Below, piece by piece: positions 1 through 64,000 of a stretch of 64,000 nucleotides of DNA. Position 1 is the stretch's first letter, and every line of letters begins with the position of its first letter. The DNA is from Rugalucina vietnamica (taxonomy: Eukaryota > Mollusca > Bivalvia > Lucinida > Lucinidae). The notes beneath the pieces are model-generated. The model saw only the letters and a list, made by a program, of their open reading frames with translations. It was not told the origin of the DNA and searched no databases. The translations under genes were made by a program, and so were the position numbers. Location: NCBI GenBank assembly GCA_964017185.1, contig OZ024874.1, positions 49,380,856-49,444,855 of the forward strand. Direction: 5' to 3'.

Positions 1-461
1 AAAATGTATAAATGGATAGGTAGGTATAGTCCAAGCGGAACTACAAGGACTAAGTGCATGTTGGGAAATAGAACCTATGTGGCACATTTAGCTGTCAATA
101 CATAATAATCATCATATACCTGAAGCGGGACAGGCATGATCGCATACGACGCCTGGGGGGCAAGCCCCCCCCCCCTCGACCCCCATGCTAAAGAAAGAAT
201 CCTCCGAGATTACTTTCTCTGGCAATATCGACATGTGATAAGCCTTTAAGTTTCCAGTGGATATGCGGCTGTACATCTAAATATGTCATTTATCTGTACT
301 GCCAAAACTGAATTGTCGACTTGTCGACTTGTCGACCTGTCGACTTGTCGACCTATGAGATTGGGAGAAGGGTCTTCAGTAATGGTCATTATTGTCCCAT
401 TCTGTATGTCAACATTTAACCCTAACCCTAACCCTAGCCCAGCCATAAACCTAACCACACA

Positions 462-485
462 CTAACCCTAACCCTAACCCTAACC
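462..485 (+). repeat. Interstitial telomere-like CCCTAA run
   Basis: About four perfect CCCTAA units inside a satellite monomer. Similar short runs lie near 419-437, 1915-1935, 1959-1980, 2577-2597, 3360-3380 and 3657-3712. Confidence 0.85.
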
Positions 486-3400
486 GGATCTTTGTTGTTG
501 ACAATAGCACTAGGTCGACAGGTAGACAAGTCGACAAGTCGACAGGTCGACTTACCCTAGCCCAGCCATAAACCGAACCACACACTAACCCTAACCTTAA
601 CCGGATCTTTGTTGTTGACAATAGCACTAGCTCGACAGGTCGACAGGTCAACTAGTCGACAGGTTGACAAGTCGACTGGTCGACAAGTCGACAATTTAAT
701 TTTGGCAGTACATATAAATGACATATATAGATGTTTGTTGTTGACAATAGCACTAGGTCGACAGGTCGACAGGTCGACAAGTCGACAGGTCGACAAGTCG
801 ACAAGTCGACAAATCAATATTGCCGAAATATATAAATGGATAGGTAGGTATAGTCCAAGCGGAAGTACAAGAACTAAGTGCATGATGGGAAAAAGAACCT
901 ATCAGGTACATATAGCTGTCAATAGATAATAATCATCAAATACCTGAAGCATGATCGCATACGAAGCCTGGGGGGCAAGCCCCCCCGACCCCAAAGCTAA
1001 AGAAAGAATCCTCCGAGATAGGTTTGTCTGGCAACATCGACATCTGATAAGCCTTTAAGTTTCCAGTGGATATGCGGCTGTACATGTATATATGTCATTT
1101 ATCTGTACTGCCAAAACTGAATTGTCGACTTGTCGACCTGTCGACTTGTCGACTTGTCGACCTGTCGACCTATGAAATTGGGAGAAGGGTCCTCATTAAT
1201 GGTCATTATTGTCCCAATCTGAGTGTCAATAATGCCAAAATTGCTAACACTAACCCTAATCTAACCATAACCCTAACCGGATCTTTCTTATTGACAATAG
1301 CACTAGGTCGACAGGTCGACAAATCGACAGGTCGACAAGTCGACAATTTAATTTTGGCAGTACATATAAATGACATATATAGCTGTTTGTTGTTGACAAT
1401 AGCACTAGGTCGACAGGTCGACAAGTCGACAAGTCGACAGGTCGACAAGTCGACAAGTCGACAGGTCGACAGGTCGACAAGTCGACAAATCAATATTGCC
1501 AAAATATATAAATGGATAGGTAGGTATAGTCCAAGCGGAACTACAAGGACTAAGTGCATGTTGGGAAATAGAACCTATGTGGCACATTTAGCTGTCAATA
1601 CATAATAATCATCATATACCTGAAGCGGGAGGGGCATGATAGCATACGACGCCTGGGGGGCAAGCGCCCCCTCGACCCCCATGCTAAAGAAAGAATCCTC
1701 CGAGATTACTTTCTCTGGCAATATCGACATGTGATAAGCCTTTAAGTTTCCAGTGGAAGTGCGGCTGTACATCTAAATATGTCATTTATATGTACTGCCA
1801 AAACTGAATTGTCGACTTGTCGACTTGTCGACCTGTCGACTTGTCGACCTATGAGATTGGGAGAAGGGTCCTCAGTAATGGTTATTATTGTCCCATTCTG
1901 TATGTCAACATTTAACCCTAACCCTAACCCTAGCCCAGCCATAAACCTAACCACACACTAACCCTAACCCTAACCCTAACCGGACCTTTGTTGTTGACAA
2001 TAGCACTAGGTCGACAGGTCGACAAGTCGACAAGTCGACAGGTCGACTAACCCTAGCCCAGCCATAAATCTAACCACACACTAACCCTAACCCTAACCGG
2101 ATCTTTGTTGTTGACAATAGCACTAGCTCGACAGGTCGACAAGTCGACAAATCAATATTGCCAAAATATATAAATGGATAGGTAGGTATAGTCCAAGCGG
2201 AACTACAAGGACTAAGTGCATGTTGGGAAATAGAACCTATGTGGCACATTTAGCTGTCAATACATAATAATCATCATATACCTGAAGCGGGAGGGGCATG
2301 ATAGCATACGACGCCTGGGGGGCAAGCGCCCCCTCGACCCCCATGCTAAAGAAAGAATCCTCCGAGATTACTTTCTCTGGCAATATCGACATGTGATAAG
2401 CCTTTAAGTTTCCAGTGGAAGTGCGGCTGTACATCTAAATATGTCATTTATATGTACTGCCAAAACTGAATTGTCGACTTGTCGACTTGTCGACCTGTCG
2501 ACTTGTCGACCTATGAGATTGGGAGAAGGGTCCTCAGTAATGGTTATTATTGTCCCATTCTGTATGTCAACATTTAACCCTAACCCTAACCCTAGCCCAG
2601 CCATAAACCTAACCACACACTAACCCTAACCCTAACCCTAACCGGATCTTTGTTGTTGACAATAGCACTAGGTCGACAGGTCGACAAGTCGACAAGTCGA
2701 CAGGTCGACTAACCCTAGCCCAGCCATAAATCTAACCACACACTAACCCTAACCCTAACCGGATCTTTGTTGTTGACAATAGCACTAGCTCGACAGGTCG
2801 ACGAGTCGACAAGTCGACAGGTCGACAAGTCGACAATTTAATTTTGGCAGTACATATAAATGACATATATAGATGTTTGTTGTTGACAATAGCACTAGGT
2901 CGACAGGTCGACAAGTCGACAAGTCGACAGGTCGACAAGTCGACAAGTCGACAAATCAATATTGCCGAAATATATAAATGGATAGGTAGGTATAGTCCAA
3001 GCGGAAGTACAAGTACTAAGTGCATGATGGGAAAAAGAACCTATGTGGTACATATAGCTGTCAATAGATAATAATCATCATATACCTGAAGCATGATCGC
3101 ATACGACGCCTGGGGGGTAAGCCCCCCGACCCCAAAGCTAAAGAAAGAATCCTCCGAGATAGCTTTGTCTGGCAACATCGACATCTGATAAGCCTTTAAG
3201 TTTCCAGTGGATATGCAGCTCTACATCTATATATGTCATTTATCTGTACTGCCAAAACTGAATTGTCGACTTGTCGACTTGTCGACCTGTCGACCTATGA
3301 GATTGGGAGAAGGGTCCTCATTAATGGTCATTATTGTCCCAATCTGAGTGTCAACAGTTAACCCTAACCCTAACCCTAACCTTAACCCAGCCCTAAACCT

Positions 3401-3489
3401 AACCACACACTAACCCTAAGCCTAACCGGATCTTTGTTGTAGACAATAGCACTAGCTCGACAGGTCGACAAGTCGACAAGTCGACAGGT

Positions 3490-3585
3490 CGACAAATCAA
3501 TTTTGGCAGTACAGATAAATGAGATATATATAGATGTACAGCAGCATATCCACTGGAAACTTACAGGCTTATCACATGCTAATGA
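3490..3585 (-). repeat. Inverted fragment of the satellite monomer
   Basis: The order GTCGAC units, TTTTGGCAGTAC, then the reverse complement of the TTTCCAGTGG anchor shows a monomer piece in the opposite orientation, joined at the right edge of the array. Confidence 0.7.
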
Positions 3586-3712
3586 CAATAACAAAGATCC
3601 GTTTGACCAACAGGTCGACAGGTCGACATATTGTCCCAATCTGTATGTCAACAGTTAACCCTAACCCAACCCTAACCCTAACCAAACACTAACCCTAACC
3701 CTAAACATTCAT

Positions 3713-4011
3713 CAAGACTTCTCCATAATACATACTAAATATATATTCTGGTTACCTGTTTTTCCAATATTGATTTTTGTTAGCAGGTAACCAGCCGATA
3801 ATGCAAAAAAGGTGAATCGACGGACATTTAAAAGAACTAAATGCATGGTTTGAAAGAAAGAGAAGGGTCCCCATTAATACACTTGACCCACCACATCTCC
3901 CATAGTAACACCATAGTTAGAATAGTTCCAATCGAAGTCGGCCTACATATATAAACACCAAAGCATCGTATCACAACGTGGCGACTCTATACGCCAACAT
4001 TTTAAAATGGT
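3713..4011. other. Non-coding stretch, nothing recognised
   Basis: Unique AT-rich sequence between the satellite and the first Naiad tail. No coding frame or repeat structure was seen. Confidence 0.5.
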
Positions 4012-4428
4012 AATGATTCATTGACTAGTTAGAGATTCGCAACGAGGACCGAACAACTAACTAAATGTTGTGAACCACTGCGGAGGATGAGGGTGAGGTT
4101 AGGGCCCTGTAAAATCGATTTAAGCCCCCAGTAATTTTATATCACTGATCGTTCCAAGGCGATACTTCTGTTGTGGTTCTATTTGTTTTCTTTTATGTTT
4201 TGGAGTCAAATTTTTGTGCTGTTTGACCTTATGTGCGTTTTCGTAGTTTAAATTACGTTCATGTAACTGAGTGACCGCCTATTAGGTAAACGCTGCACAC
4301 TCGGGCTTCGATAAGTTTTCTAAGTATATAAGTACCTAAGTGTTAATTTAGTTTTTCACACCTCGGTTTTTGGAGTGGGAATTTCTTATCGCGCCTTTTC
4401 CTAATCATTGTCTACCTGTACTTTTTTA
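4012..4428 (+). repeat. Naiad 3'-tail fragment (5'-truncated, old)
   Basis: Diverged copy of the sequence that follows the reverse transcriptase ORF in the copies at 28.4-28.97 and 46.4-46.89 kb. It runs from the GACTAGTTAGAGATTC word through TTTTTGGAGTGGGAATTTC to the terminal CCTGTACTTTTTT. It is the most diverged tail in the window. Confidence 0.85.
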
Positions 4429-4656
4429 TGACAAACGTGTTAAACCAAGAAAAGATCAGTTTAATTTGTTACTGTAACAGTTTTTCCGCATGTTTGGAAT
4501 TACGGAATTCGATACGGCGAGTCATGGTGTTTTTCTGTTTTCAGTGGAGAGATGATTTGTCATGGAACCCCTCGTCATATGCAGACATGAAATTAGCTAA
4601 GCTTCCACTTAGGGATATTTGGTCTCCAGGGATGTTATTTATAAGAGATTTACAAG

Positions 4657-4862
4657 AAGGTACATGTAGGCAAAGATCAGGAAAAGGCGCAATCAGAAAA
4701 AGATTCCCACTCCAAAAACCAGGGTGGGAAAAAACCAAACTAACAATCAGGTACTTATACCATGAAAACATATCGTAAGCCGAATGAGCAGCTATTTTTC
4801 CAATAGGTGGCCACTCAGTTACCTTAACTTAACTAAAAATATGAAAACATACATAAGGCGCC
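4657..4862 (-). repeat. Naiad 3'-tail fragment
   Basis: Reverse-strand copy of the last ~205 bp of the tail (GGTACATGTAGGCAAAGATC to AAGGCGCC). It faces the tail at 4012-4428, with the two 3' ends about 230 bp apart. Confidence 0.85.
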
Positions 4863-4907
4863 AAAACTGTTTATTGGCGATCCGAAAGATGGTTTCATAC
4901 TACCTTA

Positions 4908-5375
4908 CACAGGGAACACTACTTGGACACCAGCTTCGACGCCAGAAATATGACTTATGCCGTCGGCTGGAGGAATAAGCTTAGAAGGATATCAGAATAA
5001 TTCAGTCCTGGATCCTTATTAGTGTTCGAGTTGAAACGGACAGCATGTTCGAACATTATTACTATCACGAATTTATAACTGAGTTAGAAAGGCGGACAGA
5101 ATGCTTGATATACACCGTCATTTCGCCACTCGTGTTATTGTCCACCATGAACGTAGGAATCTACATCATACCGATAGATTCCGGTGAAAAAGGATCGATT
5201 GCTGTCACACTGTTTTTATCATAATATGGAATATTTGTCACCGCAATCAAAGGTGATTTGCCACAAAACTCTGTCGACGTTTCGTACGTTCTTATCTACA
5301 TTCATATATTGCTAATGTTCCGTGTCTTCACGGTCCTGTATTGTTTCGCTGAGTCGCTGTTCGGTTATATCTATA
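4908..5375 (+). pseudogene. Decayed Cys-loop (nicotinic-receptor-like) ligand-gated channel fragment
   Basis: Frame 2 read from the ATG at 5045 encodes the end of a ligand-binding domain and transmembrane segments 1-3 of a pentameric Cys-loop receptor. Readable pieces are LERRTECLIYTVISPLVLLS (pre-TM1/TM1), the TM1-TM2 linker PIDSGEKGS, TM2 VTLFLS then YGIFVTAIKG, and LPQNSVDVSYVLIYI leading into TM3. The Pro in TM1, the SGEK linker and the LPxxS after TM2 are hallmarks of this family, whose members are neurotransmitter-gated ion channels. One TAA stop (5222-5224) interrupts TM2. Upstream pieces (TTWTP, then ISLEGYQNN) look like extracellular domain but need frame changes. No Cys-loop, complete N-terminus or TM4 was seen. 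It could be a damaged retrocopy or a lone exon of a decayed gene. The family call is firm and functional status is unlikely. Confidence 0.65.
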
Positions 5376-6129
5376 AGCTTTCAGGTACTTATACAATGAT
5401 AAACTTGAAAAACCATCGCACCAATTTTCTTTAAAATAAAATACAGTCATTTTTGTGGTATGTTGTTCAGTTGGTTTCTCAGCAGAAAAAAATGCGATAA
5501 ATAGTGTTTAAATCTTAAATATCCATTGCAGGCAAAATGAAAGCTTTTTCTTGAACTGTTTCTTACTCAGGACAGAGTGTCTGCAGTCTGAGCTCTGATG
5601 TCTTGCCATATAACCTTTATCAGAAATAATACAATGTTACGTTCTGCGTTTATGCACTAGAAAATGGCATGTCCGCACTGGTGGCTGAGACTTATTATTG
5701 CCACTAAAACTTATTTGGTCCTGGCAAGGTCACCGTGACCTTGATTCCCACCCAGCCTTTTCTTGCGATTGTTGAAAAGTGACTGATTACGATGAACTTC
5801 AATGACACATTAAGATACAACAATGTACAGGGTTTCGAAAAAAAAAATCAGAATGTTGTTATCTATTGAATTGAACGGACATATTTTTACATCGAAAGTG
5901 ATTTTTTCTTCTTGAAGAAATTCTGTTTTTCCGAAATTCACCAATCTCTTCTTTCAAAACATTTACTGTCTGAGACTACCTAACACTTTGATGCGAAATG
6001 TTAGGCTAAGCATAACACATATCAAATCCATGGTGTTTGGCGTATCCTTTTTTTTTGGAAAGGGGGTTCTAATCACTGTTTTCATACAATTGAAATGAAA
6101 TATATCTTAAATTATAAAGAAATATCATC
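5376..6129. other. Non-coding stretch, nothing recognised
   Basis: AT-rich sequence with short homopolymers. No frame or repeat could be supported. Confidence 0.4.
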
Positions 6130-6300
6130 TATTGGTAATAAGCGAGATGGCCTTGCGGTAGAGCTTTGGACTCCGATGTCCATTCGAGGCACTGTGTTGT
6201 GTCCTTGCACAAGTCACATGAGCTCCCCAGCGTACTGAGCTCTCCAGTGGTGATTCTGTCGCGACATGACTGGAAAGTTGGTGACTTTAACGTTTAACCT
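6130..6300 (+). repeat. Degenerate tRNA-derived SINE-like sequence
   Basis: GATGGCCTTGCGGTAGAGC resembles a pol III A box, and GTTGTGTCCTTGCACAAG resembles a core found in invertebrate SINEs. No clear B box or target duplication was seen. The neighbouring 2.74-kb element is inserted just to its right. Confidence 0.4.
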
Positions 6301-6316
6301 CAACACAAACAAATAT

Positions 6317-9053
6317 CACGGGGGTGATTCAATTGATACCACCTGTGCTGTCGTCCGAGACGTTACTGCATATATTGCTGTCGTCCGAATATTCCGGTTT
6401 TCGTCCGAGTACTACGGCTGTCGTTATCATCGGTGCCCCTATTTCAGTGCCCACAGGGCCAAAAGATCGTCGCTAATCAGTACATTTATCACCGAAAATT
6501 GTCAAGAAGGTATTTATCGTTATTACAAACGTCTTTCCAGTTTTCTTAACATTAAGACAATCACAAGAATTTATTTTTAGTACAAAACATCGTTTTCTCG
6601 CGTGTTTTTCTTACTTCCAACATATGCAACCATTCCATGTAAGCGAAAGTATCAGGGATATTACGCTTTCCATATGGCCTTTGTAAGCTGTAATCATTTA
6701 TCCAATTCATTACGTCCTTCAAATTTTATTTTCCGTTTTTAAAAAGCGTGATACGGCTGTCGCTGACCCCTGATACGGCTGGCGTTTGTTTATTGATCAG
6801 TACGATACGGCTGTCGATAGTATATCGAGATGGCATATTGCCCATTGAAATCAAATTCAACATATTTTATGCATTTATTTTGTAGTTTCTGAATAATTTT
6901 CGTATGCTACTCATAAAAGGACGACTATACAGATCGCTAGAAAGCATAACAGTAACCTCGAAAAACACAAATGCTACAAATAGTGTCTTCTGTAATTTCA
7001 TATGAGATAATTAGCGAAGTCACATGAATGAACAATGAGTCTCTAAGTACAAACTTTGCATACCATGTTTTCTGGAAATGAAAACGATTTATAAGCTGAC
7101 ACAATGTCGGGAAACAAACCCCGTGTATGTTATATTTTGTGCATACGTTAGAGAGCGCGTTCGTACTGCACATACTGTCGGAAATCACGCATTGCTATAT
7201 TCATATGAAAGAAAATATTTCACACATATCCTATCATATGCGGCATAGTATAAGAACTCTTTAGCAAACCTTTCTTTCTTTGAAACATTTGTCAACATCT
7301 AGAACACTTCGGAACTTAAATGTTTCGAAGTGTTCTCGGCGACCAGATGAAAGTATGTGATTTTTTTACAGTTTCATATACAGTCATATGATAGAATATT
7401 TAAAATATTTCACAAATGACTCATGCAAACGGCATCACAAATCCGAACTTAGGTCGGACAACGCACTCGAATAGCAGAACAACTAGCTCTTTCCCAACGA
7501 GTTAGTCATCGGTATGATGAAATTAAACAACGTGCTAAGCTGGCTAAAAGATATAAATATACAAAATGCCGATGCAGTAAAGCCAAAACCAGAAGATACT
7601 AGGCGGATAGGAGACCAACTTTACTAGTTCACCAAAATGTAAATTCGCGAAACCAAAAAAAGTGGGGAGGGGGGAGTCAAATAAAAATATGAAATCATTG
7701 TATTCGACTGGCTAAATCAACATCCCAACCCAAAGACATCCCAAGCGGGACAGAAAGAACAACACAATGTATCACAGAGCACAACCAACACACGTGAACC
7801 TTTGTATCGCAGAGCAGGATATTACACTTCGCGCCATTTAATGACATTCGAGAGCGCTTACAAGAAAATATACACATGAATGCAATATTATAAGGTATTA
7901 TGTACTAGTCATTTGTAACAACGGGCCCCCACCCCCGGGGAATAGCGGGAATTTTGACTTTTGGTCCAGCAAATCATCGCTAAAAGCAATCCTCACTAAA
8001 AAACCCACCCTGTGAGGACTGCTTGTTGGTTAAACCACTGCTGTTTTCTCCACAGGCTGCTTTTAATTTCACGGCCCGTTTCCCACGCACTGCCGTAGCA
8101 AAACTTTGGTCAAAGCCCTGCTCATTTCCACGGCTGCCTCCACCCTCCCCGGGGATGGGGGCGGACGGGCGTGGTTACAAATGGCTAAAGTGCATTACAC
8201 AAATGATCAATCAGTCAATTTCGCCACAGTGTGTCTTTTTCCGCTGTAAGACAATCGTGACGCTCATCAAAGTTTAAATTGTATACATTACACTTTCTGA
8301 TTTGGATAATGCATGCGAAAATGAGAAAGCAAGGCAACCGGTCACTGTATAGGCGACGTTCAATATTCATATTTGAAAGTGCGGCGGTGTGTCATGTAAA
8401 TATCTTACTTCGTGTAACCAACCCACCGTGGTTTATCGTTAGAAATATGAACAAAGTGAAATATATTATTTCATTCATATTTATGAAATCTAGGATGCCT
8501 TAAACTTAGTTTTACCCATATATTTTCAATTATTACCTGTTCTAAATTGTCGACATCCGTAACGAGTTTAACCGACAGCCGTATCACTCATATTTACAAC
8601 TGATCGACAGCAGTAACACCAAAAGTTAAACGCCCCGTCACACCCTTTCTGCTTTGGATTTTTTTTTATAACTGTAAAAGGTTTTATCTTTGCAGTTATG
8701 TTTTCCATGTTGTTCAACAAATGGTTAGAACTGAGAGATGCTGATTATTAAAGTATTTGCATATTTATGTGATTTTTGCTTTTTACGATTAAACACATGG
8801 TTGTATGCAAACTAGCGACCCAAAAACCCGTACAAACATATTGCACGATAGACAAATATCTAACAACACATTCTAGCAGAAAAAAGGATAAATAATACCT
8901 TCAAATACAATCACGAGCCGCTTTTACGTGTGTACTGTTTGTGTAACGACAGCCTTAGTACTCGGACGGAAACCGGAATACTCGGACGACAGCAATATAT
9001 GCAGTAACGTCTCGGACGACAGCACAGGTGGTATCAATTGAATCACCCCCGTG
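6317..9053. mobile_element. 2.74-kb inverted-repeat DNA transposon, non-autonomous, 5-bp target duplication
   Basis: The left arm (6317-6427) and right arm (8943-9053) are inverted repeats of about 110 bp with only a few mismatches, both starting CACGGGGGTGATTCAATTG. The element is flanked by AATAT at 6312-6316 and 9054-9058, a perfect 5-bp target duplication. Subterminal GATACGGCTGTCG words recur in inverted orientation (6751, 6774 and 6806 against 8575), so the foldback continues inward. No transposase frame was found in the 2.5-kb interior, which holds only short unrelated ORFs. A CAC terminus with a 5-bp duplication is what Transib/RAG-type elements show, but other superfamilies cannot be excluded. 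Confidence 0.85.
7921..8172. mobile_element. Nested GC-rich inverted-repeat element
   Basis: ACGGGCCCCCACCCCCGGGG at the left is roughly the reverse complement of CCCCGGGGATGGGGGCGGAC at the right, giving a ~250-bp foldback inside the 2.74-kb element. No clear target duplication was seen. Confidence 0.4.
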
Positions 9054-9059
9054 AATATC

Positions 9060-9566
9060 TTCTTAAACACATACAGATCTTTTCTTAAGGTTAAGAGTTA
9101 TGGACTAAAACATTTGGCTTTAAGGATATATGCATATCTCAGGCATCAAGAAACGTGTCAAATAAAACAAACGTCCCCGGTCGGCAAAGGACTTAAAAAG
9201 TACACACGGATTTTTGCTAATGGATTGCATTGAATATCTGTCATTTCATCCAAACACTGCTATTGCACCAGGTGATGCATCTGAGGTCAAAGCGTGAATA
9301 ATTTATAAACTCCTGCATCGTTTCTTACTTCAGAATGACTTCTAGAGCGAACAACAAACAGGTTGATAAAATATACAGAGTCACAGATGACGCATCCCTT
9401 ATCTCATTAATATGCTCATTGCTCTTAAAAGATCTCAGTTTTATTTTTATCACTCAGAGAATACATTAAGATCAATCACAGCAGAAAAGATAATAACGGT
9501 CTATGATTTAAATTCAATATCTTGTTTAATTAATCTGAAGTTTCAGCATTAAATGATCATATATTA
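9060..9566. other. Non-coding stretch with a short dispersed-repeat fragment
   Basis: A piece near 9397-9447 (ATTGCTCTTAAAAGATCTCAG) matches the end of the ~400-bp repeat seen at 11205-11645 and 30640-31055. The rest, including the likely 3' UTR of the chitin-binding gene, shows nothing else. Confidence 0.5.
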
Positions 9567-10435
9567 TCATTTTCTTCCTACATCCTCCGCAATGCAAGAA
9601 ATCAATGACCGAGCTATGGCAAGCGCATCCATCCCTTCTGGATACAGCGTACCGGCGGCAACATCACTCCATACCACGTCCTCGTACTGACCATCATCAC
9701 CATCGTTGCAAATCGGCATTGTACCAGTGTGTTCTACCGGTATCAGATTAAGGGAGACGCAGAGTTCAAGGCAAGGGTGGAATACCTGTGGTTGATCGTT
9801 GGAATCCCGAGGACAGGTAAGGCACGTTCCTTGTAGCATCTTGTATAATGCTGTGTCCACAGCCGTTTTTCATTTGCGTGCAGACCGTCGGTAAATCCTC
9901 GACACGAGCCTATGAAACATGGAATACAGTGAGCTACAGGACACCAATTACGTCGGTAGGAACATGCATCAAGGGTTTCCACTCTGTCTCCACAATTAAC
10001 ATTCTCAAAATTATCACATTTCATTGTATCCGTATTAAAATAGTCCGTGTAGCCCATGTGTTGCTCAAACACTCGCGGACCGGGACCGTATACAACGCTG
10101 CAGTTATAGAACAGCTGACATTCCGTTGGGTGCGGTATTATCGCCGTCGGGTCTTGTTGACACTGCTCTTCGATTGTTGGTGGTTCTGTTGTAGGGTCTT
10201 CTACGCAGTCAGAATTTTGTGGCCAATCGCATATTCCTGCGTCTAGATTAAACTGCAAACCGTTGGGACAATCCATCTTCACAATCTGACCGTTAACGCA
10301 CCAAAAGTAAGTTGAACAGTCCTGTGTATTGTGAAAGAACTCGCCTTCTGTATTACATGCTGTTCCTTCTTGTGCATTACTTACATGCAGTAGCACGCAT
10401 ATGAATATGAAAATATAGGAATATTTTAACGCCAT
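9567..10435 (-). CDS. Secreted chitin-binding (CBM14/peritrophin-A) protein, with a frameshift
   Basis: The N-terminus is a clear signal peptide (hydrophobic core IFIFICVLLHV, cleavage near SNA-QEG). It is followed by a peritrophin-A chitin-binding domain (residues ~27-78) with the six-cysteine spacing, including CSTYFWCVNGQIV and FNLDAGICDWP. A linker EDPTTEPPT leads to a second, degenerate domain (residues ~91-148, ECQLFYNC). A third Cys-rich region includes CIPCFIGSCRGF. The first frame runs 10435 to 9743. The expected continuation (CLTCPRDSND to AEDVGRK, stop at 9567) lies in another frame, so a single-base indel sits near 9830. It may be a real lesion, a sequencing error or an unseen splice. 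Such proteins bind chitin in shell matrix, gut lining or mucus. The ATG has a good context (CTGCCATGG), and a TATATATAAA word lies just upstream. Confidence 0.75.
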
Positions 10436-11204
10436 GGCAGTAGAGACGTTTATATATATTCCAAAAGTAAGCGTATTATTAATTCGTTTGCGTAAGAAAA
10501 TCGTAACTGCAAAAGATTCAGTCTATGATTTTCAGGTATTTTAAAAGTGAAATTTCATAATGTTTTCACTTTAATATGCTTCTTTTTGATACGCGCACAT
10601 CAATTGCGTCATTAAGATCATCATCTAGATTCAAATTTTAAAGTCACGCAAGAACTGATAAAGGTTTTATTGAACTTAAAAGACTACTCTTTTAAAACCA
10701 TAAAATGAAAGTTTCAAATTTTAATAGTTTTCATCGCTCCGTATAAGGTTATATATCTATACTGATCAAAAATGTTTATTTACATTTTTGAATTGTCGTG
10801 TTGCCTTTTGTGTGTGTGATATTTCTTAGTTTGTGTAATATAAAATTAAAATATTAAAAAAAAAAAAAAAAAAAAAATCATCTTAAAACATCGTTCTGGC
10901 GTCAAGTTAAAGGATTTGCATTGTGTTTCTTCAGAAAATCATGAAGTTAATTTATCTTATTTTTCACTAAACCGCAAAAATTTATCGTTTCAGGTCTTTG
11001 TTTTCTGAATAACGATTCTCTAATCCAGACATTTTGATTATGATAAATGTCCCGTTGAACACTTTTGGAGAGTCAAACTGAACAAGGAAAACATGTTTGC
11101 GTGATTACCGTTCGTTTACGCTGAACTGTTTATCAAACCTTGCTATTTAAAAGAGACACAATCGAAATTGTTAAATGGTTAGCTATCTCTATCCATTATT
11201 GAGA
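10436..11204. other. Upstream flank of the chitin-binding gene; poly-A run
   Basis: A TATATATAAA word at ~10449-10460 (minus-strand sense) could be a TATA box, but it is only ~20 bp from the ATG. A run of ~22 A lies at 10856-10877. Nothing else was recognised. Confidence 0.4.
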
Positions 11205-11645
11205 AAGCCATTTCCCTTTCTCATTAATTAATTTATTATGTTCACTGCTCTTAAAGGATCTCAGTTTTATTTTATTTGCTATTACTGCAGCTGGTGCTGT
11301 GCCGTGTGGCGGCCCTAAAACGCATCCATAGTGCAGATTATATTTTTCTGTTGGTTCTTTGAGATCAGCGAGTGTATTCTGAGAAATCAGAAAATTATGA
11401 TCGGTTTAGATTCATTTCCTAACCAACGTTTAAATAATGTATTTGACAATATTTGGGTTATACTAGTCTTTGTATCGACTACTATGTTAAAAGTTGTAAA
11501 CGTACAGTGATTCTCTTTGGCTCCATGCTGCCAAATCTATAGGGTCACTAAAGAGGCTTAAGTAGTCTAAACCGCAGTATGGCCGTTCCCCTTTCTCAGT
11601 AATATGTTCACTGCTCTTAAAGGATCTCAGTTTTATTTTATTTAA
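11205..11645 (-). repeat. ~400-bp dispersed repeat with duplicated end
   Basis: The word CACTGCTCTTAAAGGATCTC occurs at both ends (~11242 and ~11611), flanking a body containing GCCGTGTGGCGGCCCTAAAA. The same body occurs on the plus strand at 30640-31055 and 32575-33045. The doubled end suggests a tandem or pseudo-LTR arrangement. Confidence 0.7.
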
Positions 11646-11892
11646 TGATTAAAGTGATTAACGGGAATAAAACTATCTTAAAACATGTTAAAATTACCTC
11701 TATCCAAACGAATTTCATTGTCAGGTTCTAAAGCGAAACGCTCTTTTTATGCCGAGACTCACTATTTCATGTCACTTGTAACGCATGCGCATATTCAATT
11801 GCACCAAGTTGCAAGTTGAATACAACTTTGACATGTATGTATTTGTGTTTTGTATAGAGATGTCGTTGTCTAAGGGCAAATGATGATCTAAA

Positions 11893-12340
11893 AAGGTACA
11901 AGTAGGCAAAGATCAGGAAAAGGCGCAATCAGAAAAAGATTCCCACTCCAAAAATCGAGGTGGGAAAAAACCAAACTAACAATCAGGTACTTATACCATG
12001 AAACATATCGTAAGCCGAATGAGCAGCTATTTTCCCAATAGGTGGCCACTCAGTTACCTTAACTTAACTAAAAATATGAAAACATACATAAGGCGCCAAC
12101 AGCACAAAAATATTTTAAAAACACCAAGACATAAAACAAAAAGAACCACCACAGAAGTATCGACTTGGAACGATCAGTAACACAAAGTTACTGGCGGGCT
12201 TAAACCGGTTTTACATGGCCATAACCTCACCCTCAGCTTCTGCAGTGGTTCATAACATTTAGTTAGTTATTCGGTCCTCGTGGTGAATCTCTAACTAGTC
12301 AATGAATCATCAAGAACAAACAAATAAATCATGATAAAGT
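11893..12340 (-). repeat. Naiad 3'-tail fragment, ~450 bp
   Basis: Reverse-strand tail from GGTACAAGTAGGCAAAGATC through the GGTGGCCACTCAGTTACC word to the AATGAATCATCAAGAACAAA end, with a small internal deletion near the GGCGCC site. Confidence 0.9.
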
Positions 12341-12409
12341 CTCTTTTTTCAGCAGCTTCATGTGTGTTTTTCATACTATAACTTCTCCATAATAGATCTC
12401 TTCTCGGCC

Positions 12410-12460
12410 TATCTTTATGCCCCCAACTTTGAAAAAGTTGGAAGGGCATATTGCTTTCGG

Positions 12461-12497
<37 letters not shown>

Positions 12498-14080
12498 GTG
12501 TGTGTGTGCGTCCGTTAACTTCTGAACGGTGCATGTTAGGGATTTGAAATTTCATATGTGTATTCCTCATGAAAAAATAGTTGACCCGTATTTTTTTCAT
12601 GACTGAGTTATGCACCTTTTCTGAGTTATGTCCCTTTGAAAACAAATTTTGAAAATCTTGTGTGCAAGATATCTCAAAAAGTATTTGAGCTAGAGCCTTT
12701 AAATTTGGTATAATTGTTAGGGCTGAGGAGTAGATGACCTGATTAACTTTTGAGAACTTTCCGTCAAATATTGACAAAAATACGGAATTTTGAAATTTTG
12801 ATTGATTTTTCCACTTTTCGGTGAAATTTGAAATTTCTGAACGGCGAATGCTAGGGTTATGAAATTTCATAGACAGATTCCTCATGAAAAAAATAGTTGA
12901 CCCATATTTTTTTCATGTCCGAGTTATGCCCCTTTTCTGAGTTATGTCCCTTTAAAAACAAAATTTGAAAATTTTGTGTGCAAGAAATCTCAAAAAGTAT
13001 TTGAGCTAGAGCCTTCATATTTGGTATACTGGTAGCAGTCGAGAAGCAAATGACCTGATTAACTTTTGAGAACTTTCCGTCAAATTTTGGCAAAATTACT
13101 GAAATTTGAAATTTTGATTGTGTGAAATTTGAAATTTTTGAACGGTGATGCTAGGGTTTTGAAATTTCATATACAGATCCCTCTGACATGAAAAAATGAT
13201 TGGATTTGAAATTTCATATGTGTATTCCTCATGAAAAAATAGTTGACCCGTATTTTTTTTCATGACTGAGTTATGCACCTTTTCTGAGTTATGTCCCTTT
13301 GAAAACAAATTTTGAAAATCTTGTGTGCAAGATATCTCAAAAAGTATTTGAGCTAGAGCCTTCAAATTTGGTATAATTGTTAGGGCTGAGGAGTAGATGA
13401 CCTGATTAACTTTTGAGAACTTTCCGTCAAATATTGACAAAAATACGGAATTTTGAAATTTTGATTGATTTTTCCACTTTTCGGTGAAATTTGAAATTTC
13501 TGAACGGCGAATGCTAGGGTTATGAAATTTCATAGACAGATTCCTCATGAAAAAATAGTTGACCCATATTTTTTTCATGTCCGAGTTATGCCCCTTTTCT
13601 GAGTTATGTCCCTTTGAAAACAAAATTTGAAAATCTTGTGTGCAAGAAATCTCAAAAAGTATTTGAGCTAGAGCCTTCATATTTGGTATACTGGTAGCAG
13701 TTGAGAAGCAAATGACCTGATTAACTTTTGAGAACTTTCCGTCAAATTTTGGCAAAATTACTGAAATTTGAAATTTTGATTGTTTTTTTTCGCTTTTCGG
13801 TGAAATTTGAAATTTTTGAACGGTGATGCTAGGGTTTTGAAATTTCATATACAGATCCCTCTGACATGAAAAAATGATTGACCTGCATTTTTTTTTATGT
13901 CCGAGTTATGCCCCTTTTGGAGTTATTTCCCTTTGAGAACAAAATTTTAAAATCTTGTGTGCAAGATATCTCAAAAAGTGTTTGAGCTAGAGCCTTCATA
14001 TTTGTTTAACTGGTTGGGGCTGAGAAGAAGATCCCCTGATTAACTTTTGAGGATTTTCTGTCATATTTTGACAAAATTAC
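12410..14080 (+). mobile_element. HINE-like element: terminal hairpin, (CTGT)n, ~310-bp tandem monomers
   Basis: The element starts with a hairpin (CCAACTTTGAAAAAGTTGG, 12423-12441), followed by (CTGT)n at ~12466-12497, then head-to-tail ~310-bp monomers. The word GAACGGYGMATG(C/T)TAGGG recurs near 12524, 12840, 13140, 13502 and 13818. The block 12541-13200 is repeated almost exactly at 13203-13860, giving a ~660-bp higher-order unit. The long minus-strand ORFs here are low-complexity products of the monomers. Hairpin end plus GTCY microsatellite plus tandem core is the plan of Helentron-derived non-autonomous elements and of bivalve 'pearl'-type elements; that assignment is inferred. Confidence 0.7.
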
Positions 14081-14604
14081 TTCATTATGATTTTTTTACT
14101 CCATTTATTTCCTGCAAAAACAACTTACATTCTGTTTCTTGATTGAGGTCAAAACAGAGGCAACCGAACAGCTTCTTCAGGATATTAAATTTCACTTCAT
14201 TCAAATGAAATAAATGAATCATACAAACTGCCAGTTTAGGGACAAGCACACAGTTGGGGGCATAGTGTTTTACAAACACGCATTTCTAGTTTGCAGTTGT
14301 GTTTGTGTGACAATGATCTGGATGGATGGAAGCAACCTCCTTTCTGGGGGGGGGGGGGGGGGTGTTTGCTGGTGTTTAAGGCATCACATTGTTTTCGAAA
14401 CATTACAATAGGAATAAACTTATTTTCATCAGAATATCTGTAAGCTAATGTAATCTCTATGGTATCACTTTTAGTTGCTCGCCCCCAAATAGGTTGCCTT
14501 ATGTTGAGGCTTAGTATCTTTTATCATGTTTTAGTGTACTTTATATGTTTTATTCGCTATGAAAAGGTTTGAAGAATAATTTGACGATTAGAAAGACCAT
14601 GTTT
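14081..14604. other. Non-coding stretch with a poly-G run
   Basis: A run of 18 G lies near 14345-14362. No gene or dispersed repeat was recognised. Confidence 0.4.
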
Positions 14605-14910
14605 AAGCCCCCCGAGGGGAGGGTACTCCCATATTAAAGCAGTACGGGTATGTGCCGCGGTAAAGCCCCCCCCCTTTTTGACATTTATTAGCTCTGAAAG
14701 CACCTACTTTTTCAGTTCGATTAGCTCTAAAAGCACCAACTTTTTCCGAATGCACCCATTTTTCCCAGCTCGATCAGCTTTAAAGGTACAACTTTTACCG
14801 TTCTTTCAGCTCTGAAAGCACCCACTTTTTCAGTAAGCCCCCTTTTTTAACCTCGGGCGGCACATACATACCCATTTTATATGTGAGTACCACTCCCCCG
14901 GGCTGAAGCA
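14605..14910. mobile_element. Foldback element with internal ~30-bp repeats
   Basis: GAGGGGAGGGTACTCCCATA and GGGTATGTGCCGC at the left are matched in reverse complement by GGCACATACATACCC and GAGTACCACTCCCCCGGG at the right. Between them, AGCTCTGAAAGCACC(T/C)AC followed by TTTTTCAG recurs three to four times. Confidence 0.65.
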
Positions 14911-15088
14911 CAAGCAGATACGCGCATTCGGGAAAGTTCAAGTGTAACGGAAAGTTTTTGCGCAAGCCAAGTAAATGAAATTCATCTTGAATGAAACAGA
15001 CGCACCTTTTCAGGTGATCTTTAATATAATACAAAGAATGAAAACGTTGATTGATTTTGCAAACATGTATACATACATGTAAACAGTT

Positions 15089-15354
15089 CATCAGGAAAAC
15101 ATGTCCGTGAAATATGTCACCCCTCAAACCCCACTTTTATATAGCAAAACTGGTGTAAGCAGAGGTATACCTATTTTTCTTATTTTTTGATCCAAAACAT
15201 AGATTGTGGGTATTCGTTAGAACCGCCTCGGCGCGGTGGTTCTAACGTGTACCCACAATCTATGTTATGAGCACAAATGAGGAAAATAATTAAAATTTTC
15301 TACTGTAAATACTTTAAAAAACTATGTTTATTGCTTGGGCATGTTTTCGTCATG
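15089..15354. mobile_element. Long-hairpin foldback MITE, copy 1
   Basis: The ends (CATCAGGAAAACATGTCC and GGGCATGTTTTCGTCATG) are imperfect inverted repeats. In the middle lies a near-perfect palindrome around GAACCGCCTCGGCGCGGTGG with arms reaching AACATAGATTGTGGG. Other copies are at 24742, 38356 and 43280. Confidence 0.8.
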
Positions 15355-15814
15355 TATTAGTTTAGCATATCATATAATGCTCTCCTGGAAGGTATCGCCT
15401 AACATTATGACAATATGAGTGAAACTTAAACCAAAACTGGAATAATACTTTTTGACAATATTGAAATAATCAACACATTAGAAGCTAAGACTAGCAGTCT
15501 TGTCTTGTAAATAGAAGTACATGTAGAATATAGCAAATGAAAAATAATGCCTTGAGTTTTATAGCTCTGAAAGACTTGACTTATTTATTTGCAACTGAAA
15601 ATATACAAGAAATATATGTACAGCGTAATCGTAGAGGACGGAGAAAACACTACGCAAATGTACAGAATGTCATATCCCCGCCTTTCTTTATTTTCGTATG
15701 ACATCAACCATTTCGCATGACAAGGTATTAAGTCGCTTATCCAAGGAATATCTTAGATGAGGCAGGAAGCAAGAGTCGCAATCTGTTTTATTGCACCGGT
15801 ACCGCTTCTAGTAA
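15355..15814. other. Non-coding stretch, nothing recognised
   Basis: Unique AT-rich sequence between the foldback MITE and the next Naiad tail. Confidence 0.4.
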
Positions 15815-15992
15815 AAAGGTACAAGTAGGCAAAGATCAGGAAAAGGCGCAATCAGAAAGAGATTCCCACTCCAAAAACCGAGGTGGGAAAAAACCAAACT
15901 AACAATCAGGCACTTATACCATGAAACATATCGTAAGCCGAATGAGCAGCTATTTTCCCAATAGGTGGCCACTCAGTTACCTTAATTTAATT
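15815..15992 (-). repeat. Naiad 3'-tail fragment, ~178 bp
   Basis: Short reverse-strand tail ending within the ACTCAGTTACCTTAA word. It lies 120 bp beyond the stop codon of the orphan gene at 16113-17147. Confidence 0.85.
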
Positions 15993-16112
15993 AAAGTATC
16001 CGCACTTGTCAGCGTTGCACTAGAAGTTTTATGGTGTATTCGTGTGAGAAAACCGCTGGATATAAAAGGACCGAATCATATGCTGTTCATGTGTTTGTGT
16101 TCATTTTATACA

Positions 16113-17147
16113 TCACCAAACCATCGTTTTACTTCGATCTATCTGTCTCTGGAGTTTTGTAAAATCCAATGGCCCAGAATTAGTTTTCGAAGAATATCTT
16201 CTCATAACATTGTCAATCCTATCCTTTTCCGCTCGCTCGTCATACGAACACTGGCAATATGTTAGGTGTAACTTTGTTTTCTCTCTTAATGGTAATCGTC
16301 TTGCATATTTCCCATAGATCGTATCCAAATGTTCTACAAGTCTTAATCCGGCATTCCGTCTTTTCAATGCTGGCTTTGACTTAGCTTTAACGTCTTGTCG
16401 CGTAGTTGCGTCGGTCTTTGTAACATCGGCTTTAGATTTACCAGTTTGATTATTATTTGCAATATTATTCTGTTTTAAATCAGTATTCACACCTTTCTTC
16501 GCTTTCGGAAACTTCTCCGATTTCTTTCCGTGTTTTGCATTCTCCTTCGAAACATTCGGAAATGTTAATCGCGGATACTTTGGTCTCCTTAGTGTGGACC
16601 GATATTGGTCCCTAAATGCCTCAGGGTTTACAGATGGTATATTAGTGAATTTCGCTTGAGATAGAGGTGGAAGCTGCTGAACTTCTATGATTGGTAGAGA
16701 ATTCGAGGATGACCTGGAATCTTCCGACATTACTGGTGAGAACATTGACAATCTAGAGTCCATTTGCAGAAACTCAGGGCGAAACTTAGCTCCTGGAGAA
16801 AACATCGATAATCTAGAGTCCATTTGCTGAAAATCCGACCGAAACTTAGGTCCCGGAGACGTCGTTTTGCGTCTTTCAGTCAATTCGTACCTGAGATCTA
16901 GCATATCGGTATGGATCTTAGTCACCGATTTTCTCCTGCTTCTTTCTAACTTTTCACTAGCACCGGACAGAATTTTTTCCGCACCCTTGTTGCACCTGTC
17001 AGCATACGCGTAGCCCTTTGCTTGCGAAGCATACCGAGGTTCTCCTGGGATCGGGCTACCCCTAGTGGAGGGAAAGTACTGATTTTCAGTGAACCCGATC
17101 ACATACATATATTCCAATAAGGAAACGTCATCTTCCTCCGCACTCAT
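16113..17147 (-). CDS. Orphan 344-residue basic, low-complexity protein
   Basis: An uninterrupted 344-codon frame with a Met start, unusual for this repeat-rich window. I do not recognise the family. There is no signal peptide or membrane segment. Residues ~1-80 are mixed (LLEYMYVIGF near the start, then RRKS). Residues ~98-140 contain a direct duplication, FRSDFQQMDSRLSMFSP and FRPEFLQMDSRLSMFSP. The middle is Lys/Ser/Asn-rich and probably disordered. The last ~80 residues are Arg/Lys-rich and look more ordered (LRLVEHLDTIYGKYARRLP, then TYCQCSYDERAEKDRIDN). The basic tail and SR/KK clusters could suit a nuclear or cytoskeletal protein, but no function can be assigned. It could be one exon of a larger gene; no splice structure is evident. 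Codon use looks ordinary and there is no nearby transposon frame, so a host gene is favoured. Confidence 0.65.
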   Translation of the reverse strand: MSAEEDDVSLLEYMYVIGFTENQYFPSTRGSPIPGEPRYASQAKGYAYADRCNKGAEKILSGASEKLERSRRKSVTKIHTDMLDLRYELTERRKTTSPGPKFRSDFQQMDSRLSMFSPGAKFRPEFLQMDSRLSMFSPVMSEDSRSSSNSLPIIEVQQLPPLSQAKFTNIPSVNPEAFRDQYRSTLRRPKYPRLTFPNVSKENAKHGKKSEKFPKAKKGVNTDLKQNNIANNNQTGKSKADVTKTDATTRQDVKAKSKPALKRRNAGLRLVEHLDTIYGKYARRLPLREKTKLHLTYCQCSYDERAEKDRIDNVMRRYSSKTNSGPLDFTKLQRQIDRSKTMVW

Positions 17148-17645
17148 GATTGTACCTTATACACGTTTTCCAAGACTTTCTGTTTTGGCTATCCTTACGT
17201 GGCTGTTTAATACATTTTATCCGTTGTAGCAGTTTATCTTAAATACGATAATTATTAATGTCTATACGAGTGTCTACCATGCAAAAATTCAAACTGACAT
17301 GCTTAATCATTCTTGGTTTTATTAAAAAAAGATTTGGAGTAACATGCCAACTTCGTTTTTAAAATTATAACGACATACCAAGAATGGAATCTTGTCACAG
17401 TATTACAAAATGACAATATCGTCTCACTTTAATTTCGAGGGGGTCGTAATTCGAAACTCTCGCAAACACTTAAGATGAAACCTAAGTTGTCTTGGGTTGC
17501 GTTTTCTATTGTTGCGAAGTACGTGGTTAACCGAGTGAAATGAACGGTGTCGCACGTTTTAATATATCCAACAAAACTAAACGCATAGATTAAATTTTTC
17601 GTTCGTTCTTCATTAATGGCTAGTAGAGTATATAATGTGTCATAA
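17148..17645. other. 5' flank of the orphan gene, nothing firm
   Basis: A TATAAGG word lies ~10 bp before the ATG (minus sense), too close to be a classic TATA box for that start. No other signal was seen. Confidence 0.35.
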
Positions 17646-17852
17646 AAAGGTACAAGTAGGCAAAGATCAGGAAAAGGCGCAATCAGAAAACGATTCCCAC
17701 TCCAAAAACCGAGGAGGGAAAAAACTAGATTAACAATCAGGTACTGATGCCATGAAAACATATCGTAAGCTGAATGAGCAGCTATTTTCACAATAGGTGG
17801 CCACTCAGTTACCTAAACTTAACTAAAAATATGAAGCATACCTAAGGCTAGA
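17646..17852 (-). repeat. Naiad 3'-tail fragment fused to a hairpin MITE
   Basis: Reverse-strand tail that stops at CATACCTAAGGC and passes directly into the hairpin MITE at 17853. Confidence 0.85.
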
Positions 17853-17975
17853 AGAGGAATTGTACTATCCGTGTAGCGAAAACAAAGGCGCTGATCAGCT
17901 TCGCAGTTACTGCGAAGCTGATCTGCGTCTTTGTTTTCGCCTATGCAGATTGTTGGTTTTCCCACGAGGCGGCTC
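17853..17975 (+). mobile_element. Hairpin MITE, truncated copy
   Basis: Contains the internal hairpin around CAGCTTCGCAGTTACTGCGA (arms include GCGAAAACAAAGGCGCTGAT) and the right terminal repeat TTGGTTTTCCCACGAGGCGG. The left terminus is missing. Complete copies are at 26871-27102 and 33134-33366. Confidence 0.75.
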
Positions 17976-18297
17976 ATTTTAAAAGTCTGAGACTGAGATG
18001 ATTACAACACTCAACAGAAAAAGGAAAGCTGCAAAACTATTGTGAAGTTAAAATTTGACTTAACACCGTATCATTCCTCGGCGTCGTACTTGTGATCGCC
18101 GGTTTCGTAATGAGCACATTTTACTACTAAATGAAATGTTTTTCAGTCGATGTGATGATTTGATTTCTTTCTCAAAACCGTCGAATGTTACTATAATATT
18201 TTAGTTCGTTTGACGGCGTTTTATTGAGTCGCATTTTGAGTCGCCTTTACACGTAGGAGGCTATACGAGCACGTACAGCCATATTTGCGTTATGGTT
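17976..18297. other. Non-coding stretch, nothing recognised
   Basis: Unique sequence before the LINE remnant. Confidence 0.35.
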
Positions 18298-18567
18298 TTT
18301 AAGTCCCAAAATGGCCAAGCCCCTGATTATTTATCAAGCCTGCTAAAGAAATCGTCTGAAACAAAAACTAGAAATTAATGTTCTAATGAGCAAGAATTTC
18401 TGAAAGTTCCATTTGCGCGAACGGCATACTATGAAAAATCTTTTTCTGTAACTGGTCCGAAACTATGGAATGCTTTGCCACTTGAAATTAGAAAATCAAC
18501 AAGTCTTTCCACATTCAAAACATCTGTGAAGATATATCATCTAAATAAACAACTTAAAGAGACATAA
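18298..18567 (+). pseudogene. C-terminal remnant of a LINE reverse transcriptase (CR1/L2/Jockey type)
   Basis: One frame reads NGQAPDYLSSLLKKSS, then, after an in-frame TAA (18376-18378), EFLKVPFARTAYYEKSFSV and GPKLWNALPLEIRKS, ending at a TAA (18565-18567). The order 'xGxAPxYLxxLL - VPxxRTxxYxxxxFSVxGPKLWNxLPxxIR - SLxxFKxxLK' is the usual C-terminus of non-LTR retrotransposon ORF2 proteins in animals. It lies after the reverse transcriptase core, which is absent here, so this is a 5'-truncated dead copy. Confidence 0.75.
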
Positions 18568-18850
18568 AACACGTTGCTTGCATAGCCAGCCATAAAGCAC
18601 ATGGGGCAGTGATGTGTTGTCTGGACATTGGTTTCCGCCACACTTCCGCTGTCCCGAACGGCAAATACTAGAAATTAGAAATTAAGCATATCTCGACACT
18701 TTTTTTTACGTCAAAGAAGAAACACTTATTAAGTAAGCAAATTAACGAGGCATATAACATGATGCGTGCATAGCCAGACATAAAGCATGTACTTATATAA
18801 ATGTTGGGGCAGTGGTGTGCTGTCTGAACCATTGGTTTCCGCCCTCGCAG
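18540..18850 (+). repeat. Direct repeat of the LINE 3' end (two ~115-bp copies)
   Basis: 18545-18665 and 18730-18850 share GCATAGCCAG, CATAAAGCA, GGGGCAGTG and TTGGTTTCCGCC in order. The stop region and 3' UTR of the LINE have been duplicated. Confidence 0.65.
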
Positions 18851-18914
18851 GATGAGCTATATATCTAACCATAGTTCTTTTCATGTTTCCCGCACTTGAC
18901 TGGGTCTGGCTACA

Positions 18915-19102
<188 letters not shown>

Positions 19103-19189
19103 AATACAAAATATGAAATATTAAAGTGGGGACAGCAATATATTTATATAGCTTATGCAACACTTGTTTTAGCATATCTAGAAGAAAAG

Positions 19190-19990
19190 ATGTACAAAAA
19201 GTCAGAAACAGAATTCAGTCAAAATTTCAGATTATATTTAGAGGAAAACTTCAAAAGATTCTTAGATGATTGCTTCTTAATATTCAATCAACCAGAAAAA
19301 GATCTGGATAAATTTCATCACTTATTGAACAGCTTACATCCTAGCATCAGGTACACAATAGATAAAAACAGAAAGCAAATATCATTTTTAGACACTTTGA
19401 TAATCAATAATAATGGAAAAATTGAGACAGACATTTATTACAAACCAACAGATTCGAAACAATATCTTTTGTATACTTCATGTCACCCAAAACACACCAG
19501 AAACAGAAATCCATACAATTTAGCTAGGAGATTAAGGCTGATAATTTCGGAAGAAAACACTTTGATTAAAAGGCTTGAAGAATTAAGAGAATTTCTGTTG
19601 AAACAAAAGTATCCCCCGGCACTCATTAACGATAGTATAGCAAAAATTAAATCTATAAACAGGCCTGATATTTTAAGGACCTGTGATAACAAGAATGCAG
19701 AAACCAGTGACATACCATATGTAACAACATTTAATCCACACAATCCAGAAATTTTTCCTGAAATATGCAACAACAAATCAATACTTACAAGAGATAGCAG
19801 ATTAAAATCTATTTTCTAAAACAAAACATTTTTAAAAAGTAAACGTCAACCACCAAGTTTAAAAAAATTACTAACAAAAGCTAAATTCACTAATAGACAA
19901 TGGCAAATACCTACAGTTAAAAAATGCAAAGAGCCCAGGTGTGGGCTCTGTAAATAAATATTAGAAGGATCGTCATACAATTTCAATGAT
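19190..19990 (+). pseudogene. Penelope-like reverse transcriptase, C-terminal half
   Basis: The frame starts in the palm: RFLDDCFLIF is the motif C box with catalytic Asp-Asp. It is followed by QISFLDTLI and YYKPTDSKQYLLYTSCHPKH, which are typical of Penelope-like elements just past the catalytic core, and then a thumb-like region with RRLRLI. The first stop is at 19817-19819. The same frame continues as linker (RQPPSLKKLLTKAKF) to the zinc-binding-like CKEPRCGLC before a second TAA near 19954. The fingers and motifs A/B are missing (5' truncation). The enzyme copies RNA into DNA at a nick made by its endonuclease; this copy is inactive. Confidence 0.8.
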
Positions 19991-20019
19991 GATGTCTTCA
20001 AAGTAAACTGTGATATGGA

Positions 20020-20307
20020 TTGCACAGTGAAAAATGTCATCTACACTATAGAGTGCCGGGGTGCCATAAATATTACATAGGTGAAACGAACAATTTGCGA
20101 AAGAGAACGACTGTTCATAACCAGCACATTAGACATGAAAACTTGCGAATGATCCCGCTAAGTGGGCACATAGCCTCATGTTCTAATTATGATCCACAAT
20201 ATTTTATGTTTCCGTTTTACAAAATGAAAACAGACAGCATCATAGAAAGAAAAGAAAAAGAAAAATACTTTATACAAAAATACAAGCCGGAATTAAATTC
20301 AACATAA
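20020..20307 (+). pseudogene. GIY-YIG endonuclease of the canonical Penelope-like element
   Basis: C-terminal position relative to the RT, as in Penelope/Poseidon-type elements. VIYTIEC (ending the previous frame) is the GIY half. After a 1-base frameshift near 20060, CHKYYIGETNNLRKR gives the YIG half with the following catalytic Arg, and the end reads KEKYFIQKYKPELNS, with the conserved Glu and Asn region. The nuclease nicks the target for insertion. Stops and the frameshift mark it as dead. Confidence 0.8.
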
Positions 20308-20544
20308 AATACGCAAGTGGAGATGCCAATTATGAGTTCGTTACGTTTAATTATCCACCATTATTATAGGCAACGTTTTCCCGACGTTACCGTATAACCT
20401 TGACAACGTCTTTAATATGAACATTGACACGGAGATATAATGGCTTTGAAAATTGTTATTAACATGAAACCGGTTAGCCAGTAATAAATTTGTATATATA
20501 TATAGCTGTCCCCACTTTAATATTTCATATTTTGTATTATGTTT

Positions 20545-21031
20545 GTCGCTAGCGGTCGCTGGACATAGTCTAGTCTAGCTGACCGCGAACATAGGGCTGA
20601 GTGATTTCGGCAGCAACGACCTAGGTAGGGAAACCACCCAGCCAGACAGTTTGCTATCGCATGCCATCGATGGGTCTTTCAAATCTATTTATATGTATCT
20701 GAGATGCAACAGGGCAGCCTTCTATGCTTGAGGACACTCAATATCTCTTAACTAAATTAGCAAGAAAGAAAGTTAAAATGGATCAAACATCTCTCGTTCT
20801 CTTTGAGTCATATTTAAAACTTCAAATTTGTAGTGATATCATTTCCGAGTGTCCTCAAGGTACATTTTCATCTCAGTTTCATGTCTCATTGAAAAACACT
20901 ACTGTTTGATAGGTCTCCCAGACATCTTGTTTTGTACATATGTAAATAACTATGTAAATATGTTTAACTCTTAAGAGGACCATTGTGAGATTAGTCTATG
21001 TACTAAATATGTCATCCTCTTTAAATAAAGA

Positions 21032-21080
<49 letters not shown>

Positions 21081-21081
21081 A
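20545..21081 (+). repeat. Probable retrotransposon 3' end with (ATT)n tail
   Basis: The stretch ends with TCCTCTTTAAATAAAGACAT followed by ~15 ATT units (21037-21080), the style of tail left by many invertebrate LINEs. No RT motif was recognised upstream, so a host-gene 3' end is not excluded. Confidence 0.45.
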
Positions 21082-21696
21082 TGCGGTGAAAGATTTTGTT
21101 TAGGTAGTAATCAGATTGGGCAAGATCGGGAGTTACCTCATCTTAATCTGTCGCAATTTGATGCTTTTGATTGTGGGATCTAGCCTTTTTAGCAAAAATG
21201 CAGTACATGACGAAAGCAATCAAATACCGTGTAAATAACCCAGATCTCAATGGTCAAAGCTGACAAGTCAGTATGTGTATATGTGAACATCGCTACCTTC
21301 CGACGACAATGGTTCAGATGAATCGCCATTGAATTATTTTAAAGCAACTTGCGTCATATACGTAGAATCCATTTGTACAAGCCGATGATCATTGATGATC
21401 ATATAAAATTTTTACATGAAATGGAAGAAGGCATTGTTTACGTATACATTGGAAATTTTAGCGTGTTCGATACATTGTTAATTTCTGGCACGTTCACTCA
21501 TTAGCAAGGCAAGTGACAATACTGCTGTGCTAACGATCAGCATTGACACGTTTTCTCCCTTGACTAACAATCAAGAGAATTGGCAATTAGGGCGTATTTG
21601 CAAAATAATTAACAATGACTTCCCAAAGTAGCAGTAACAAATTAATGAGAATCATGGTTCATTCAAGCCAAGAATCATCGGTCACTCTATTTACAT
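21082..21696. other. Non-coding stretch, nothing recognised
   Basis: Unique AT-rich sequence with no supported frame. Confidence 0.35.
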
Positions 21697-22025
21697 GAGC
21701 CTTCGCATGAGAAAACCAACAATTTGCAAAGGCAAAAAACAAAGGCGCAGATCTGCTTCGCAGTAACTGCAAAACTGATCAGCGCCTTTGTTTTCGCTTC
21801 ACTGATAGTACAATTCCTCTTCATTTTCAGCCTCTAGCCACTTTCTGTGCTTGTACAATAAAAATAATTGTTAGATCCTTTGGAAGCAGTAAAACATTTA
21901 AAGCGAGAAGATGGGCCATATTGTACAATTTCGGGTAATGAACCTTCATCAGTGACCCTTTACAAGCCGGTTTTTGGCTGACCTGGTCAGAAAAAGAAAT
22001 TGTTGGTTTTCGCACGCACAGGCTC
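21697..22025 (-). mobile_element. Hairpin MITE, long variant
   Basis: Terminal inverted repeats are GAGCCTTCGCATGAGAAAAC at the left and GTTTTCGCACGCACAGGCTC at the right. The internal hairpin AACAAAGGCGCAGATCTGCT ... AGCGCCTTTGTTTTCGC is in reverse orientation to the copies at 26.9 and 33.1 kb. The interior carries ~100 bp extra, including a piece (CATCAGTGACCCTTTA) shared with the ~400-bp dispersed repeat. Confidence 0.75.
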
Positions 22026-22277
22026 GCATTTTAGCTGGCAAACACAAGAACAACGTTCACGTCTCGCATATTGATATGCTTTTTGGTTGTCTAACACCAT
22101 GAAGACTCTCTGCAGAAAACAGATCATAAAAACTATGATAAAAATGATTTTCTCATACGTAGTGGCCAATGAAGGGGTTCCTAAATACCATTTATATAGC
22201 ACCAAGTAAGAGGCTTATAATCCCATGATCACTGAGATAAGCCTTTTATGTGAGTTATTCCACGCTGACTGTTTATT

Positions 22278-22427
22278 CCCAGCGGGCATATGACGTCAGA
22301 TCGACGTCGATGCGACGTCATGACGACGTCGCATCGACGTCGATCTGACGTCATTCTGACGTCATATGCGTCATGACGTCGCATCGACGTCGATCTGACG
22401 TCATTCTGACGTCATATGCCTGCTGGG
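22278..22427. mobile_element. 150-bp inverted-repeat element packed with GACGTC
   Basis: The ends CCCAGCGGGCATATGACGTC and GACGTCATATGCCTGCTGGG are inverted repeats with one mismatch. About eleven GACGTC palindromes lie between them, in a 40-50-bp direct repeat (CATGACGTCGCATCGACGTC). Several sites match the CREB/ATF core TGACGTCA. Confidence 0.8.
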
Positions 22428-23032
22428 TTGGGGTGATCACGACAGGGTACAACATGTAAAGTAACAGAAAAGAGTGTCGTTAAGAAATAAAATATCAAAC
22501 ATAGAAATAGAGAGATGATAATCCAGGGGCAAAAAGGTATTTGATATTCTGTAAGGAATTAACATTGATGGCTGTCAGTATGTTACCTAGTTTAGAAAAA
22601 ATTCAAGACGATCAGTGGATATTTCATTTAGGTAAGTTCGTTTATCCTAAGAAATCATGGCCTCGCTCTCGAAACAAATTCTAGCAAGAGAAGCACCAGT
22701 TCTTTACTACATGTACATGTATACGTATGTTGTGGATGGGGAAAATGTTAATAAATAGTGAGATAAGAAAGACAGGGAATATGAGCATTTAGATTTAATA
22801 TCCCAGCACAAACACTGGTGAGAAAGAATAAACAACTCAGTTTAATACAATACTCAACACACATTAAACGACAAAACAAGAAAGAGCAAGGTGACTAGAC
22901 TAGCTCTTTCTTAACACGATATTTATCTGGATACATGTATCGTCAGCAAAAACAAAAATGGCAAATAAAAGAAAGCGGCACACAGTATAAATAGACAACG
23001 TTACGGATCCGCCTAGTAAGGATAATACATCA

Positions 23033-23036
<4 letters not shown>
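22428..23036. other. Non-coding stretch, nothing recognised
   Basis: Unique sequence; no frame or repeat could be supported. Confidence 0.35.
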
Positions 23037-23078
<42 letters not shown>

Positions 23079-23335
23079 TTTAAAGTCCCTTTCAAGATTA
23101 TTTCAGCTCATATGAGACGGACCGATCAGTAGGTGGGGCGAAAACGGGAGAATCCTGAGAAAAAAACACCTGACACACCCGCAAGCAGAACTTGGCTTGT
23201 CTCACATGAGCCCCGTGGATGTTGCCCCGTGGCTCGAAACCCACAGCAGACAGGGCGATGAGATGATCAAATGGTTAGTGCGGTAATGAAATATCAGCGC
23301 TCTTAACCACTCGGCCACGGGGCCGCTCCAGTAAA
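23037..23335 (-). mobile_element. tRNA-derived SINE, complete, (AAT)n tail
   Basis: On the minus strand the head reads GCCCCGTGGCCGAGTGGTTA, with a good pol III A box (TGGCCGAGTGG). About 80 bp later comes GGGTTTCGAGCC, close to a B box, and then GTGAGACAAGCC and a body with CCGTCTCATATGAGCTGAAA. It ends in ATT/AAT units (23038-23075). Layout: class II tRNA (Ser/Leu-like) head, unrelated body, microsatellite tail. Relatives are at 33645-33803 and ~45795-45945. Confidence 0.8.
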
Positions 23336-24741
23336 TTATGAGGTTTTCTGTGTGGTTCATAGAGGTATTCATATTCTGAATGACATGAAACTAGCAAGCT
23401 CCCAACATCGGACAATATTTTCTGATAGCAATCTAATATTGAACACCTGTACAAATTAACAATCCCAGGTTGATGTCATTAAATCATTTTAGGGTGATGC
23501 TTTAAAATATTGATTTGTTACATCGTAGGTGATTTATCATTCACTTTGCTTTATGTCACACCGTACTATGCTGACCATTGTGATTAGTACAAACAGACCG
23601 TATCGGTGTAACCATAGTGATTCAAAACTGTAATCATCTTTAATATTGGAAATGTAACATAACAAAGACAATGACTTGTAAAATCGCACGGTAAATATGT
23701 TGTTCAACTTATACATGCACGTCGCGATAATACTTTAATGCGGCCAACAAAAGTTAATATGCTGTTTGATGCACTTTGTTTGCAGGACACACATAGGTCA
23801 CGACATTCCGACTTTTTTATGTTGTGTCACAATTATTGGTTTTTGGTCACGTGAAAAGTGTTTTGTTTTAAACTTATTAGTCCAACAGTGTGATTTGAAT
23901 ACATTGTACTTAGAATCAATGCCATGCACGAAATAATTCGCTTTGTTAATTATCTTGCGCTGGTGGATGCATTTTGTCATAAACGAGTCAAAAATAAGCA
24001 TGCTTTCGCCGGATACTTGCATGTCACCTTCACTTGAGGTCCTTTTCCAGATGTCGCGTCTTCAATTTACTCCGAATGATTGTTGTGGGAGTATAAGAGA
24101 ATAGTTTAGTGCTACATCACTGGCAGAGTTCATCGCAAGCATTGTTAGGTTTCATTTTTACCATTAAAGTTTAATGCAAACATAATCAGATATCGAAACC
24201 ATCAATGGTAATATCATACCCAACAGGGACTTGTTTAGAATTGTCAGGGAAATATCATCGCATAGTGTGCTCAATGATGCAGAAACAGCTTTGCTAGGCA
24301 TTGCAAAATTAGATGCAGTTAGAGGACAATAGGAGAATGCCTTGAACGCCGGAATAAAGTTGGGGCTTATAAATGATTCATATTATTACTTTTTGTAAAA
24401 TAAAATATATTTTACATTACGCAATATTCTGTGTTTCAAGTAATATTTTGGTCATAATGCTTGCTCTATGACAATTGACATGAATGAAATTCGGCGGATA
24501 CGTATATCCACATAAAAGGAGGTAAGTCATTGTGTTTTAAATTATATTAGAAATGTACATGTATAACAGCAATGATTGCGGTTGAACAAAGCCATTGAAT
24601 TCAAGGACGGTGGAATAAAATTAAAATGCACTTTACATAGCTTCAGGCATCCAACTTTATATATTATTTACACAACAATTACAACTAACATGAAAACGTT
24701 GGTAATTTTCCCGCCTCTAACAATATCAATCCGGCCCTGGC

Positions 24742-25021
24742 CATCAGGAAAGCATATCCGTGATATGTTTACCCCCTTGAACCCCACTTTTATATAGCAA
24801 AATTGGGGTATGCAAGTGTATACCTATTTTTCTTATTTTTGCGTCAAAACATAGATTGTGGGTACTCGTTAGAACCGCCTCGGCGAGGCGGTTCTAACGT
24901 GTACCCACAATCTATGTTTTGAGCAAAAATAAGAAAAATATCAAAAATTCTCGTCTGAAAATTATCGATTTTTGACCTGAAAAAAAAATACTGTATATCA
25001 TATGGGCATGTTTTCGTAATG
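24742..25021. mobile_element. Long-hairpin foldback MITE, copy 2
   Basis: The central palindrome is almost perfect (arms ~56 nt centred on CCGCCTCGGCGAGGCGG, reaching AAAACATAGATTGTGGGTAC), with terminal inverted repeats GAAAGCATATCC / GGGCATGTTTTCG. It is absent from unit 2 of the segmental duplication. Confidence 0.85.
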
Positions 25022-25208
25022 GCTGAAACTTATGTACATGTATATCCAACATAAAATGGAAGGGCAATGGCGAGATTTTGCTCGTTTATTTCTTCGTCAA
25101 AATGTCCTAAATATTTTATTTCTGATTGAAACTGGCTAAAATTCACGTTTTGAGTACTCTGTCCTTTTTTAACAACGTAAGTAAAAATGGGTGGCACCAA
25201 TTATTACT

Positions 25209-25556
25209 AAAAAGGTACAAGTAGGCAAAGATCAGGAAAAGGCGCAATCAGAAAAAGATTCCCACTCAAAACACCGAGGTGGGAAAAAAACAAACTAACA
25301 ATCAGGTACTTATACCATGAAACATATAGTAAGCCGAATGAGCAGCTATTTTTCCAATAGGTGGCCACTCAGTAACCTGAACTTAACTAAAACTATGGAA
25401 ACACACATAAGGCACCAACAGCACAAAAATTTAAACACCAAGACATAAAACAAAAAGAACCACCACAGAAGTATCGCCTTGGAACGATCAGTAACACAAA
25501 GTTACTGGCGGGCTTAAACCGGTTTTACAGGCGCCTAACCTCACCCTCAGCCTAAA
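25209..25556 (-). repeat. Naiad 3'-tail fragment, ~350 bp
   Basis: Reverse-strand tail with the same small internal deletion near the GGCGCC/GGCACC site as other minus-strand copies. It is absent from unit 2. Confidence 0.9.
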
Positions 25557-25974
25557 GTATAGGCTAAATACACCATTGCAATCGGCGAACAATATTTTTG
25601 TGATTATTCAAATGTACCATAAGCACACGATTCGAGTATATGTTTCAAATTCAAGCTTCAATTACGATGTATGTCTCATTATTTTAGAAGCTTGTGAAGT
25701 TGAGCTAATGTTGTATGTCTTGAAAAACTCAAATTTGATCGGCCATGACCATTACAGATCATTGAAAATATGCTTTTGAAGTTTTACAGTTCATAAGATT
25801 TGTCGCCGGTATGCAGTCGTTGTTTGAAGGTTGTCATACGACTACTTTTAGAACCGTTGTTTGAATAGAATGGAGATAAAAGATGGAAATATACATAATA
25901 TGTATCTGAGTACCTTCATGGGTAACTAAAAGATTCCAAACACAATCAGAAATAATGATTGTAATAAGGGTTCT

Positions 25975-26236
25975 TTATGGTTCCATTTATTTTCTGTTCG
26001 AGTTTTGTATTCGATTTCTCGTGCTGTTTGCACCTTATGTATGTTTTCATATTTTTATTTAAGTTCGGGTAACTGAGTGGCCGACAATTGGAAAAAGCTG
26101 CTCACTCGGCTAAAGATATGTTTTCTAAGTATAAGTACCTAATTGTCAATTTAATTTTTCCCACCTCGGTTTTTGGAGTGCGAATTTCTTTCAGATTGCA
26201 CCTTTTCCTGATCATTGCCTACCAGTACCTTTTTCA
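25975..26236 (+). repeat. Naiad 3'-tail fragment, ~260 bp, diverged
   Basis: Plus-strand tail from TTATGGTTCCATTTATTTTC to CCAGTACCTTTTTC. It lies back to back with the minus-strand copy at 25209-25556. Confidence 0.8.
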
Positions 26237-26870
26237 ATTTTATGCGGCTTAAACATTTGATCCCCACCTGGTTAATGGCAAATTGTCATGAGTAGAAAAA
26301 ATGATATGCAATGTATCACTATAAAAGTGTCTTTGCTATGACATCAATGAAACTGTCATTACTTATGGGCTTTATGAAAAATTCATGAACGGGTACTGAA
26401 CGGTACCCGTGCGTTCACTTTCTATTGTTTATCACTTTTTATATTCATTTTGCGTTTAAAATGCACAAATCAGTAAACAGAAGGAACGAATGCAACTGTT
26501 TGTCTTTTTAGTTGTCACACTGACACAATTATGTCACCGAAAGTACACCTTTATTAAGCTTAGCTTCTATAAAACTTTGATATTTAGATGATTATTTTTT
26601 TTTCTCAAATTCTCAGAAAATGCGTGTAATGTATTCATACTTGAACATGGTCATATCTTCCTTTAAATTTGTCACATTATGTAATTATATAATATCTAGG
26701 GAAATCATCTGTTGAAATCAGTCTGAAAATCTGACTGAAAGGCAAATGCCAACGTTTCTTATTAAAATCTGTCGCATCATTGAAATATAAGAAAGATCCA
26801 CTAACGGCGAGGAAATAATTCAGACCTCAAAAGGAGGAAACCTTTCTTGATCACATGTCATTTCACATTT

Positions 26871-27102
26871 GAGCCACCTCGTGGGAAAACCAACAATGTG
26901 TTTTTAACAGGTCCGACACAAATCAGGCTGTACAAGCACAGAAAAGAGCTAGAAGCTTGAAATTTCGGATTTACTTATAAGAGGAACTGTTCTATCCGAG
27001 TAGCGAAAACAAAGGCGCTGATCAGCTTCGCGGTTACCGCGAAGCTGATCTGCGTCTTTGTTTTCGCCTATGCAGATTGTTGGTTTTCCCATGAGGCGGC
27101 TC
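26871..27102 (+). mobile_element. Hairpin MITE, complete copy
   Basis: Terminal inverted repeats are GAGCCACCTCGTGGGAAAAC / GTTTTCCCATGAGGCGGCTC (about 28 bp in all) with an internal hairpin centred on CTTCGCGGTTACCGCGAAG. Unit 2 shows the unfilled site near 34120-34140. Confidence 0.85.
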
Positions 27103-27471
27103 ATTCTTTTAAAATGCTGAGTCGTCATATTGAAGGTGTACTAGTGTTTGGTTCCGTCAATCCGTCAACAAAGTGACAATGCGATTCCATTTGAAGCATG
27201 ATCTACGCCTGCTTCTTGAAATGAGATTTTTATGGCTTTATAAATTCAGTGGAGATTTGCCATTTTCAAGATTAAAGAGCGAACTTCCACTTACGTTTCG
27301 AAATTGATTATCTCTGAAGGAATATGTGGTACTGATACGGTTTCAAAGTTATTAAGTTATATCAGGTTTAATTTTGACCAATAACATAAACTTCCTTTAT
27401 ACGAAAGTTACAGATAATACTGATAATTGAGCGAAAGATATCTACCTAACAATAACAACAACAGCAACACG

Positions 27472-27473
27472 AC

Positions 27474-27515
<42 letters not shown>

Positions 27516-27574
27516 TAATAATAGTAATAATAAATAAATAAATAAGTAAATAAATAAATAAATAAATAAATAAA
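27472..27574. repeat. (AAT)n / (AAAT)n microsatellite
   Basis: About 15 AAT units followed by about 10 AAAT units. It lies 130 bp upstream of the Naiad insertion at 27701. Confidence 0.95.
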
Positions 27575-27700
27575 AGAATAACAAGCAGGTCAGTTGAAAT
27601 AAATGAAAGATAACATACAATCCAATTAAAAGTATTGACTACTTTGTGAAATGTGCATTAATAAATAATGGTAAATGTAAGCTAATTGCCTGAACGTAGA

Positions 27701-28342
27701 GTTTATCCATCTGAACTACAGTTGAACAAAGCCAATATCTCGGATACCGAAGCCCCCTTTTTCGATCTACATCTTTCTGTTGCAAATGGATTTGTTTCTT
27801 CTAAAATTTATGATAAGCGCGATGACTTTGATTTTGATATAGTAAATTTTCCGTTTTTGGATGGTGACGTTCCTCGTCGTGCTTCTTATGGTGTATACAT
27901 TTCGCAACTTATTAGGTTTCCTAGAGTCTGCAATCATGTTACAGACTTCAACGCTTGAAATAAATCTTTAACGGCCAAACTTCTCCAACAGGGCTATCGG
28001 TATCATAAACTTCGAAAAACCTTTTCTAATTTTTATCGTAGACACTATGAATTGATTTCCAAATATAATGTTGGGTTAAAGACGCTTTTAAGTGAGGGTC
28101 TTTCGGAACCAGAATTTTATGGTGACTTGGTTTACAAATTTAAGAAACTTATAGGAAGTAATGATTTTTCTTTTCAGTTTAGAAAAATCATAACACGTTA
28201 CAGACGTATAGGTTATAACTTGAATGTTATGCGACAGTCTGCATGCTTAGTTTTTAACCCAATCACGGTTGATAACTATGCTGCCTTTTTTAATTGCACG
28301 CCGGTGGGTCGGGCGTCAGACTCTATGATGGCCCCGACTTAA
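27701..28342 (+). pseudogene. Naiad reverse transcriptase, C-terminal part (copy A)
   Basis: Continuous frame from YPSELQLNKANISDTEAPFF through YDKRDDFDFDIVNFPFLDGD and YGVYISQLIRF to the terminal VGRASDSMMAPT. It encodes only the part after the catalytic core. The single internal stop, TGA at 27956-27958, corresponds to CGA (Arg) in the 55-kb copy, so it is a plain CpG transition and not a selenocysteine codon. The 27.7-kb frame carries no base deletion at the T-run that frameshifts the 55-kb copy. Confidence 0.85.
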
Positions 28343-28400
28343 AGCTATTCATTTTAGTTGGTTGGGGCCGGAGCTTCTTGTCTGTTGCTTGGCCCACCGG
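28301..28400 (+). promoter_or_regulatory. SECIS-type element at the Naiad ORF end (copy A)
   Basis: Helix I: CCGGTGGG pairs with CCCACCGG, continued by GGCGTCAGAC against GTCTGTTGCT with G-U pairs and one mismatch. The internal loop is followed by ATGA (28325-28328) opposite GGA (28370-28372), the non-Watson-Crick quartet pattern. Helix II: GGCCCCGAC pairs with GTTGGGGCC. Twelve nucleotides after ATGA comes the unpaired AA of the apical loop (28341-28342). This is the eukaryotic SECIS plan. The ORF stop TAA (28340-28342) lies in the apical loop. Confidence 0.8.
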
Positions 28401-29705
28401 GGTCCAACTGATGTTTTTCTTTAGCTCCGGAGTTAGTAAGTTATTTGGCGCCCAGGGATCTCCATCGTCGGGCAGCTTACTGAATCTGTGAGTCCTGGCT
28501 TTTGATTCATCAGGATGTTTATCATGATTTATTTGTTTGTTCTTGATGATTCATTTACTAGTTAGAGATTCACCACGAGGACCGAAGAACTAACTAAATG
28601 TTATGAACCACTGCAGAAGCTGAGGGTGAGGTTACGGTCGTGTAAAATCGATTTAAACCCGCCAGTGACTTTGTGTTACTGATCGTTCCAAGTCGGTACT
28701 TCTGTGGTGGTTCTTTTTGTTTTATGTCTTGGTGTTTGAAATATTTTTGTTCTGTTGGCGCCTTATGTGTGTTTGCATATTTTAGTTAAGTTAAGGTAAC
28801 TGAGTGGCCACCTATTGGGAAAATAGCTGCTAATTCGGCTTACGAAATGTTTTCATGGTATAAGTACCTGATTGTTGGTTTGGTTTTTCCCACCTTGGTT
28901 TTTGGAGTGGGGGTCTTTTTCTGATTGCGCCTTTTCCTGATCTTTGCCTACTTGTACTTTTTTTCAAACTGGATGAAAAAATCATTCCTAGGACAACAGA
29001 TAAGAATGCTAAAAATCTATAGGTTTTACAGCCCAGCAATGTCATTTTATCAGGCTTCTTGTATAATATACGCATCGTCATTCAGAATACATGATGCATG
29101 GATAACTCTCTTATCAAGTGCAGCTGAAAACCTCATAACGGGAAATATGACGTTTATCATCTGACTGTTCCATTCGGTAATACGGAGTTGCTCAAAATGA
29201 TCTTATATTATTTAAACTTTACAGACTGTTGCTGAGTAAGGGCGATTGTTGAATAATGGACGATAAGAATGAGTACCGATATTGTGTGGGAAAAATAAGT
29301 TTATACTGGTTGCACGACATACTTGATTTCAAAAAGTGTCAAAGTAGATCAGGAATATATAGAGTGCCTGTACAACAAAGAAGCTAAATTGAAATGATGC
29401 TTGTAGGCATGGTACGATTTTGCTGTCACTTAATATGCATTGCCACAAAACAACAGGATTGTACATTTATATTTAACACTCTAGGAGACCGAATGCAATG
29501 CCGCGTATACTAAAACTAATAAGGAAAGGAAGTTGGCTTGGCGATTAGTAAAATTAGCAGGATGTCTTCCACCAAATCAATGACTCTGCTAATGACAGAT
29601 TAAATTACATAGAATCAAATCCCTTGTTAAAGTGCTTGTCTTCCCACGACAGAAATTGTCCAGTACCCGGTATTTGCATGAAAAACAGACTCAATGGAAT
29701 ATGTT

Positions 29706-30012
29706 AAAAAGGTACAAGTAGGCAAAGATCAGGAAAAGGCGCAATCAGAAAAAGATTCCCACTCCAAAAACCGAGGTGGGAAAAAACCAAACTAACAATC
29801 AGGTACTTATACCATGAAACATATCGTAAGCCGAATGAGCAGCTATTTTCCCAATAGGTGGCCACTCAGTTACCTTAACTAAAAATATGAAAACATACAT
29901 AAGGCGCCAACAGCACAAAAAAATTTAAACACCAAGACATAAAACAAAAAGAACCACTACAGAAGTATCGACTTGGAACGATCAGTAACACAAAGTTACT
30001 GTCGGGCTATTT
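29706..30012 (-). repeat. Naiad 3'-tail fragment, ~305 bp
   Basis: Reverse-strand tail ending at GTTACTGTCGGGCTAT. It is absent from unit 2, where the sequence runs TCAAAGGAATACGTTAAAGC straight into CTGACCTATTTTGAAGC (near 37735). Confidence 0.9.
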
Positions 30013-30639
30013 AAAACTGACCTATTTTGAAGCAGTCGAAGAACTCTACTACTACTTGAATACCATGCGATATTTGCTTTTTCGGCCGTTGTCTACTTCA
30101 TTCGAGTTTATAACTGACCTCCAAACTGTGAACTATTACTCAACAATTCAATTCACTGCTAGCGCTGATCTATTTCTTAAGTTTAGATGTTGAACTTCAA
30201 GAAAAAAAAAATAGAATTTCGATAATTTTTTGTCAATGCGTCTCAAAATCAGTCATATTAAAACGTTAACGCCATCAACGTCGAAACGCCATCAACAATT
30301 TTCATGACGTCATGTTTAGATTGCAACACCTACACAATTTTCAACGCTCATATCGTTGCTATTTGTGAAGATAATCTCATAAAAAATACTCAGAAGAACT
30401 TGGGATTTCATATGATATAGATATCTTAATTTTAAATTTTCGGCCATAAGACCCCCTTTTTCAGATCTTTGCCCATATGTATCGTAATCGTATTTAAGGA
30501 TAAGACAAATTTTATCCATCTAATTAAAAAGTGGAACCTCTGATATGTTGAGACACTGGTCATATCGCCACGGTAAAACACGTGATCATACGGTTGAAAT
30601 AACTTTGATTGAAGAGATTTCTGTAGCTTTATTAAAATC

Positions 30640-31055
30640 GCATGAGCTGGTAAAATATCTTTTTCGGCAAATAAAAATAAAACTGAGATCCTTGAAGAGC
30701 AGTGAACATATTAATGAGAAAGGGGTTGGGCCATACCGCGGTTTCGGGTACTTAAACCCCTTCAGTGACCCTTTAGATTTTACAAAATGGAGCCAAAGTG
30801 GAATACTGTAATTTTGCAACTTTCAACAGGATAGTCGATACAAAGACTAATATGATCCAAATAGAGCCAGATATTAAACGTTGGCTAGAAAATGAATCTT
30901 AACCGATAGTGAATTTATGATTTCTAAGAATACCCACGCTGATCTCAAAGGACCTAAAGAAAAATATAATCTGCACTATGGATGATGTACGGGGAGACAT
31001 TTTAGGGCCGCCACACGGCACAACAACAGCTGCAGTAATAGCAAATAAAATAGCA
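30640..31055 (+). repeat. ~400-bp dispersed repeat
   Basis: From AAAACTGAGATCCTTGAAGAG to CACGGCACAACAACAGCTGC. Same family as 11205-11645 (opposite strand) and 32575-33045. Confidence 0.75.
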
Positions 31056-32574
31056 AAGCATTTTTCAATGTCACTGCAAGTCCTTACGATGGGATTCCTC
31101 GATCAATCAGTTCTTAGCGAATTTTAATAAACAAACACGTAACATTTCCCAAAGGGCCTCTAAATAACGATACGAATATCGATGATGCTTGATTACAGTG
31201 TCTACAACAAATATTGTAATTTAAGAATCCGATGAGTTAAGTTAATATTTCCTGCTAAGCATAATACTATTCGAAATACTGGTCAAGCCTGTCAGTACGC
31301 AGGATTTTTGATCCATAATTCGGGACCGCGATACATTAAAGGAATACTGAAAATGATAAAACTACCTATGATTCATAAAAATATTCAATTCGCAAGCTCA
31401 CAACCTCGTGCAATATTTTCTGACATTAGTACCTTGATGAACAACTGTAGAATTAACAATCCCAGGTTAATGTAATTTAATTATCTTAACTGTGATGCTG
31501 ATTTTATGTATTGATTTGTCACATCGTAGGTGATCTATCATTTACTTTGTTTTATGTCATACCATAACTTACTGACCATTGTAATTAGTGCAAACAGACC
31601 GTATCGTTGTAACCATAGTGATTCAAAATTGTAAGCGTCTTTAATATTGGAAATGTAGCATAACGAAGATAATGACTTGTAAAATTGCACGGTAAATATG
31701 TACGTCGTGATAATATTTTAATGAGATCAACAAAAGTTGTTATGCTGTTTGTTGCACGTTCGTTTGCAGGGCACACATTGGTCACGACATCCCGGTTTTT
31801 TTTTCTCATGTTTGGACACAAGTATTGGATTTTGTTCATGTGAAAATGTTTCGACTTTATTTTTCATCATAATTGCACTCTGTGGAAACTAAGAATGCAT
31901 GACCTAAGAAGCATGCGCCTTCAATTTGATACTTTTGTAACATAGGTGATCACAGAAGGTGCATGTTTTCGCCGGATACTAGCATGTCACCTTCACTTGA
32001 GGTCCATTTCCAGATGTCGCGTCTTCAATTTGCTCTGAATGATTGTTGTGGGAGTATAAGAGAATAGTTTAGTTCTACATCACTGAGAGAGTTCAACTAC
32101 AGCATTGTTTGGTTTCATTTTTACCATTAAAGTTTAATGCAAACATAATCAGATATTGAAACCATTAATGGTAATATTATACCCAACCGGGATTTGTTTA
32201 GAATTGTCAGCGAAATATCATCGCTTTGCATACTCAATGATGCTGAAACAGCTTTGCTGGGCAGCGAAATAGGAAATTATGTTAGAGGGTTATAAGAGAC
32301 TGCTTTGAAAGCTGGAATAATGCTGGGGCTTATAAATGCTTCGTATTATAACATTCTGAAAAATAAAGCATATATTACATTACGCAGTTTTGTGTGTGTC
32401 AAGTAATATCGTTTCATAACGCTTACACTGTGACAAATGGTAAGAATGACGTTCGGCGGATGTATAAGTACTTTAAAAGCGGTAAGTCGTTTTATTTTAT
32501 TAGATATAATAGCGTGCAAAAGGATAACAATACTGAATGCGATTGAACAAAGACATTCAAGGAAACTAATTAAA

Positions 32575-33045
32575 ATAAAAATAAAAATTAAAACGGAGAT
32601 CCTTTAAGAGCAGTGAACATATTAATGAGAAGTGGGTCATACCGCTGTTCCGGCTACTCAAACCTCATCAGTGACAGTTTAGATTTGGCAACATGGAGCC
32701 AAAGAGAATTACTATAAATTTGCAACTCTCAAGAGGGTAGTCAAAACAAAGACTTTTATTATCCAAATAGGGCCAATTACATTAAATGCTGGTTAGAAAA
32801 TGAATCTAAACCGATAATACTTTTTTGATTTCTCAGAATATCTTCGCAGATCACGAAGGACCGAAAGGAAAATATAATCTGCACTATGCACAATGGATAA
32901 TGTACGGGGAGACTTTTTAGGGCCGCCACACGGCACAACACCAGCTGCAGTAATAGCAAATGAAAGTTGAAACTGGTATCCTTTAAGAGCAGTGAACATA
33001 TTAATGTAAAAGGAGTGGGTCATGCCGCGGTTTCGGCTACTCAAA
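32575..33045 (+). repeat. ~400-bp dispersed repeat, partly tandem
   Basis: The word ATCCTTTAAGAGCAGTGAAC occurs at ~32601 and ~32979, so one full body (ending CGGCACAACACCAGCTGC) is followed directly by the start of a second. Confidence 0.75.
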
Positions 33046-33133
33046 CCTCAGCTTCACGGATACAACTTTATAGGCATATTATTAACACAACAATTCTGCC
33101 CTCAAATTTTCTGGCTCTGGCTAATTATTATAT

Positions 33134-33366
33134 GAGCCTGTGCGTGAGAAAGCCAAACATTTTGGTTCCGACCAGGTCTGACACAAACCGGGCTGTACAC
33201 TGAAGATGTTTAGGCTGTACAGTCACTGAAGATGGTTAGAGGCTGGAAGTTTTGGATTTAGAAAGAAGAGGTGTTGTACTATCCGTGTAGCGAAAACAAA
33301 GGCGCTGATCAGCTTCGCAGTTTGTTTTCGCCTACGCAGATAGTTGGTTTTCCCAAGCGGAGGCTC
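33134..33366 (+). mobile_element. Hairpin MITE with a deleted hairpin arm
   Basis: Termini GAGCCTGTGCGTGAGAAAGC / CCCAAGCGGAGGCTC, flanked by ATAT on both sides. The internal hairpin has lost its second arm (CAGCTTCGCAG runs straight into TTTGTTTTCGC). Confidence 0.75.
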
Positions 33367-33644
33367 ATATAATCATTTTGACACCATCTTGCATGTTGTA
33401 AAGCGACGTCCTTTTAAAGGAATGAACCGTGTTTAGGTTTATTTCCATACAAAATCTCTGTTTGACACTCTAAAAATCGTCACCTCATGTAATAAATCTG
33501 ATATTGTTTTATATATAAATTTTTATATTCATTTGGCACAAATCAGAAAACCGAAGGAACAAGTGCAACAGTTTTGCATTTGATTTGTCGCGACAGTTAT
33601 CAAAATGGTACAATTTTGTTTACCTAATATATACCTTTATTAAG

Positions 33645-33803
33645 TGGGTTCGGCCACATGTGAGACAAACCAAGTTCATCTTGCGGGTGTGCCAGGTGGT
33701 TTTTCTCGGGGTTCTCTCGTTTTCACCCCACCTACTGATTTGCCCGTCTCATATGAGCTGAAATAATCTTGAAAGGGACATACAACTGAATTAAAAAAAA
33801 ACA
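33645..33803 (+). mobile_element. SINE, 5'-truncated, with 12-bp target duplication
   Basis: Starts at the B box (TGGGTTCGGCC) and continues with GTGAGACAAACC and CCCGTCTCATATGAGCTGAA, ending in an A-rich tail. It is flanked by ACCTTTATTAAG at 33633-33644 and 33804-33815. Unit 1 keeps the single unfilled copy (near 26549), proving insertion. Confidence 0.9.
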
Positions 33804-34829
33804 ACCTTTATTAAGCTTACCTAGACTAGTTTAAATCTTTGATATTTAAATAATTGATTTTTTTTCTCAAATTCTTAGAACCTTAGGATATTTTATTAGT
33901 TGAACATCCTGATAACTTCGTTTAAAATAGGTCGAATTACGTAATTTTGTAATATCTGGGGAAATCATCTGTTGAATCAGTCTGTAAATCAGACTAAAAA
34001 GGCAAATGCCACCGTGTTCTAATTAAAATCTGTCGCATTAATGAAATTTAAGAAAGTTTCACTAACGGCAAGGAAATAATTCTGACCTTAAAAGCGAACC
34101 TTCCTTGATTACATGTCATGTTTCAGTTTACAGAATGCTGAGGTGGCATAGTATTCGGTTCAAATCGTCCGCAAAGTGACATTACGGTTCCGTATGAAGC
34201 ATGGTAGCCATTGAAATGAATCATTGTATGACTTTGTTCATTTGCCATTTTATAGATAAGAAAGCACAGTTACATGTAAATACATGTGTGGATATTTGGT
34301 CTTATGGCTTGCGGAATACAGTTCCACATACGTTTTGAAATTGATTTATTTTGAAGGAATATGTGGTACTGGTACACTTTCAAAGTAAGCTATACTGTAT
34401 ATCAGATATAATTTCAAACAATAAAACAAAGTTCCTTTGTATTAAGAGTATTTAGAGATATTGATAATAAAGCGAGAGAGATCTACTTAACAACAAAATC
34501 AACAACAGCAACAACAACAGCAATAACAACAACAATAACGCGAAATAATTAAACAAATATAAAATATAACAGGTGAGTAGAAGTAACTAAAAGCTAGCAT
34601 ACAATCCAATTATAAGTATTGACTTAATTGTGAGCTGTATATGAATAAATAATGCTGAATGAAAACTAACCACCTGAACGCAAAGTTAACGTGGTTGATA
34701 AAATCTTTCCAGGCACAGCAGATACGAATTATGCTGGTCATCTATATGATTTAGATAATTCAGAAAACATGATACAAGGTAATGATCAACTCTCTGATCA
34801 AATGAAGCTGCAAAAGGAGCACGTGTGAA

Positions 34830-36950
34830 ATAGCATTCAGTTTGCCTATAATTTGATAGGCCGTATCTTGAAAAATATGGAAGTTATGGCTGTAACTTTG
34901 TGTTTTTATGAAAGCCTGAAGTCTTGTCCACTCAACAAATTAAATCCCATTTACACATTTTACATATACTTGCCATGGCTTCAGGTTTAAGAGGGTGGGA
35001 GTAATTTTTTTTTTGACAAAAAAAAAAATTATTCAGAAAATCAAGATTTCCGCCTGTATCCATCTAAACACATGCCAATATAACATTTGGTACATAATAA
35101 GAGGCTGCAGATGGCGCCGTTTTCATAAAAATGGAGTAAAACATATTGCATGCCTTTGGTTAAACGTTATAACGTGCATAAATTTAGAGCACAGCCTGTA
35201 TCACCTACCCTATTCACTGAGGTAAGCATAAATACATTCCTTAGGCCAAAAATAAAAAAAAAAATTGTTTGTTTGCCCTCCCAACCTACTCCCGCAAAAT
35301 GGGGCCTACTCAGAAAATTTTATTGCCCTTTCACCAGATTAAAAAAAAATGTTCAGAAGATAAATTGTTTTCCGTAGAAAGTTATGTGTTTTCATTTAAA
35401 GCATGACCCTCCTCACCAATTGGGTATTTTGGTCTAATGTTCAAGCACTACAAAACATAAAATGCAACTGTAATTGTGCGTAGCTTTGACAAAATTGTAG
35501 CTAATTCATTTGACCAAAAATAACGCATAATACAGTAGTTCATAAAAAAGCCTACTTACCTAACCATCTTTTCTAGACAGGGTAGGGAGAGGGCAAACAG
35601 AAATAATTTTCAATGTGGCCTTAAACATGTACGCGCAATACCAAGATGTAAAAGTAGTGTGTCTGATAAATGTACCTTGTACATGTGTGCTACATCAAAA
35701 CATAATTATGTGTGCTTTATGGGAAGTAAACACTGACCCGCATAACATTTTTTATGTTTAGCAAAGAATAAAATCCACTGTCCATGCAGATATTGACTTG
35801 TTTAGTTATGACAAGTCTCTGTTAAGGTTCCTTATTACTATAATAATAGTGTTTTCTGCTCATAAATATTTCATAGATTTTTTTTTAAAAATGTGGCATG
35901 TTACATACCAGAATAATCCCTAAACCTTAAACTTTCTTATGAATGATAATGTTTTCCAAAGGGAAGCCATTGTAATAGAAGTTTTTAGTGAAATTACCTA
36001 TTTTTCTAATAAATTTCCATAAATAATCCTTTAAAATAAATTTTTGATTTTAATTGATAGAAACCTTTGTGAAGGTCTAAATAATGTTCTCCAACTAATT
36101 TGCAAGCTAAAAAATTAGCTTAGAAACGATTTGCATGAATAGCAGGTGCATCATCTTTATCAGATTTATTACTTTAAATAATATTGTCCGTCACTTATGC
36201 AAATACCTGTACCTTAAATATACCATGCCAAATAAATTAAGCAACTTTTACTTTGAACAGTGTCTTCATACGTTTTAGACATTAGGGAAGTTCTTCTGAC
36301 AATATCTTTTATATATCTAATAAGGGTAAAAACAATTGTTGTGTGGTGTTGAAGTAACGTTGGATTTAAAGTCCTCTGAGACATGTCTCAAATAAAACAT
36401 AGATAAAATTATTTTGTACAGTATATTTATATGCATTATAGTATGTACACGCTGTGTATACCTGTTAAAATAGGACAGGTAGTCTGTTCATTCAGGTAGA
36501 ACATACATATACAGTATATTTCCATAGCCTTTTTACATAACAAATAAGCCCATTAATTTGACCTTGATTAGTCTAAAAAAAACGGGCTTTTTGTCTGCAG
36601 ATATTTCGGTAAGAATTGTTTCAAACAGAACAAAAATGATAGCAGTTGATAGATTTTTCTACTTACTAACTACCGTGCCAACACTCATCCCACAATATTT
36701 CTTATTTAAGCGTAAAACAATGCAAGAAAAATAAAAGCAGTTTTCAAACTAACAGTGCATTTCACTACCAACATGCACGAAAATGCAAATACAAATTCTG
36801 GTTATATTACTAGGATAACGTTTGTCATTCATAGCCCTTTCAGGAGATGTAATATCATGAATGATCTGTATCCCAGGACTGAGAACAACATGTTCAAAGT
36901 TTAGGGGGGGGGGGGGTTAGGGACTTTGTAAATATATCAATCCACGTTAA
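34830..36950. other. Unit-2-specific non-coding stretch
   Basis: No counterpart in unit 1, so either inserted here or deleted there. AT-rich with A/T homopolymers (near 35005, 35260, 35340) and a poly-G run near 36905. No coding frame, terminal repeats or target duplication was seen. Confidence 0.45.
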
Positions 36951-37866
36951 GGCCTCAAAACGCAAAGATAAAGGTATGAATACCTCATCAGTAACAGGTG
37001 GGCCCAACTACCTTATAGTTTTAAACTTTACAGTCTGAAATAAACTAAAGCAGATTAATGAATAATGGGCGCTAAGAATAATACCGACATCGTGTGACAT
37101 TGATAGGTAAGTTGGAAAAATAAGTTTATAGTCGTTGCATGTAATACTTGATTTAAAGTGTCATCGTAGATCAGGAATATATAGAGTGCCTGCATAACAT
37201 AGAATACGGAGTGGCCCCTAACGACGACTTACAGTTTTGAACTTTACAGACTGATGTTAAATAAAGAAGATTATTGAAAAAATGTACGATAAGAATGAAT
37301 ACCGACATTGCGTGACGTTGATAAGTAAGTGAGAAAATAATAGTTCATAGTTGTTGCATGACACACCCAAAAGTGTCAGAAAAGATCAGAAAAAATAGAG
37401 TAACTTCATATCATTATGGAAGGTACAAATTTATATGTATCGCCATGTAGATTCGAGGTATTTTAGCGATTGTATTGCCATGAAACATGATTTATGTTTA
37501 ACACTCTAAGAGGCATTGTCACAGAAAACTTTTATTCCAGAAACCGAATGCAATGTCACGACTAACAAGGACAGAAAGCTATATTGGTGATCAGTAAAAT
37601 GGTGAAGATGTCTTCAACCAAATCAATGACTCTGCTAATGACAGATTAAATTACCTATAATAAAACCCTCTGTTTAAGTGCTTGTCTTTTCAAGACAGAA
37701 ACTGTCCAGTCAGACTCAAAGGAATACGTTAAAGCTGACCTATTTTGAAGCAGTTGGACAAGACTTAATTAATATAGTGCACTATCTGCTTCCTTATGTT
37801 CAAAGCAGTTGGTCACAGTCACTGATGTTGATCTGTAACTTTTGTTTGAATCCCCAAAACAATTAA

Positions 37867-38039
37867 GAAATAGATCAGCTCTGGCAGTGAATTGTTGAGT
37901 AATAATTCACTGTTTGGAGGTCAGTTGTAAAGAAGATCAAATCACGAGCGCGTAGCGCGAGTGATTTATCTTCTTACAACTGACCGACAAACAGTGAATT
38001 ATTACTCAACAATTCACGCACTTGAGCTGATCTATTTCG
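37867..38039. repeat. 173-bp near-perfect palindrome
   Basis: The left arm starts GAAATAGATCAGCTC and the right arm ends GAGCTGATCTATTTC. Further matches include AATTGTTGAGTAATAATTCA with its reverse complement and AAGAAGATCAAATCAC with GTGATTTATCTTCTT, centred on AGCGCGTAGCGCG. Unit 1 has only one arm (near 30107-30175). Confidence 0.85.
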
Positions 38040-38355
38040 ATTCTAACACACAATAAACGGAGTAAATGTTGCTGAAACCGTCGATATCGTTCAGCTTTCC
38101 GCCATTGCATTGCAGATATCCCGCCAAATATTTGACTGTGATGCTGGTACTTACACACATTTATTACGTCTGTTGTGCGCTAAAACGACGTTTCACCGTC
38201 TAACGCTGCTTTGTGGGATAGCTGACGTCACAAATGCCGCAAAGTAACGTCACGCTTATTCGCCCAGTGAAATTGTTGCACAATATAACACGTTTTTTTT
38301 TACCATTGGCTATATAGGCGAGGTGTGTTAGAATAAGCTACAAATATCACTTTTC

Positions 38356-38536
38356 CGTCAAGAAAACATGTCCATGAAACGCTTACCCCATTAAACTCCA
38401 CTCAGCGAGGCGGTTCTAGCGTGTACTCATAATGTTTTGATTATAAATACTAGAAATATATATTCTTTCGAATGAAAATTTCATTTTGTACAGCTGAAAA
38501 AATCTATGTATATTGAATGGGCGTGATTTTGTAATG
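38356..38536. mobile_element. Long-hairpin foldback MITE, copy 4, one arm deleted
   Basis: Keeps the left end GAAAACATGTCC, the right half of the palindrome (GAGGCGGTTCTAGCGTGTAC) and the right end. The left palindrome arm is gone. Confidence 0.65.
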
Positions 38537-39705
38537 ATCCGTTTCTGCCGAACCATCGTCTTTACTTTCCAATAAAATTGAAATCAATTTCAGTCATTGA
38601 ATCGTAATTGACACGCACAAAATTTTACAGAAATGTCGGGTAATTAATTGTGTTGAAGTGCGGAACCTGTTGCCGACTGGTGTAGTGTCGCCGTCAATTA
38701 CGCATTCAGCATAATTGTTCACGATCACTGGCCATACATCCTATCTAGTTATACGTGCTCTGAAAGTCGCGTTTCTTATTTTGTGAATCCATTTCACATA
38801 ACAAAGTAATACTCTTGGTACTGATGCAAATCGTCAGGAAATATCAATTAAATTAACGGAAACTAAACCAACAGTATTCGTGGACATAGTATTGGCTTTA
38901 AAATCGATAACAAAATCCCCTAGGAAAACACGAGTTTGTTTGTTTATCTAAATTAATTAAAATCTGATTGATTAAAAGGTTTGCCTAGAAAGTCCGGCTC
39001 AAGCCGTGATTACCTATTGTTTAATGTACGTGGGCGTTCCATTTTTATTACGCTATGACTGCTTTAACTCCCCAAAGACCTAAGATGCAATGTAAATCTT
39101 GGGTTGACACTGCTTAATTCAATAAACACGCTTTTTTCCATCGACTTTATCAGACAGCTAATTCATCTGGGAAATGTTGGCACTGAAATGTAATTACAAA
39201 ACTGCCTTAACTACATTACTAAAATCCCTGTTATTGAAACCCTGCAGTATGGCCGAAATAAAATCCTGTCTCTCTTTAGCCAAATTCTCTGGTGTCAGTT
39301 TCGTTTTCAGCACAAAGTCAATAACTTATTTGTTTCTGGTGTGTCATTTAAAATCACTGCGATTTCAAGGCAATGAAATACATTGTACCTGTCGCTTTAA
39401 TATAAAACGAGCCGCCGCACCAGAAAACCGACAATCTACAAAGATACAAATCAGCTGAGTAGCAAATTTTTTTCCATGTCACTGCAAGTCCTAACGATGA
39501 GATTCCTCGATCAATCTGATCTGAATGGATTTTAATAAACAAACATGAAACATTTCCCAAAGGGTCTTCAAGTAACGATTCGAATATCGATGATGCTTGA
39601 TTACATTGGCTACAAATAATGTAACTTTAGTATCCGGCGTGTTACGTTGATATTTCCTGCTAAGCAGATTTAGGTCCATAAATCGGAACCGCGATATAGT
39701 TTGTT

Positions 39706-41064
39706 CAGTATTTCAATGGAATCATTTATGGTTTCCATAGAGTGTACATGTATATTGTAAGTTTAAATAGTCTAAGAACTGTATTATTTTTCGTGCACGG
39801 TAATAGGTACATGTTAAACTATTTAAAGCAATGTGAAGAACGCAAAACTTGAAAACGTTGCTAAAATGTACGTACATGTATACTTTCAAACTTGTCACAG
39901 TAAGGTAAAATTCATAATTATACATCTAAATAAGATGTGACAGCGTTTAATTACTTTTATTGATTAATATTAACTTCATATTGTCAGGTAGAATAAACAA
40001 ATACAATGTTTGTTTGTTCTGTGACAAGAACAGATTGATACTGAAAGCTATCAAATTTCTCATAAAATAATATACATATATTCTACCGAATACTATAAAT
40101 TCGAGATTGTACATCGAATATGTGCGTTATACAAACAATTGAATGTTATTTAGATAATCCATGTTTAATTAGCTACAGTCGCAAGTGGTACAATAATGCA
40201 TACTGTAGGAGAGGTATAAGAGAACGACCTGCTTAAGTACATCGGTTATCATCTACGGAACCGTTTGTTTTAGCAGCGATCGAGACGTAACTGTTAGGAA
40301 GAAAACCTTGGAGCGGCTTTCTATTTTAATTGTAAATTTAAGTTTTCTTAATAAACGTTATGTGACGTTATTACCACGTTTTAGTACAAACGGAGGCAAA
40401 CAAACAACATTAGGGTTTTCTGTCCAGAAATACAGTATGTTGGACCTGATAAATACTTTTCGTCCCCATGATCAGTTCTTGTTGAATATGACCTTTACAA
40501 ATAGCGTTAGCGTTTCGGTTTTGGTATTGACGTTAAATAGACTGATTGTACTTTTCAATTCAAAACTAGTTTTACAGAAATATAATTTTCTAAAAGAAAG
40601 AATCATAAGCAAAATACGCAAAAAAGCGGTCTGACTGAGTTTCATATTTTTCATATGATGATACTTTAACTTGGAAGAATGACAAAACGTCCAGAGTTGA
40701 CAGTGGTCACAAAATCAAACATATTTTCTTATACATTCAAGGTATCATAACCCCTTAGTCAATGATGCAATCTGATCTAATCCCCAGTGAAGAGTAATAG
40801 TTGTCCTTGTTATCCAAACGAATGACGAAGATTCAATAAAATATCAATCAAGAAAGTTTCACAAAACTCTACCCAGTTCAATTCCTTTAGGAAAAAAGGC
40901 AGACACTCCTTGGTCCAATCAGGCAATATTTTTATCCACTCCAATACTTAATGGCTATCCTTGCTATCTGCCAGAGTGAAGGGGATACTTATGTTGAGTC
41001 GGTATTTTAATCAGTGATGATTTCTGGTTTTATTTTCGAACTCGTCCAAGGAAGCGTTCCAGGG
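39706..41064. other. Non-coding stretch, nothing recognised
   Basis: Includes a 108-codon ORF (40308-40634) with no recognisable domain. I would not call it a gene. Confidence 0.35.
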
Positions 41065-41556
41065 CAGCTAACTGAATCTGTTGAGTCCTCGTTTTTGATT
41101 CATCAGGATGTTTCACACGATTTATCTGTTTGTTCTTGGTGATTCATTGACTAGTTAGAGATTCTCTACGAGGACCGAAGAACTAACTAAATGTTAAGAA
41201 CCACTGCAGAAGCTGATGGTGAGGTTAGGCGCCTGTAAAATCGATTTAAGCCCGCCAGTAATTTTACATTACTGATCGTTCCAAGGCGATACTTCTGTGG
41301 TGGTTCTTTCGTTTTATGTCTTTGTGTTTAAAATTTTAGTGCTTTTGGCGCCTTATAAATGTTTTCATATTTTTAGTTAAGTTTAGGTAACTGTGTGACC
41401 ACCTATTGCGAAAATAGCCACCCATTCGGCTTACGATATGTTTCATGGTATAAGTACTTGATTGTTAATTTAGTTTTTTCCCATCTCGGTTTTTGGAGTG
41501 GAAATCTTATTCTGATTGCGCCTTTTCCTGATCTTTGCCTACTTGTACCTTTTTCT
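41065..41556 (+). repeat. Naiad 3'-tail fragment, ~490 bp, nearly full tail
   Basis: Begins just past the SECIS (GGCAGCTAACTGAATCTG) and ends CTACTTGTACCTTTTT. Confidence 0.9.
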
Positions 41557-41779
41557 AAGTAAACGGTTATGTGTATTTCAAAGACGCACAGCGACATCTA
41601 GCTCCAAAGATCGTGGTCAAAACTTGGCGAATTCCGAATTCATTCGAGATCTTATGGCTGTCAGTGTTTCATGTACGAATGACGAAGATCCAATTAGAAA
41701 TGTAGAAACATGTGTGTTCACAACATTTCCGCAATTATAACCCTAAGTAGGATATCTGTTGCGACTATCGCTGACTCTA

Positions 41780-41940
41780 ATCAAGCCAAAGATAAAATTT
41801 GATTGTGTTTGACCCACTGGTCTCAGAGGTATTAATACTTTTAAAGATGTGAACAGACGGACGGACACGCGTACGCCGGCTCAAGTCCCCTCCTGAAAGC
41901 TCACATTGTGGCTCTTAGCCTCAGCTGAGCTAGCTAGAAA
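41780..41940 (-). repeat. Terminal fragment of the 56-60 kb tandem-repeat element
   Basis: AGACGGACGGACAC followed by AAGCTCACATTGTGGCTCTT and CTCAGCTGAGCT matches, in reverse, the hairpin end and GTCC microsatellite at 56289-56390. Confidence 0.55.
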
Positions 41941-42131
41941 GGCATTGGTTAACTTTAAGTAATGTAAAGTTTTTGCGAATTAGGTAGTTCAAGCTAAATT
42001 CATTTAAACAATTAGGCTGCCAACATTTGCAACATATATACGTTGCTGAATGAGCCAGTATGTCTGCTTTTTCAATTAAAACTTGCGATGAAAGACACTT
42101 TTCAATATAATGCAGACAACGTAAAATTGAA

Positions 42132-42194
42132 ATGGTTTAAAGTAGGCACTTTATCTAATTTAATAAATTAGATAAAGTGCCTACTTTAAACCAT
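42132..42194. repeat. Perfect 63-nt palindrome (31-nt arms)
   Basis: ATGGTTTAAAGTAGGCACTT ... and its exact reverse complement, separated by a single base. Confidence 0.95.
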
Positions 42195-42590
42195 ATAATG
42201 TCTATTCGACAATTATGCAAGTTAATATTGCTTTGAAATTCCTTTCCGTGCGCACTTAATCGCTGGCGAAACGTATTCATTTATTTTCGGCTAACCAAAT
42301 CATTGACTACAAATATTCTTTTGATGTAGCTTTTTATTTTATAGAAATACAGTGAGCTATTATAGTGCTAGTTCCCACTTATTTTTATATGCAAACACAG
42401 TTTCAGATACGTCTTGATTCTTCATATGTTGAGCATCGTTATATGACCATAATCCAAATCTGTAAAGCTGGATCATTTATCATCACAAAGTGAATCACTT
42501 TCAATATGTAAAACAAGAGTACATTAACTGTAAGTGTGACTTAACATAAGAACAGGTTTATGAAGAAAGTAAATGCAAATAGCAAATGTT

Positions 42591-42592
<2 letters not shown>

Positions 42593-42641
<49 letters not shown>
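42593..42641. repeat. (GA)n microsatellite
   Basis: About 24 uninterrupted GA units. Confidence 0.98.
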
Positions 42642-42643
<2 letters not shown>

Positions 42644-43279
42644 CAGATAGCGTGTATAGTTTCTTTCACAAAGCAACAGCGATTTGTCAAACGCTTTTAA
42701 TAGTCATGAACTACTTGAAGATTTCTTTGCCCATACAATGCATTTGTCAACACTGACATGACGCGTGGGTATTTGCCCCTGTTGTCTATTAAAATCCATT
42801 CACAAGAATTCGTACTTGTTTTAACGCGATCCCCATGTAAACAAACCAATCAACGGTCTTCTTTCCAAAACATGTTATTCCATTTCGTTAAAATGATACT
42901 TTTTACAACAGTATTTAAAAAGTCAAAGTTTGAGCTCGATATTGTAGCGGCAAAAGTCATTCAACTTGAATTTTATTTTATTCGTCAACTTACTTCCTAG
43001 TTTACTTGTATTGTTTTATTCATTGCATCGGAACCTATACCCAATCATAAAGCATTTTCAAGTTAATGATGATAAGCACGTCAGTGCATGATTATCGAAT
43101 GATATATACATGAAAATGCATGGTGTCCCAGTGTGATGTGACGGAATTCTTAACTTAAAATTTTACACCCCCACAAATGAAGTTTCTTGAGTCCGAGCTC
43201 ATTAATATTTACACGATTATTACGATTCTGGACAGAATATCCGTTGTTGATAGCCCTTTAATTACAGTTTCTACATTCA
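42642..43279. other. Non-coding stretch, nothing recognised
   Basis: Contains an 80-codon ORF (42758-43000) without recognisable features. Confidence 0.35.
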
Positions 43280-43560
43280 CATCATGAAAACATGTCCGTG
43301 CAATGAATACCCCCTTAAACCCCACTTTTATATAGGAAAACTGGGGTATGCAGGGGTATACCTATTTTTCTTATTTTTGCTCCAAAACATAGATTGTGGG
43401 TACTCGTTAGAACCGCCTCGGCGAGGCGGTTCTAACGTGTACCCACAATCTATGTTTTGAGCAAAAATAAGAAAAATATCGAAAATTTTCTACTGAAAAT
43501 TTCCATTCTTTTTACAACTTAAAAAATCTCTGTATATTGCATGGGCAAGTTTTCGTAATG
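43280..43560. mobile_element. Long-hairpin foldback MITE, copy 3 (best preserved)
   Basis: Termini CATCATGAAAAC / GTTTTCGTAATG. The central palindrome spans ~43364-43478, arms ~56 nt around a single G, including GTTAGAACCGCCTCG and CGAGGCGGTTCTAAC. Confidence 0.9.
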
Positions 43561-43725
43561 ACGCGTTGGGAATTACGCTATTAACATTCGCTGAGATGAA
43601 TGGTGTCTAAAGACGCAATGTGACCGACAACTTGAAGGTGGTATTTTGTTGAATTGAACAATGTTGAAAACGTTAATCAACGATTATTGTGTGTTTCATT
43701 TGTAAAAACGCTCACCTATAGGATA

Positions 43726-43956
43726 AGGCCAAGTTCCCACGGACAATTTTTCTTTGACGAAGGTTATTTGTCACAGAAACTTTGGCAATGAGTTTGCGTT
43801 CACGCACAGCAAACATTACTTATGTTAGTTAGCTCGCTCACCTATGTCACAGATATTTTACAATGAAACTTCGCCACAGAATTGAATTTACACGAGTATA
43901 TTTTTCTGCGACAAACCTACTTTGTCAAAGAAAAATGGTTCGTGGAAACGAGGCCT
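43726..43956. mobile_element. ~230-bp MITE with ~36-bp inverted ends
   Basis: AGGCCAAGTTCCCACGGAC followed by TTTTTCTTTGAC at the left is matched in reverse by GTCAAAGAAAAATGG and TTCGTGGAAACGAGGCCT at the right. The interior is unique. Confidence 0.65.
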
Positions 43957-44039
43957 AAAGTAAATGACAAAGTAATGCAAACTTTTGTATTCTCAACAAA
44001 ATAGGTCAAGTGTACTAATTATGTTGTGCTGTATCTAAA

Positions 44040-44385
44040 ATGGTACAAGTAGGCAACGATCAGGAAAAGGCGCAATAAGAAAAAGATTCCCACTCCAAAA
44101 ACCGAGGCGGGAAACAACCAAATTAACAATAAGGTACTAAGACCATGAATACAATTAGTAAGCCGAATTTCCCAATAGGTGGCCACTCAGTTACCTAAAC
44201 TTAACTAAAATATGATAGCATACATAAAGCGCCAACAGCACAAAAAAATTAAACACCAAGATATAAAACAATAAGAGCCACAACAGAAGTATCGCCTTGG
44301 AACGATCAGTAATATAAAATTACTGGCGGGCTTTAACCGGTTTTACAGGATCCTCACCTCACCCTCAGCTTCTGCAGTGGATGAT
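44040..44385 (-). repeat. Naiad 3'-tail fragment, ~345 bp, diverged
   Basis: Reverse-strand tail from GGTACAAGTAGGCAACGATC to CCTCACCCTCAGCTTCTGCAG. Confidence 0.85.
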
Positions 44386-44494
44386 TCGCTATGATGCCAC
44401 GCCATATGGTATGGGCAATTCGAGTCGCTTTTAAAGTTTCTACGCGACAGAACTCCAGGCAGCAAAGACGGTAATGTCAGGTCTCAAGCCATGA

Positions 44495-45255
44495 GCTAAA
44501 GCTAGTATCTCACTTGCATGCGGATTTCTCGCGACTGTTTTACGAATTTGATCGCGAACTTTCGCACGAGTGTTGCACAAGTGTCGTGAAAATTTTCATG
44601 TGTCGTGAACTAGTCGCGAACTGGTCGCGACGTTTTTAAACATGTTTAAAACTTTTATGCGAATTTTTTCGCCAAACTATTTCGCAAGACAAGATGTCGT
44701 GCGACGGTCGTGCGACGGTCGTGCGACGGTCGTGCGACGTTCGTGCGACGTTCGTGCGAGTGTCGCGAACCTGTCGCCGCGAAAATTTGGCGAATTTACA
44801 ATGCAAAATTTTCGCGACACTCGTACGAATGTCGTGCGAGTGTCACACGGCGGTCGCGCGACAGTCTTGAGAAAACATGCGAACACCTCGCGACTACCTG
44901 GCGGGAAAATAAAACTAAGCGACATTCGTAGGAATGTCGTGCGACACTCTCACGAATGTCGCGCGACAGTCGTACGAATGAAAAGAAAATAAGCTACATT
45001 CGTGGGAAAGTGGTGAGACACTCTCACGAATGTCTCACGACTGTCATACGACAGTTGCGCGACTATCGCGCTACAGTCGCGAGATATATTTTCAAAATTA
45101 GACTGAAATTTGCGAATTTGTCGCATAAATGCACATTCAATCAGACTGCAACGTGAAAGTTGTGTTTATATCGTTAATCTTTGTCGCGAAATAGTCGCGA
45201 ACTATTCGCGAACTAGTCTCCAGTTGTCGCATTCCAGTGAGATAGGGGCTTAAGC
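44495..45255. mobile_element. 761-bp inverted-repeat element filled with TCGCGAC/TCGTGCGAC repeats
   Basis: The ends GCTAAAGCTAGTATCTCAC and GTGAGATAGGGGCTTAAGC are imperfect inverted repeats. The interior is a degenerate array of TCGCGAC, TCGTGCGAC and TCGTACGAATG words in both orientations. The Arg/Ser/Val-rich ORFs here are artefacts of the array. Confidence 0.75.
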
Positions 45256-45794
45256 AAAGCGGCATTCGCAATTACATACACGTACATGCGTGCAAAAAAA
45301 ACGTACCAAAACTTGGTAGCATGATTTACACACGACCTCACAATTTCTTTAGACTGACTGACAATTATCACGTTAAATCAAGATCTTTCTGTCGTTACGT
45401 CTTTGTTCTTCTAGAATTTGCGGTTCTTAAGCGAATTTTAGTTGACAAATATGTCTAGCCCATTATTGGAATTCTCTTTTTTCTGGCATCGGCTGTACAG
45501 TATAGCAATAGTTCTTTCATGAAACTCTATTATTGTCGTTAAATGCTCAATGCCTTTGTTTGTTTGAGTCGATGCTTTACTTGCCTGTATGTAGGGATGT
45601 TGCCTCTTTTACCCAACATTAGGATGTCAGGACATCCAAACAGTGCTTCGAATATAACCACCCAAGTAAGCCACAAAGACTTATACGTATGAATGGTTTA
45701 ACTTGAACCACTTTTTCTGGACAGGCTCAGACTAGGGTGGTACCCGTCAACCAGTAATCAGATGGTCAGCCAGTAGCGTACAGTAAGCTTTGTC
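45256..45794. other. Non-coding stretch, nothing recognised
   Basis: Unique sequence; no supported frame. Confidence 0.35.
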
Positions 45795-45945
45795 CGGAGC
45801 CACAAGCAGCCATCTGTTTTCTTAAGTTGAAGTATGTTATCTTTCCGGGTTCTCCCGTTGTTGCCGCACCTACTGAAAGAACCGTCTTATATGGCCTGAA
45901 ATAATTGTGAAATGGTCGTAAACATAATGTAAATAAAATATATTA
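45795..45945 (+). repeat. Degenerate SINE
   Basis: GGTTCTCCCGTTGTTGCCGC, CACCTACTGA and GGCCTGAAATAATTGTGAAA match the SINE body of 23037-23335 with many changes. It ends immediately before Naiad copy B. Confidence 0.6.
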
Positions 45946-45951
45946 AACTTC

Positions 45952-46299
45952 TATCGGTATCATAAACTTCGAAAAACCTTTTCTAAATTTTATCGTAGAC
46001 ACTATGAATTGATTTCCAAATATAATGTTGGGTTAAAGACACTTTTAAGTGAGGGCCTTTCGGAACCTGAATTTTATGGTGACTTGGTTTACAAATTAAA
46101 GAAACTTAAAGGAATAAATGATTTTTCTCTTCAGTTCGGAAAAATCATATCACGTTACAGACGTATAGGTTATAACTTGAATGTTATGCGACAGTCTGCA
46201 TGCTTAGTTTTTAACCCAATCATGGTTGATAACTATGCTGCCTTCTTTAATTGCACGCCGGTGGGTCGGGCGTCAGACTCTATGATGGCCCCGACTTAA
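45952..46299 (+). pseudogene. Naiad reverse transcriptase, last ~115 codons (copy B)
   Basis: Open frame YRYHKLRKTFSKFYRRHYEL to VGRASDSMMAPT with no internal stop. Only the C-terminal extension after the thumb is present, so it cannot act. It shares over 90% of residues with copies A and C. Confidence 0.85.
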
Positions 46300-46357
46300 A
46301 GCTATTCATTTTAGTTGGTTGGGGCCGGAACTTCTTGTCTGTTGCTTGGCCCACCGG
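46258..46357 (+). promoter_or_regulatory. SECIS-type element at the Naiad ORF end (copy B)
   Basis: Same stem-loop as at 28301-28400, with one change, G to A just after the GGA side of the quartet. ATGA is at 46282-46285, and both helices are intact. Confidence 0.8.
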
Positions 46358-46892
46358 GGTCCAACTGGTGTTTTTCTTTTGCTCCGGAGTTAGTAGGGCA
46401 GCTTACTCAATCTGTGAGTCCTGGTTTTTGATTCATCAGGATGTTTATCATGATTTATGTGTTTGTTCTTGATGATTCATTGACTAGTTAGAGATTCACC
46501 ACGAGGACCGAAGAACTAACTAAATGTTGTGAACCACTGCAGAAGCTGAGGGTGAGGTTAGGTACCTGTAAAACCGGTTTAAGCCCGCCAGTAACTTTGT
46601 GTTACTGATCGTTCCAAGTCGATACTTCTGTAGTGGTTCTTTTTGTTTTATGTCTTGGTGTTTAAATTTTTTTGTGCTGTTGGCGCCTTATGTATGTTTT
46701 CATATTTTTAGTTAAGTTAAGGTAACTGAGTGGCCACCTATTGGGAAAATAGCTGCTCATTCGGCTTACGATATGTTTCATGGTATAAGTACCTGATTGT
46801 TAGTTTGGTTTTTTCCCACCTCGGTTTTTGGAGTGGGAATCTTTTTCTGATTGCGCCTTTTCCTGATCTTTGCCTACTTGTACCTTTTCTTC

Positions 46893-49800
46893 TTTTGATT
46901 TGGTTATTAAGCCAGTTTTATCTAATACTAGTAGTTTAGGTTGTCATAACGTTTATATTAAACCATAACCTGTATATAATGAACCTCGTGGTTTCGTTCA
47001 AACAGGGGTACGTTCTAAGGTTATTTCCGTCCTTTTCTATCAACTTAACAGTTTCATTTCGAAAAAGTACATGTATATGAGGGAGCATGGTTTAAAAATG
47101 GTATCATGAAAAAAAAATCAAATTACAAAAAGTCTGCGAGATGTGTTGCCACTCACTAATGTTTATGATCTGTTAGCCACGGTTTTATCCAGATCTTGCA
47201 TCCGCACGCTTTTCCCTCGCCAGAAATTCGATAATTTGATTTATTTTGTCATATTGTTCTTGATTTTTTTTCCACCAGAGTTGCAGATATACTCTAAGTT
47301 TTTTATAAGGTCATGACAATGTCATAAACGGCCTTGATAGATAGTCTGCACCGACTAAAGTCATCCCACAGCGAAAATCAATGACATAAAATAGGAATTA
47401 TTCCGGCTACCAGACTCTATAATCTGCCAGACTTCGCTTAATTAATTCTCGTTTCTCTTATTTGAGCCCAAAATGATGATGCAATGAATACGATGATTGT
47501 CCTGGGATGGAATGGTATTACGGTCAGATGGCCTGAAGACATTAAATGTCCAAATGAGTATTAAGAATCGGACGAAGGATGTACTGAAGTGCGCAGGCAG
47601 GCAAATGAGAATGTATGCTATTTCATCTACACATTGTAGCTAAAATATAGTTCACGCCCATTATGTATGAGCAGTGGAAGGTAGGTAAGCTTAAAAAGGC
47701 AGGTGAAGGGAAATAGAAGGGAAATATAGGGAAAGTGAAGGTACTACCATGTATGGTAGTGGCAAGCAGGACTTGCAGGGAAAACAAGAAGAGAGAAGTT
47801 ATAAACACTATAAAATAGTCGGCTATGAAGAAAACGTTGTAGGTATCCAGATTTAATTATAACCTACCAATAGCAAAGTGAATTTCTTCAATGACAGTGA
47901 AACTGCTGACCTGAAAGAGCATGTTCAGGTAAAATTTGGCGAGTTTAGAAGTCCGAGTGGGTATGCTGCATTATATTCTAAAGAATAAGGCTAGTACTTA
48001 ATGCAAAAAAGACATGACTACGAACTCTGGTTTTACAGTCTTCAAGACCGAAACGGGTAATTACTCAGCATAAGGCACGATTAACAAAAATGTATGCAAT
48101 TGAAATCTAGAGAACCGGAATGAAACGGAGACAATAGAATCGATCTGAAATATGAATAGTCGGCTAAAAAAACTAATATTATATTGCGCACACCTAACAT
48201 AAAGGATATGAATTATACATGTAACAACGAAAAAAAACAAACGGATAACTATGCCATACCGTAAAAAGAAATGGACAACAAGATTGAATGTGGGCACGGA
48301 TAATGACTTATACCAATACTTTTCAAAATTGTCAAAAGGAAATTTTGAAGCATTTGTGTTCGACTATTTCTGAATTTTTTGAAGGACGTAAATTGTCAGG
48401 AGAAGGAATGTTAAAGTGAAAGAATCACAGAAATCATCCTTGTCCAGCGGGCTGCGACCAAATGTGTTGTTTTGCATAAAATGCGCGTACATGTTAAAAA
48501 TATTGAATATCTTAATGCAATTAATTTGGCTTTTTCATACATTGTACCTAGCAAAATACATAAGATAATCATCTAAAATGTGATGCATGTCACGCTTGAA
48601 AGAAGACAAACCATTGAAGTACTTCCGTTTCAATTTTTATTCTTTATTTTTCACTATTTATCAAGGAACACAGAACCAAAATTGACCTTTAACACGTATT
48701 TGGTGTGCAATAAATGAAAGTTGAGAACTCTTTTGGTGCCATATACTGTTCTGTATTGTATTTGCATGATGCAAAGTTCCAAAATGATAAGTGTTTTGTA
48801 TAGAAAGTCTTAGCAATGAGATCCGTTTCTTAGAATTCTACCATAAAGCACGAGCTTAGTACAAATAGTTTCCGTTCCAACTGTATTAGGAAATTTGCGT
48901 TAGTCAGGGTTTATTCTTTTCTTTTCACTGTCCTTTTGTAGAGTATGTGAAATGTATATTATGGTCTTAATTAAGTGCTATATTTATTGAACGAGGATTC
49001 CTAACAGCCCGAATGCCACTAGTAGGTCTCCTATTATAATATTTCAAGATCTTTGGTCGTAAGTAAGGAAAGGAATGTCTTTCTTTTAGCTTTAATGTTC
49101 TTCTAAGCACTTGCATAAGTCAAATTCATTTAGGAGGTTTGATCTACACACTGGGCTAATGGACTTCTAACGTATATCGAGTTATGCGGTAGCTGATAGC
49201 AACAAATCTTAAAGTAGCATTATATCTTCCTTAGTTTCGTTAATTCAAGGCTATATTGCTGTATGAGATCACGGGTTCAGACGGAATGATAAACATTGCT
49301 CAATACGATGAGGCACCGCGCACTCACGTGCGACAATTCACGAAGGCTTATGCTTTGATGGTTGAAATCGTGTCCGAAAAATGAGATTTTCATTCACAAT
49401 CTTCTTGTACATGTATCAGGTTATTCGAAACGACTGATGGATGGAGAAGTGCATTTCCTGAAATCATATGATCTCATGTCCTCATTGTGAGTTCATATTT
49501 GGGGACAATAGTCTATGTTACCCTATACCTTGAGCTTACATCGTTACCAAGACGTATCATCGTGCGGAGTTCGTTTTTCATACACAAAAATGCAAAAACC
49601 ATATTTTCAGTTGTTGTAAATAGCGGGAAGCATCTTCTATTAAACTCAAAATGGGGGGGGGGGGGTCGCTTAATCTGAACAATGAATGATTATACAGTGT
49701 TTGAAAATCCAAAGACAAGTTTATTTCTTGATGAGCTCAACTCAATGAATGGTGATGAGTGGATAAAACAATACTTCAAAGGTATTAACTTTAATACAGC

Positions 49801-49946
49801 CGTTAATGAGAAGACCGCTATTTGCTTTCTCAGCATAGGAAAATATTCTCTTTCTAGAGGTTTGGGTCTCTATATAAGCAAATAGTTATGCAAATGAGCA
49901 AATAAAAACGAAGATCAACTGTGTAGTGTAGATTCATGTAAGTGTA
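46893..49946. other. 3-kb non-coding stretch, nothing recognised
   Basis: No repeat family of this window and no convincing frame. A 67-codon ORF (49682-49885) and short open pieces (e.g. 47880-47985) lack recognisable domains. A poly-G run lies near 49652-49666. Confidence 0.35.
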
Positions 49947-50236
49947 ATGTGTTACTGATCGTTTCAAGTCGATACTTCTGTGGTGGTTCTTTTTGTTTTA
50001 TGTCTTGGTGTTTAAAATATTTTTGTGCTGTTGGCGCCTTATGTATGTTTGCATATTTTTAGTTAAGTTAAGGTAACTGAGTGGCCACCTATTGGGAAAA
50101 TAGCTGCTCATTCGGCTTACGAAATGTTTTCATGGTATAAGTACCTGAGTGTTAGTTTGGTTTTTTCCCACCTTGGTTTTTGGAGTAGGAGTCTTTTTCT
50201 GATTGCGCCTTTTCCTGATCTTTGCCTACTTGTACT
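49947..50236 (+). repeat. Naiad 3'-tail fragment directly upstream of the long copy
   Basis: From GTGTTACTGATCGTTTCAAG to CTACTTGTACTTATTTATA. Same strand as, and within about 400 bp of, the first coding sequence of the long Naiad copy, so it may be the upstream pseudo-LTR of a tandem insertion. Confidence 0.85.
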
Positions 50237-50261
50237 TATTTATATCAGAGTTCTTGTGGTT

Positions 50262-50305
50262 GTGCCGTGTGGCGGCCCTAAAAAGTCTCCCCGTACATCC
50301 ATTTA
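50262..50305 (-). repeat. Fragment of the ~400-bp dispersed repeat
   Basis: TGCCGTGTGGCGGCCCTAAA followed by AAGTCTCCCCGTACATCC matches the end of the repeat at 30640-31055 in reverse. Confidence 0.65.
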
Positions 50306-51014
50306 ATGCTCTTATTTTTCCAATCCTCAGGGATTGCTTGCAATCAGTTTGTATTTTCCTATCTCTAAGTACCACAACTCTTCGATACCGTATTGAAGGT
50401 CATTAGTTGACCGTCACTCGTATCTCGTTGTATAAGCGATTCTTACGTTTCTATCCATAGACTTGTATTAGACATGGACCTGAGATGTGGGCTTCGGTTA
50501 TACCTTGTTCTTTCATTTGAGAGATTTTGCATTACGATTAAGTGCATTATTTTTTCTATAACCGGTATGAGTGTCGCGCTTCTTTTGGCAGTATCAACAC
50601 AGAACTCCCAACTATGACTATCACAAAAAGATTAGGAATTACATTAACTCCCCTTAGGTTGCATGCCGCGTCTACTGTACGGATTCCTCATTCAACTAAC
50701 AATTTTTAAAATTTATTGCCTACTGTTAGGGTGACACCTCTTAATTTATTTTCGGCATCTACAGTACTGTTAATCTACACGGAGCTTCTAATTCTAATAT
50801 GTTTCGTTATAATCTTCAGATAAGATTATCTCCACTTAAATCACCAATTTTACATAAATATATTAATCCGTTCAAGAGACCTGGAATGTACCCTAGTATT
50901 TCTAAGTGCAATGCCAAGAAGTGCAACTGTTGCAATCATTTATGCTCTAAGACTACTGTCACTTCATCTGTGAATGGTAGGACATTTTCAGTGGTTAATG
51001 ATTCTGATTTAGAC

Positions 51015-51017
51015 TGA
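51015..51017 (+). other. In-frame TGA, candidate Sec codon (weaker)
   Basis: Sits between NDSDLD and KSMDLVYVL in an otherwise open frame. Related Penelope endonucleases often have Cys (sometimes another residue) before KS, so the assignment is possible, not secure. Confidence 0.45.
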
Positions 51018-51047
51018 AAATCAATGGATCTTGTATATGTTCTTACT

Positions 51048-51050
51048 TGA
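51048..51050 (+). other. In-frame TGA at an endonuclease cysteine, candidate Sec codon
   Basis: Reads DLVYVLT-(TGA)-NTNSCMMQYVGQT. The expected residue is the first Cys of the pair preceding the YIG half, and the frame is intact on both sides. Confidence 0.65.
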
Positions 51051-51292
51051 AATACAAACAGTTGTATGATGCAGTATGTTGGACAAACTTGTCGAACTTT
51101 GCAAAAACGATTTGGTGAGCACTATCGTAGAATCAGAAAGCCCAAAAATAATGATACCTTTCTGTACCAGCATTTTAAGCGCACTGGTCATTCTCCCAAT
51201 AATGTTTTAGTTCAACCAGTGGAAAAAATCTCATATGATGAAAATTCTTCTGTTAGATTCCAAAACATCAAACGATTTGAAACTGAACTTAA

Positions 51293-52235
51293 GGATGTTC
51301 GCTGCTAACATTTGACATTTCGGAACTTCCGGTTTTTCTTTTCTTGAATATCTCGTAAACGGTTGCAGATATTTTCCTAATATTTTATATTTGGATACAT
51401 ATTGATAATATGCATCGAATTAGCCATGGAAATTGCCAATCTAAGAAACTTCATTTTTTCATCCCATTTTCTGCAACTTTTCATAAAATTTTAGTTGTCA
51501 GTAAAATTTAGGGGGTAGGGTAGATTGAACTTGAATATTACACATCTTTAAATTAATTGCACTAGTTCGATGTTTATTTTAGCAGCAGTATATGTGTACA
51601 TGGTCTTCTAAGTCATTCTTTGTGTCTTTGGTGTGCTGGTTTTAAAATTTAAGGTGGTTTTATGAAATGGGCTTTTAGAAACAAAACAGCCGAAAAAAGG
51701 CCGAAAATGGCGATTTTCAAGTTGTTGGTTCTCTCTTATATGCTCACTACCCTATATATTTCTTTCTTTTATTCGTACAATATTACCAAGTTCTATGTTG
51801 TGTGAAAATACAAGAAAAAGTTTGAATCAACAAATATGTGTTTGGTACATTTCAAAATATCGATTTTTTCCGACTTTTCAATTATAGGGGTAGGGTTAGA
51901 AAAGGAATCGTAAAATTTTGTCATCCACTCCAAGTTGCAAATTTGTCTATGCTTTTGGTCCAAAATTGTCTGCGCTACGTAAATATTATGACTTTTGAAA
52001 GCATTCTAGGTGTATTTTTGTTCAAGACAGGTATGTTTCAAAGAATTATAAATTAAATTAAATTTACCAAATTTAAAACATGGTGCTCAGAGGTCTCATT
52101 CAGAGGCCTGTAGCTTGAAAAAATGCACACTACCCTGTATTCATTTTGTTTTCAAATGTCTTGTGTTGTATTTTGGAATCAAAAAAGAAAGGTTAGAAAA
52201 ACGTTTGAATACTTTTTCATTGGCAGCGAACATCC
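51293..52235. mobile_element. 943-bp TTAA-flanked DNA transposon nested in the Naiad endonuclease
   Basis: Ends GGATGTTCGCTGCTAA and TTGGCAGCGAACATCC are inverted repeats with one mismatch. TTAA stands on both sides (51289-51292 and 52236-52239). Taking out the element and one TTAA joins the frames ...FETELK and WIKLFQTPFPLGFND..., which together make the expected end of the endonuclease. TTAA targets are used by piggyBac and Kolobok transposons. No transposase frame is present, so this is a non-autonomous element. Confidence 0.9.
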
Positions 52236-53262
52236 TTAAATGGATAAAATTATTTCAAACTCCCTTTCCACTGGGATTTAACGACAACATTTACCATGAG
52301 GGAAATATTTCCAAAATGCCCGATTTTGATGTACTTACACTTTCAGAGTCTCGTAAACGTAAATCTAGATCTCATGGTATACGGAAAAAGGGTAATGACA
52401 AACGTAAACGGTGCGCTACAATGAAATTGTACACTTCCCTTAATGATTTAGCTGTTAAACTCAGGATTCACGGTCGACATCCAATGCTGTCTTATCTTAG
52501 TTCTCTACCTATTTCTGTATTACGTTCCTTGGACACAGAGGCTAATAGATTTTACGATATAAATCATCAAATGTATGACACTGCACTGTTAACAAGATGT
52601 TATACTCAGCATGCTTTTGTCCATTTATCGATTCCGAATCTAATCACATTAGAAGTTTTATTAAAATTCCTTTAATTAATAAAGGAATTGACTTTTATTA
52701 TTGATTTACCAAGCATATTCCTGGATAAATCAGTGATACAGTCTATACCTACGTACTTCCAAAATTCAGAACCTCCTATTATTTGTTACAAATATAATAA
52801 ACCAATCAGAAATACTAATTTTAATTTCAATAAACTTGTTTCTGATCTTGATATCCATGCTAATACTCCTAAGTCTTGAGATTGTAAAGATTCAAAATTT
52901 GTTTATCAACCAGCCGGACATATAGTTACTGGAAATTTAAATAATAATTTCGGATTCTAGAATTCGCAAAATTGTTTCTAAAGGTCCGAAATATAGATTC
53001 CCCTCCTACATCAATTTCGATAAATGTAGAGAGGAGATTGCATCTGCATTGAATGATTTCGGTAATCGATGGTGTAAACGAGAGGGTGTTGAGGATAATG
53101 CTCTTAAAGAATGGAAAAGAAGTATCTTCACTATCGTAGTATCTTCACTATCGTGGATAAATGTATACAGTTTTATTCACAAAATAATAATCTTTTACCT
53201 CCTAAACCTAAATCGTCATATAGGCATTTGAAGCAGGGTATCCAAGAATTTCACAGAACATC
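52236..53262 (+). pseudogene. Naiad endonuclease end, CxC linker and RT N-terminus (first copy)
   Basis: Starts with the end of the endonuclease (WIKLFQTPFPLGFNDNIYHE), then a basic stretch SRKRKSRSHGIRKKGNDKRK, then LYTSLNDLAVKLRIHGRHPM, all in one frame to 52675. A frameshift near 52640 and another near 52695 bring in DLPSIFLDKSVIQSIP and EPPIICYKYNKPIR. The linker motif reads TPKS-(TGA)-DCKDSKFVYQPAGHIVTG (TGA at 52877), that is Sec/stop-x-Cys in place of the CxC signature. A further shift at a T/A-rich run precedes KGPKYRFPSYINFDKC and the start of the fingers region. Inactive because of frameshifts. Confidence 0.75.
52877..52879 (+). other. In-frame TGA replacing the first Cys of the CxC motif, candidate Sec codon
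   Basis: NTPKS-(TGA)-DCKDSKF: the CxC signature of Naiad linkers with its first Cys encoded by TGA. The frame is intact for over 60 codons upstream and about 25 downstream. The codon is preserved in the duplicate at 53905-53907. Confidence 0.75.
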
Positions 53263-54290
53263 CTTAAATGGATAAAATTATTGCAAACTCCCTTTCCACT
53301 GGGATTTAACGACAACATTTACCATGAGGGAAATATTTCCAAAATGCCCGATTTTGATGTACTTACACTTTCAGAGTCTCGTAAACGTAAATCTAGATCT
53401 CATGGTATACGGAAAAAGGGTAATGACAAACGTAAACGGTGCGCTACAATGAAATTGTACACTTCCCTTAATGATTTAGCTGTTAAACTCAGGATTCACG
53501 GTCGACATCCAATGCTGTCTTATCTTAGTTCTCTACCTATTTCTGTATTACGTTCCTTGGACACAGAGGCTAATAGATTTTACGATAGAAATCATCAAAT
53601 GTATGACGCTGCACTGTTAACAAGATGTTATACTCAGCATGCTTTTGTCCATTTATCGATTCCGAATCTAATCACATTAGAAGTTTTATTAAAATTCCTT
53701 TAATTAATAAAGGAATTGACTTTTATTATTGATTTACCAAGCATATTCCTGGATAAATCAGTGATACAGTCTATACCTACGTACTTCCAAAATTCAGAAC
53801 CTCCTATTATTTGTTACAAATATAATAAACCAATCAGAAATACTAATTTTAATTTCAATAAACTTGTTTCTGATCTTGATATCCATGCTAATACTCCTAA
53901 GTCTTGAGATTGTAAAGATTCAAAATTTGTTTATCAACCAGCCGGACATATAGTTACTGGAAATTTAAATAATAATTTCGGATTCTAGAATTCGCAAAAT
54001 TGTTTCTAAAGGTCCGAAATATAGATTCCCCTCCTACATCAATTTCGATAAATGTAGAGAGGAGATTGCATCTGCATTGAATGATTTCGGTAATCGATGG
54101 TGTAAACGAGAGGGTGTTGAGGATAATGCTCTTAAAGAATGGAAAAGAAGTATCTTCACTATCGTAGTATCTTCACTATCGTGGATAAATGTATACAGTT
54201 TTATTCACAAAATAATAATCTTTTACCTCCTAAACCTAAATCGTCATATAGGCATTTGAAGCAGGGTATCCAAGAATTTCACAGAAAGTA
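53263..54290 (+). pseudogene. Duplicate of the Naiad linker and RT N-terminus (second copy)
   Basis: Same content and same frameshifts as 52236-53262, so the lesions pre-date the duplication. It begins at QTPFPLGFNDNIYHE in frame and leads directly into the RT body at 54290. Its CxC-position TGA is at 53905-53907. Confidence 0.75.
53905..53907 (+). other. In-frame TGA, duplicate of the CxC Sec candidate
   Basis: Identical context to 52877-52879. Confidence 0.7.
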
Positions 54291-55853
54291 TGTTTGGTTC
54301 CGGCAGACAAAGCCGCAAACAATGTTGTTGTTGTTTGTAGGCTTCACTACGTTAACACCTTAAAACAGGAGCTGGATGGTACCAGGGCTTATCTGGAGAC
54401 AGATACTGATGAGGTGTCTGTAGTAAATGCCCACTTAAACGATTTACCTGTTAAGTTTTCTGTTTGAGTCAATGAAGGCCAAGACAAACTTCCTACGATG
54501 TATTGGTTACCTAAGCTTCACAAAAGACCATTCAAAGCAAGATTTATTGCAAATTCTAGCTCTTTTACTACTACTGAACTTTCTAAATTATTAACTTCCT
54601 GTCTTACTGCTATCAAATCTCATGTTATAAGATACTGTGAGACAGTGTATGAAACTTCAAATAAAAATTGGTTTTGGTCAATTAAAAATTCTGGTGATGT
54701 GCTCAATAAATTGAAGTGTAGAGGGTTCCGTGCGACGAGCTTGTCCACATATGATTTTTCTACTCTGTATACAACTTTACCACATAATCTAATTAAAGAA
54801 AAACTTCTGGATTTGATAGAGTGGACCTTCAAAAGGGCATTAAAAACTATGGTTCACTTTACTTGGCATGTAATGACAGAAAGGCTTTTTTCACATCCTC
54901 TGACCAAAGTCGGTATACACTTTGGTCATGTCAGAATGTGTGCGACGCCTTATCCTATCTCCTGGATAATATTTATATTACAATTTGGGACCAAGTTATA
55001 CAGACAAATTGTTGGAATTCCGATGGGTACAAATTGCGCACCTCTCGTAGCTGATTTATTTTTATACTGCTACGAAAGAGATTTCATGGATTCTCTTAAC
55101 CATGATAATCAAGCTGATGTTATCGAGGCTTTTAATTCCACTTCTAGGTACCTCGATGACCTTTTGAACATTGACAACCCTTATTTTGAGGGTATGGTCA
55201 ATCAAATTTATCCATCTGAACTACAGTTGAACAAAGCCAATATCTCGGATACCGAAGCCCCCTTTTTAGATCTACATCTTTCTGTTGCAAATGGATTTGT
55301 TTCTTCTAAAATTTATGATAAGCGCGATGACTTTGATTTTGATATAGTAAATTTTCCGTTTTTGGATGGTGACGGTCCTCGTCGTGCTTCTTATGGTGTA
55401 TACATTTCGCAACTTATTAGGTTTGCTAGAGTCTGCAATCATGTTACAGACTTCAACGCTCGAAATAAATCTTTAACGGCCAAACTTCTCCAACAGGGCT
55501 ATCGGTATCAAAAACTTCGAAAAACCTTTTCTAAATTTTATCGTAGACACTATGAATTGATTTCCAAATGTAATGTTGGGTTAAAGACGCTTTTAAGTGA
55601 GGGTCTTTCGGAACCAGAATTTTATGGTGACTTGGCTTACAAATTTAAGAAACTTACAGGAAGTAATGATTTTTTCTTTTCAGCTTAGAAAAATCATAAC
55701 ACGTTACAAACGTATAGGTTATAACTTGAATGTTATGCGACAGTCTGCATGCTTAGTTTTTAACCCAGTCACGGTTGATAACTATGCTGCCTTCTTTAAT
55801 TGCACGCCGGTGGGTCGGGCGTCAGACTCTATGATGGCCCCGACTTAAAGCTA
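54285..55853 (+). pseudogene. Naiad reverse transcriptase body (copy C)
   Basis: After a 1-base deletion near 54297 the frame reads VPADKAANNVVVVC (fingers), NTLKQELDG, a TGA at 54465, YWLPKLHKRPFKARFIANSS (RT motif), LSTYDFSTLYTTLP (motif A, catalytic Asp), GIPMGTNCAPLVADL (motif B) and YLDDLLNIDNPYF (motif C, catalytic Asp-Asp). Two compensating shifts (~54835 and ~54990) move LYLACNDRKAFFTS and CQNVCDALSYLLDNIYI to another frame. An extra T in the T-run at 55669-55675 causes a premature stop at 55688. The last 40 codons to VGRASDSMMAPT are in the next frame. Most catalytic residues are visible but the copy is dead. Confidence 0.85.
54465..54467 (+). other. In-frame TGA in the RT, candidate Sec codon (weaker)
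   Basis: Reads DLPVKFSV-(TGA)-VNEGQDKLPTMYW with intact frame on both sides. I cannot say that relatives have Cys here, so ordinary decay is possible. Confidence 0.4.
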
Positions 55854-55904
55854 TTCATTTTAGTTGGTTGGGGCCGGAGCTTCTTGTCTGTTGCTTGGCA
55901 CCGG
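55807..55904 (+). promoter_or_regulatory. SECIS-type element at the Naiad ORF end (copy C)
   Basis: Same stem-loop as in copies A and B, ATGA at 55831-55834. A 2-base deletion in the 3' strand of helix I (GGCACCGG for GGCCCACCGG) weakens the lower stem. The upper stem and quartet are intact. Confidence 0.8.
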
Positions 55905-56288
55905 GGTCCAACTGATGTTTTTCTTTAGCTCCGGAGTTAGTAAGTTATTTGGCGCCCAGGGATCTCCATCGTCGGGCAGCTTACTGAATCTGTGAGTCCT
56001 GGTTTTTGATTCATCAGGATGTTTATCATGATTTATTTGTTTGGTCTTGATGATTCATTTACTAGTTAGAGATTCACCACGAGGACCGAAGAACTAACTA
56101 AATGTTATGAACCACTGCAGAAGCTGAGGGTGAGGTTACGGCCGTGTAAAATCGATTTAAACCCGCCAGTAACTTTGTGTTACTGATCGTTCCAAGTCGA
56201 TACTTCTGTGGTGGTTCTTTTTGTTTTATGTCTTGGTGTTAAAAATATTTTTGTGCTGTTGGCGCCTTATGTATGTTTGCATTTTTTA
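55905..56288 (+). repeat. Naiad copy C tail, 3'-truncated
   Basis: Tail sequence up to TATGTATGTTTGCATTTTTT, where it is cut by the hairpin end of the next element. The terminal ~200 bp of the tail are missing. Confidence 0.85.
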
Positions 56289-59200
56289 GCTCACCTGAGC
56301 CGAAGGCTCACAAGGTGAGCTTATAGGATGGCCATGATCCGGCGTCCGTCCGTCGTCCGTCGTCCGTCCGTCGTCGTCGTCGTCGTCCACAATTTCAAAG
56401 ATCTTCTTCTCTGAAACCACTTGGCCAATCTAGTTGAAATTTTATGTGGAGCCTCCTTGGGTAGTGGCATTGTAATTTTGTTCGTGATATCTTGGTCACA
56501 TGACCAAGATGGCTGCCACGCCCATATATGGTAAAAACCACTCAAAAATCTTCTTCTCCAGAACCGGTGGGCCGATCTTCACGAAACTTAGTATGTGGCA
56601 TCGGGGACTTCAGCCCATCATAGTTTGATAAAATGATGACCATAGGATGACCTTGACCTATTTTACGGCAAGGTCAATTTTGGAAACATAGGCTTTTACA
56701 TGGGAAAAAGTGAAAACTATGGATTTTTTGAAATCTATTGCAGCCTGAGGCCTGAAAAGTGGGAGATGCAAACAACTAATGGAGTAGATGAAGGTATGTG
56801 ATTAATTAAGGTCAAGGTCATCTCTTGACCTTGGCCAGTCTGTCGTCCAGACACACTTTTCAAAGATCTTCTTCTCTGAAACTGCTGGGCCAATCAAGTT
56901 GAAATTTTATGTGGAACATCCATGGGTAGGGGAGACGAAAGTTTGATCGCAAAATCGAGGTCACATGACCAACATCGCCGCCACGCCCATATATGGTGAA
57001 AACTACTAAAAAATCTTCTTCTCCAGAACCGGTGGGCTGATTTCCACGAAACTTGGTATGTAGCATCGGGGACTTCAGCCCATCATGGTTTGATAAAATG
57101 ATCACCATAGGATGACCTTGACCTGTTTTACGGCAAGGTCAATTTTGGAAACATAGGCTTTTACATGGGAAAAAGTGAAAACTATGGATTTTTTGAAAAC
57201 TATTGCAGCCTGAGGCCTGAAAAGTGGTAGATGCAAACAACTGATGGAGTAGATGAAGGTATGTGATTAATTTAGGTCAAGGTCATCTCTTGACCTTGGC
57301 CAGTCTGTCATCCATACACACTTTTCAAAGATCTTCTTTTCTGAAACTACTGGGCCAATCAAATTGAAATTTTATGTGGAGCATCCATGGGTAGGGGAGA
57401 TGGAAGTTTGATCGCAAAATCCAGGTCACATGACCAAGATGGCCGCCATGCCCATATATGGTAAAAACTACTAAAAAATCTTCTTCTCCAGAACCGGTGA
57501 GCCGATTTCCACGAAACTTGGTATGTTGCATCAGGGACTTCAGCCCATTATAGTTTGATAAAATGATGACCATAGGATGACCTTGACCTATTTTACGGCA
57601 AGGTCAATTTTGGAAACATAGGCTTTTACATGGGAAAAAGTGAAAACTATGGATTTTTTGAAAACTATTGCAGCCTGAGGCCTGAAAAGTGGTAGATGCA
57701 AACAACTAATGGAGTAGATGAAGGTATGTGATTAATTTAGGTCAAGGTCATCTCTTGACCTTGGCCAGTCTGTCGTCCATACACACTTTTCAAAGATCTT
57801 TTTCTCTGAAACTGCTCGGCCAATCAAGTTGAAATTTTATGTGGAGCATCCATGGGTAGGGGAGACGAAAGTTTGATCGCAAAATCTAGGTCACATGACC
57901 AAGATGGCCGCCACACCCATATATGGTAAAAACTACTCAAAAATCATCTTCTCCAGAACCGGTGGGCCGATTTCCACGAAACTTAGTATGTAGCATCGGG
58001 GACTTCAGCCCATCATAGTTTGATAAAAAGATGACCATAGGATGACCTTGACCTATTTTACGGCAAGGTCAATTTTGGAAACATAGGCTTTTACATTGGA
58101 AAAAGTGAAAACTATGGATTTTTAGCTCACCTGAGCCGAAGGCTCACAAGTTGAGCTTATAGGATGGCCATGATCCGGCATCCGTCCGTCGTCGTCTTCG
58201 TCGTCCACAATTTCAAAGATCTTCTTCTTGGCCGATCTAGTTGAAATTTTATGTGGAGCCTCCTTGGGTAGTGGCATTGTACTTTTGTTCGTGATATCTT
58301 GGTCACATGACCAAGATGGCCGCCACACCCATATATGGTAAAAACACTTCAAAATTCTTCTTCTCCAGAACCAGTAGGCCGATCTCACTAAACTTGGTAT
58401 GTAGCATCGGGGACTCCAGCCCATCATAGTTTGATAAAATGATGACCCTGGGATCACCTTGACCTATTTTACAGAAAGGTCAAATTTGGAAACATAGGCT
58501 TTCACATGGGAAAATGTGAAAACGATGGATATGTTGGAAAATGTTGCAGCCTGAGACTTTAAAGATGCTAGATGCAGACAACTGATAGAGTCAATGAAGG
58601 TATGTAATTAATTAAGGTCAAGGCCATTTCTTGACCTTGAGCCAAGGTCATTGAAATATAAAAATTAAGATTATGGTTTTCTCAGAAACCGTTGGCCGAT
58701 CTAGTTGAAAGTTTATATGGAGCCTCCTTGGGAAGTGGCTTTCAAATTTTATTTGCAATACATGGTCACATGACCATGATGGCCGCCACGCCCATATATG
58801 GTAAAAACACTTCAAAAATCTTCTTCTCCAGAATCTTTGGGCCGATTTCCACTAAACTGTGTATGTAGCAACGGGGACTCCAGCCCATCATAGTTAAAAC
58901 TTTGATAAAATGATGACCCTAGGATGACCTTGACCTATTTTACGGAAAGGTCAAATTAGGTAACATAGGTTGTCACATGGGAAAATGTGAAAACAATGGA
59001 TATGTTGGAAAATGTTGCAGCCTGAGACTTGAAAGATGCTAGATGCAGACAACTGATAGAGTCAATGAAGGTATGTAATTAATTAAGGTCAAGTTCATTT
59101 CTTGACCTTGAGCCAAGGTCATTTAAATATCAAAATTGAATTTATGGTTTTCTCAGAAACAGCTTGGCTGATCTAGTTGAAATTTCATATGGAGCCTCCT

Positions 59201-60180
59201 TGGGAAATGGCTTCTTAATTTTATTTGCAATATCTTGGTCACATGACCAAGATGGCCGCCACGCCCATATATGGTAAAAACACTTCAAAAATCTTCTTCT
59301 CCAGAACCGGTGGGTCGATTTCCACTAAACTTAGTATGTAGCAATGGGGACTCCAGCTTATCATAGTTTGATAAAATGATGACCCTGGGATCACCTTGAC
59401 CCATTTTACGGAAAGGTCAAATTTCGAAACATAGGCTTTTTACATGGGAAAATGTGAAAACAATGGATATGTTTGGAAAATGTTGCAGCCTGAGACTTGA
59501 AAGATGCTAGATGCAGAGAACTGATAGAGTCAATGAAGATATGTAATTGATTTAGGTCAGGTCAAGGTCATTTCTTGACCTTGAGCCTTGAGCCAAGGTC
59601 ATTCAAATATCAAAATTAAGATTATGGTTTTCTCAAAAACCGCTTGGCTGATCAAGTTGAACTTTTATATGGAGCCTCCTAGGGTAGTGGCTTTCAAATT
59701 GCAATATCTTGGTTACATGACCAAGATGGCAGCCACACCCATATATGGTAAAAACCCTTAAAATTATCTTTTTCTCTAGAACTGGTGGGCTGATTTCCAC
59801 AAAACTTGGTATGTAGCATTGGGGACTCCAGCCCATCATAGTGTGATAAAATGATGACCTTGGGATGACCATAGAATATTTTACGGCAAGGTAAATTTTG
59901 GAAACATTTGCTTTTACGTCACAAAGCCCACATGTATACTCGCATATGCTTAAAAATTCTCAGGAACTGATTGGCCCATTTTCTGGAAATTTGTTTTGTA
60001 GCATTTGGAACTACAGCCTATCACAATCTATCATAATTTGAACAAATTGTGGCCTACATCTATTTTACGACAAGGTCACTTTTGGATAACTAGGTTTTAA
60101 TGTACGTAAAAATGAAAACAATGAATTTTTTAAGTCTATTATAAAAATAATGCTTAACATCTAGATCTCAAGTGAGCCTT
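56289..60180 (+). mobile_element. HINE-like element: terminal hairpin, (CGTC)n, ~465-bp tandem monomers
   Basis: Starts with the hairpin AGCTCACCTGAGCCGAAGGC..AAGGTGAGCT, then GTCC/GTCG microsatellite (56340-56388), then monomers in which TTTCAAAGATCTTCTTCTCTG recurs near 56394, 56860, 57324 and 57789 (465 bp apart). Every monomer contains TCACATGACCAAGATGGC, CCCATATATGGTAAAAAC and TTCTTCTCCAGAACC. A second hairpin start with its own microsatellite lies at 58122, so two elements are nested or tandem. Later monomers (58.6-60.2 kb) diverge gradually. The ORFs here are translated monomer fragments. Confidence 0.75.
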
Positions 60181-61349
60181 TACAAGACCAATGGTCATCT
60201 GAAAACTTTTGCGGCCTGAGAAAGTGGAGATGCAGACAACTGATGCACTTGATTTAGGTTATTAAGGTCAAAGTCATTTTTTGTTTTTGATCCAAGGTCA
60301 TGTATGTATCAAAATTCAAAGATGATCTTCAATGAAACTGCTTTAATGAGGAAAGCTAAATTTTATGCAGAGCATCCATGGGTAGGGGGAACAAAAGTTT
60401 GTTTGCCAAATTTTGGCTTCTATGCTCATTGCCATGCTCAGCATTCTTCTTCAGAACTGTTTGTCAGATTATCATGAATCTTGTTCAAATGTTTCCTTAC
60501 GTTGAAACATTCGTAATCTGCTTTTTTTTCCTCTTACAGGATCACTGATGCTGGTATCCCAAGCTCACTCACAAAATCAGAAGCCAATGAGCTGGTTCTA
60601 ACCTGTAACCAGAATCTATGTTTAGAGCAAAAAATAAGAAAGACATGCGTACCCGATACACCCTAGTTTGACTGTATAAAATGTTGATGTAAGAGGGTGT
60701 ACATTACACAAACATTTTAGCCTAATGCGGCATGATAAATTCATTCTTAAAAAAATATTTTTAATAAAGGCGTCAACCTGTACCGGGTAAGTCTTATCTG
60801 GTGAAACAGCATGTATAGCTTTTTACGTATCTTTTGTTTTTTAGGTTTTTTTTTTTTTTTTTTTTTTTTGTTTGTTTAATTTATTTGTCATGCTATGATT
60901 GAATTAAGCAAAATTTTGTAAATTATAATTCAGTTAAAGAATCACCAGAATTTTCAGAGGGCCTCTTCCTTTGGGAACTTTACCGCCTTTTTGATCAAAG
61001 TGGATTTTATAATCACTATTACTTTCCTATTACGCGTGTGATTGATCATTGATATTTTGCTATTTTTATTGATGATTGTTCTTGACAAATGAGAATTGAC
61101 TCTACATTTTCTATTTTAGGTTGAAATCTGAACATATATATATACACCTTGGACATTGTTTTCGTTGATTTATACTTTCTATCAAAATTGAAGTGCTACG
61201 TGACACTGAATAATTTAAATATTACTGTGTTTCAAGTGTTCTGTGATAGTGACTTAGTGTGTTTATAGTGCCTTGTGACACTTTGTTTATAATTGCCTAC
61301 AGTGTTTTGTGTTTGTGAATACTGTTGATTGCTGGACTAGTGATAGACA
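60181..61349. other. Degenerate repeat edge, half of a foldback MITE, poly-T
   Basis: 60181-60530 is the fading edge of the tandem array. 60590-60645 (GGTTCTAACCTGTAACCAGA, then ATCTATGTTTAGAGC) matches one arm of the long-hairpin MITE. A pyrimidine-rich stretch ending TTACAG (60522-60540) looks like a splice acceptor but has no identified exon. ~25 T lie at 60847-60870. The 5' leader of the next ORF lies somewhere here. Confidence 0.5.
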
Positions 61350-64000
61350 ATGCCTCGTAGAAAGTTTTGGAAGAAAGGGAAGGCACATCAAAGTTTGGAG
61401 GACAAGAATGAAATGAGACAGATGGATGGGAAAGAGAAAGATGATTTGTTAACTGGAAATGAAAGAAAAGGGTTAAACTTCCCGAAAAAGGCTGAGAATG
61501 GGTTAAACTTCCCTAAAAAGGCTGAGAATGGGTTAAACTTCCCTAAAAAGGCTGAGAATGGGTTAAACTTCCCGAAAAAGGCTGAGAATGGGTTAAACTT
61601 CCCGAAAAAGGCTGATAGTGTTGCCAAAAAGCCTTGTACTGATACTGTTGCCAAAAAGCCTTGTACTGATAGTGTTGCTGAAATGCCTTGCATTGATGAT
61701 TTTGCAAAAAAGCCTTGTACTGAAAGTGTTCCCAAAAAGCATTGTGCTGAGACTGTTGCCAAAAAGCATTGTACTGAGACTGTTGCCAAACATTTTGCCA
61801 GTTCTCTTACTGGAACAAATTCAATGTCTAGCTCAAACAATACTGGAACTAAACTTTTGCCTGATACTTTGGTTTATACAAATATTAGTCAGTTTAAACA
61901 GATAATTGTTGATCTCAAAGAAACTATAAGCTCAAACATGCAGACAGATTTTGAAACAGTGATTCTGGAATCTTATCCTGATGTGGTTCCCCAATGTCAA
62001 TCAAGTGACATTGAAAAACCTTCTGAAAGAGAGAATATATCTTTTTCTCCTCAAAATGCAGTGCTGCAACAGCATACACAGCATAATAAAAACAATACTG
62101 CTCAGCATCATTTCAGCAGTGATTCGTCAGAAACATGCTTAGACAATGAAATGGCTTGTTACCAAGCAATAAGATCATCTGAACAGTTGTGGAATGCAGG
62201 TAATTTGGTCTTTGGAAGTTTTCATCAAAATGATGTCAGATTTTCTGAGCAATCAAGAGGATATCAGTGCACATGCAATGCATTATGTATGTTGTCATAC
62301 TCTCTTTGTTATGATGTATACACTAGCTTGATATTAGATGAAGTGCTCTGTGAAGGAGATGTTCTCTATCAAACTGTAATCAACAGATTAAAATCAAAAG
62401 GAAAATTTGTTCATCACCTGTTGAGCTTGGAAGAAATCCCAGATAATTTTGAAGTAAAGATGGGAAAATTCACAGTAGAAAAAATGCCTATATTATGTGG
62501 CCCTCTTATTGATACTCAAAATCTTGGCTTACCAACACTTCATGATACCTTGCAGTTAGCATTCATGTCTGTATCATCAGGTCTTATAACGATTGGGGCC
62601 ATATGCTCTGCTGTTTTTAGAAAGAATGACATGTATGTATTTTTTGATTCTCATTCCCATGGTGAAAATGGACTTTCGTCAAGTGATGGGTCATCCTGTT
62701 TGATAACATTTTCAAGTATAGATGATCTAGTTACATACATGTATTCATTGTATGATAGTTTAAATCTTGACACTTACTTACAGTTTGACTTCTTGCCTAT
62801 CAAGATTAAGAAGAATGACGAAACACAGAGCTATAAAGATCAAATGGATAGTAGTATGGAAGCCTACTTCAGGGATCAAAAATTGAGACAAGCTAACAAA
62901 ACACAAAGTAAAGAACAAAGAATATCCAATTATACATCAAACAAATTAATTAAAGAATCAAGGAAAGAACTATGGACAAGCAAATTTAAGCATCGCACTG
63001 AATATTATAAAAATTATAAAAGAAAATGTAGACAAAATGAAGCATTTCGAAGAAAAGAAAGAGAATCAAAGCAATCTGCAAGAAAAGACCCAGTGTTTCA
63101 AACAAGAGAAAGACAATCAAAGCAATCTTCCAGAAAAGACCCAGTGTTTCAAGCAAGAGAAAGAGAATCAAAGCAATCTTCCAGAAAAGACCCAGTGTTT
63201 CAAACAAGAGAAAGAGAATCAAAGCAATCTGCCAGAAAAGACCCAGTGTTTCAAACAAGAGAAAGGGAATCAAAGCAATTTGCCAGAAAAGATCCTATTT
63301 TTAAGGCCAAAGAAGTGGTGTATCAGAAAAAATCGAAGCAGTCTGCAAGAAAAGACGCTAGTTTTAAGGCCAAAGAAGCTGTGTATCAGAAAAAATCAAA
63401 GCAATCTGCAAGAAAAGACCCAGTGTTTCAAACAAGAGAAAGAGAATTAAAGCAGTCTGCAAGAAAATATCCTGGTTTTAAGGCCAAAGAAACTGTGTAT
63501 CAGAAAGAATCAAAGCAATTTGCAAGAAAAGACCCAGTTTTTCAAACAAAAGAAAGAGAATTAAAGCAGTCTGCAAGAAAAGATCCTAGTTTTAAGGCCA
63601 AAGAAATTGTGTATCAGAATAAATCAAAGCAATTTGCAAGAAAAGATCCAGTGTTTCAAACAAGAGAAAGAGAATCAAAGCAGTCTGCAAGAAAAGATTC
63701 TAGATTTAAGGTCAAAGAAACTGTGTATCAGAAAAAATCAAAGCAGTTAGCGAGAGAAAATCAGGCTTTTAAAACACATGAGAAAGTATTCCAGAATAAA
63801 TCAAAAAAGAAGGCAAGGGAAAATGCTTATGTTCGTGAGTGCGAGAGAATTAAGAAACAGCAAGTTAGGCAGGAAAAAAGAAAATTTGATGGCAGTTCAG
63901 AAATCATTACTCCTAGAAAAAGATGTAAGCATGACACAGATAATTTTCCAGAAACTCACAGAAAAGACTTAAAAACTATTAAAGAAGCTATAAAACAATT
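61350..64000 (+). CDS. N-terminal part of a Helitron-type transposase with a C76-like cysteine protease domain (runs off the window)
   Basis: Starts at ATG 61350 (MPRRKFWKKGK) and stays open for 883 codons to the window end. Residues ~41-90: five 10-residue repeats GLNFPKKAEN. ~88-150: about seven 9-residue repeats of the type DSVAKKPCT. ~289-480: a papain-like protease of the herpesvirus tegument type (peptidase C76), with GSFHQNDVRF, catalytic Cys307 in SRGYQCTCNALCMLSYS, and Asp433/His435 in FFDSHSHGENGLSS. ~530-835: Lys/Arg-rich repeats of 17 or 21 residues (SKQSARKDPVFQTRERE and SKQSARKDASFKAKEAVYQKK), probably helical. In many invertebrate proteins this array is followed by Helitron-like Rep and PIF1-type helicase domains, which would lie beyond 64000. 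The protease probably cleaves ubiquitin or ubiquitin-like chains, or the polyprotein itself; this is inferred. The start is the first Met of the open frame, with a purine at -3. Confidence 0.8.
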   Translation, partial: MPRRKFWKKGKAHQSLEDKNEMRQMDGKEKDDLLTGNERKGLNFPKKAENGLNFPKKAENGLNFPKKAENGLNFPKKAENGLNFPKKADSVAKKPCTDTVAKKPCTDSVAEMPCIDDFAKKPCTESVPKKHCAETVAKKHCTETVAKHFASSLTGTNSMSSSNNTGTKLLPDTLVYTNISQFKQIIVDLKETISSNMQTDFETVILESYPDVVPQCQSSDIEKPSERENISFSPQNAVLQQHTQHNKNNTAQHHFSSDSSETCLDNEMACYQAIRSSEQLWNAGNLVFGSFHQNDVRFSEQSRGYQCTCNALCMLSYSLCYDVYTSLILDEVLCEGDVLYQTVINRLKSKGKFVHHLLSLEEIPDNFEVKMGKFTVEKMPILCGPLIDTQNLGLPTLHDTLQLAFMSVSSGLITIGAICSAVFRKNDMYVFFDSHSHGENGLSSSDGSSCLITFSSIDDLVTYMYSLYDSLNLDTYLQFDFLPIKIKKNDETQSYKDQMDSSMEAYFRDQKLRQANKTQSKEQRISNYTSNKLIKESRKELWTSKFKHRTEYYKNYKRKCRQNEAFRRKERESKQSARKDPVFQTRERQSKQSSRKDPVFQARERESKQSSRKDPVFQTRERESKQSARKDPVFQTRERESKQFARKDPIFKAKEVVYQKKSKQSARKDASFKAKEAVYQKKSKQSARKDPVFQTRERELKQSARKYPGFKAKETVYQKESKQFARKDPVFQTKERELKQSARKDPSFKAKEIVYQNKSKQFARKDPVFQTRERESKQSARKDSRFKVKETVYQKKSKQLARENQAFKTHEKVFQNKSKKKARENAYVRECERIKKQQVRQEKRKFDGSSEIITPRKRCKHDTDNFPETHRKDLKTIKEAIKQ

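Follow-up and report, generated by a model that had tools for sequence, protein, structure and literature searches.

A Naiad-type Penelope-like family with three conserved in-frame TGA codons and a SECIS element over its stop codon, probably encoding a selenoprotein

Related elements and the copy in the window

Naiad Penelope-like elements were reportedly described by Craig et al. in MBE in 2021, and some members from clams and spiders are said to contain selenocysteine (Sec) codons. A CxC linker between the endonuclease and the reverse transcriptase (RT) marks the Naiad clade. Canonical Penelope-like elements have a telomerase-related RT, and hammerhead ribozymes are common, though not taken to be universal, in the pseudo-LTRs (pLTRs) of Penelope-like elements. 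Selenoproteins are usually few and are encoded mostly by single-copy host genes. A SECIS element within coding sequence is described in a review for the glutathione peroxidase of fowlpox virus, the cellular counterparts all having theirs in the 3' UTR (PMC8310308).

The element analysed here lies in a stretch of 64,000 nucleotides (the window). It resembles the Naiad clade in its GIY-YIG endonuclease 5' of the RT, its CxC linker, its invertebrate host and its high copy number; the label Naiad-type is taken from the domain order and the linker. Set against that clade, this family has three candidate Sec codons at the level of individual copies and a SECIS element that straddles the stop codon. 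Cysteine-type Naiad-like elements (P0253, P0259 and P0264, among others) share its domain order and Cys columns, but have Cys where the window family has TGA. Likeness to the fowlpox virus gene (PMC8310308) lies in a SECIS that is itself translated and stands 3' of the Sec codon; that gene, however, is a captured host enzyme, whereas here a retrotransposon has three candidate Sec codons and a stop codon inside the SECIS. Hammerhead ribozymes are placed in the pLTRs of canonical Penelope-like elements by PMC7761336; pLTRs are common to both, but the window has only a weak twister-like motif there and gave no hammerhead match. A literature search, its scope lying outside the 2021 Naiad paper and a 2007 paper on SECIS elements in coding regions, returned nothing joining Penelope-like elements with selenocysteine.

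A profile search detected the GIY-YIG domain (PF01541) at 50745-51305 (27.9 bits, cut-off 22.6), bearing out the placement of this domain upstream of the RT, on one strand, in an earlier note on this DNA. The RT stretch (54468-55688) gave 5564 protein matches at E<=1e-5. The limits first proposed for the element, 50590..56288, were too narrow, with terminal repeats found at 49948-50059 and 56176-56287 (Table 1). Relatives P0121 and P0122 begin MTITN.., which bears on the start of the ORF. The MITE-like insertion is absent from relatives, whose sequence continues across it, and the two arms of the tandem duplication (52228-53255 and 53256-54283) differ at 3 of 1028 positions. The TAA at 50707 is nonsense in frame, 16 of the 17 copies holding this piece having CAA there and the remaining one a gap, so frameshifts do not account for all TAA and TAG stops, as had been suggested. 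Its frameshifts, insertion, duplication and nonsense codon clearly mark the window copy as a pseudogene. A TAG at 55686 was rejected as the end of the ORF; the frame ends at the TAA within the SECIS.

Judging from the sequence comparisons below, the decayed window copy very probably belongs to a young and highly abundant Naiad-type Penelope-like family with permuted domains, whose one protein, of about 1077 residues, is a selenoprotein.

Table 1. Features of the element and of related copies in the window
Feature	Position	Strand	Detail
Penelope-like element, decayed copy	about 49948-56289	+	GIY-YIG endonuclease 5' of reverse transcriptase
5' pseudo-LTR, about 300-bp unit	49948..50247	+	112-bp direct repeat with 56176-56287
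ORF N-terminal part: Cys-rich segment and GIY-YIG endonuclease	50616..51287	+	frameshifted; nonsense TAA 50707
Candidate Sec codon 1 (TGA)	51015..51017	+	TGA in 20/20 genome copies holding site
Candidate Sec codon 2 (TGA)	51048..51050	+	TGA in 20/20 genome copies holding site
MITE-like insertion within ORF	51288..52244	.	TTAA flanks, inverted ends AAGGATGTTCGCTGC
ORF middle, tandem copy 1: endonuclease end, connector, CxC linker	52245..53255	+
Candidate Sec codon 3 (TGA), CxC linker read U-D-C	52877..52879	+	duplicate at 53905
ORF middle, tandem copy 2	53256..54283	+	with duplicate of candidate Sec codon 3, 53905-53907
Reverse transcriptase part of ORF	54284..55845	+	frameshifted; YLDD motif
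Private TGA, outside the family Sec set	54465..54467	+	TGT 36, TAT 1 in 37 copies holding piece
SECIS overlapping ORF end and stop codon	55823..55890	+	SECIS_1, 39 bits, cut-off 35
True stop TAA, inside SECIS	55846..55848	+	TAA in 34/34 copies holding codon (piece in 35)
Conserved RNA-like motif, pLTR start, weak twister-P1 match	56154..56217	+	23.3 bits, cut-off 67.2
3' pseudo-LTR, shortened by another repeat	56176..56289	+
Second window copy, 3' part only	27702..28963	+	SECIS 28317-28384
Third window copy, 3' part only	45951..46883	+	SECIS 46274-46341

In-frame TGA codons and cysteine columns

All TGA triplets that the earlier note had listed were present at their positions. We compared them with 38 other genome copies, which are the best matches to the window, are biased to young copies and, coming from one genome, are not independent of each other. 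TGA was invariant at sites 1 and 2 (Table 1), and at site 3 it stood in 37 copies, with TGG in one. Genome-wide pattern searches, which demand exact flanks and are likewise biased to young copies, gave TGA at 99 of the 100 places listed for site 1 (556 in total; the other one was TAA) and at 97 of the 100 listed for site 3 (1033 in total; two TGT and one TCA). Weighing TGA against TAA/TAG or TGT/TGC across genomic copies thus upheld three of the four Sec codons proposed for this element, at 51015, 51048 and 52877 (with its duplicate at 53905). The fourth, at 54465, was rejected, since nearly all other copies have TGT there and the column is variable among relatives.

Codon by codon, the frame of copy L040, whose numbering gives sites 1, 2 and 3 as codons 133, 144 and 437, was set against 37 copies (34,136 codon cells). 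Stops in more than one-fifth of copies occurred at these three internal codons only; the remaining nonsense amounted to 12 TAA, 6 TAG and 4 TGA. In 3 of the 38 copies the frame was open over 1101 codons up to a final TAA, the TGA codons at sites 1, 2 and 3 being its sole interruptions. Single-substitution codons in the same comparison were 525 synonymous and 500 non-synonymous, and single substitutions numbered 557 at third codon positions against 300 and 168 at the other two.

Diverged families were compared at the protein level only. The three TGA sites coincided with cysteines that are invariant in 20 chosen cysteine-type relatives, site 2 by spacing: it lies 11 residues past site 1, as C137 does past C126 in P0259, and the aligners left a gap here in the cysteine relatives, which differ in length by 2 residues. 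At 52877 the linker reads U-D-C, and C435 and C437 are invariant in the 20 relatives. Cys at the positions of 52877 and, by spacing, 51048, claimed earlier for the family, holds among cysteine-type relatives. The codon at 51015 likewise falls on a family cysteine, which had been missed. A wider alignment of 76 database rows had C 30, W 2, N 1 and gap 43 in the column of site 1, and C 63, W 6, five single other residues and gap 2 in that of site 3. The cysteine-type relatives are single ORFs containing endonuclease and RT; in P0264 both domains lie in one ORF, each slightly under its curated cut-off. A structure model of P0259 (mean pLDDT 80.2) had telomerase 6zdq as its best PDB match (E 1.4e-11, TM 0.32/0.45), which points to a telomerase-related RT in this relative, the protein tested in place of the window copy.

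Among the 52 database ORFs extending to site 3, 34 terminate immediately ahead of it. Database ORFs of the close families that pass the three sites have Trp there (12/12 at site 1, 13/13 at site 2 and 6/6 at site 3), most simply explained as TGA translated with code 4.

The SECIS element and decoding of the UGA codons

The SECIS-shaped stem-loop noticed earlier at the ORF end scored above the SECIS_1 cut-off (Table 1), with a fold z of -4.29 for 55800-55920, although the true ORF end proved to lie inside it. It is downstream of the TGA codons and overlaps the stop codon rather than lying wholly in the 3' UTR. All three window copies had SECIS matches of 38.9-39 bits and the ORF tail ..SDSMMAPT. 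Matches were also found in 8/8 further genome copies scanned, five above the Rfam cut-off and three below it (27.0, 30.6 and 33.6 bits), among the latter L031, whose frame is open. As the SECIS covers the TAA, its 5' arm codes for SDSMMAPT, the C-terminus that is conserved. The Met-Met codons contain the AUGA quartet, and apical A bases come from the stop UAA, so that the end of the protein, the stop codon and the SECIS are tied to one another. Among pattern-matched C-termini, ATG with an A after it is retained in 58 of 59. In five listed relatives the protein stops at SD or LD, directly ahead of the Met, and one is without such a tail. Of the listed proteins whose linker could be read, none of the 69 lacking Trp at site 3 ends in the tail SM[MTI], against two of the six with Trp, the other four ending elsewhere. 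The 29-nucleotide 5' half of the SECIS has 5712 exact copies in the host genome; this number and the stop-straddling arrangement may be new.

The host genome has two tRNA-Sec genes with anticodon TCA (tRNA-Sec(UCA)), these being the 2 of 24 matches above the cut-off, in a search where 5 of 14 prokaryote controls also exceeded it. We infer from these sequence features that Sec would be inserted at the UGA codons. Host Sec machinery, drawn by the SECIS, would decode UGA 133, 144 and 437 as selenocysteine, yielding endonuclease and reverse transcriptase in one protein, and ribosomes halting at a UGA would produce fragments only; full-length enzyme and retrotransposition should then depend on selenium supply.

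Could the TGAs be random nonsense in an ordinary decayed Penelope-like element, some of them in Cys codons, given that TGT or TGC becomes TGA in one step? The window copy is a pseudogene and its TGA at 54465 fits such decay, but we regard this as very improbable for sites 1-3, where TGA is kept in 20/20, 20/20 and 37/38 copies, no further internal codon has stops in over one-fifth of copies, and open frames hold these three TGAs and no others. Termination at the UGAs, splitting the element into small proteins and leaving the SECIS a relic or with another role, would suit the recurrent 286-residue database ORFs between sites 2 and 3, and some termination at UGA is to be expected in any case. 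True stops at sites 1 and 2, 11 codons apart beside the GIY-YIG core, would cut the endonuclease; the single ORFs of the cysteine-type relatives and the third-position excess across the whole frame also oppose them, and make this reading extremely improbable.

Improbable too, if somewhat less so, is read-through or reassignment of the UGAs as Trp, Arg or Cys without selenium. The Trp in close-family database ORFs is in line with it, being what a code 4 gene caller would give, but the DNA in the host genome is TGA, distant relatives have Cys, the usual counterpart of Sec, and SECIS matches lie at the ORF end in a host with tRNA-Sec. The original proposal of a selenoprotein-encoding permuted Penelope-like family thus holds with three predicted Sec codons, on TGA conservation, Cys columns, SECIS and tRNA-Sec.

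A mobile element whose copies, whole or partial, number in the thousands thus appears dependent on Sec recoding at three sites, with a SECIS that doubles as coding sequence and stop codon. The family offers a natural test of Sec versus Cys exchange at likely metal-binding cysteines, and it allows selenium supply to be tested as a limit on transposition. For annotation it serves as a warning, as standard gene callers cut the protein at every UGA. More tentatively, it might be a selenium-gated selfish element: with three Sec insertions needed, a stop-fused SECIS under the terminating ribosome could feed back on UGA decoding, and the thousands of SECIS copies spread through the genome could draw off SECIS-binding proteins in competition or give rise to new SECIS elements in host 3' UTRs, a combination that we consider possible but rather doubtful.

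Pseudo-LTRs and dispersal of the family

Scans of viral contigs and plasmids, and a PDB sequence search with P0264, gave nothing useful. One of two genome contig scans gave nothing, and the other a single locus, L001, where a symbiont MAG has a piece of 124 bp. No hammerhead ribozyme matched, whether over the whole window at E<=5 or over 49500-57000 at E<=10. The twister-like motif was constant in 9 aligned window copies and in all of the 8 genome copies examined for it, out of the 38; its matches were far under the cut-off (E 1.2-1.8 in those eight) and lacked the 3' core. The pLTR unit of about 300 bp recurs within the window, and the genome pattern places are spaced about 4.2 kb apart, as tandem copies. 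In copy L040 the pLTRs are identical over 355 bp, which indicates that this copy is recent.

Proposed Sec codons across genomic copies

In the window copy of the element, which is bounded by terminal direct repeats of 112 bp, a GIY-YIG domain lies in a Cys-rich N-terminal segment, a connector contains a CxC-type linker, and the reverse transcriptase (RT) carries a YLDD motif. This copy is dead, because of a MITE-like insertion, a tandem duplication, several frameshifts, an in-frame TAA and a private TGA. The insertion is presumably piggyBac-like, judged by its TTAA flanks. The duplication (1028 bp, three mismatches between units) carries the right end of the insertion, and is therefore younger than it. 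Tandem arrays with units of 465 and 471 bp occupy 56393-59915, after the truncated 3' pseudo-LTR (pLTR).

Features of the element family in the window
Feature	Position	Remark
Penelope-like element	about 49948-56289	
In-frame TAA	50707	window copy; CAA in other copies
Site 1, TGA	51015	proposed Sec codon
Site 2, TGA	51048	proposed Sec codon
MITE-like insertion	about 51288-52244	TTAA flanks, inverted ends
Site 3, TGA	52877	proposed Sec codon; tandem duplicate at 53905
Private TGA	54465	window copy; TGT in nearly all other copies
SECIS_1 (Rfam)	55823-55890	39 bits, cut-off 35
SECIS_1, further copy	28317-28384	same place in element
SECIS_1, further copy	46274-46341	same place in element

Database relatives of the element carry names from MAGs of clam symbionts and from pearl oyster, so that the host is probably a bivalve. 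The host genome (1.09 Gb, 47 contigs) was searched with the middle of the element; among the 40 matches listed (40 of 1920 candidates scored), two were the window itself and the other 38 were fetched. The piece carrying sites 1 and 2 was present in 23 copies, three of which stop short of the codons, and each site was TGA in all 20 copies holding it. Site 3 was TGA in 37 of 38 copies and TGG in the remaining one. The TGA at 54465, which the earlier note had counted as a fourth such codon, proved private: 36 of 37 copies have TGT and one TAT. At 50707, 16 of 17 copies read CAA and one is gapped. Genome-wide pattern counts, which need exact flanks and hence are biased toward young copies, gave 1033 occurrences of the site 3 context with the codon left open and 556 of the site 1 context (controls, reversed for site 3, 0 each). 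Among 100 places listed for site 3, all on contig C1, the codon was TGA in 97, TGT in 2 and TCA in 1, with TAA or TAG in none; among 100 listed for site 1, on C1 and C2, it was TGA in 99 and TAA in 1.

Codons of 37 copies were compared with the frame of another genomic copy, L040 (34,136 codon cells). Stops in more than one fifth of copies were confined to the final TAA (33/33) and internal codons 133, 144 and 437, equivalent to sites 1-3, with TGA in 19/19, 19/19 and 36/37; remaining nonsense amounted to 12 TAA, 6 TAG and 4 TGA. Three of the 38 copies have 1101 codons open apart from exactly these three TGAs. Codons with a single substitution were synonymous in 525 cases and non-synonymous in 500, counted without a null model, and 557 substitutions fell at third positions versus 300 and 168 at the others. 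Absent selection, a clear excess of non-synonymous changes is expected. Both pLTRs of L040 are identical over at least 355 bp; the family has therefore moved recently. On C1, sites recur three in a row at 83952215-83960661 and 28935478-28943934, spaced 4223 and 4228 bp respectively; these rows are head-to-tail arrays of whole elements.

Cysteine-type relatives and database ORFs

Sites 1-3 match C126, C137 and C435 of P0259, a cysteine-type relative, and Cys is invariant there in all 20 full-length relatives selected by hand from 120 listed. Site 2 was assigned to C137 because its spacing from site 1 equals 11 in both proteins; aligners gap the cysteine relatives here because the window has two extra residues before the next Cys. 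Seven more Cys are invariant in the chosen relatives (C90, C95, C98, C140, C437, C572 and C652, the last two in the RT part), and the cluster around the endonuclease suggests a putative metal site. In a wider alignment (76 database rows), the site 1 column held C 30, W 2, N 1 and gap 43, and the site 3 column C 63, W 6, gap 2 and five other residues once each; these five appear to come from misaligned or unrelated fused proteins. Stretches aligned to the window by tblastn had C 28, W 12 and gap 1 at site 1, and C 66, W 8, others 6 and gaps 5 at site 3. Modelled with a mean pLDDT of 80.2, the structure of one cysteine-type relative best matched telomerase RT (E 1.4e-11, TM 0.32/0.45), a likeness expected for Penelope-like elements.

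Among 52 fetched database proteins reaching site 3, 34 end exactly before it, 6 continue with Trp and 12 end elsewhere. The first Met after site 2 is the start in 66 of 120 listed proteins, which demonstrates no more than a stop at some point before this Met. Eleven proteins of about 286 residues, a length on which they were selected, are 66-82% identical to the first, and all span from this Met to the residue before site 3. Where ORFs read through, the Trp at these sites is consistent with gene calling under code 4; the Trp in the Sec columns of P0121, P0122, P0242 and other entries is probably TGA so translated, and such entries would hide selenoproteins.

A SECIS across the stop codon

At E ≤ 5, the window holds no SECIS match beyond the three tabulated. 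All eight genome copies scanned, of the 38, give a match, five over the cut-off and three below (33.6, 30.6 and 27.0). The fold of 55800-55920 has -53.4 kcal/mol (z -4.29). The true ORF stop, TAA at 55846-55848, falls within the SECIS: two Met codons spell its AUGA quartet, and the stop codon contributes A bases to the apical loop. The last five residues of 53 fetched relatives are MM followed by three more. Under a looser pattern (59 matches), the second codon starts with A in 58 (M 53, T 4, I 1), and the remaining protein has V; five other proteins stop at SD or LD right before Met, and a sixth has a different tail. Such a tail as the pattern describes occurs in none of the 69 proteins whose linker is readable and that lack Trp at site 3, and in 2 of 6 with Trp there, the remaining four ending elsewhere. 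According to a review (PMC8310308), the SECIS of fowlpox GPx lies within the coding sequence, and every cellular counterpart has its SECIS in the 3' UTR.

The 5' half of the SECIS (29 nt, exact) occurs 5712 times in the genome (2836 + 2876; control 0). A SECIS_1 scan, a biased view with 150 of 42,234 candidates scored, reported at least 16 matches, 15 with the family's RT C-terminus upstream; the sixteenth, locus L057, closely resembles the others in its SECIS sequence and lacks an RT match. In 14 of the 16 the MM..-stop overlaps the SECIS in the RT frame, and all 16 appear to belong to the family. Two of 24 tRNA-Sec matches exceeded the cut-off (79 and 71.2 bits), as did 5 of 14 prokaryote controls; ARAGORN calls both tRNA-SeC, anticodon TCA.

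UGA kept at Cys columns, an open frame, a SECIS and tRNA-Sec are all present. UGA would be decoded as Sec, and the full-length enzyme would depend on selenium; feedback is possible, since a terminating ribosome would occupy the SECIS. Craig et al. reportedly described several Sec codons in some Naiads (Penelope-like elements with GIY-YIG upstream of RT) in 2021, and on that account the kind of element is already known; among the papers within its reach, our literature search found none on Sec-coding Naiads. We would call the stop-spanning SECIS and the scale of its dispersal a variant on this known kind.

Other motifs and sequences

A structured motif at the pLTR start is constant across copies (window 56154-56217; L040 39-102 and 4255-4318). 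Its match to twister-P1 is weak, at 23.3 bits against a cut-off of 67.2, with E 0.0052 when 201 bases are searched and 1.7 for the window as a whole; agreement covers the 5' half and the loop and does not extend to the 3' core. The motif was seen in 7 of 8 genome copies scanned, with covariation at one stem pair in 3 of 9 window copies. A 124-bp piece of Naiad-like RT lies on a Candidatus Thiodiazotropha MAG contig (locus L001, 1-124); this piece is probably clam contamination, as are P0029 and P0031, two proteins whose names derive from such MAGs. A palindrome-like GACGTC-rich stretch at 22289-22405 of the window makes chance microRNA matches more frequent on either strand.
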